A stretch of 40,583 nt of DNA from Tannerella sp. (GTDB taxonomy: Bacteria; Bacteroidota; Bacteroidia; Bacteroidales; Tannerellaceae). Below are positions 1 to 40,583 of this stretch, piece after piece (the first letter of the stretch is position 1; each line of letters begins with the position of its first letter). The stretch covers positions 1 through 40,583 of the forward strand of contig JAISTS010000137.1 of NCBI GenBank assembly GCA_031272455.1, read 5' to 3'. The position numbers and the translations under genes were made by a program. The notes below the pieces were generated by a model. The model did not search any database and was not told the DNA's origin. It saw nothing but the letters and a program-made list of their open reading frames with translations.

Positions 1-4
1 CGCT

Positions 5-982
5 ATGACAGACTTTATTTTTTATGTTCTGATTTTTGCAGTGGTTATCCTCTTTTTTGTGTTCTGGTACTATGTGCCGTTCCTGCTGTGGATATCCGCT
101 AAGGTATCGGGCGTCAGCATTTCGCTGATACAGTTGTTCCTGATGCGCATCCGTAAGGTGCCGCCCGGAGTTATCGCCCGTGCGATGATTGAGGCTCACA
201 AAGCCGGTTTGAAAACCTTGACGCGCGACGAGCTTGAAGCGCACTACCTTGCCGGCGGACATGTCGAGCGCGTTGTTCACGCCCTTGTCTCGGCATCGAA
301 AGCCAATATCGACCTGACGTTTCAGATGGCTACGGCTATTGACCTTGCCGGTCGCGACGTGTTTCAGGCAGTACAGATGTCGGTCAATCCGAAAGTGATT
401 GACACTCCGCCCGTTACGGCAGTCGCCAAAGACGGCATCCAGCTGATAGCCAAGGCTCGCGTAACCGTTCGCGCCAACATCAAGCAGCTTGTCGGCGGCG
501 CGGGCGAAGAAACCGTACTGGCGAGGGTAGGCGAGGGCATCGTTTCGTCTATCGGCTCGTCCGAAAACCACAAGAGCGTGCTCGAAAATCCCGATTCCAT
601 ATCTAAACTCGTGCTGCGCAAGGGCTTGGACGCAGGCACGGCATTCGAGATACTCTCGATCGACATTGCCGACATCGACATTGGCAAGAACATTGGCGCC
701 GCCCTGCAAATGGATCAGGCGCAGGCGGACAAGAACATCGCTCAGGCGCGCGCCGAAGAACGCCGCGCCATGGCAGTCGCCACCGAGCAGGAGATGAAAG
801 CCAAAGCCCAGGAAGCCCGCGCCAAGGTGATCGAAGCCGAAGCCGAAGTGCCCAAAGCCATGGCAGAAGCCTTCCGCAACGGCAACCTCGGCATAATGGA
901 CTATTACCGGATGAAAAATATCGAAGCCGACACCTCGATGCGCGACGCCATCTCGAAACCGTCGAAACCGTCTGACAAATAA
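5..982 (+). CDS. floA: Flotillin-like protein FloA (YqfA/UPF0365 family)
   Basis: N-terminal membrane hairpin followed by [22 protein letters not shown]-like core and Ala/Glu-rich coiled coil ([44 protein letters not shown]). Confidence 0.93.
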
Positions 983-1852
983 ATGAAGCCGCTACCCCCC
1001 TCAGAGCTGATTATCAACGATGACGGCAGTATTTTTCATCTGCATCTGCGACCCGAACAGCTGGCAGACCGCGTGATTCTCGTCGGCGATCCGGCGCGGG
1101 TCGATAGCATTGCTGCAAGGATGACCGACATCGAATGTGATGTTGTCAATCGCGAATTTCATTCTGCAACAGGCAGTTATCGCGGCAAACGCATTACCGT
1201 CGTTTCGCATGGCATAGGTTGCGATAATCTCGATATCGTGATGAATGAGCTTGACGCTCTGGCGAATATCGACTTTGCAACACGCACAGTGTGTCCCGTT
1301 TTTCGCCGTCTGACGCTTGTGCGTATCGGCACTTCGGGCGGGTTGCAGCCTTATACGCCGATAGGAACGTATGTAGCTGCGGTAAGGTCTGTCGGGCTTG
1401 ACGGCGTGATTTATTTTTATAAGGACAGCGAAGCCGTGCGTGATACGGATATGGAAAATGCGCTGATGAGCCGTTTGCGCTGGGATGTCGAAGGCGTCCG
1501 TCCCTACGTCGTTTCGGCTGACAGCTCTCTGTTAGAGCAGGTTGCGCAAGACGACATCGTACGTGGCATAACGATTGCAGCCAACGGTTTCTATGCGCCG
1601 CAAGGACGCGAACTGCGGCTACATCTACATTCTCCTACATTGAACGACCGCATTAAAGAATTTGAATATCAGGGACTTAATGTAACTAACTACGAGATGG
1701 AAAGTTCTGCCCTCGCCGGACTTGCCGCCCTGATGGGTCATCGCGCTCTGACGGTCTGCTGCATTATAGCCGGACGCGCCGACCACCGGATGAACACCTC
1801 ATACAAAGGCAGTATGAGTGATTTGATTGATAGGGTTTTGAATAGGATTTGA
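983..1852 (+). CDS. Nucleoside (uridine-type) phosphorylase
   Basis: VILVGDPARVDSIAARM, RIGTSGGLQP and NYEMESSALAGLAALMGHRALTVC motifs of the PNP/UDP family; starts directly after the floA stop. Confidence 0.88.
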   Translation: MKPLPPSELIINDDGSIFHLHLRPEQLADRVILVGDPARVDSIAARMTDIECDVVNREFHSATGSYRGKRITVVSHGIGCDNLDIVMNELDALANIDFATRTVCPVFRRLTLVRIGTSGGLQPYTPIGTYVAAVRSVGLDGVIYFYKDSEAVRDTDMENALMSRLRWDVEGVRPYVVSADSSLLEQVAQDDIVRGITIAANGFYAPQGRELRLHLHSPTLNDRIKEFEYQGLNVTNYEMESSALAGLAALMGHRALTVCCIIAGRADHRMNTSYKGSMSDLIDRVLNRI

Positions 1853-1884
1853 AAAACACCTGTAATTTCTGTGATTTTTTTTAA

Positions 1885-1907
1885 ACATATTTTAAATTAA
1901 AATATGT
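1885..1907. promoter_or_regulatory. Perfect AT-rich palindrome acatattttaa-a-ttaaaatatgt (operator or AT hairpin)
   Basis: 11-bp arms with a 1-nt centre, read directly from the sequence; lies between the nucleoside phosphorylase stop and the promoter of the large surface protein. Confidence 0.55.
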
Positions 1908-1958
1908 ATGCGAAAGTTAAACTTTGTAAATTTTGAACAAGGTATAATATTTTTGTAA

Positions 1959-1966
1959 TACCTTTG
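1959..1966 (+). promoter_or_regulatory. Bacteroidetes -7 element TACCTTTG for the 2078-6757 CDS
   Basis: TAnnTTTG consensus with TTTTG about 23 bp upstream (ends 1935). Confidence 0.55.
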
Positions 1967-2077
1967 CAGCGACTTAGTCAGGGTATTTTATCGCAATGCA
2001 GAGAAGGCTCGGATTAAGATTAATTGAGATTTTTGAGATAGCTTTTAAGGGTCGTTTGATATTTAAATTGAAAGATT

Positions 2078-5000
2078 ATGTGCAATGTATCTAATCGGAT
2101 GGCGTCCCGAATTAAACCACGCTTGCGGAGTTTTTTGTCAACTCTGCTTTTTGTCCTGATATGTTCAGGTTACAGTCTTTTTGCTCAGACAGTTACGTTT
2201 CTTGTTCCTGCCACACCGCCTGCTACGGGCTGGGTTAACTACGCCCAGAAAACAGCTGATTACGCGGGTCATGTAACGGTTCCTGTTCCTCCCACGCCTG
2301 CCAGCTATGGCAAGGTGTCGTTCGTCGGATGGTACACGACGGGTACGCCCGCCGATATCAACGACGCATCGCTGCGGTTCAATCCCGATTCGGTTTTCAC
2401 TTCAAATGCAATGTTTTACGCCGTTTTCAGCAACAACTACCTCGTGCAGTTTCTCGACGGCTATGGCAAGGTGGTATTTTCGGAGCTTGTCGCGTCGGGC
2501 GGCAATGCTACGCGCCCCGGGTCGGGGCAACTGCCTGATTTGAATGTATTTAAACCTGCCAACAAATGGTTTGAAAACACATGGGCGTTGCCTTCGACGC
2601 CGACGGTGCGGTTTGAGTTTGAAACAACTGCCATCACGGGAAATATGACCTTGCAGCCAATACTTTACGACGCGGTAACGATTTATTTTGAGACCTACGG
2701 CACGCAGGTGATGCCTGTGCAGGCGAAGAAAGGCTCAAAAATCGCCGAAGTGTCGCCTTTCCCCTCTGTTTACAGCGTTACACGTCAGGGTTACAGCCCC
2801 TTACACTGGTCGCTCGTCGCGGGCGACAGTGGCGCGGGCGATGCTATCGACGGAGGCGGCAATGATATAAGTACGGATATTCTCAATCCTAATTACGTAG
2901 TTAACAGTGATTTGACCGTTTATCTTCATTGGAAAGCCATTCTTAACGGCGCGACTTACCGCATCGTTTACTGGGTCGAGCGTCCCGATATGGGCGTCAA
3001 TTTTGTTCCTCAGCCGGGCAATCCGAGTCATTATGTGTTCGGTTTTGCAGAGACTTCGCCGCGTGTAGGCACGGCAGGACAGACCATCGGCAATCCGGGC
3101 AGCGGCGCCGACATCGTGTTCGACAGTAACGATATGCCGCCAATCAACAATTTCGGCGTTGACGACCCGATGCGTTACGCCGAATGGCAGTCAACCGAAT
3201 ACACGACCGTCGTGGCGACAGTGGCAGGTGATAATTCAACTATCGTCAACGTTTACTGCCGGTTGCGCACGTTTTCCATCACTTTCGACCTGCCTGCGTC
3301 GGATGTCAAGATGAGCTTCGACTCCGACTACGACGGTACGCCCGAAATTTATGGCGATATAACGGCTGACCCGACCTACAATCCCACGCCCAACCCGTTT
3401 GTGCTATATTTCAAGTTTGGCGACAATATCTCGACGCGCTGGCCTCATCCCGTCAACGGCGCTACATTTTATTACACCCAACCGCCGCAGGATGCCATAA
3501 CGTACAGTTTCGACACTTGGGATCCGCCATATTCCATCCTTGGCACTCCAATGGCAGGATTATGGAAATCGCCACGCACGGAAATCAATTCGTCGATGAC
3601 GCTGAATCTGACTTATCTCGAAGCGGGCGCAACCAATTACAACGTTACGCTGGCGCTGTCGAGCGCGGCATATACGACGCTTAATGTGCGTTATTGGGCG
3701 GAGGTGTCGAGCATCGAATCGCCTGCCGAAGCCGCCCTGCCGCATCGCACCTACGGCACAAAGACCTTCGTGCTGTTGCCGTCGTATTCGGCTGCCGTGC
3801 TGCGTTTCAGTTCGTCGGGAGGCTTCGAGGGCAAGCAGCTCACGGGGATGAATTATCCCGTTTACGGATATGATTACAGTATGTCGGAGACAGGACCGGA
3901 AGCGGTCGGCGGCTCCGATGCCATCGACGGCATATACAAGAATTTCTACTACACGCGCATAATTTATACGCTTACGTATGATTTTATGGGGCATATTCCG
4001 AGCGGGCAGTCGGTTTTTTCTGCAACATTTACGACCGGAATGCCGCTTGCAAGTTTCGATATGCCCGTTCCCGACGTTCCGGGATTCCTGTTCAAGGGAT
4101 GGTATGCCGACGCGAGCCTGATGCTGCAATTCAACTTCAATATGACGGCGCCGCCATACAACCTCGCCGTTTATGCCCGTTGGGAAAGTTCGGACAATAT
4201 CATCACCTTTGTTGACGCCGACGGCTCGCCGCTTGCCAATGACGGCAGCCAGCAACAGGGCGTCGCCAACGGCGGATATGTCAACTTCAACAATTTGACA
4301 ATCGGGGGAACGGTCTATACGCCCGGGTACAACGACCCGCAGCGTGGCGCTTTCCTTGGATGGGATTACATTCCTGTGCTCGGTACGAAAATCGCTTTTC
4401 CGCTAACGATGCCGATTTACAGCGATATGACGCTTTATGCTCGCTGGCAAAGCGAAGGGTTGAAAATCACCTACTACGACTCCGACAACATCACCGTGCT
4501 CGACGTTGACAACGCTTCGGGACAGGGCTATGCCAACGGTGTTTATGCCACTGTCCGCAACGACGCAGGCGTAACCGTTCCCGCAGGAAAAACGTTTATC
4601 GGATGGCGGGTGAACAATACCGGACCGCTGTATTATGCCGGCGGCACTATTCAGGTGTCGGGCAATCCGAAGATGTATCCCTACAACGGTGCGCTGAGCG
4701 ATTTGGCTAAACTGACTTACAAGCCCAATTTTGCAGGATCGACGGCGCCGGATTACGAATATCAGGTTGTCAAGGGCAATAACCTCAACCTCGCCACGCC
4801 TGCCGAAGTGCCCGCGTTTCATCGTACCGGTTACGATATTATAGGATGGAACACTCAGGCTGACGGGCTGGGTACGACTTACGCTACCGGGCAGATCTTC
4901 GTTATGCCGATGCACGATCAGGTGCTTTATGCCGTCTGGAAAGCGCATAAATACAATATCACCTACTCGCCTGCCAACTGGACGACGGCAGCCGTCGGCA

Positions 5001-6757
5001 ATCCCAACAACTATACGATAGAGCAGCTGCCCGTCGCGCTCAACCCGCCCGTCAAGTACGGTTACACTTTCACCGGCTGGAATATTGTGAGCGACGAGGC
5101 TGCGGTCGCCCCGCTGTCGTATGTTAGCACGATTCCGCAGGGCGTTTACGGCAATCTGACCTGTTCGCCGACGTGGAGTTGGAACCCGCAGCCGTCGGGA
5201 ACGCCCGGTCAGCGCGGATTTTTCGTTGACCAAAATGTCGTCGGCGGCAATCACGACGGCAGTTCGTGGGCAAACGCTTACCTGACAATCGAAGAAGCGT
5301 TGGTCAATGCTGTTGGCGGCGACTTTATCTGGGTTGCACGGGGCGAATACAGTAATTCCGCAGGCTCGGCTTACCTTATGGATCGCGACAGCGTGAAGAT
5401 TTTTGGCGGTTTTGCGGCTTGGGAGTCGTATATCTCGGAACGAAATTTTGCCGAAAACCGTACCGTCATTCGCGGAGCGGGAACAAATGCTGTCGTGATT
5501 GACGGCGTTGGCAATGAAGCGCGATGGGACGGGTTCGTGATCGAAGGCTGCTATGCAGGGACAGGAATCAGGATGATCAATGGCGCCTCGCCCGTGATAG
5601 CCAACTGCATCATTCGCGGCAATACGTCGCAGGACGGCGGCGGTGTAAGCATCGACGGCGGCAGCCCGATACTGTATAATACAGAGATAAGCGGCAACAT
5701 CGCATCGCGAGGCGCGGGCATTTACATACGCAACGGAGCGCCGCAGCTGACCAACGTTACTGTCAGCGGCAACCGTGCATCGTCGAGCGGCGGAGGCATT
5801 TATATCGACAACTCATCGCCGGTATTTCGCAATACCATCATCTGGGGTAATCGTGTCGCGGCAGGCTCGAATCCTAATGTCGCAAATATCGCATCGCAGA
5901 CGTTCTACGAATATTCCATAGTCGAAGGATCGGGCGGCAGCGAAAGCTGGAACGCGACTTTCGGTATCGACGGTAGCCATAACTACGACGCCAATCCGAG
6001 CTTCCAGAAGAGCGGTTTCGACCTGACGGGCGAGATGCAGGAGGGCGACTATATGTTGCGGGCATCGAGCAGTGCGATAGATCGCGGACGGACGGTGCAT
6101 ATCTATAACAGCCTTACATACTGGGATGTCGTGCTCGAATATCCGCATACTGCTACAAGCGGCGAGCGCATCCTCGAAGCCTTGCCGTTCGACCTCGCTT
6201 ACTGCAACCGCGTCGCCTACGACATTGTTGACATCGGCGCTTATGAGTTTGGAGGCGAAGAGATAGATGTAAGACTTGTGCGCGAGGTGATAATAAGCGA
6301 AATCGAAGGATTGACGACATCGCCTCCGGCGGGCGTTTATTATGTTTTGAGTTCGCACGATTTTACTTTCACCGTCAGCCCGCAGCCCGGCTATTCGACC
6401 GAAAGGCTAAGAATATATACAGGCGACCCGCTGCACGACAGCGAAGGATTAGTGCGCGTAGAAAATCCCAACGGCAGCATCACCGTAACGATTAAAAGCA
6501 TCACCGAACCGCTTACGATAGATTTTTCGGACGTAATACGCACGGCTAACGATGCGACGCCGACCGATCGCATCTGGGCGTATGGCAGTAAGATGTATGT
6601 CGATGCTCTTGCACCCTCGACTGTACGCATTTATCTGCTGTCGGGGCAGCTTTACCGTATAAGTAACGTCGCAGCAGGACAGACCGTTATTCCTCTCCCT
6701 GCGGGGTATTACACAGTCCGGTTTAATGAGAGAAGCTATAAAGTGATGATTAAATGA
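2078..6757 (+). CDS. Large secreted/surface protein: InlB B-repeat (Listeria-Bacteroides repeat) modules, right-handed beta-helix region, C-terminal sorting-domain-like tail
   Basis: Signal peptide (LSTLLFVLICSGYSLFAQ); repeated FxGWY/W...MTLYARW units; DGSSWANAYLTIEEAL and ISGNIASRGAGIYIRNGAPQLTNVTVSGNRASSSGGGIYI beta-helix repeats; C-term VRIYLLSGQLYRISNVAAGQTVIPLPAGYYTVRFNERSYKVMIK. Confidence 0.85.
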   Translation: MCNVSNRMASRIKPRLRSFLSTLLFVLICSGYSLFAQTVTFLVPATPPATGWVNYAQKTADYAGHVTVPVPPTPASYGKVSFVGWYTTGTPADINDASLRFNPDSVFTSNAMFYAVFSNNYLVQFLDGYGKVVFSELVASGGNATRPGSGQLPDLNVFKPANKWFENTWALPSTPTVRFEFETTAITGNMTLQPILYDAVTIYFETYGTQVMPVQAKKGSKIAEVSPFPSVYSVTRQGYSPLHWSLVAGDSGAGDAIDGGGNDISTDILNPNYVVNSDLTVYLHWKAILNGATYRIVYWVERPDMGVNFVPQPGNPSHYVFGFAETSPRVGTAGQTIGNPGSGADIVFDSNDMPPINNFGVDDPMRYAEWQSTEYTTVVATVAGDNSTIVNVYCRLRTFSITFDLPASDVKMSFDSDYDGTPEIYGDITADPTYNPTPNPFVLYFKFGDNISTRWPHPVNGATFYYTQPPQDAITYSFDTWDPPYSILGTPMAGLWKSPRTEINSSMTLNLTYLEAGATNYNVTLALSSAAYTTLNVRYWAEVSSIESPAEAALPHRTYGTKTFVLLPSYSAAVLRFSSSGGFEGKQLTGMNYPVYGYDYSMSETGPEAVGGSDAIDGIYKNFYYTRIIYTLTYDFMGHIPSGQSVFSATFTTGMPLASFDMPVPDVPGFLFKGWYADASLMLQFNFNMTAPPYNLAVYARWESSDNIITFVDADGSPLANDGSQQQGVANGGYVNFNNLTIGGTVYTPGYNDPQRGAFLGWDYIPVLGTKIAFPLTMPIYSDMTLYARWQSEGLKITYYDSDNITVLDVDNASGQGYANGVYATVRNDAGVTVPAGKTFIGWRVNNTGPLYYAGGTIQVSGNPKMYPYNGALSDLAKLTYKPNFAGSTAPDYEYQVVKGNNLNLATPAEVPAFHRTGYDIIGWNTQADGLGTTYATGQIFVMPMHDQVLYAVWKAHKYNITYSPANWTTAAVGNPNNYTIEQLPVALNPPVKYGYTFTGWNIVSDEAAVAPLSYVSTIPQGVYGNLTCSPTWSWNPQPSGTPGQRGFFVDQNVVGGNHDGSSWANAYLTIEEALVNAVGGDFIWVARGEYSNSAGSAYLMDRDSVKIFGGFAAWESYISERNFAENRTVIRGAGTNAVVIDGVGNEARWDGFVIEGCYAGTGIRMINGASPVIANCIIRGNTSQDGGGVSIDGGSPILYNTEISGNIASRGAGIYIRNGAPQLTNVTVSGNRASSSGGGIYIDNSSPVFRNTIIWGNRVAAGSNPNVANIASQTFYEYSIVEGSGGSESWNATFGIDGSHNYDANPSFQKSGFDLTGEMQEGDYMLRASSSAIDRGRTVHIYNSLTYWDVVLEYPHTATSGERILEALPFDLAYCNRVAYDIVDIGAYEFGGEEIDVRLVREVIISEIEGLTTSPPAGVYYVLSSHDFTFTVSPQPGYSTERLRIYTGDPLHDSEGLVRVENPNGSITVTIKSITEPLTIDFSDVIRTANDATPTDRIWAYGSKMYVDALAPSTVRIYLLSGQLYRISNVAAGQTVIPLPAGYYTVRFNERSYKVMIK

Positions 6758-6787
6758 CCGACCGTGCACCGTTTTACCGTGCACCTT
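6757..6787. repeat. Degenerate heptanucleotide repeat (accgtNN family)
   Basis: accgt/acct cores start at 6761, 6768, 6776 and 6783 (spacing 7, 8, 7), immediately after the TGA stop at 6755-6757. Confidence 0.6.
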
Positions 6788-6796
6788 AAAAAAGCC

Positions 6797-7339
6797 TCAC
6801 TCCTTCCTGATTATCTCCATTCCCTTGCGGATGGCGGCTTCGTTGGCGGGGATGAGGTTGTAGTGGCGTTCGGGGAGGGTCTTTTTCAGTCCTTTGACGA
6901 CGCTGTCGAGGCTGACCATGGGTACGATTTTGAGCAGTCCGCCGAGCACGATCATATTGAAGGTCTTCTGCATATCGAGTTCGTTGGCGGCGTCCATCGC
7001 GTCGATGCGGTAAACGTTGATGTCGGTGCGCGTGATGGGTTTGTTGATGCCGTAGCCATCGTATATCAGTATGCCGCCGCGTTTGATTTTCGATTCAAAC
7101 TTGTCCATCGACGGCTGATTGAGGATGATGGCGATGTCGTATTCGTTGAGTATGGGCGAGCTGATGCGTTCGTCGCTGATGATGACGGTTACGTTAGCTG
7201 TGCCGCCGCGCTGTTCAGGTCCGTAGGATGGCATCCACGTTACTTCCTTATTCTCCATCAATCCCGAATAAGCCAGTATCTTGCCCATCGACAAGACGCC
7301 CTGACCCCCGAATCCTGCTATGATTATTTCCTGTTTCAC
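6797..7339 (-). CDS. 2-oxoacid:ferredoxin oxidoreductase gamma subunit
   Basis: GTG start; IIIAGFGGQGVLSMGKILAYSGLMENKEVTWMPSYGPEQRGGTANVTVIIS, characteristic of POR/KOR gamma. Confidence 0.92.
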   Translation of the reverse strand: MKQEIIIAGFGGQGVLSMGKILAYSGLMENKEVTWMPSYGPEQRGGTANVTVIISDERISSPILNEYDIAIILNQPSMDKFESKIKRGGILIYDGYGINKPITRTDINVYRIDAMDAANELDMQKTFNMIVLGGLLKIVPMVSLDSVVKGLKKTLPERHYNLIPANEAAIRKGMEIIRKE

Positions 7340-7350
7340 GATAGTTCTAT

Positions 7351-7428
7351 TTTTATCTTTTATCTTTTATTTTTTACAAGTTGACAAAAACTACTGACAA
7401 CTGATTACTGACAACTGACAACTGACAA

Positions 7429-7434
<6 letters not shown>
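7351..7434. repeat. 12-unit heptanucleotide array filling the spacer between the gamma and beta oxidoreductase genes
   Basis: In register: ttttatc|ttttatc|ttttatt|ttttaca|agttgac|aaaaact|actgaca|actgatt|actgaca|actgaca|actgaca|actaatc. Confidence 0.85.
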
Positions 7435-8190
<756 letters not shown>

Positions 8191-8210
8191 CTCTGTTTCT
8201 TTGTTTTTTA

Positions 8211-8381
8211 TTACGGGAATATCCTTAATATATATTGTGTCAGCCGTGTTAAGACTGCTGCTCCTCCGCAGATGAAGAAGGGCAGGCGGCTGCTTGCGGC
8301 GAAATAGGCGATCAGCGCCCCGATAGCGAGCAGCATAAATGCCAGCGTGAATATCTCGTCTGTACGGCTTCCGCGGTTCAT
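8211..8381 (-). CDS. 56-aa hydrophobic membrane protein in the vor operon (absent from the supplied ORF track)
   Basis: Translated by hand: MNRGSRTDEIFTLAFMLLAIGALIAYFAASSRLPFFICGGAAVLTRLTQYILRIFP*; ATG overlaps the upstream vorB stop (ATGA at 8378-8381). Confidence 0.72.
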   Translation of the reverse strand: MNRGSRTDEIFTLAFMLLAIGALIAYFAASSRLPFFICGGAAVLTRLTQYILRIFP

Positions 8382-9493
8382 AGCAGTTTTTCTTTTACGG
8401 CTTTAACAATCTCGTCGGGTGTGAAGACGATGCCGCCCAGCCGTCCGAAGTGTTCGACGGGCACACGGTCGCCAACGGCGAGGCGTACGTCTTCGACCAT
8501 CTGTCCGGCGTTGAGTTCGACCGTCAGTATGCCTTTCATCCGCTTTGCCAGTGTCGCAATTGCTTCCGACGGGAAGGGCCAGAGCGTTATGGGGCGGAGC
8601 AATCCTATTTTCAGTCCTTCTTGGCGGGCTGTCTCGATGGCTTTCTGGCATATCCGCGCGGGCGATCCAAAGGCTACGAGCAGGTATTCGGCGTCGTCGC
8701 ACAAGCAGGTCTCGTATCGCACTTCGTTTTCTTCTATCCGGCGGTATTTCTCCTGAAAGCGTATGTTTTTGTTTTCCATCACGACGGGGTCGAGTTCGAG
8801 CGAGGTGATGATGTTGGGCTGTCGCGATGCGGGTTTGCCTGTTGCCGCCCATGGCGATTCGGCGCGTATCTCGTCGTCGGTCTTACGGCGGCGGAAGGGT
8901 GGGAGGGTTACTTTCTCCATCAGCTGCCCTACTATGCCGTCGGCAAGTATCATTGCGGGATTATTGTATTTGAAGGCGAGGTCGAAGCCGAGAGCGACGA
9001 AGTCTGCCATTTCCTGTACCGACGATGGCGCGAGCGTGATGAGTCGATAGTCGCCGTGCCCACCTCCTTTGACGGTCTGGAAGTAGTCTGCCTGACTGGG
9101 CTGGATGGTACCGAGTCCCGGTCCGCCGCGCATCACGTTGACGATAAGGCAGGGCAGGTCGGCTCCGGCGATATACGAGATGCCTTCCTGTTTGAGGCTG
9201 ATGCCGGGGCTTGACGACGAGGTCATACAGCGTTTGCCTGTTCCTGCTCCGCCGTAAACCATATTGATGGCTGCTACTTCGCTTTCGGCTTGTACGACGA
9301 TCATTCCCGTCGTTTCCCATGGTTTTTCCGCCATCAGTGTTTCGAGGATCTCTGACTGCGGGGTGATGGGATAGCCGAAATAGCCGTCGGCGCCGTAACG
9401 TATGGCGGCGTGGGCTATCGCTTCGTTGCCTTTCATTAATTTGATTGATTCGAGATTGTCGGTATCTCCTGTATTCGGTCTTTGTTCTTTCAT
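8378..9493 (-). CDS. vorB: 2-oxoacid:ferredoxin oxidoreductase alpha subunit (VorB-like, 3-methyl-2-oxobutanoate type)
   Basis: KGNEAIAHAAIRYGADGYFGYPITPQSEILE, SSSPGISLKQEGISYIAGADLPCLIVNVMRGGPGLGTIQPSQADYFQ. Confidence 0.92.
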   Translation of the reverse strand: MKEQRPNTGDTDNLESIKLMKGNEAIAHAAIRYGADGYFGYPITPQSEILETLMAEKPWETTGMIVVQAESEVAAINMVYGGAGTGKRCMTSSSSPGISLKQEGISYIAGADLPCLIVNVMRGGPGLGTIQPSQADYFQTVKGGGHGDYRLITLAPSSVQEMADFVALGFDLAFKYNNPAMILADGIVGQLMEKVTLPPFRRRKTDDEIRAESPWAATGKPASRQPNIITSLELDPVVMENKNIRFQEKYRRIEENEVRYETCLCDDAEYLLVAFGSPARICQKAIETARQEGLKIGLLRPITLWPFPSEAIATLAKRMKGILTVELNAGQMVEDVRLAVGDRVPVEHFGRLGGIVFTPDEIVKAVKEKLL

Positions 9494-9507
9494 CTTCGGT
9501 CGTTATT

Positions 9508-9735
9508 TCAAATCTTCACTCTGTAAACAGTCAGGCATCCGTCGGGACAGACGACGCCGCAGTTGGCGCAGCCGATACATTCGTCGGGTTGTGCCATAAA
9601 GACGTAATGATACCCTTTGTTATTGACTTCGCGAGTCTGTCGTTGGAGGACGCCTGAGGGGCACGCAACTACGCAGAGTTCACATCCTTTGCAGCGTTCG
9701 GTATTGACGACTACTGTTCCTTTTACTTTTGCCAT
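9508..9735 (-). CDS. 2x[4Fe-4S] ferredoxin / delta subunit of the 2-oxoacid oxidoreductase
   Basis: CKGCELCVVACP and CIGCANCGVVCP motifs; first gene of the minus-strand vor operon. Confidence 0.92.
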   Translation of the reverse strand: MAKVKGTVVVNTERCKGCELCVVACPSGVLQRQTREVNNKGYHYVFMAQPDECIGCANCGVVCPDGCLTVYRVKI

Positions 9736-9761
9736 AATACGCTTTTCTTTGTAAAATCGTG

Positions 9762-9769
9762 CAAAGGTA
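9762..9769 (-). promoter_or_regulatory. Bacteroidetes -7 element TACCTTTG for the vor operon
   Basis: Minus-strand TACCTTTGCA upstream of the ferredoxin start. Confidence 0.55.
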
Positions 9770-9781
9770 CGAAAAAAATCG

Positions 9782-9789
9782 TAACTTTG
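9782..9789 (+). promoter_or_regulatory. Bacteroidetes -7 element TAACTTTG for the DEAD-box helicase
   Basis: TAnnTTTG match about 43 bp upstream of the likely ATG at 9832. Confidence 0.5.
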
Positions 9790-9831
9790 CAGAAATTTAC
9801 AGGAAATTGTAAATCGAAAAACAGTATATTA

Positions 9832-11088
9832 ATGAAATTTGAAGAATTAAATCTCGAAGACGCCATTCTGGACGGGTTATACGCTATGCGGTTTGAAGAG
9901 ACTACCCCGATACAGGAAATGTCTATACCTCCGATCCTCGAAGGGCGCGATATTATGGGTTTTGCTCAGACCGGTTCGGGCAAGACTGCCGCTTATGTGC
10001 TGCCTGTGCTTAATGAATTGAGCAAAGGCGGTTATCCTGCCGATGCTGTCAACGCTGTCATTATGTCGCCGACGCGCGAACTGGCGCAGCAGATCGACCA
10101 GCAGATCGAAGGCTTTTCTTACTTTGTACCCGTGTCAGCCGTCGCCGTCTATGGCGGGACTGACGGCATAGCATACGCGCAACAGGAGCGCGGATTGCTG
10201 CTGGGCGCCGATATCGTTATCGCCACGCCCGGACGGCTTATCAGTCATCTGAATATGGGCAGCGTTGATTTGTCGAAGACATCGTTTTTTATCCTTGACG
10301 AAGCAGACCGTATGCTCGATATGGGATTTTTTGACGATATTATGCAGATTTACAAACATCTGCCGCCAACCTGCCAGATAATTATGTTCTCGGCTACGAT
10401 GCCTCCCAAGATCAAAAAACTTGCGGAGACCATACTTAAAGACCCTGTCGAAGTGAAGATTGCCATCGCCCGTCCGCCCGAAACCATCCTGCAGTCGGCA
10501 TATATATGCTACGAAGCGCAGAAACTGCCTATACTTCTTAACCTTTTTCATAAGAGCAGCCCCAGCCGCGTGCTTATCTTCTCTTCGTCGAAACTGAAGG
10601 TCAAAGAGCTGTCGGCAACGCTCAAGCGTATGAATTTTAATGTACACGCGATGCACTCCGACCTCGAACAGACGGAGCGTGAACAGGTAATGAAAGATTT
10701 TAAGAACCGTCATATAGATATGCTTGTTGCTACCGATGTAGTGTCGCGCGGCATCGACATTACGGATATCAGCCTTGTTATCAATTACGATATCCCGAAC
10801 GATCCTGAGGATTATGTCCATCGCATAGGACGAACGGCGCGAGGCACCACCGGCGAAGGCGTAGCTATCACGTTCGTTAGCGTCGAAGAGCAAAGCCGTT
10901 TCAAGGAAATCGAAGACTTCCTCGGCAAGAGCATATATAAAATCCCTATCGACGCTGCGCTGGGCGATGCTCCGGCTTATGAGCCTGAGAAGAACCGATG
11001 GAAAAGACCGATGCGCCGAACATCAGGCGGCAAAGCAGGCAAAGGCGGTAAGGGTACACGAACAGGCAATAAAGGAAAGCGTAAATAA
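9832..11088 (+). CDS. rhlE: DEAD-box RNA helicase (RhlE-like); track ORF start at 9787 probably too early
   Basis: MKFEELNLEDAILDGLYAMRFEETTPIQ, AQTGSGKTAAY, DEADRMLDMGF, SAT, HRIGRTARG; basic Gly/Lys-rich tail. Confidence 0.9.
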   Translation: MKFEELNLEDAILDGLYAMRFEETTPIQEMSIPPILEGRDIMGFAQTGSGKTAAYVLPVLNELSKGGYPADAVNAVIMSPTRELAQQIDQQIEGFSYFVPVSAVAVYGGTDGIAYAQQERGLLLGADIVIATPGRLISHLNMGSVDLSKTSFFILDEADRMLDMGFFDDIMQIYKHLPPTCQIIMFSATMPPKIKKLAETILKDPVEVKIAIARPPETILQSAYICYEAQKLPILLNLFHKSSPSRVLIFSSSKLKVKELSATLKRMNFNVHAMHSDLEQTEREQVMKDFKNRHIDMLVATDVVSRGIDITDISLVINYDIPNDPEDYVHRIGRTARGTTGEGVAITFVSVEEQSRFKEIEDFLGKSIYKIPIDAALGDAPAYEPEKNRWKRPMRRTSGGKAGKGGKGTRTGNKGKRK

Positions 11089-11098
11089 TAATGTACGT

Positions 11099-11902
11099 AT
11101 GATCTGCTTCCCGAATGCAAAAATCAACCTCGGACTGCACGTTACGGCGCGACGGCAGGATGGATACCACGACATCGAAACGGTGTTTTATCCCATTCCA
11201 CTGTGCGATGCTCTCGAAATCACTCCTGCGGATAAGTGGTCGTTCGAGCAGACGGGCATCGCTCTCGACGCACCGTCGGACGACAATCTCGTTATGAAAG
11301 CCTTGCGCTGTATGCAGCAACGTCATCAAATCCCTGCTTCGTCGGTCTTTCTGCACAAAGCCGTTCCGGTCGGAGCCGGGCTTGGAGGCGGCTCGTCGGA
11401 CGCATCGTTTATGCTGAAACTGCTGAACGATTATGCCGAACTGAATATTCCTGATAACGAACTCGAAACGATGGCTGCGTCGCTTGGCGCCGACTGTCCG
11501 TTCTTTGTCCGTAACACACCGGTTGTAGCGACAGGCACGGGCAATGTGTTTTGTCCGGTCGATGTGTCGCTCAAGGATTATACGATTTGCATAGTCAAGC
11601 CCGACATTGCCGTCTCGACACGCGAAGCCTATTCGCTCGTTAAGCCTGCGATGCCGCCGCGACCTTTATCCGAAGTTGTCAGCCTGCCCGTAGAGCAATG
11701 GCGCGAGGTGCTTGTCAACGACTTTGAACCAAGCATCTTCAGACTGTATCCGCAGATAGAAAAAATAAAAAACGAACTGTACGAGCGAGGCGCCGTTTAT
11801 GCCGCTATGTCAGGCTCAGGCTCGGCTGTTTTCGGATTGTTCAAAGACGAACCTGAAATCAAATCACCCTATTATTATGTATGGAAAGGAAAGATGAAAT
11901 AA
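11099..11902 (+). CDS. ispE: 4-diphosphocytidyl-2-C-methyl-D-erythritol kinase; start re-called from 10967
   Basis: MICFPNAKINLGLHVTARRQDGYHDIETVFYPI, PVGAGLGGGSSDASFMLKLLN (GHMP kinase). Confidence 0.93.
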   Translation: MICFPNAKINLGLHVTARRQDGYHDIETVFYPIPLCDALEITPADKWSFEQTGIALDAPSDDNLVMKALRCMQQRHQIPASSVFLHKAVPVGAGLGGGSSDASFMLKLLNDYAELNIPDNELETMAASLGADCPFFVRNTPVVATGTGNVFCPVDVSLKDYTICIVKPDIAVSTREAYSLVKPAMPPRPLSEVVSLPVEQWREVLVNDFEPSIFRLYPQIEKIKNELYERGAVYAAMSGSGSAVFGLFKDEPEIKSPYYYVWKGKMK

Positions 11903-13857
11903 CACAAAGACCCGTTACCGACTGGCTCCCTACGACGAAGAAAGAAAGCGAACTGCGCGGATGGGACGAACTCGATGTAATCATTTTCAGCGGCGATGCC
12001 TACGTTGACCACCCGTCTTTTGGGGCTGCCGTAATCGGGCGCACGCTCGAAGCCGAACGACTGCGCGTTGCCATCGTTCCGCAACCTGACTGGCGCGGCG
12101 ACCACCGCGATTTCAAGAAACTCGGTGCGCCCCGTCTGTTCTTCGCCATTGCTCCGGGTGCTATGGATTCGATGGTCAATCACTACACCGCCAATAAGCG
12201 TATGCGCAGCGACGACGCTTATACGCCCAACAAACAGCACGGATTGCGACCGGATTATCCTACCATTGTGTATGCAAATATCTTGAAACAGCTCTATCCC
12301 GACACTCCGGTTGTGATAGGCGGTATAGAGGCTTCGATGCGACGGTTGGCACATTACGACTACTGGCAGGACAGCCTTCGTCCGGGCATCCTTGCCGACA
12401 GTCCCGCCGACCTGCTCGTTTACGGTATGGGCGAGAAACCTGTCCGCGAGATTGTGCGCCGATTGCGCGAAGGCTATCAGTTTGACGACCTGACAGACAT
12501 ACCGCAAACAGCATATATCACCAATCGCTTTTCGGCAAAACACAGCGACATCGAACTCCATCCGTATGATGAATGTCGCAAAGACAAACACAAGCAGGCG
12601 ATGAACTTCAAAATCATTGAAGAGGAATCGAACAAATATCAGTCGCAGGCTCGCCTTGTGCAGCGTACAAAAGGACGGACGGTTGTTGTCAATCCGCCCT
12701 ATCCTCCGATGACGGAAGCCGAGATCGACGCCACATTCGACCTGCCCTATACCCGCCTGCCGCACCCGAAATACGCAGGAAAGACTATTCCGGCATACGA
12801 GATGATTAAGTTCTCGGTCAACAGCCATCGCGGATGTTTTGGCGGATGCGCCTTTTGCGCTATCGCCGCTCATCAGGGCAAATTCGTCGTTTCGCGCAGT
12901 CGCCGCTCAATAATCAACGAGATAAACGCCATAACTCAAATGCCCGATTTCAAGGGATACATTAGCGACCTTGGCGGACCGACTGCTAATATGTACCGTA
13001 TGCGTGGCATAGACGAGCGTCTTTGTCGGCAGTGCGTCAAGCCCTCGTGTATTTACCCTTCGGTATGCAAGAACCTTGGCGCCGACCACGCACCCCTGCT
13101 CGGTCTCTACAAAGCGGCTCGACAGGTGCGCGGAGTGAAAAAGGTGTTTATCGGCAGCGGCATACGGCACGACCTGCTGATGCACCCGTATTCCGACCGG
13201 ACGTGGCAACGCGCCGCCCGCGAATATCTTGAGGAACTGATGATAAACCATACATCGGGACGGCTGAAGGCGGCGCCCGAACATACCGAAGACGAAGTGC
13301 TTAAGATGATGCGCAAACCTCCGTTCGCCGTTTTTGAAGCCTTCAACCGGCTGTTCGGCGAGATAAATATGAACGAAAGGCTTAATCTGCAGATGATACC
13401 GTACTTTATCTCCAGTCATCCCGGATGCAGCGATGTCGATATGGCGGAACTGGCGTTAAAGACCAAGCAGATGCGCTTTCGCCTCGAACAGATACAGGAT
13501 TTCACGCCTACGCCTATGACACTCGCCACAGAGATGTACTACACCGGCATCAATCCTTATACTATGCAGCCGGTACACTGTGCACATTCGCGCGAAGAAA
13601 AGCTCGACCAGCACGCATTTTTCTTCTGGTATCTGCCCGAATATGCCAAACAAATAATACAAATACTGCGCAGGATTAAGCGCAACGACCTGATAGAAAA
13701 GCTGTTTGGAAAGCAGGCTTTGCGACCGGAACGTGAGCGCCAACCGCGTGCAAACGGCAGACAAAACAATCAAAACGACCGCAGAAACCGGACAAACGAC
13801 CGCCGCAACAGCTCAAACGGACGCCCGCCAAAAGACCGCAAGCGCCCATCACGATAG
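11881..13857 (+). CDS. YgiQ-family radical SAM protein
   Basis: DVIIFSGDAYVDHPSFGAAVIGR, GGIEASMRRLAHYDYW, CFGGCAFCAI radical SAM cluster motif, LKAAPEHTEDEVLKMMRKP; overlaps the ispE end. Confidence 0.93.
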   Translation: MERKDEITQRPVTDWLPTTKKESELRGWDELDVIIFSGDAYVDHPSFGAAVIGRTLEAERLRVAIVPQPDWRGDHRDFKKLGAPRLFFAIAPGAMDSMVNHYTANKRMRSDDAYTPNKQHGLRPDYPTIVYANILKQLYPDTPVVIGGIEASMRRLAHYDYWQDSLRPGILADSPADLLVYGMGEKPVREIVRRLREGYQFDDLTDIPQTAYITNRFSAKHSDIELHPYDECRKDKHKQAMNFKIIEEESNKYQSQARLVQRTKGRTVVVNPPYPPMTEAEIDATFDLPYTRLPHPKYAGKTIPAYEMIKFSVNSHRGCFGGCAFCAIAAHQGKFVVSRSRRSIINEINAITQMPDFKGYISDLGGPTANMYRMRGIDERLCRQCVKPSCIYPSVCKNLGADHAPLLGLYKAARQVRGVKKVFIGSGIRHDLLMHPYSDRTWQRAAREYLEELMINHTSGRLKAAPEHTEDEVLKMMRKPPFAVFEAFNRLFGEINMNERLNLQMIPYFISSHPGCSDVDMAELALKTKQMRFRLEQIQDFTPTPMTLATEMYYTGINPYTMQPVHCAHSREEKLDQHAFFFWYLPEYAKQIIQILRRIKRNDLIEKLFGKQALRPERERQPRANGRQNNQNDRRNRTNDRRNSSNGRPPKDRKRPSR

Positions 13858-14187
13858 CACAGCGTCCTGATGTTTTATCGCCCAGTCAATCAACATTCGT
13901 ACCGACGGCATTAGCGATTTGCCCGTTTCGGTCAGACTGTATTCCACACGCGGCGGTATCTCTGCGAACGCCTGACGCGAAATAAGATGGTCGGCTTCGA
14001 GATGTTTAAGCGTGGATGTCAGCATCTTGTGCGAAATATCGGGAATCGCTTTGCGCAAACCGCCGTAACGCATACGGTCGGCGTCTTTCAGCGTCCAAAG
14101 CACCAGCAACGACCATTTATCGCTCATACGCGACAAAACATTGCGAATCGGGCAAGTCGGATATCTTAAATCTATCTCTTTCATCAT
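13849..14187 (-). CDS. HxlR-family winged-helix transcriptional regulator
   Basis: TCPIRNVLSRMSDKWSLLVLWTL, MRYGGLRKAIPDISHKMLTSTLKHLEADHLISRQAFAEIPPRVEYSLTETGKSL; N-terminal conserved Cys. Confidence 0.93.
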   Translation of the reverse strand: MMKEIDLRYPTCPIRNVLSRMSDKWSLLVLWTLKDADRMRYGGLRKAIPDISHKMLTSTLKHLEADHLISRQAFAEIPPRVEYSLTETGKSLMPSVRMLIDWAIKHQDAVLS

Positions 14188-14203
14188 CTTTTAAATCAGA
14201 CGG

Positions 14204-14211
14204 CAAAAATA
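14204..14211 (-). promoter_or_regulatory. Putative -7 element TATTTTTG for the hxlR-like gene
   Basis: TAnnTTTG on the minus strand just upstream of the start at 14187. Confidence 0.4.
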
Positions 14212-14385
14212 GTCAATAATCCCCGAAAGAGAGTAATATTCCGATAAAAAAGTAATACGGTGCAGAAAATTTGCAGTCGAAATGTTAAATAATCCTAAAT
14301 AAACAAACTGCAATTCGCTGATATTCAACAATCCTAACCGTCGATGTGAGTTAGGCACCAGTTTGCGGACAGAGGTGCGACCGCC

Positions 14386-14393
14386 TACTTTTG
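14386..14393 (+). promoter_or_regulatory. -7 element TACTTTTG for the DJ-1/PfpI gene
   Basis: TACTTTTG with TTTG (14362-14365) 20 bp upstream, matching the Bacteroidetes -33/-7 layout. Confidence 0.6.
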
Positions 14394-14437
14394 CCGAAGT
14401 TTTTTATCAATATATAATACATTAATTTAAAAGATTT

Positions 14438-14965
14438 ATGACAAAGAAAGTAGCGATTTTAGCAGTTAACCCGGTAAACGGGTCAGGTTTGTTCCAGTAT
14501 TTGGAATCATTTTTTGAAAACGGCATACCGTATCGTGTATTTGCCGTAGCCGAGACGACGCAGATTAAGACCAATTCGGGCGTTTCGATTGAGGCGGATG
14601 ATATAGTCGCCCATTTGAAAGGCGCTGAAAGCGAGTACGATGCGCTGGTTTTTGCCTGCGGCGATGCGATGCCTAAGTTTACGGAAAACGCCGGACGTCA
14701 GGAAAATCAGGACCTGCTGTCAGTAATCAAGACCTTTGGCGACAGCGGGAAAACGATTGCCGGTCATTGCGTTGGCGGTTTGCTCTTTGATATTACCGGA
14801 GTAGCGGCGGGCAGGCGATTGGCGATGCATCCGTTCGTTCGTGGCGCAGTAAAAAGTGCGATTGCGACTGACAGGGCGTTTGCTGTTGAAGAAAACTTCT
14901 ACACGGCTCAAAACGAAAACAGCTTGCATCTGCTGATGCCCGAATTGATTAAGGTGTTGAAATAA
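14438..14965 (+). CDS. DJ-1/PfpI family protein
   Basis: KKVAILAVNPVNGSG...EYDALVFACGDAMPKF...GKTIAGHCVGGLLFDITGVAAGRRLAMHP; nucleophile-elbow Cys in GHCVGG. Confidence 0.85.
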   Translation: MTKKVAILAVNPVNGSGLFQYLESFFENGIPYRVFAVAETTQIKTNSGVSIEADDIVAHLKGAESEYDALVFACGDAMPKFTENAGRQENQDLLSVIKTFGDSGKTIAGHCVGGLLFDITGVAAGRRLAMHPFVRGAVKSAIATDRAFAVEENFYTAQNENSLHLLMPELIKVLK

Positions 14966-15045
14966 TGATGATTGTTAGAAAACGAAGTCTGCGGACATCT
15001 CAGCCCCGCGCCTCGCCGCAGCATTTGCTGGAAGGGTTCAAGTAA
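14965..15045 (+). CDS. Putative 26-aa micro-ORF (or gene remnant) coupled to the DJ-1 stop
   Basis: TAATG overlap with the DJ-1 stop; MMIVRKRSLRTSQPRASPQHLLEGFK*; its TAA meets the heptamer repeat at 15045. Confidence 0.3.
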   Translation: MMIVRKRSLRTSQPRASPQHLLEGFK

Positions 15046-15065
15046 ATTAAAAATTAAGAATTATA
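15045..15065. repeat. Heptanucleotide repeat, 3 units (aattaaa|aattaag|aattata)
   Basis: aatt at 15045, 15052 and 15059: exact 7-bp period. Confidence 0.55.
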
Positions 15066-15088
15066 AAACGCGGTATTAATTTTTTCGT

Positions 15089-15096
15089 TACCTTTG
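15089..15096 (+). promoter_or_regulatory. -7 element TACCTTTG for the nikR-like gene
   Basis: TAnnTTTG match 25 bp before the ATG. Confidence 0.55.
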
Positions 15097-15120
15097 TAGC
15101 CGTTATCAGATGTTATAGCA

Positions 15121-15522
15121 ATGAGTTTGAAACGCTTTGGAGTATCGCTTGAAGGCGAATTATTGGATGAATTAGATCGCTATGTCGATGCGAATGGTTT
15201 CGCTAACCGTTCGCAGGCTATCCGTTTCCTTGTCGAAAAGAATGTCGCCGAGCAGAAATGGCAGTGCGGGCACATTGTCGCCGGAACGGTTATAATAATG
15301 TATAACCAGACCAAGCGCAAAATCACGTCGAAGATAGCAGCCATTCAGCAAAACTATCAGGACGTTATCCTGTCGTCTTCGCAATATTACCTCAACGAGC
15401 AGTTTTGCCTCCATATAGCGACAGTTACCGGTGAGGCGTTTCGACTGACCGAACTGTCAGACAAGCTTATTTCGATCAAAGGTATCAAACACGGCAAACT
15501 CGTGATGAGTAGAGCCGACTGA
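15121..15522 (+). CDS. NikR-family ribbon-helix-helix regulator with altered metal site
   Basis: N-term RHH (LKRFGVSLEGELLDELDRYVDANGFANRSQAIRFLV); C-terminal ACT-like domain aligning with E. coli NikR up to C95 and the GxxHGKL tail. Confidence 0.88.
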   Translation: MSLKRFGVSLEGELLDELDRYVDANGFANRSQAIRFLVEKNVAEQKWQCGHIVAGTVIIMYNQTKRKITSKIAAIQQNYQDVILSSSQYYLNEQFCLHIATVTGEAFRLTELSDKLISIKGIKHGKLVMSRAD

Positions 15523-15554
15523 TCATACTCGTTTTTTCGTTTTTATCCACACAT

Positions 15555-15579
15555 TATTCTTTTTTACGCAAAAAGAATA
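15555..15579. promoter_or_regulatory. Candidate NikR-type operator TATTCTT-N11-AAGAATA
   Basis: Perfect 10-bp inverted repeat tattcttttt-tacgc-aaaaagaata upstream of the TonB-dependent receptor promoter; an AT-rich terminator is the alternative because a T-run follows. Confidence 0.5.
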
Positions 15580-15620
15580 TTTTTTTCACCCAAAAGTAGC
15601 ACGAAATCAAAAAAACGTGT

Positions 15621-15628
15621 TACCTTTG
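15621..15628 (+). promoter_or_regulatory. -7 element TACCTTTG for the TonB-dependent receptor
   Basis: TAnnTTTG match 27 bp before the ATG at 15655. Confidence 0.6.
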
Positions 15629-15654
15629 CGGCGAATTTAAATGCAAACCAAATT

Positions 15655-17544
15655 ATGAAAAAAGTATTATTTCTGACATTTATCGCTTTAAGCGCAGCAA
15701 ATCAAACGTTTGCAAGTGATGAAGACACGGCGCCCGTCGATACGACGATAAGCCTGAAGCAGGTTGTCGTAACGGCTAACAAGATTGAAGTAAACCGCAA
15801 TACTATTCCGCTGTCGATCTCGGTTGTCGGTCGCGAAGAGATAGAGGCGAGCAGCGAATCGGCTTTACTGCCTGTGCTGTCGCACCGTGTGCCAGGGCTA
15901 TTTGTTACCGAGAAAGGCGTTACGGGTTTTGGAGTAAACACCAATTCGGCAGGTACGGTTAACATTCGTGGTATAGGTCAGAGCAACAAAGTGCTTATGC
16001 TATTCGACGGACAGCCGCAGTGGGCTGGAGTGTTCGGTCATTCACTGCCGGACACTTATGTAGCTTCGGATGTCGAGCGTGTTGAGGTCATTCGCGGTCC
16101 CGGTTCGTTGCTTTACGGCTCAAACGCAATGGGCGGTGTGATAAACATTATAACCCGTCGCCAGCAGGATGACGGTCGCCGCACTCAGGCGCGGATAATG
16201 TATGGCTCCTATAATACGCAGAAGTATATGATTAACAATGGATACAATGCCGGACGTTTTAGCAGTTTTATCTCCGTCAATCACGATCGTAGCGACGGAA
16301 TGAGAGCTAATTCCGATTTTCGTATCACTAACGGTTTTGCCAATCTGGGCTATCGGCTTAACGACAACTTTCGCCTGAAAGGCAGCGCAAGCCTTGCCAA
16401 ATCGAACAGTCAGAACTCAGGTCCGGTCGATAATCCTATTACAGATAACACAATGGATGTATTGCGCGGGACAGCTTCGGTCAGTCTTACTAATGCTTTC
16501 GAGAAGTCGAGCGGCGCTATTCAACTGTTCTACAACTGGGGACATCACGATATTAATGACGGATACCGCCCGCAAACCGGTGGAACGCCACGTACATTTC
16601 GCTTTAAATCCGATGACCATAATACAGGATTGTTAATGTATCAGACGTTCAGGCTCTTCGATGGTAACAGCTTTACTGCCGGGATTGACTATAAAAACTG
16701 GGGAGGGCATGCGTGGAACGATACTATCAATGGACGAATCGGTGAAATCGTTCGTCGATCTGTTAATGAGGTTGCAGGCTATGCGATTATGCAACAGGAT
16801 CTTTTTGACCATTTAAGTATCAACGCCGGTCTGCGCTATGAGTATAACGATGCCTATGGAAGTCGCTGGACGCCGCAGGCAGGCATTACGATTCGTCCGT
16901 TTGAAGGCAACGCAATCAAACTGTCGTACTCCGAAGGCTACCGCAGTCCTAACATACGCGAACTGTACATTTCGTATCCGCCGTATTCAATGGCTAATCC
17001 TGACCTGAAGCCCGAAACGATGCAGAATTATGAGATTTCGGTCGGACAGTATCTTTTCGACAACAAATTCTTCGCCGAAGTTACCGCATTTTATCTCGAA
17101 GCCAAGAATCTGATTACCGGCGAGCAGGGAACGTTGACCAATATAAATAAGATCTATAATAAGGGTATCGAAGCCGAACTGACCTATTATCCGCTGAAAA
17201 ACCTTTGGATTACGGCGAATTTCAGTCAGCTCTCGACCAGCATACCGATAGAAGCGGCGCCGAAACGCAAGTTCTTCGCCGAAGCAACCTATACGGTCAA
17301 AAATCTTACGCTGACCGTAGATGTCGAGTCGATCGGACGTCTGCAAAAAGTAGGCGGTACGGAGGACGACAAGATTTGCTATGCACTTCTTAATGCCAAA
17401 GCATCATACCTTTTCGGTACGCAGGATAAAGGATTGACCATCTTTGTCAAAGGTGAGAATCTGACCGGCAAAGAATACGAGATCCTGAAAGGATTCCCGA
17501 TGCCGAAAACCGTTGTTATGGGAGGGGTGAATGTGGTTTTTTAG
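15655..17544 (+). CDS. TonB-dependent outer-membrane receptor
   Basis: Signal peptide; plug domain (LPVLSHRVPGLFVTEKGV...GTVNIRGIGQSNKVLMLFDGQPQ...VERVEVIRGPGSLLYGSNAMGGVINIITRR); C-terminal barrel ending VGGTEDD...GENLTGKEYEILKGFPMPKTVVMGGVNVVF. Confidence 0.93.
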   Translation: MKKVLFLTFIALSAANQTFASDEDTAPVDTTISLKQVVVTANKIEVNRNTIPLSISVVGREEIEASSESALLPVLSHRVPGLFVTEKGVTGFGVNTNSAGTVNIRGIGQSNKVLMLFDGQPQWAGVFGHSLPDTYVASDVERVEVIRGPGSLLYGSNAMGGVINIITRRQQDDGRRTQARIMYGSYNTQKYMINNGYNAGRFSSFISVNHDRSDGMRANSDFRITNGFANLGYRLNDNFRLKGSASLAKSNSQNSGPVDNPITDNTMDVLRGTASVSLTNAFEKSSGAIQLFYNWGHHDINDGYRPQTGGTPRTFRFKSDDHNTGLLMYQTFRLFDGNSFTAGIDYKNWGGHAWNDTINGRIGEIVRRSVNEVAGYAIMQQDLFDHLSINAGLRYEYNDAYGSRWTPQAGITIRPFEGNAIKLSYSEGYRSPNIRELYISYPPYSMANPDLKPETMQNYEISVGQYLFDNKFFAEVTAFYLEAKNLITGEQGTLTNINKIYNKGIEAELTYYPLKNLWITANFSQLSTSIPIEAAPKRKFFAEATYTVKNLTLTVDVESIGRLQKVGGTEDDKICYALLNAKASYLFGTQDKGLTIFVKGENLTGKEYEILKGFPMPKTVVMGGVNVVF

Positions 17545-17612
17545 TAGATAGTAGCAAGTAGATTGTAGTAAGTAGATTTACCGTTTACCCTGCACCGTGA
17601 ACCGTGAACCAA
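17543..17612. repeat. 10-unit heptanucleotide array with two core families
   Basis: In register: agtagat|agtagca|agtagat|tgtagta|agtagat|ttaccgt|ttaccct|gcaccgt|gaaccgt|gaaccaa; overlaps the receptor TAG stop. Confidence 0.85.
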
Positions 17613-17648
17613 GTGTGTTTTTATTTTTTAATTGTTATTTTTGTAAGA

Positions 17649-18254
17649 ATGAGCCGTTTTATTTTGTCATTGCTGATTTTAAGTTTTGTTGCCTGTTCAG
17701 GGCAAGACGATTTTGAGCTTTCGGTACGTGAGGCTGTAACCAATCAGATGAACGAATATCCGAAATCCACGTTGCGTGATTTGTATAAGAATTTTTTTCA
17801 AGATCGCTTCGGTCCCGGGCATCTTATCGCTGATACTGCAGCGGCAGCCGCTTATCTGCGCGAAGAACTTGCATCTTTTGAGCAAGCTAAGGGCGCTGCC
17901 TACGAACCGACCGGACGACTTGGTAATTTCTACCGTGTCAACCTGTCAGTTGTAAAAGACGCAAAGGTGCCTGCCGAACGGCTTCTCGATGCATTTGTCC
18001 GTAGTGCAAACAATGTTGTGGCGCCCACTCCCGACGAATGGCGTAAGGAATGGCGAGCAATCGACCGTATCATCCGCTCGATGCAACTGTACCTCCCAAA
18101 CGAAGAAGCCGACCACATCGAGATTAAGATCTTTGTTGACAGCGGAAATTATGTCATGCACCACAGCAGTATCTATGAAGAGACCTACGAGCCGCACTAT
18201 CGCATTGTCGAAAAAACAATTTTTGAACAGGAAATTTTGCCGCTTATAAATTAA
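17649..18254 (+). CDS. Conserved lipoprotein of unknown function; start re-called from 17604
   Basis: Lipoprotein signal MSRFILSLLILSFVAC|SGQ; motif YPKSTLRDLYKNFFQDRFGPGHLIADTAAAAAYLREEL. Confidence 0.78.
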   Translation: MSRFILSLLILSFVACSGQDDFELSVREAVTNQMNEYPKSTLRDLYKNFFQDRFGPGHLIADTAAAAAYLREELASFEQAKGAAYEPTGRLGNFYRVNLSVVKDAKVPAERLLDAFVRSANNVVAPTPDEWRKEWRAIDRIIRSMQLYLPNEEADHIEIKIFVDSGNYVMHHSSIYEETYEPHYRIVEKTIFEQEILPLIN

Positions 18255-18258
18255 TACT

Positions 18259-18266
18259 TATCTTTG
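18259..18266 (+). promoter_or_regulatory. -7 element TATCTTTG for the RSH gene
   Basis: TATCTTTG with TTTTG (18235-18239) 19 bp upstream. Confidence 0.6.
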
Positions 18267-18298
18267 CTTTCTCCAATGCAGGACAAAAGATTTAGCTT

Positions 18299-20515
18299 AT
18301 GAGCAAGGAAAGTTTTTTTACGGCAGACGAGAAGCGTGAGTTTTTTTCAGCGTATCATTCGCTGGTTACGAGCTTATCGTCGTGCCTCGAAAAGGATGAC
18401 ATCGCGCAAATGAAAGCGCTGATGAAGAAGGTTATCGCCCTGCAATGTTACGGGCGCGATCAGAACGGCATCAACGGTTTGCTGCGTAATATCCGCACGG
18501 CGATGATTGCCGTTTCGGACATCGGACTGAAGCGCACGCCGGTCATCGCTTTGCTGCTTTATCGACCGGTTTACAAGAAAATTATCGAATTAGACGAGGT
18601 CCGTAAGGCGTTTGACGATGATGTTGCGCTTATCATTAGCCGTTTGCTGAAAACGTCCGACCTTTATGCACGTAATACTGCTATCAATTCCGAGAATTTT
18701 CATCATCTTTTATTCTCGTTTGCCGAAGATGTGCGTGTCATCCTGCTGATGATTGCCGACCGCCTCTGTATGATGCGTATGGGCAAACAGATCAAAGACG
18801 ACAGCAGCCGTATCCGAATGGCGACTGAGGTGTCGTATCTTTACGCTCCGCTGGCTCACCGTCTTGGGCTGTACAAGATAAAAAGCGAGCTTGAAGACCT
18901 GTCGCTCAAGTATATAGATCCCAAACAATACGAATATATCAAGAAAAAGCTGAACGAGACCAAACGCTCGCGTGATGCTTATATCGAAGAATTTATCCAG
19001 CCGGTGAAAGAACGATTGGATGCTGCCGGACTGAAGTTCGACATCAAAGGAAGGACAAAATCAATCTATTCCATCAATAACAAGATGAAAAAGCAGCAGA
19101 CTGATTTTGAGGGGATTTATGATTTATTTGCTATTCGTATAATCCTCGACTCGGAGGAGCAACGTGAACGTTCGGAATGTTGGCAGGCGTTTTCGCTCAT
19201 CACCGATATGTATCAGCCCAATCCAAACCGGATGCGCGACTGGATTTCGGTGCCGAAAAACAATGGTTATGAGAGCCTGCATATCACGGTGTTAGGACCA
19301 CGCAATCGCTGGGTCGAAGTGCAAATCCGTACTCAACGAATGGACGAGATAGCCGAAAAGGGGCTTGCGGCGCATTGGAAATATAAGGGCGTGAAAGAAG
19401 AGCGCGGGCTGGATGAGTTTATGAATGACGTCCGAGCGTTACTCGAAAATCAAGGCTCCAACCCGATGGATACGATCCGCGATTTCAGGATGGATTTGTA
19501 CAAAGACGAGATATACGTTTTCACACCGACGGGCGAACTGCTCAAGCTCGGCAAAGGCGCTACGGTGCTCGATTTTGCGTTCACCATACATTCCAAGCTC
19601 GGATGCAGGTGCGTTTCGGGCAAGGTGAACGGTCGCAATGTGCCTATCCGTCACGTGCTTAACAATGGCGATTCGGTTGAAATCATCACTTCGCCTCAAC
19701 AAAAGCCCAAGCAGGACTGGCTGACATTCGTATCAACCTCGAAAGCAAAGACGAAGATACGTCAGGCATTGCGTGAGGAGGATGCCAAGGCTGCGGAATA
19801 TGCGAAAGAGCTGTTGCAACGCCGTTTCAAAAACCGCAAAATAGAGCTTGAAGAGGCGGCTTTGATGCGTTATATCAAGAAAAAAGGCTTCAAAAGCGTT
19901 ACCGATTTCTATGTTGAGATAGCGGATGAACGGCTCGACGTCAACAGCGTAATAGAGGAATACCTTGATATAGAGCGCAAAGAGCGTGAAGCAGCCGAAC
20001 ACACCGAAATACGTAGCGCTGAGCAATTTACAGCCACTCCGCAGACTGCGGAGAAAAGCAGCGCGGGAGATGAACTTGTGCTCGACAAAAATCTGTCGGG
20101 AATAGATTACAAGTTAGCCAAATGCTGCAATCCTATCTTCGGCGACGAGATTTTCGGGTTTGTTTCGACTCAGGGCGTAAAGATCCATCGCCGCAACTGT
20201 CCGAATGCGCCGGAGATGTTCAGCCGTTTCGGTTACCGCATCCTGCCGGCGCGATGGAAAGGCGAGGGCAGCGGCTATGTTATCACGCTGCGCGTCATCG
20301 GACACGACGATATAGGCATCGTAACCAACATATCTTCAGTTATTTCCAAAGACGGCAATATGACACTGCGCAGCATCAATGTCGATTCGGTTGACGGACT
20401 TTTCCGCGGCGACATCACCGTGATGGTAAAAGACACGCTGGCTGCAGACCGTCTGATAAAGAAAATCGGCGAAGTAAAAGGCGTAAAGCAGGTTGCGAGG
20501 CTGTATTCCAAGTAA
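18299..20515 (+). CDS. RelA/SpoT homologue (RSH) with degenerate HD hydrolase, intact-looking synthetase, TGS and ACT domains
   Basis: GRTKSIYSINNKMKKQQTDFEGIYDLFAIRIIL, RMRDWISVPKNNGYESLHITVLGP, VEVQIRTQRMDEIAEKGLAAHWKYKG, TGS VFTPTGELLKLGKGATVLDFAFTIHS, C-terminal ACT. Confidence 0.92.
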   Translation: MSKESFFTADEKREFFSAYHSLVTSLSSCLEKDDIAQMKALMKKVIALQCYGRDQNGINGLLRNIRTAMIAVSDIGLKRTPVIALLLYRPVYKKIIELDEVRKAFDDDVALIISRLLKTSDLYARNTAINSENFHHLLFSFAEDVRVILLMIADRLCMMRMGKQIKDDSSRIRMATEVSYLYAPLAHRLGLYKIKSELEDLSLKYIDPKQYEYIKKKLNETKRSRDAYIEEFIQPVKERLDAAGLKFDIKGRTKSIYSINNKMKKQQTDFEGIYDLFAIRIILDSEEQRERSECWQAFSLITDMYQPNPNRMRDWISVPKNNGYESLHITVLGPRNRWVEVQIRTQRMDEIAEKGLAAHWKYKGVKEERGLDEFMNDVRALLENQGSNPMDTIRDFRMDLYKDEIYVFTPTGELLKLGKGATVLDFAFTIHSKLGCRCVSGKVNGRNVPIRHVLNNGDSVEIITSPQQKPKQDWLTFVSTSKAKTKIRQALREEDAKAAEYAKELLQRRFKNRKIELEEAALMRYIKKKGFKSVTDFYVEIADERLDVNSVIEEYLDIERKEREAAEHTEIRSAEQFTATPQTAEKSSAGDELVLDKNLSGIDYKLAKCCNPIFGDEIFGFVSTQGVKIHRRNCPNAPEMFSRFGYRILPARWKGEGSGYVITLRVIGHDDIGIVTNISSVISKDGNMTLRSINVDSVDGLFRGDITVMVKDTLAADRLIKKIGEVKGVKQVARLYSK

Positions 20516-20527
20516 TTGCGTCTCGGA

Positions 20528-22336
20528 CTAATTCTTGAATTTTTTTCCCAGTTCCTCGTCCGACAGGATATAGAGTATGGTCTTGCCGTCGGGAGTTAAA
20601 TTGTTGGACGACAGCGAGAAAAGCCCTGCCACTATAGCTTCCATTTCTTCTACAGTCAGCTGTTTGCCGGCTTTGACGGCAGCTGTGCGGGCTAAGGCTA
20701 AGGCGAGCATATCGGTTTTACTGCCATTGTCGAGGTCGCCGTGTTCAATAGCGTCGGCGATGATATCTTTCAGCAGGACGACGGGATTACACTCTTCCAC
20801 TCCGGCGGGCAATCCGTTGATTGAATAGCAGTTGCCCCCAAGCGAACTGAGTTCAAAACCCAACTGTTGCAGTTCGTCGGCAAATTCGGGTAGCGCCGAG
20901 GCTTCTTCGGCTGTCAGCTCGGCGATTTCGGGGAAGAGCGTCTTCTGCGACACGCTTTTGCGGGCATTGATGTTCGATATATATTTCTCGTAAAGTATGC
21001 GGACGTGTGCGCGGTGCTGGTCAATCAGCACCAGACCAGATTTCAAAGGTGTAATGATATAGCGGTTTTTGTACTGGAAGCACGAAACGGCGACATCGGG
21101 AAATAGCGTCTCGTCGGCAGTCTCATTAATTAGCTTATTTTCAATCGAATGTTCGGTTGTTTTATCCTGTTCAAAGCCGCGATACAGCTGTTCCCAGTCC
21201 TGCTGGGTATAAGTCGGACGGTTTGGCTTCTCAAACGGATTGTAGTGATGGTTAACGTGGATTTGCGGCGTACGCACCTGTTCGTCGGGATTATAGACGG
21301 GAATAGTGATGATTTTATCGCTATCGAAATCTATGCTTGGCGCTGCATTGGCTTTACCGAGCGTTTCGCGGACGGCGGCAGCGAGGATCTGCCATATCGG
21401 GCGTTCGTTTTCGAACTTGATTTCCGTCTTCGTCGGGTGTATGTTGACGTCGATAGTCGCCGGATCCAAGGTCATATAAATGAAGTAGTCGGGCGTTTCA
21501 CCGGCGGGCAGCAGCTGTTCGTAAGCCTGCATCACCGCTTTATGGAAATAGGGATGACGCATATAACGCCCGTTGACGAAAAAGAAATTAAGATAATTGC
21601 GCTTTGAGGCTGTGTCGGTATGCCCGATATACCCTTCGATATTCACTATCGCATTGGTAACTTCGACAGGCAAAAGCTTTTGATTTAATTTTTTGCCGAA
21701 AATATTTATAATTCGGTTGCGAGCGCCTGAAGCCGGAAGGTTGAAAACCTCGGAATCGTTGTGTCGCAGCGTGAAGGCTATATGCGGGTTGACTAAGGCA
21801 ACGCGCTCAAATTCGCGAAGTATATTGCGAAACTCTGTTTCGTTAGTTTTCAGGAAACGCCGCCGAGCCGGAACGTTATAAAACAGATTTTTGATAGAAA
21901 AAATGCTACCTTCGGGACAGGCGTCGGGTTCTATATTGTCGAGATTGGATCCTGACAGAGAGAGCTTTACGCCCAGTTCGGAATATCTTAAGCGAGTGCG
22001 CAATTCGACCTGTGCGATAGCGGCGATTGAAGCAAGCGCCTCGCCACGAAAGCCAAACGTGTGTAGCGCAAAGAGGTCTTTCGCCTCGGTGATTTTCGAG
22101 GTAGCATGCCGCTCGAAAGCCATTCGCGCATCGGTTTCGGACATACCTTTGCCATCGTCGATAATCTGAATCAGCGTCCGTCCGGCTTCTTTGATATTGA
22201 CTGTAATGTTGTGAGCATCGGCATCTATAGCGTTCTCCATCAGCTCTTTAACTACTGATGCGGCATTCTGGATAACCTCGCCGGCGGCTATCTGATTGGC
22301 TATATGGTCGGGCAAAAGATGGATTATATCGCTCAT
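20528..22336 (-). CDS. mutL: DNA mismatch repair protein MutL
   Basis: IIHLLPDHIANQIAAGEVIQNAASVVKELMENAIDADA, DDGKGM, HATSKI, TFGFRGEALASIAA. Confidence 0.97.
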   Translation of the reverse strand: MSDIIHLLPDHIANQIAAGEVIQNAASVVKELMENAIDADAHNITVNIKEAGRTLIQIIDDGKGMSETDARMAFERHATSKITEAKDLFALHTFGFRGEALASIAAIAQVELRTRLRYSELGVKLSLSGSNLDNIEPDACPEGSIFSIKNLFYNVPARRRFLKTNETEFRNILREFERVALVNPHIAFTLRHNDSEVFNLPASGARNRIINIFGKKLNQKLLPVEVTNAIVNIEGYIGHTDTASKRNYLNFFFVNGRYMRHPYFHKAVMQAYEQLLPAGETPDYFIYMTLDPATIDVNIHPTKTEIKFENERPIWQILAAAVRETLGKANAAPSIDFDSDKIITIPVYNPDEQVRTPQIHVNHHYNPFEKPNRPTYTQQDWEQLYRGFEQDKTTEHSIENKLINETADETLFPDVAVSCFQYKNRYIITPLKSGLVLIDQHRAHVRILYEKYISNINARKSVSQKTLFPEIAELTAEEASALPEFADELQQLGFELSSLGGNCYSINGLPAGVEECNPVVLLKDIIADAIEHGDLDNGSKTDMLALALARTAAVKAGKQLTVEEMEAIVAGLFSLSSNNLTPDGKTILYILSDEELGKKFKN

Positions 22337-22644
22337 TACTTCAGGAAAAAATACCAGAAAATGACGCCGAGAATGGAAAGTATAAGGATGAGACGCATAT
22401 TTTTGTATGCTCGGCTGCTCAGGTCTTCGCCTTTGAGCTTACTTTTCTTCAGGTGCGTAGTCCCTTCGATGAAAGTCCCCTTGATAGCAGGTTTATGCTC
22501 TTCGGGTTTTTCTTCGAGGACGCCCATCTCGATTTTCACCTTGCGGATACGCTCTTCGAGGGCTTCTTTGCGCGGGTCCCAGTATATCGGCTTATGCTCG
22601 AACTGGCGTGGCTTGCGCAGGTTGTAAAACGAAAACATTCTCAT
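22336..22644 (-). CDS. 102-aa protein with C-terminal transmembrane tail, coupled to mutL
   Basis: TAATG overlap with mutL; charged N-terminal part then MRLILILSILGVIFWYFFLK. Confidence 0.75.
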   Translation of the reverse strand: MRMFSFYNLRKPRQFEHKPIYWDPRKEALEERIRKVKIEMGVLEEKPEEHKPAIKGTFIEGTTHLKKSKLKGEDLSSRAYKNMRLILILSILGVIFWYFFLK

Positions 22645-22656
22645 AATCTATTGATC

Positions 22657-24246
22657 TTAATTTTCCGGCGCGAAGTTACGAAATTTATTCGTTCTTTTGG
22701 GTTTCTCTTCCGTTTTTCTTTCGATTACACGCCAGATATCGTCTTTATCGCGGGGTCGCATATAGTCATACCAGAAGAAATCTTTCATTGTCCGCTGGTC
22801 GGATTTGAGGTCTTGCAGTGGTGTCATTTTAGCCTGTGGCTGGGGCCAGACGGCTAATTTTTCGAGTTTATTGTCTTTAAACCATATTCGCAGGTAGCTG
22901 CTTCGCGTCTCGTTCATTCCCGTTACCGTACTGTCCTGTTCAAGAGGATAATAGATTGTTTCGGCGTTGCCGTCAATATAAATCATCCTGACGGTGCGAC
23001 CCTCGAAGTAGGCATATAAATCCCTGCCTTTCAGCTGATTGAATGACAGCGAATCCATTTGTTCGATAGCATAAGAAAATTGCCTGACGAGCACGTGGTC
23101 GATAACGCTGTCGCGGATAAACGCCTTGATGGTGTCGCCATAGAGCTGATAACGCTCGTTCCACAGCACAGGGTCGGTGTACATATTCATCACCGAATCT
23201 TTCGTGTCGAAAAGCATAGAATCGCAAACGCCCTGAAGATCAATCCGATAGAAACGCACACGATGATAGGCTTTCAGTTCGCGGCGCGTGGAATCGACAG
23301 TTATCATCTCGAAGGTATCGGCACGCATATAGAGTGTGTCGCCCTGCGAAAATTCCAGACAGCGGGCGCTGTCGGTAACAAACGCATATTCAGTCTTTTC
23401 GTTGTAATAGCCATAGTTCCCTTCGAGTATGATTTTGTTGGCTGTGTCGTTCATAAAAACATTGCCGAAGGCTTCGCCGAAGCCCGTAGCGCGGTCATAC
23501 ACAATGGAATCGCCAACCAGCATACGGTCGCCGGAGAAAAGTTGCGAGCGGTCGAGGAGCAGCGAAGTGTTGTCGTTGGTGTTGTACCATCCGCGCGAGG
23601 TGTGAATTATGCCGCTATCGGAGTCAATGATGGATGGACCAAGGATTTCGGCAATTTTGGTGTCGGTGTTATAATGCAGAGTATCAGACCATAAGGTGAA
23701 TTGCGGGTTTAAGAGTTTGACGCTGTCGTTAAAAACCGCCAGTTTGGTTGAGGGCGAATACTGTCCGTAAACCGAGGTCAATTCGTTTTCGGCATCAACA
23801 ATCATCCCGCCTTCAAAATAATAGCCGATGTCGGTTGTGCGGTCGTAGTTGAGGCTGTCGGTAAAAAGCGTTACGACGGAGCTGTCGGCTTGATAGCTTT
23901 CCATTTTCACGTTATAACGCATCTGTGCAAGGCGTGTATTGCCGTCGTAGAGCAGGTAATCGCCAAAGACGAAAAGCGTGTCGCCCTGTTCCATCCGCAC
24001 TGTCCCGAAGGCTTCGAGCGAGCTGTTGGTCTCGAAAAAATATGCACTGTCGCAGTACATAAACGAGCTGTCGTGGCGAAAAATCACGTTGCCTACCAGC
24101 ACCTGTCGGTCGGCGCTGATATTTTTGTTAAACCGCTGTTCGTCAGCATGTTCAAGAAAAACTTTCGTCGTACGAACAACAGCAGTATCGGCATTTTGTT
24201 GTGCAAAGAGAGCGAAAGGAACGAACATCAACCATAAGCATTTCAT
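22657..24246 (-). CDS. OstA-like (LptA/OstA-fold) protein
   Basis: Signal peptide and repeated beta units: VFRHDSSFMYCDSAYFFETNSSLEAFGTVRMEQGDTLFVFGDYLLYDG, AEILGPSIIDSDSGIIHTSRGWYN. Confidence 0.82.
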   Translation of the reverse strand: MKCLWLMFVPFALFAQQNADTAVVRTTKVFLEHADEQRFNKNISADRQVLVGNVIFRHDSSFMYCDSAYFFETNSSLEAFGTVRMEQGDTLFVFGDYLLYDGNTRLAQMRYNVKMESYQADSSVVTLFTDSLNYDRTTDIGYYFEGGMIVDAENELTSVYGQYSPSTKLAVFNDSVKLLNPQFTLWSDTLHYNTDTKIAEILGPSIIDSDSGIIHTSRGWYNTNDNTSLLLDRSQLFSGDRMLVGDSIVYDRATGFGEAFGNVFMNDTANKIILEGNYGYYNEKTEYAFVTDSARCLEFSQGDTLYMRADTFEMITVDSTRRELKAYHRVRFYRIDLQGVCDSMLFDTKDSVMNMYTDPVLWNERYQLYGDTIKAFIRDSVIDHVLVRQFSYAIEQMDSLSFNQLKGRDLYAYFEGRTVRMIYIDGNAETIYYPLEQDSTVTGMNETRSSYLRIWFKDNKLEKLAVWPQPQAKMTPLQDLKSDQRTMKDFFWYDYMRPRDKDDIWRVIERKTEEKPKRTNKFRNFAPEN

Positions 24247-24296
24247 CTCTTAACACTTTAAAATATAATAATTTAACTTCAACCGTTCATCTTTTT

Positions 24297-25655
24297 TTAC
24301 CTTACCCAGCCCGGATACTGAAAATCGCAGTTGCGCCAGTTCTCGGAAATGCGGACGTAGGTCGTTTTCTGCTTTTTAGCCACCCAGTCTTTGAGCAGGT
24401 CTTCGCGCTTGCGATCTTCAACAACTGATTTAAGCGCCTGATAATCATCAGCAAGATTAGCTCTGTGGCTCAAAGTGCGGGCTTTGAGTTTGACGATGGC
24501 GACAACTTCTTTCTGTTTGCTGGTGATCATTCGGAAAGGTTTCGATATTTCGCCGATTTTCATTGTGTCAACCACGATACCGACTTCCTGCGGCAGCTCC
24601 TGCATCTCGAATTTGGGCGTGCCGAAGTTCTGACTTTCGTAATCCTGATTGACCATCAGCCCTTTATTGTTGCGCGTATCTTTGTCGTACGACAGATAAG
24701 TTGCTGCTTCCTCGAACGTCAGTTTGTTGCTGTTGATGTCGGTATAGAGCGTATCCATTCGCGCTGAGGCTTCGTTGAGTTCGTTGTCGGACACGCGCGG
24801 ACGGAGCAGGATATGTCGGCAGTTGATGCGGTCGCCGCGCTTCTCAATCAGCTGGATGATGTGATAGCCGTATTCCGTTTCGACGATGTTGGAGACGCGC
24901 TTCGGGTCGGTCAGGTTGAAGGCGACATTGGCAAATTCGGGCACGAGCGACGATTTGCTCGTAAAGCCCATTTCGCCTCCGCGCACCGCTGAGCCGGGGT
25001 CTTCGGAATACATACGTGCGAGGGTCGAAAATTCGCGCTGTCCGCTGTTTACCAGCTCGGTAAATTCGCGCAGACGGGCTTTGATGGCGTCTGTTTCTTC
25101 AAACGGTATCTTCGGCTCCATAGTGATTATCTGCACTTCGACCGAAGTGGGAATGGTCGGGAGGCTGTCTTGCGGGATGCCACGGAAATAGCTGCGCACT
25201 TCGGAAGGCGTCAGTTTGATGTCGCCGACGATTTTTTGCTGCATTTTTTGGACGGTCTGCTGTTCGCGAAGGATGGTTTTGCGTTCTTCCTTTATCTGCG
25301 ACAGTTTTTTATTGAAATACTCTTCGAGTTTTTCGCGCGAGCCGACCTGTGCAATTTGCGCGTTGACCCACTGGTCTGTCATCCTGATAATTTGCCCTTC
25401 GTCGGCATCAATACTGTCGGTTTTCGCCTGATTGAGATACAGCTTTTGGATGGCAAGCTGCTCAGGGATAAAGCAATAGGGGTCGCCTTCAAAGCGGGTG
25501 CCTTCGTTCTGCATATACAGGCGGTGCGACTCAACATCGGACAGCAGTATGGCTTCGTCGCCAACTATCCAGACTATCTCGTCAATAACGTTTTGCTGTG
25601 CAAAAACGGCACCTAAATTGCAGAGTATAAGCGAAGTAAATAAAATCTTTTTCAT
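24297..25655 (-). CDS. SurA-like periplasmic chaperone / parvulin peptidyl-prolyl isomerase
   Basis: Signal peptide; VDEIVWIVGDEAILLSDVE N-domain; parvulin signatures FSTLARMYSEDPGSAVRGGEMGFTSKSSLVPEF...VETEYGYHIIQLIEKRG and INCRHILLRP. Confidence 0.9.
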   Translation of the reverse strand: MKKILFTSLILCNLGAVFAQQNVIDEIVWIVGDEAILLSDVESHRLYMQNEGTRFEGDPYCFIPEQLAIQKLYLNQAKTDSIDADEGQIIRMTDQWVNAQIAQVGSREKLEEYFNKKLSQIKEERKTILREQQTVQKMQQKIVGDIKLTPSEVRSYFRGIPQDSLPTIPTSVEVQIITMEPKIPFEETDAIKARLREFTELVNSGQREFSTLARMYSEDPGSAVRGGEMGFTSKSSLVPEFANVAFNLTDPKRVSNIVETEYGYHIIQLIEKRGDRINCRHILLRPRVSDNELNEASARMDTLYTDINSNKLTFEEAATYLSYDKDTRNNKGLMVNQDYESQNFGTPKFEMQELPQEVGIVVDTMKIGEISKPFRMITSKQKEVVAIVKLKARTLSHRANLADDYQALKSVVEDRKREDLLKDWVAKKQKTTYVRISENWRNCDFQYPGWVR

Positions 25656-25661
25656 ATCGGT

Positions 25662-26522
25662 CTATTCATTTGCGTTTACGTTTCTAAATATCACCTGCCC
25701 TTTGCGGATTGCGTCGCGGTACAGGTCTTCTTCAAAATTTTTCAGGAAACTGACTTTTTCCTTGTTTATCATTTGTTCGCGTATCTGCGGACTGGCATAT
25801 TCAAACGGAGCTTCGTTTCCGGCAAGCAGATATTCGTCAATATTAAGCAGATAGCAGTAAACACTATCGGTTGCTTCGACTGTTTTATTCGCTTGCAGAT
25901 ACTGTTTCTGGTTCGATATCTGAACGGGTATCTTTTCGATAATATCTTCAAAATCAACCCATTTGTCGTAGAAATATTCATATATCACAGCCTGCTGCAT
26001 ACTGAATTTTTCTATCGCTTCGAGGGCGTCAGGTTCTTTCGAGCGATACTGTTTGCGTATCTTGTCGAGACCGGGCGCGTCTATGGGCACTTTCAGAAAC
26101 AGACCTTTTATCAGGTTGTCGTCGAGGATGAATTTGTCCCTGTTCGCTTCGTAGTACGACAGCTGGTCGGAATCGTTAAACTGCGACGACAAACGGCTCT
26201 GTATCAGATATTCCTGATAGCGATACTTCAAGAGCGAGCGTCGGTATTCTTCGACGAGGCGGTTGATTTCATCGTTTTGAGTGCCTATATTTCGCTGCGC
26301 AATCTGATAAACGAGGATGTCCTTAATCCATTTTTTGATGTAATTTTCGGCAATCAGCAGGCTGTCGGCTTGCGACGCGCCTTTAGGTATGACTTTTTCT
26401 ACATCGCTGCGTTTCAGCGCATAACGGTCTATCGTTACGAGCGTATCTTCGTCAGCGCTTTCGTAATTTTGGCACGAAAACGTCAACAAAGCGACGATGA
26501 TAGAAAAGAACAACTGCCTCAT
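25662..26522 (-). CDS. Periplasmic SurA-N-like lipoprotein lacking an obvious PPIase domain
   Basis: Lipobox LLTFSC; LVTIDRYALKRSDVEKVIPKGASQADSLLIAENYIKKWIKDILVYQIAQRNI; position between two parvulins. Confidence 0.72.
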   Translation of the reverse strand: MRQLFFSIIVALLTFSCQNYESADEDTLVTIDRYALKRSDVEKVIPKGASQADSLLIAENYIKKWIKDILVYQIAQRNIGTQNDEINRLVEEYRRSLLKYRYQEYLIQSRLSSQFNDSDQLSYYEANRDKFILDDNLIKGLFLKVPIDAPGLDKIRKQYRSKEPDALEAIEKFSMQQAVIYEYFYDKWVDFEDIIEKIPVQISNQKQYLQANKTVEATDSVYCYLLNIDEYLLAGNEAPFEYASPQIREQMINKEKVSFLKNFEEDLYRDAIRKGQVIFRNVNANE

Positions 26523-26528
26523 TTACAT

Positions 26529-28130
26529 TTATTTATCCATTTTCTTAATATATTTTTTCAGGTTCTTCAGCACTTTTTGGTTTATCGTAACCGGATATTT
26601 CTCTTTGATTTCTTTCATCCATTCGGCTTCGAGCTGTTCCTGTTCTTCGACAGGTTTGTCCCAAACGCGGCGGCTGCTGATGTCGAACAGCAGGATGCCG
26701 TCGTAGTATTCTTTCACGAGCTGGTCGTATTCGGGGTGCATTGCCGAGAGGTTGAATTTTTCGTATGCCGTCAGTATGTCTCTGACAAACAGGCGATAAA
26801 TGTCATATAGGAAATCGCCGGCATAAACCTTGGTCGAGAACGGGAAACGGCGCAGATATTCAGTAAATTCGTGCTGATAGAACATCGTGTCGTTGAGTAT
26901 CAGCAGCGGCTTTTCCAACGGCGCAGCCTGTTCGATAAAATCTTTTCCCGACGGGTGATAGTCGTCGCAGAGTTTTTGGAAATCGGCGTAAGCGTCGGGA
27001 TAGAACACATAGTGAAATTTCTCTTTTTCCTTGTCCTCGAAAGATTTAAACAGCTCGAAATTGCGTTCGCCCTTCTCCATCACCTGATGTATGCTGCTTT
27101 CCATTTCCTCAAACGGAGGGCGGGGTTTGCGGTCGAGCAGTTTGATGATATGATAGCCGTAGCGTGTCTTGATCGGCTCGGTAATGTCGCCTGTATCTTT
27201 CAGCGCAAAAGCCGCCTGTTCAAAGGGTTTGACCATTTCGCCCAGACCAAAATACGGCAGCACGCCACGTTCGTTGCCCGTTTTTCTGTCCGACGATTCC
27301 ATCAGCGCCAGATAGCCGAAATCTTCACCGTTTTTGGCTCGCTGATACAGTTCGGTTGCTTTGCGATAGAGCGTCGTATCATCGTTGTCGTGCGGGTCGA
27401 GCGGGTCTTCCTCCGGCATCACGAGGATATGCGCCACTTTGAGCAGTCCGGGATTGGGGAAACGGCGGTCGAGACGGATGATATGAAAACCCATATCGGT
27501 GCGCACGGGAGCCGTTATTTCGCCAACTTTCTGTAGTGAAAAGACGGCATCTTCAAACGATTTCAGCGCCTGCAGCGGGAATACGTAATCGACTTTTTCA
27601 AAAACGGCTGCCGAGTCGGCTGCCAGCTCCTGTGCCACTTTCTCGAAATCTTCGCCTGCGAGGATGCGCTGATATGCCTTATTCGCCTCATTATAAACGG
27701 GTACGGTGTCTTTAGACGTTACTTTGTCCTTGTTGAACAGAAATACGATGTGCGACACCGAAACGATGTCGTTACCTCGCTCATAGACCTTGCGCATCAC
27801 TTCTGCTTCACCTTCTTTATCAGACAGATAGCTTGCTCTGAGTTGGGCTTTGTAGCTGTCAAGCTCGTCGCTGAACCCCATAGATTCCTGAATCCTCAGC
27901 GATTCGGCATCAGCTACTTTGAGTTTGAAATTGGTAAACAGTTCCACCCAGTTGGCAAGCGATTTCTTGTCGAGCAGATTGACTGTCGTATCTTTCCTTG
28001 CGAGGAACAAAAACTCTGACAGCGGGATGTCTTTTCCCGCAACTGTCATTACCACAGGGTCTTCTTTTTCTTTAGCGCCAAGGCTGCCAATAAAAAGCCC
28101 CAAAATAATGGCGGTTAAAATTTTCTTCAT
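26529..28130 (-). CDS. Two-domain parvulin peptidyl-prolyl isomerase; start re-called to MKKILTAIILG (track ORF extends to 28181)
   Basis: Two rotamase modules: VSVSHIVFLF...VRTDMGFHIIRLDRRFP and LKVAHILVMP...GEMVKPFEQAAFALKDTGDITEPIKTRYGYHIIKLLDRKP. Confidence 0.9.
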   Translation of the reverse strand: MKKILTAIILGLFIGSLGAKEKEDPVVMTVAGKDIPLSEFLFLARKDTTVNLLDKKSLANWVELFTNFKLKVADAESLRIQESMGFSDELDSYKAQLRASYLSDKEGEAEVMRKVYERGNDIVSVSHIVFLFNKDKVTSKDTVPVYNEANKAYQRILAGEDFEKVAQELAADSAAVFEKVDYVFPLQALKSFEDAVFSLQKVGEITAPVRTDMGFHIIRLDRRFPNPGLLKVAHILVMPEEDPLDPHDNDDTTLYRKATELYQRAKNGEDFGYLALMESSDRKTGNERGVLPYFGLGEMVKPFEQAAFALKDTGDITEPIKTRYGYHIIKLLDRKPRPPFEEMESSIHQVMEKGERNFELFKSFEDKEKEKFHYVFYPDAYADFQKLCDDYHPSGKDFIEQAAPLEKPLLILNDTMFYQHEFTEYLRRFPFSTKVYAGDFLYDIYRLFVRDILTAYEKFNLSAMHPEYDQLVKEYYDGILLFDISSRRVWDKPVEEQEQLEAEWMKEIKEKYPVTINQKVLKNLKKYIKKMDK

Positions 28131-28170
28131 TGTACTTGTCGTTTTATTCAACTTATTCATTATTAACATA

Positions 28171-30381
28171 TTAATTAGCAAGTTCGGACAGGAATTTTAT
28201 CCTCACGAGGCGGATTTCCTGTTCGATACAATCGCTACCAAGCACGTTGATAGCTGTTTCAAGGTCGTCGGTTTCCGATTTCTTGAAATATTCGTATATC
28301 TCGTTAACGCGGTCTTCATCATCTATCACATCTTCAATAAAATAGTTGATATTGAGATGCGTACCGGCATAGACGATTGTCTCGATTTCGGTGAGCAATT
28401 CGTCAAACTCCAGTCCTTTCGACTCGGCGATGTCGATAAGCGATACTTTACGGTCGATGCTTTGCACAATTTCGATCTTATGTTTCGACTTATTGGCAAC
28501 TGTTCTGACGCGCAGGTCTTCGGGTCGTTCTATTTCGTTTTCTTCCACGTATTTTTTTATAATATCCACAAATTGAGCGCCGTAGCGAGAGGCTTTGCCT
28601 GCCCCGACACCCGGAATATTTTGTAATTCTTCGAGGTTGACGGGATAGGTCGTCGCCATCGCTTCGAGCGACGGGTCTTGAAATATAACGTAAGGAGGGA
28701 CTTCTAATTGTTTAGACAGCTTTTTTCTTAAATCTTTCATTATCGAGAAGAGCGCCGGGTCAACTGCGCACGAGCCTGTACCGCGCATAGGCGTATCGGG
28801 GCTTTCGTACTCCTCAAACTCATTGTCTTTCACGATAGTAAAGGGCACGGGATTCTTCATATACGCCCGCCCTTTGGGGGTGATTTTCAGTATTCCGTAG
28901 TTCTCGATTTCTTTTGCAAGATAACCGGCTATCAATGCCTGACGGATGACGGAATTCCAGATCCGTTCGCCATCTTCGGCTCCGGCTCCGAACAGCTCAA
29001 ACTCGTTATGCTTATATGCCACAATATCAACCGTTTCGACGCCCATAAGGAAGTTGACAATATATTCAGCCTTATATTTTTCCTTCATCGAGTCTATAGC
29101 TTCGAGGACTGTTCCAAGCAGCTCTTTGGCATCAATCAAAGTCTTGGGATTGAGGCAGTTGTCGCAGCTTCCGCAGTTGTCTTCGGTATATTCTTCGCCG
29201 AAATAGTGCAGCAGCACCTTGCGACGGCAGACGGCAGTTTCGGCGTAAGCAGCCGTTTCGAGTAGCAACTGTTTGCCGATCTCCTGTTCGACGATGGGTT
29301 TGCCCTGCAGGAATTTTTCGAGTTTTTGCAGGTCTTTGCTCGAATAGTAGGCTATACAGCGCCCTTCGCCGCCGTCGCGTCCCGAACGTCCTGTCTCCTG
29401 ATAATATCCTTCGAGGCTTTTAGGTATGTCATAATGAATGACATAGCGCACATCGGGCTTGTCAATTCCCATCCCGAATGCTATCGTGGCAACTATAACG
29501 TCGGCTTCTTCCATCAGGAAAGCGTCCTGATTTTTCGAGCGTTCCTGCGAGTCCATTCCCGCATGATAGGGCAGGGCTTTGATGCCGTTAGTAACAAGAT
29601 TTTCAGCCAGTTCTCTGACCTGCCGACGGCTGAGGCAATAGATGATGCCTGATTTGCCTTCGTTGGCTTTTATGTATTTGATGATGTCGCGCAGTATCGT
29701 TTCGTTGTTTTTCTGGCGCACTTCGTAGTAGAGGTTCGAGCGGTTGAACGACGATTTGAATACCGTGGCATCCATCATCGACAGATTTTTCTGTATGTCG
29801 TGCTGCACTTTGGGCGTCGCCGTGGCGGTGAGCGCTATCAGTGGACGTTTGCCTATCTCGTTGATTATAGGTCTGATACGCCGATATTCAGGACGAAAAT
29901 CGTGCCCCCATTCCGAGATACAGTGGGCTTCGTCAACGGCATAAAACGAGATATTGACCTGCCGCAGAAACTCGATATTGTCCTCTTTTGTAAGCGATTC
30001 GGGGGCGACGTAGAGCAGTTTTGTGTGTCCCGACAGGATTTCCAGCTTGACCGACTCGATAGCAACTTTGTTGAGTGACGAGTTGATGAAATGCGCGATG
30101 CCGTCTTTTTCGCTGAAGTTACGCATAGCATCAACCTGATTTTTCATTAGCGCTATCAGTGGTGAGATGATGATTGCCGTGCCTTCCAGCATCAGCGCAG
30201 GCAACTGGTAGCAGAGCGATTTGCCCCCTCCCGTCGGCATTAGCACAAACGTATCTTTACCGTCGAGGACATTTTGAATGATAGCTTTTTGGTTGCCCTT
30301 GAACTTGTCGAAGCCGAAATGGTATTTCAGCGCTTCGGTGATTTTGTCTGTTTTGTCGGTTGCAGCTGATTGCTTTGCCAT
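28171..30381 (-). CDS. recQ: ATP-dependent DNA helicase RecQ
   Basis: MPTGGGKSLCYQLPAL, DEAHCISEWGHDFRPEYRR, QETGRSGRDGGEGRCIAYYS, zinc cluster CGSCDNC, C-terminal HRDC. Confidence 0.96.
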   Translation of the reverse strand: MAKQSAATDKTDKITEALKYHFGFDKFKGNQKAIIQNVLDGKDTFVLMPTGGGKSLCYQLPALMLEGTAIIISPLIALMKNQVDAMRNFSEKDGIAHFINSSLNKVAIESVKLEILSGHTKLLYVAPESLTKEDNIEFLRQVNISFYAVDEAHCISEWGHDFRPEYRRIRPIINEIGKRPLIALTATATPKVQHDIQKNLSMMDATVFKSSFNRSNLYYEVRQKNNETILRDIIKYIKANEGKSGIIYCLSRRQVRELAENLVTNGIKALPYHAGMDSQERSKNQDAFLMEEADVIVATIAFGMGIDKPDVRYVIHYDIPKSLEGYYQETGRSGRDGGEGRCIAYYSSKDLQKLEKFLQGKPIVEQEIGKQLLLETAAYAETAVCRRKVLLHYFGEEYTEDNCGSCDNCLNPKTLIDAKELLGTVLEAIDSMKEKYKAEYIVNFLMGVETVDIVAYKHNEFELFGAGAEDGERIWNSVIRQALIAGYLAKEIENYGILKITPKGRAYMKNPVPFTIVKDNEFEEYESPDTPMRGTGSCAVDPALFSIMKDLRKKLSKQLEVPPYVIFQDPSLEAMATTYPVNLEELQNIPGVGAGKASRYGAQFVDIIKKYVEENEIERPEDLRVRTVANKSKHKIEIVQSIDRKVSLIDIAESKGLEFDELLTEIETIVYAGTHLNINYFIEDVIDDEDRVNEIYEYFKKSETDDLETAINVLGSDCIEQEIRLVRIKFLSELAN

Positions 30382-30385
30382 AAAG

Positions 30386-31606
30386 TTAAGCTATTTTTAA
30401 ACGGTTAGTATCAGTGTCTTCAAGTTTTTCACGTGCATAATCAAGCGTGATATTTAGCGACTTACGGTCTTCCGATGGCATCTTGAACATATCGTCAATC
30501 ATTATCGTTTCGACTATCGAACGCAGTCCGCGGGCGCCGAGCTTAAATTCTATCGCCTTGTCAACCACGTATTCAAACACAGCTTCGTCGAACGTCAATT
30601 TGATGCCATCCATCCCGAACAGTTTGACATACTGCTTGATAATGGAGTTTTTAGGCTCTGTCAGGATACGCCTCAGCGCGGCACGGTCGAGCGGCTCAAG
30701 ATAAGTCAGTATCGGCAGACGACCTATGATTTCGGGTATCAGTCCGTACGTTTTAAGGTCGGTGGGAGTGATATATTTCAGCATATTGCTGCGGTCTATC
30801 ACGTTGGTATTCAGGCTGGCGCTGAAGCCAACGACGTGTGTATTCATCCTGTGAGCTATGATTTTTTCTATCCCGTCGAACGCACCTCCGCAGACGAACA
30901 GTATGTTTTTCGTGTCGATGGCTATCAGTTTCTGTTCGGGATGTTTGCGTCCACCCTGCGGCGGCACGTTGACTATCGAGCCTTCGAGCAGTTTGAGCAA
31001 TCCTTGCTGTACGCCTTCGCCGCTCACATCGCGCGTTATCGACGGGTTGTCGCTCTTGCGGGCTATCTTGTCGATCTCATCAATGAAGACTATGCCTTGC
31101 TGGGCGGCGTTCACGTCGTAGTCGGCGGCTTGCAGCAGGCGTGTCAATATGCTTTCCACATCTTCGCCCACATAGCCGGCTTCGGTCAGCACGGTAGCGT
31201 CAACGATGCTGAACGGCACTTTCAGTTTGCGAGCTATCGTACGCGCCATCAGCGTTTTGCCTGTGCCTGTCGAGCCTACCATTATGATGTTCGATTTTTC
31301 TATCTCGACATCGTCGCCCGTAATTTGCATCAGGCGTTTGTAATGGTTGTAAACGGCTACCGACAGATAGCGTTTGGCGTCGTCCTGACCTATCACGTAA
31401 TCGTCAAGAAAGGCTTTGATTTCTTGCGGTTTAGGTATATCCTGATAGCCCGACGGCGCTGTCGCCGACGCTTGTTTAAGGTTCTCGCGTACGATATTAT
31501 ATGCTTGTTCGGCGCATACATCGCATATCGAACCGCTCTGACCTGCAACCATCATTTTCGACTGGAAGCGGGTGCGTCCGCAAAATGAACATTTTTCTAC
31601 TTTCAT
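30386..31606 (-). CDS. clpX: ATP-dependent Clp protease ATP-binding subunit ClpX
   Basis: Zinc domain CSFCGRTR...[50 protein letters not shown]. Confidence 0.98.
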
Positions 31607-32274
31607 GCCGGTTTTTTACGTGTCATTATTTCGTCAACCATACCATAAGCCTTGGCTTCTTCGGCGCCCATCCAGTAGTCGCGATCGCTGTCTTTCTCGA
31701 TTTGATCGTACGGCTGCCCCGAATGTTGAGCTATGATACGGTAGAGTTCGTCTTTAACCTTGATAATCTGTTTTACCTGTATCTCCATATCCGACGCCTG
31801 CCCCTGCATTCCTCCGAGCGGCTGATGTATCAGCACACGCGAATGATTGAGACAGAAGCGCTTACCTTTCTCGCCCGCCACAAGTAGCACCGACGCCATC
31901 GACGCGGCAATGCCCGTACAGATGGTCGATATCTGGCTGCCGACAAACTGCATAGTGTCGTAAATTCCCAGACCGGCATAGACCGAACCGCCCGGCGAAT
32001 TGATGTAGATCGAGATGTCCTTGCCCGGGTCGGATGTGTCTAAGTAAAGCAGCTGCGCCTGTATCACGTTGGCGGTGTAGTCGTCTATCTGTGTCCCGAG
32101 AAAAATGATGCGATCCATCATCAAACGCGAGAAAACGTCCATCTGCGCAATGTTCAACTGGCGCTCCTCAATAATCGTGGGCGAGATGTAACTGCTCGTG
32201 ATGTTGATGTAACTGTCGAGAGCGTTACTGCTCATTCCCAAATGCTTAGTAGCATATTTTCTAAAATCATTCAT
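31603..32274 (-). CDS. clpP: ATP-dependent Clp protease proteolytic subunit ClpP
   Basis: YINSPGGSVYAGLGIYDTMQF, TGIAASMASVLLVAGEKGKR, SRVLIHQPLGG; 4-nt overlap with clpX. Confidence 0.98.
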   Translation of the reverse strand: MNDFRKYATKHLGMSSNALDSYINITSSYISPTIIEERQLNIAQMDVFSRLMMDRIIFLGTQIDDYTANVIQAQLLYLDTSDPGKDISIYINSPGGSVYAGLGIYDTMQFVGSQISTICTGIAASMASVLLVAGEKGKRFCLNHSRVLIHQPLGGMQGQASDMEIQVKQIIKVKDELYRIIAQHSGQPYDQIEKDSDRDYWMGAEEAKAYGMVDEIMTRKKPA

Positions 32275-32385
32275 ATCTTTTGCGTTAAAAATTAATGTCG
32301 AGGCAACGGATTTGCTACCCGTCGCTTCGCGAAAACAAAGTTATTCATTTATTCCCGAAATAAACAAAATATTTTTGAAAATAAA

Positions 32386-33741
32386 TTACGCTAATAATTT
32401 CATAAATTCATCATACGACGTCTCGACCGGTTCTATCTTGACATGCTCCTTGACAAATTCGGTCAGTTTTTTGTCGAGGGCAGCATCCGTAAACTTGTCG
32501 AGCGTCTCTTTTTTACCCATCATTTCGCTGACCTGCTTCTCGACGAAGTCGTCGGGCAGGTTGTAGGCGCCATACTGCGCATAGTAAGCCTTGACGTAAT
32601 CGCCGCCCGCAGCCACGATGTCGGCATATTCGGTCGTGATATTGTTCGTCGTGATGACGTAATCCTTGGCGAGATGATATTTCAGGTCTTCGACGACGTG
32701 CGGATAGTCTTCGTCAACTTTTTCCTGAGTATTGTCTTTTCCGGCAGTCAGCAGCCAGCGTTTCAGTATGTCGTCGGCAAACTGCACATCGCCGGCTTTC
32801 TTTTTCAGCAGGTTGCGCACATCGCGACCGAAGATAAATTCTGCGTCGGCGCGATAACGCTCTTCGATAGTGGCTGCAAGCTTTTGGCGGAAACCTTCGT
32901 CGCCGTCAACCGCTCCTTCGCCGTATATGCTGTCGTAGAACGCCTGATTGAGTTCGGCAGGTTTGTAGCGCGTTATCTCCTTGATTTCAAAGCGGAAATC
33001 GCTCTTTAGACCTTCGGCTTGCGTCTTGTCGATTTTGAGCAGCGAGGCTATCTCGGCAGCAGCGCCTTTGAACGCCTTGTCGGGATTGAAGACCACGACG
33101 TCGCCCGTTTTTGCGCCGATAAACTTCGTCTGTTCGCGCTTGCCTTTGATGTATTTTGCCATCAGCACGGCATCTGTAACGAGTATTCCGCCCTCTTTCG
33201 GATTCTTGTTTTCGTCCAACTCAGACACTACGCCTTTCAAGAGGTCTTCTTCAGCTACCTCGTCCGCCGGATCATACGTGCCATAGTTGCGACGGAAGGT
33301 TTCGACTTCCTTGTCGATGTCATCTTCCGAGACAAGTATCTTGTATTCAGTCAGTTTGTCGCGCTTCGTCAGCTTGATTTCGAGTTTTGGCGCCAAAGCA
33401 ACGTCGAACAGAAACTCAAATTCTTCCTGAGTGTCAAAATCTATCGGTTGCTGCTCCGTCTCGTTGGGCATAGGCTCGCCGAGTATGCGTATGTTGTTTT
33501 CCTGCAGATATTTATACAGATTTTCGGAGACACAGCGGTTGACTTCTTCGACGATGACGTACTTGCCGTAGAGCTTTTTAATCATTCCGATCGGCACCAT
33601 TCCCTTGCGGAAACCGGGGATCGAAGCTTTCTGTCGGTACTGCTTGAGCTGTTTCTCGACCTGGCTGCTGTAATCATTTTTGTCGATTTGCATCCTGATG
33701 ACGCCCTTCACCGCGTCGTCGTTTGTTAGTGAAATATTCAT
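32386..33741 (-). CDS. tig: Trigger factor
   Basis: Trigger-factor N-domain (QVEKQLKQYRQKASIPGFRKGMVPIGMIKKLYGKYVIVEEVN) and gene order tig-clpP-clpX. Confidence 0.93.
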   Translation of the reverse strand: MNISLTNDDAVKGVIRMQIDKNDYSSQVEKQLKQYRQKASIPGFRKGMVPIGMIKKLYGKYVIVEEVNRCVSENLYKYLQENNIRILGEPMPNETEQQPIDFDTQEEFEFLFDVALAPKLEIKLTKRDKLTEYKILVSEDDIDKEVETFRRNYGTYDPADEVAEEDLLKGVVSELDENKNPKEGGILVTDAVLMAKYIKGKREQTKFIGAKTGDVVVFNPDKAFKGAAAEIASLLKIDKTQAEGLKSDFRFEIKEITRYKPAELNQAFYDSIYGEGAVDGDEGFRQKLAATIEERYRADAEFIFGRDVRNLLKKKAGDVQFADDILKRWLLTAGKDNTQEKVDEDYPHVVEDLKYHLAKDYVITTNNITTEYADIVAAGGDYVKAYYAQYGAYNLPDDFVEKQVSEMMGKKETLDKFTDAALDKKLTEFVKEHVKIEPVETSYDEFMKLLA

Positions 33742-33792
33742 TATGAACAGTTTATATTAATTAATACCTATTATTTTCTGATTTTTAGGGTG

Positions 33793-33800
33793 CAAAATTA
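33793..33800 (-). promoter_or_regulatory. -7 element TAATTTTG for tig
   Basis: TAnnTTTG on the minus strand about 50 bp upstream of the tig start. Confidence 0.5.
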
Positions 33801-34058
33801 GGCTTAAAATTTCAATTCGGCAAATAAAAATGATACGATTTTTTGCGCCCGCGAAGATTTTTTTTTGAAAAATATGCTTTTATTACAATTTTTATTCGTT
33901 CCTTTGCTGCCCGAAAGTAGTGATTTACTATGAATGTAACGTACAATCGTCTTTTATATCTTCGATTTTTTCCGATACGAGATTTATTTTTCATTGTTAC
34001 GAACTTCCGGTTTTTTTTCTTGCTTTCATTTTAGTAACAATTTATTATTTAATTCATT

Positions 34059-34304
34059 ATGAACCTTTACATTGGAAATTTGAACTATCGAGTTCGTGAA
34101 GACGATTTGAAAAGGACGTTGGAAGAATTTGGCGAGGTCAGTTCCGTCAGAGTGATTAAAGATCGCGACACCAACCGTTCGAAGGGCTTTGCTTTTGCAG
34201 ATGTCCCCGACGACGACGAAGCGCGCTCAATCATCAGCGAACTGAATGAGACTGAATATCAAGGTCGCAGGCTGATCGTCAAGGAAGCTATGCAGAGACC
34301 GTAA
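34059..34304 (+). CDS. RRM-domain RNA-binding protein
   Basis: RNP2 LYIGNLNY and RNP1 SKGFAFADV. Confidence 0.96.
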   Translation: MNLYIGNLNYRVREDDLKRTLEEFGEVSSVRVIKDRDTNRSKGFAFADVPDDDEARSIISELNETEYQGRRLIVKEAMQRP

Positions 34305-34332
34305 CAGTCGTCTCATGCTTACTGAACAAATC

Positions 34333-34367
34333 GACTTCCGCATCTTCGGGTACGGAAGTCTTTTTTT
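34333..34367 (+). terminator. Rho-independent terminator of the RRM gene
   Basis: gacttccg...cggaagtc (8-bp stem) followed by ttttttt. Confidence 0.85.
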
Positions 34368-34399
34368 ATGTATATATATATATTAATGTATAGAGAGCT

Positions 34400-35287
34400 A
34401 TGAAAGGAATTTTTTCGCGCAATTCGTGCCTCGCGCAGCTGGCTTTGCTGCTGGGGGCTGTCGCAATAGGATTTTTTTTCGCATCGGTCGCTACCGTTGT
34501 GGCGACGATAGCGTTTGGCGGTGGCGACGATTTTTCCGTCGCTTTTTTGCAGGCGGCGCAGTTCGCTTCGTCCGTGCTGGTGTTTCTTCTGCCTGCGCTG
34601 TTCGTGGCGTGGATATGCAGCGAACATCCTGTTAAGTTTCTTAATATCAGGAGCTTCCCCGATGTGCGCACCCTCGCCCTTGTCGTTGCCGCAACGCTGC
34701 TGCTCTCTCTTGCCGTCTCGCTGACGGGCTGGCTTAACGAACAGATGCGGCTGCCGGAATTTCTTGCACCCATCGAACGTATGATGCGCGAAGCCGAAGA
34801 CGCCTCTGCAGCTATGGTCGCGAAAATGCTGTCACAGGAAGGCTTGCTGCCGTTGCTTGTCAATATCATCGTCATCGCTGCGACTGCCGCCGTCTGCGAA
34901 GAATTTCTTTTCCGCGGAACGCTGACATCCATTCTTATGCGCAAAATCAGCAGTACGCATACCGTCGTCTGGACAGTTGCTATTGTCTTTAGCGCCATAC
35001 ATTTCCAGTTCTACGGCTTCGTACCGCGTATGCTGCTCGGCGCTCTGCTTGGCTACCTGCTCGTCTGGACGCGCAATATCTGGGCGCCCATCGTCGCGCA
35101 TTTCGTCAATAACGCTGTCGCCGTCGTTGGAATGTCGGATAAACGCCTCAAAGACAACGCATTTTTCGCCGAAGAACTTCCTGCCGACGATGCAGGATGG
35201 TTTGTTGCCGTCGCTGCTGTAGGGCTTATTGCTGCCGTCTGGTGCCTGCGAACTGTCCGCAATCTTCACAAACCGGCTAATGCATAA
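34400..35287 (+). CDS. CPBP-family intramembrane metalloprotease (Abi/CAAX protease-like)
   Basis: Multi-TM; AAVCEEFLFRGTLTSIL (EExxxR) and FSAIHFQFYGFVPRMLLGALLGYLLVWTRNIWAPIVAHFVNN. Confidence 0.93.
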   Translation: MKGIFSRNSCLAQLALLLGAVAIGFFFASVATVVATIAFGGGDDFSVAFLQAAQFASSVLVFLLPALFVAWICSEHPVKFLNIRSFPDVRTLALVVAATLLLSLAVSLTGWLNEQMRLPEFLAPIERMMREAEDASAAMVAKMLSQEGLLPLLVNIIVIAATAAVCEEFLFRGTLTSILMRKISSTHTVVWTVAIVFSAIHFQFYGFVPRMLLGALLGYLLVWTRNIWAPIVAHFVNNAVAVVGMSDKRLKDNAFFAEELPADDAGWFVAVAAVGLIAAVWCLRTVRNLHKPANA

Positions 35288-35322
35288 ATGCCTACGGATT
35301 TTTTTGATTTGGAATTAATTAC

Positions 35323-35330
35323 TACCTTTG
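35323..35330 (+). promoter_or_regulatory. -7 element TACCTTTG for thrA
   Basis: TACCTTTG with TTTG (35303-35306) 16 bp upstream. Confidence 0.6.
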
Positions 35331-35381
35331 CCGAAAAATTGCTATGGCTGAGGCTTTAGTATGGCAAAATGATATTACGAA

Positions 35382-37829
35382 ATGAAAGTACTGAAATTTG
35401 GCGGGACGTCAGTTGGTTCCGTTAAGAGCATATTGAATGTAAAGCATATTGTCGAGGCGGTTGGCGAGCCTGTCGTCGTCGTCGTGTCTGCGCTTGGCGG
35501 CGTAACCGACAAATTATTAGCCACTTCGACTATGGCATCGAAGGGGAATACAGCCTACGAGGCGTCGCTGAACGAAATCATTGAACGTCATCTCGATATA
35601 GTTGACGGCGTCATCAGCGACAGTGTCCTGCTGAAAGATACGAAAGCGCGTATTACAACCCTGCTCGACGAGCTGTCGAACATCCTCAAGGGTGTCTATC
35701 TAATTAACGACCTGTCAGCCAAGACTTCGGATACGATTGTCAGCTATGGTGAACGGCTCTCGTCGCTCATCCTGTCGCACGTCATACGCGGAGCGCGGCA
35801 TTACGACTCGCGGCGTTTCATCAAAACTGTCCGACAGTTTAGCAAGCATATTGTTGATTTCGAGCTGACTAACAGGCTGATAAAAGAGACTTTCGCGACG
35901 CTTCCCGATGTGGCGCTTGTGCCCGGGTTCATTTCGTCGAACAGAGATAATGGCGAAATATCCAACCTCGGACGCGGCGGGTCCGACTATACGGCATCCA
36001 TCATCGCCGCCGCTCTCGATGCCGATATTCTCGAAATATGGACTGACGTTGACGGCTTTATGACTGCCGACCCTCGCGTTATCAATTCGGCGTATGTGAT
36101 TGAACGACTGTCGTTTACCGAAGCAATGGAACTCTGTAACTTCGGCGCCAAAGTCATCTATCCGCCGACGATTTATCCCGTTTATCACAAAAATATCCCG
36201 ATACGGATATGCAATACCTTCAATCCAGACGCACAGGGGACGTATATCTCGAACGATACTCTGACCGGCGCGACAACACGTAAGGCGATGATTAAGGGTA
36301 TCTCGTCGATCGACGATACCTGCCTCGTTACCGTTCAGGGACTTGGAATGGTAGGCGTTATTGGAGTTAATTACCGTATATTCAAGACATTAGCTAAGAA
36401 TGGCGTAAGCGTGTTTATGGTCTCGCAGGCAAGTTCCGAAAACAATACGACGATAGCCGTCAAGCACGAAGATGCCGACCTCGCTGTAAAGGCTCTGAAT
36501 GAGGAGTTTGCGCTCGAACGCTCTCAGGGCGAAGTTGACGATGTGATTGCCGAAAAAGACCTTGCTACGGTAGCTATCGTTGGTGAAAATATGAAACGCA
36601 CTCCGGGCATCGCGGGCAAGCTGTTTGGCACTCTGGGACGCGCCGGTATAAGCGTAATAGCCTGTGCACAAGGCGCTTCGGAAACAAATATCTCGTTTGT
36701 CATCAAGCGCGAATTTCTGCGTAAGGCGCTCAACTCCATTCACGACTCGTTTTTTCTGTCGGAATACAAGGTGATGAACCTGTTTATAGTCGGCGTTGGG
36801 ACGGTTGGCAGCAAACTGATAGAACAAATACAGCATCAGCAATCGCGTTTAATGGATCAAAACGGGCTGAAACTCAATGTCGTAGGAATAGCCAATTCGC
36901 GTAAGGCGCTCGTCAGTCGCGGTGGACTGAACCTCGATACCTGCATTTCGGAAATGAAGCTCAACGGGATGCCTTCGTCGCCGTCGGTTATCCTCAACGA
37001 AATACTTAAGATGAACATTTTCAATTCGGTATTCGTTGACTGCACGTCGAGCGCTGAGATAGCTTCGATATACGAATCGCTGCTGAACAACAATATTTCA
37101 GTGGTGGCGGCAAACAAAATTGCTGCTTCGTCGTCGTACGACAATTATCACCTGCTGAAGGAAACGGCGCGCAAACGTGGCGTCAAATACCTGTTCGAGA
37201 CGAATGTAGGCGCCGGATTGCCTATCATCAATACGATGAACGACCTGATAAACAGTGGCGACCATATCCTGCACCTCGAAGCCGTGCTGTCGGGGACACT
37301 TAATTTCATTTTCAACACTTTAAGCGCCGATATTCCGTTCAGCAAAGCCATACGTATGGCTAAGGAAGCCCATTATTCGGAGCCTGATCCGCGTATCGAC
37401 CTGAGTGGCAAGGATGTAGTGCGCAAACTCGTAATCCTCACGCGCGAAGCCGGTTATATGGTCGAAAAGGAAGATGTGAAGATAAACCTGTTCATTCCCG
37501 AACGCTATTTTACCGGTTCGCTCGACGATTTCTGGTCTCATATCAATGAACTTGACGCCGAGTTTGAAGCTATGCGCAAGCGTGTCGAAACAGAGAAAAA
37601 ACGTATCCGTATGGTCGCGCGTATGGACCACGGGAAATGCGAAATCGGCTTGCAGGAAGTTGACCGCCTCCATCCGTTCTACGAGCTTGAAGGCAGCAAT
37701 AATATCATAATGATCTCGACCGAGCGCTATAAAGCTTATCCGATGATTATCAAGGGCTACGGCGCAGGCGAAGACGTTACGGCTGCCGGAGTTTTTGCCG
37801 ATATTATTTCGATAGCGAATATTCGGTAA
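35382..37829 (+). CDS. thrA: Bifunctional aspartate kinase / homoserine dehydrogenase
   Basis: MKVLKFGGTSVGS; FISSNRDNGEISNLGRGGSDYTASIIAAALDADILEIWTDVDG; homoserine dehydrogenase GVGTVGSKLIEQI and NVGAGLPIINTMNDLINSGD. Confidence 0.97.
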   Translation: MKVLKFGGTSVGSVKSILNVKHIVEAVGEPVVVVVSALGGVTDKLLATSTMASKGNTAYEASLNEIIERHLDIVDGVISDSVLLKDTKARITTLLDELSNILKGVYLINDLSAKTSDTIVSYGERLSSLILSHVIRGARHYDSRRFIKTVRQFSKHIVDFELTNRLIKETFATLPDVALVPGFISSNRDNGEISNLGRGGSDYTASIIAAALDADILEIWTDVDGFMTADPRVINSAYVIERLSFTEAMELCNFGAKVIYPPTIYPVYHKNIPIRICNTFNPDAQGTYISNDTLTGATTRKAMIKGISSIDDTCLVTVQGLGMVGVIGVNYRIFKTLAKNGVSVFMVSQASSENNTTIAVKHEDADLAVKALNEEFALERSQGEVDDVIAEKDLATVAIVGENMKRTPGIAGKLFGTLGRAGISVIACAQGASETNISFVIKREFLRKALNSIHDSFFLSEYKVMNLFIVGVGTVGSKLIEQIQHQQSRLMDQNGLKLNVVGIANSRKALVSRGGLNLDTCISEMKLNGMPSSPSVILNEILKMNIFNSVFVDCTSSAEIASIYESLLNNNISVVAANKIAASSSYDNYHLLKETARKRGVKYLFETNVGAGLPIINTMNDLINSGDHILHLEAVLSGTLNFIFNTLSADIPFSKAIRMAKEAHYSEPDPRIDLSGKDVVRKLVILTREAGYMVEKEDVKINLFIPERYFTGSLDDFWSHINELDAEFEAMRKRVETEKKRIRMVARMDHGKCEIGLQEVDRLHPFYELEGSNNIIMISTERYKAYPMIIKGYGAGEDVTAAGVFADIISIANIR

Positions 37830-39034
37830 TGAAAAAAATCATTATTCTCGGCGATGGGATGGCAGACGAGCCGGTCGAAATGCTCGGAGGACTGACGCCA
37901 TTGCAATATGCGCCGACACCATATATGGATATGCTTGCCCGACAGGGCGTTACGGGACGTTTGCAAACTGTCCCCGACGGCTTTCATCCGGGTAGCGAAG
38001 TGGCGAATATGGCTGTGCTCGGCTACGATTTGCGGCAAGTCTATGAAGGGCGCGGAGTGCTCGAAGCTGCAAGTATGGGCACCGATTTGCAGGCAGGCGA
38101 GATGGCTATGCGCTGCAACCTGATAAGCATTGACGGCGAGCAGCTGAAAAACCATTCCGCAGGGCATATTTCCAATGCCGAAGCCGAAGAACTGATAGCA
38201 TTTCTGAACAACGAACTGGGTAGCGAGACCTTGCGTTTTTATAGCGGCGTATCATATCGCAACTTGCTGGTTATCGGCGGTGGCGACAAACGTATCGACT
38301 GTACTCCGCCGCACGACATCCCCCTGCAACCGTTCCGTCCGGCGCTGATAAAAGCCACGCATCCCGACGCCAAGGCAACGGCTAAACAACTGAACGAACT
38401 GATATTAGCCTCGCAACAAATCCTTTCTTCTCATCCGGTGAACAAAAGGCGAATTGCCCGCGGACAAGACCCTGCCAACAGTATTTGGCTATGGTCGCCG
38501 GGCTACCGTCCCGCTATGCAGACCTTGCGTGAAATGTTCGGCATTGCATCAAGCGTCGTTATCTCGGCTGTTGATCTTATACGCGGAATCGGCGTTTATG
38601 CAGGAATGAAAGTGATTGACGTTGAAGGCGCTACGGGGCTGTACGACACGAATTACGAAGGGAAGGCACAGGCGGCAATCGAAGCCCTGCGCACAAATGA
38701 ACTCGTCTATCTGCATATCGAAGCGAGCGACGAGGCTGGACACGACGGCGACGCGCAACTCAAAGTGCGCACAATCAGCGACTTGGATAGCCGCATTATT
38801 GGTCCGGTTTATGAAGCCGTCAGCCAATGGGACGAAGCGGTAACAATAGCCGTGCTGCCCGACCATCCTACGCCCTGTGCAGTGCGCACACACACAGCTG
38901 CGCCCGTGCCTTTCCTGATATGGCACAGGGATATTACACCCGATAAGGTGCAAAGTTTTGACGAATTTACGGTCGAAAAAGGCAGCTGCGGACTGCTGTC
39001 GGACGACGAATTTATGCGTTTTCTTAAACTATAA
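37829..39034 (+). CDS. Cofactor-independent phosphoglycerate mutase, archaeal ApgM type; candidate homoserine-kinase analogue
   Basis: IILGDGMADEP, FHPGSEVANMAVLGYD, HIEASDEAGHDGD, LPDHPTPCAVRTHTAAPVPFLI; TAATG coupling to thrA. Confidence 0.88.
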   Translation: MKKIIILGDGMADEPVEMLGGLTPLQYAPTPYMDMLARQGVTGRLQTVPDGFHPGSEVANMAVLGYDLRQVYEGRGVLEAASMGTDLQAGEMAMRCNLISIDGEQLKNHSAGHISNAEAEELIAFLNNELGSETLRFYSGVSYRNLLVIGGGDKRIDCTPPHDIPLQPFRPALIKATHPDAKATAKQLNELILASQQILSSHPVNKRRIARGQDPANSIWLWSPGYRPAMQTLREMFGIASSVVISAVDLIRGIGVYAGMKVIDVEGATGLYDTNYEGKAQAAIEALRTNELVYLHIEASDEAGHDGDAQLKVRTISDLDSRIIGPVYEAVSQWDEAVTIAVLPDHPTPCAVRTHTAAPVPFLIWHRDITPDKVQSFDEFTVEKGSCGLLSDDEFMRFLKL

Positions 39035-39117
39035 TATTATGAATGTGATTTTTGAAGTGAAATTTTGCCGTTTTACAGTAATATTGTAATTTTACGCGCT
39101 GAAAAAAACATTCACTT

Positions 39118-40077
39118 ATGTCGAAAGAACAATACAGGGCGCTCTGTCGCACGGAAGAAAGCATCCCCATCTTTTCGCAGGACTGGTGGCTCGACGCGGT
39201 GTGCGGCGAGGCGAACTGGAACGTGCTGCTTGTCGAAAAAAACGACAGGACGCTGGCTGCATTGCCGTTTTATATGCCTGTGCGAGGCGTAGTTACGATG
39301 CCGCAATACACGCAGACGATGGGTGTTTGGTTCGCGCCGAAGTCGGACGACACGAAGTATCATTCGGCGCTCGAACAGCGGCAATCGCTATGCAAGCAGT
39401 TGATTGAACGGCTTCCGGCGCGCATTTTCCTGCAAAATTTCGACTATGCGTTTACCGACTGGCTGCCGTTTTACTGGCAGGGTTTCCGTCAGACCACACG
39501 CTATACTTATCTGCTGAAAGACTTGAAAAACAGCGATTTGTTATGGGAAAATATGAGCTATCAGACGCGGCGCAACATCCGCGATGCGCAGGAAAAATTC
39601 CATATCACGGTCAGGACGGACGTTTCGGTTGACGATTTTATCCATATCCAGAATCAGACATTTGAACGTCAGCATCAACGCAACAAACAGGATGCAAATA
39701 TTTTACGACGCTTGATAGATACTTGTCGCGAACGCGGACAGGGCGAGATCTGGGGCGGTTACGACGGCGACGGACGGCTTCACGCCGCTGCTTTTGTCGT
39801 CTGGCAACAGCGTTCGGCTTACTACATAGCAGGCGGCGGCGATTCGTCGCTTCGTCATTCGGGAGCGCACAGCTTGGCGCTTTGGGAAGCTGTCAAACAG
39901 GTCGCGCAATATACGGATACGTTTGATTTTGAAGGCTCTATGCTGCCCGGCGTCGAACGGTTTTTCCGCGAATTTGGCGGAGTGCAGACACCCTATTTGT
40001 CTGTCAGCAAAGGGAAAATCGGTCTGTTTGAACGATTAATGATAAAGTTATCCAAGGCATATCGCCACAAGACATAA
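39118..40077 (+). CDS. FemAB-like / GNAT-fold acyltransferase
   Basis: PIFSQDWWLDAVCGEANWNVLLVEK; SYQTRRNIRDAQEKF; AFVVWQQRSAYYIAGGGDSSLRHSGAHSLALWEAVK; FDFEGSMLPGVERFFREFGG. Confidence 0.82.
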   Translation: MSKEQYRALCRTEESIPIFSQDWWLDAVCGEANWNVLLVEKNDRTLAALPFYMPVRGVVTMPQYTQTMGVWFAPKSDDTKYHSALEQRQSLCKQLIERLPARIFLQNFDYAFTDWLPFYWQGFRQTTRYTYLLKDLKNSDLLWENMSYQTRRNIRDAQEKFHITVRTDVSVDDFIHIQNQTFERQHQRNKQDANILRRLIDTCRERGQGEIWGGYDGDGRLHAAAFVVWQQRSAYYIAGGGDSSLRHSGAHSLALWEAVKQVAQYTDTFDFEGSMLPGVERFFREFGGVQTPYLSVSKGKIGLFERLMIKLSKAYRHKT

Positions 40078-40118
40078 TAAAAAAACTTAAAAAAGCGCCG
40101 TGCGAACAAGATTATTGC

Positions 40119-40126
40119 TACCTTTG
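40119..40126 (+). promoter_or_regulatory. -7 element TACCTTTG for terC
   Basis: TAnnTTTG match 27 bp before the ATG at 40153. Confidence 0.55.
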
Positions 40127-40152
40127 CCGCCTGAAATAAAAAGGTTGTAAAA

Positions 40153-40583
40153 ATGATAGCGTCCGAAACTTTAATAATGGGAGGTTTCCTCCTGATAATC
40201 ATTGCGATGCTGATGATCGACCTGCTTGTCGTGGGTCGTAATGCGCATGTGGTCAAGCCTCGAGAAGCCTTGGTTTGGACAGGCGTCTGGGTCAGTATGG
40301 CGCTGTGTTTCTACGTGTTCCTGTATTTTTACGGTCATCTGCTGCATGGCATTGCGACGCCCGAAAAACTCGCCGAAGTAACAGCCAAATATTTTCCCGG
40401 AATAAGCTATAAATCGCAGGATTTCAGCGGGATGCTGGCGGAATACCGACAAAACCTGTCAATAGTCTATCTGTCGGGATATTTCATCGAAGAAACGCTT
40501 TCGATAGATAATATTTTCGTGATACTGATGATCCTTCGCGGCTTTGTTGTGCCGTTAAAAGATTATAAATCAGTGCTGTTTTG
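40153..40583 (+). CDS. TerC-family integral membrane protein, truncated by the window edge
   Basis: MIASETLIMGGFLLIIIAMLMIDLLVVGRNAHVVKPREALVWTGVWVSMAL...YLSGYFIEETLSIDNIFVILMILRGFVVP; no stop before 40583. Confidence 0.88.
   Translation, partial: MIASETLIMGGFLLIIIAMLMIDLLVVGRNAHVVKPREALVWTGVWVSMALCFYVFLYFYGHLLHGIATPEKLAEVTAKYFPGISYKSQDFSGMLAEYRQNLSIVYLSGYFIEETLSIDNIFVILMILRGFVVPLKDYKSVLF

Follow-up and report, generated by a model that had tools for sequence, protein, structure and literature searches.

A Bacteroidales NikR-family regulator without most of its ancestral Ni(II) ligands and its predicted operator at a TonB-dependent receptor gene

Introduction

NikR is the textbook Ni(II) sensor. 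A member of its family encoded in Tannerella sp. (GenBank assembly GCA_031272455.1, contig JAISTS010000137.1) raises the question of whether a regulator that has given up most of its Ni(II) ligands still keeps an operator and a target, and which signal it might then read. We analysed the 40,583 nucleotides of this contig, referred to here as the window, together with related loci and genomes (Table 1).

Table 1. Features around the regulator gene, in window positions
Feature	Position	Strand	Remarks
HxlR-type regulator gene	13849-14187	-	divergent; with the next gene an ordinary upstream pair
DJ-1/PfpI-family protein gene	14438-14965	+
Candidate -7 box of the nikR-like gene	15089..15096	+	TAccTTTG; no operator copy there
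NikR-family regulator gene	15121..15522	+	133 aa, ATG start; RHH domain ~1-48, NikR_C ~53-131
Predicted operator	15596..15623	+	GTAGCACG-N12-CGTGTTAC; 28 bp inverted repeat; motif conservation, 0-mismatch site
-7 box of the TonB gene	15621..15628	+	TAccTTTG, which we take to be a Bacteroidota-type -7 promoter box; overlaps right half-site of predicted operator
TonB-dependent receptor gene	15655..17544	+	629 aa; Pfam Plug + beta-barrel; predicted sole target
Uncharacterised conserved ORF after the TonB gene	17604..18254	+	~200-216 aa; cluster c1, with homologues close to the TonB gene at 8 further loci

A NikR relative by fold

The window protein joins an RHH domain to a NikR_C (ACT-like) domain, the latter matching its Pfam model at 79.8 bits (cut-off 22), and it passes the curated cut-off of the NCBIfam NikR equivalog NF003381 (113.2 bits vs 105); RHH_1 alone scored 19.5 bits, slightly below the Pfam cut-off of 20.5. 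Its PDB matches were the NikR proteins of P. horikoshii (1.7e-28), E. coli and H. pylori, and an AlphaFold model (mean pLDDT 88, pTM 0.63) likewise had NikR as its nearest PDB structures, with Foldseek E values down to 2.5e-12. The shared NikR fold claimed in the original prediction is established by these profile, PDB and model matches, and the retention of DNA-binding residues was also borne out, R5, G7 and S9 being identical to those of canonical Bacteroidales NikRs. A C-terminal HGKL, described as a kept feature, is present and matches P. horikoshii and Bacteroidales; the E. coli protein has HGHL instead.

In E. coli NikR, the Ni(II) ligands are H87, H89 and C95 from one subunit and H76 from its neighbour (PMC7055735). 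The alignment to this protein proved gapless through the metal-binding domain, as the original prediction had stated, and three of the four ligands are indeed substituted, H76/H87/H89/C95 reading Q77/Q88/Y90/C96 in the window protein and alike in about 80 relatives. Compared with the NikRs of E. coli, P. horikoshii and H. pylori, the protein shares the RHH and NikR_C fold, a 27-28 bp operator of two half-sites (predicted here) and a transport-type target, but lacks three of the four Ni(II) ligands as well as the low-affinity-site residues E30/D34 (Q32/F36 here). The loss of E30/D34 is not diagnostic, since sampled canonical Bacteroidales NikRs are without them too. The high-affinity ligand set, by contrast, is missing despite a passing NF003381 score, so that this score does not warrant the label 'nickel-responsive'. 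Judged from its sequence, the window protein is a NikR relative by fold and predicted operator, and its ligands set it apart from a nickel-responsive NikR as that protein is defined.

Loss of the Ni(II) ligands across a clade

Among 79 distinct close relatives, the window protein counted in, the position of H76 is Q in 63 (the rest being R, L, Y, G, H, S, E or K), that of H87 is Q in 74 and that of H89 is Y or F in all 79, whilst C96 and a His at position 98 are each present in 77. Alignment of homologues thus bears out the existence of a Q/Q/Y/C group within Bacteroidales, across which the Ni(II) ligand set has been lost; histidines at the metal positions, which would have spoken against the substitutions, are not the pattern of this clade. 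With about 80 relatives alike, sequencing error or chance is excluded as the source of the substitutions. A misaligned protein or a pseudogene is likewise a practically negligible explanation, refuted by the gapless alignment, the many intact relatives and the conserved operator.

Across the Bacteroidales sampled, a protein has either the complete ligand set (HHHC) or two of its members at most, and the degenerate sets include SHFY, IRIH, LRTS, AFRC and QRIV; no degenerate protein of the sample keeps a His at position 89. After dereplication, the comparison set comprised 78 degenerate rows and, from the main Bacteroidales group, 48 HHHC rows. H63, H64, H93 and E98 are largely retained among the HHHC rows and largely replaced among the degenerate ones, and C49, W47, E44, K46 and T110 are invariant in 78/78 degenerate rows. 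In a tree built with the ligand columns, the degenerate rows were nested inside the canonical group with 2 changes; a quick tree without these columns gave 6 changes, with a single degenerate clade not rejected (AU p=0.225). No description of a NikR clade of this kind was found in the literature searched, a coverage that lay outside most subscription journals.

Candidate replacement residues

The original prediction had suggested a redox or thiol signal read through a lone Cys. The window protein has two cysteines, C49 and C96, and the relatives L026, L299 and L038 have Thr or Ser in place of the latter, leaving that suggestion unsupported. The operator motif and the TonB gene are still present in both of the C96-less loci checked (L026 and L038). 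C96 was consequently rejected as an obligatory sensor, and sensing that depends on it is unlikely as a clade-wide mechanism. C49 was tried as a clade-specific replacement ligand and rejected as diagnostic, because it occurs in 18 of the 48 canonical HHHC proteins too, the independent-pair tests being low in power. Even so, as candidate means of sensing, C49 and a small ligand bound in the ACT-like domain are both preferable to C96.

These residues bear on whether a Ni(II) response persists through a rebuilt site, for instance C96 and H98 with Q, Y or backbone donors, or C49. The wide conservation of C96 and H98 in the clade, the appearance there of H98 in place of Glu, the invariance of C49 and the nickel-type gene contexts described below would all suit such a site. 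Nevertheless, we consider it rather unlikely: besides the relatives without C96, two of which keep operator and receptor, position 77 is variously Q, R, L, Y, G, K, E, T and others, and the degenerate proteins L162, L164 and L168 are without both C96 and H98.

The drift of two of the four ligand positions, as if unconstrained in an otherwise conserved domain, could instead indicate a constitutive repressor with no effector, its C-terminal domain retained solely for tetramer assembly. However, permanent repression of a conserved receptor offers no obvious benefit, and A106, L109, T110, H124, K126-M129 and R131 are strictly invariant; parts of the C-terminal domain being so fixed, a function beyond scaffolding is suggested, and we regard an effector-free repressor as quite improbable.

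A predicted operator at the receptor promoter

Scored as an inverted repeat of GTRRCACG half-sites with a gap of 12 and a threshold of 14/16, the operator motif was found in 36 of the 44 loci with an adjacent TonB receptor; none of the other inverted gaps from 6 to 19 gave more than one, and dinucleotide shuffles averaged 0.05. With the direct-repeat form (gap 12 or 13) included, 42 of the 44 loci carry the motif, and behind the regulator in the 37 loci without an adjacent receptor it was found in none. In L011 and L039, where the receptor is inverted, the motif still lies at the receptor promoter and so goes with the receptor, not with the regulator gene's 3' end. Across 80 loci the matches were at the receptor promoter with few exceptions (L045 and L070, near the nikR start, and one in L046). 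At the level of sequence, these patterns establish both the conservation of the operator and its tie to the receptor. An inverted repeat at 15555-15579, earlier proposed as the DNA to which the regulator binds, does exist in the window but recurred in 0/80 other loci and was set aside as the operator.

The right half-site runs into TAnnTTTG in 21 of the 44 loci (motif search), an arrangement that suggests repression, TAnnTTTG being the form of the -7 box. Within the window, 15596-15623 alone matches the operator with fewer than three mismatches, and it is also the sole perfect (0-mismatch) site in its own genome; strict matches numbered at most one per genome in 125 Tannerellaceae genomes. The regulon therefore apparently has one target. 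A wider regulon was considered and rejected, the genome's single 2-mismatch site and its 3-mismatch matches both being outnumbered by those of a reversed-pattern control.

In the reversed delta-proteobacterial NikR signal, reported for Desulfotalea psychrophila, the operator reads GTAACAC-[N13/14]-GTGTTAC (Rodionov et al. 2004, PMC545781), and its half-site word is identical to that of the predicted operator. The two systems differ in their targets, which in the delta-proteobacterial regulon are mostly nikMQO-type transporters (PMC545781) and here a TonB receptor. The enterobacterial NikR half-site, by comparison, is GTATGAT, against GTAACAC in the window. By sequence, the predicted site has the two half-sites and 27-28 bp length of a NikR operator. 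Canonical HHHC Bacteroidales NikRs that lie beside TonB or CbiM genes (L188, L189, L194, L195, L203 and others) resemble the window system in their DNA-contact residues, homologous receptor and half-site word, but keep all four ligands, and several have a direct rather than an inverted repeat. Direct repeats with a gap of 13, replacing or beside the inverted repeat, were also seen in L013, L016, L020, L022, L027, L074, L076-L078 and L188. The regulator family accordingly seems to tolerate both orientations of the half-site.

The receptor and its gene neighbourhood

The regulator had been placed directly upstream of the receptor; the two genes do adjoin, but the receptor starts 132 nt past the regulator stop. 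Such pairing is not universal, 37 of 81 loci having no adjacent receptor in forward orientation. The ORF after the TonB gene has no Pfam family; it possibly lies in the same operon, and its product may be a partner in uptake. Elsewhere, genes named from their sequence as FucP-like permeases follow the regulator or receptor (L008, L037, L051, L057, L062, L065 and L080), with a FucI-like gene, also judged from sequence, next to the permease in L051, L065 and L080.

Over nearly its full length, the window receptor is 35-44% identical to receptors of the same family encoded right behind canonical HHHC NikRs, and just 20-29% identical to unrelated NikR-adjacent receptors. It shares the plug and barrel architecture of BtuB, ShuA and CirA (TonB-dependent B12, heme and catecholate receptors), but its sequence scores are weak and well under those family cut-offs; the TonB vitamin B12 receptor model TIGR01779, for example, gave 163.2 bits against a curated cut-off of 599.7.

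Genes for the nickel-pincer cofactor lie behind other degenerate NikRs. In L159 the order is larE, larC, larB (larE and larC profile-confirmed), in L163 a DsbD_2-like membrane protein gene, larE and larB (larE and larB profile-confirmed), and in L162, L167, L171 and L173 lar genes were judged by sequence. The arrangements vary: larE comes directly after the regulator in L159, L167, L171 and L173, with larC next in L159, L171 and L173 and larB third in L159 and L173, and in L162 and L163 larE and larB come behind the membrane protein. CbiM lies behind canonical NikRs in L195 and L203. Since several degenerate NikRs directly precede larE/larC/larB, or a membrane protein gene followed by larE and larB, the nickel-pincer nucleotide is a possible ligand; a Bacteroidales NikR branch that has ceased to sense metal and instead uses its ACT-like domain to detect a small ligand, be it a nickel cofactor or a different one, with operator and uptake targets kept, is nonetheless a long shot.

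The regulator was found in 23/23 Tannerellaceae genomes with a full-length [NiFe]-hydrogenase and in 81/102 without, a co-occurrence with p=0.013, or 0.10 among genomes at least 90% complete, by a statistic that ignores kinship. The link to nickel is circumstantial, as the window's own genome (85.5% complete) had no detectable [NiFe]-hydrogenase, urease alpha or LarC, and 80 of the 103 other Tannerellaceae carrying the regulator are without a full-length [NiFe]-hydrogenase. A Lar_N match in the own genome is weak (40 bits) and spans just part of the domain. Synthesis of the NPN cofactor by the QQYC-clade genomes was considered and rejected, LarC being detected in 0/12. In two genomes with a degenerate NikR (G614, contig C4, and G694, contig C652), the LarC match is split in two pieces, one with a TAA stop.

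The original prediction held that the receptor might take up something other than nickel. That view is weakened by the occurrence of the same receptor family beside canonical HHHC NikRs and of nickel-pincer cofactor genes behind other degenerate NikRs. An alternative, in which receptor and regulator serve cobalamin, heme or a siderophore and the nickel context reflects ancestry alone, draws on the receptor's best, if weak, scores for vitamin B12 and heme models, on the own genome's want of a classical nickel enzyme and on the pairing of sugar-permease-like genes with the regulator in some loci; set against these are scores far under the B12 and heme cut-offs and a receptor family that also adjoins NikRs with an intact Ni site, and we think it unlikely, though the most serious of the alternatives. 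Receptor family, lar and CbiM neighbours and hydrogenase co-occurrence speak for a nickel-related receptor but fall short of proof.

Proposed mode of regulation and implications

Our preferred reading, to which we give a probability of roughly two in three, is that the window protein is a NikR-derived local RHH repressor of one TonB receptor, acting at the predicted operator on a signal that is not read via the ancestral Ni(II) site. The regulator presumably is what binds the NikR-type 28-bp operator GTAACACG-N12-CGTGTTAC (window 15596-15623), and the bound protein would reach into the receptor's -7 box, block RNA polymerase and so repress the receptor. The sensory (ACT-like) domain probably no longer uses square-planar Ni(II), and the repressor would be released or engaged by some other signal. 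It probably still governs nickel-related uptake, reading need by another route; candidates are a metal or thiol site at a new place, with C49 invariant and C96/H98 retained by most of the QQYC clade, and a small ligand bound by the C-terminal domain.

Automatic annotation attaches the name 'nickel-responsive' to such proteins, as in Parabacteroides distasonis. This label is unsafe, because a widespread clade of gut bacteria keeps the operator and target and dismantles the sensing site. The clade amounts to a natural experiment in which a metalloregulator survives the loss of its metal site and, with a predicted operator and a single predicted target defined, the question of its effector is directly testable in culturable Parabacteroides.
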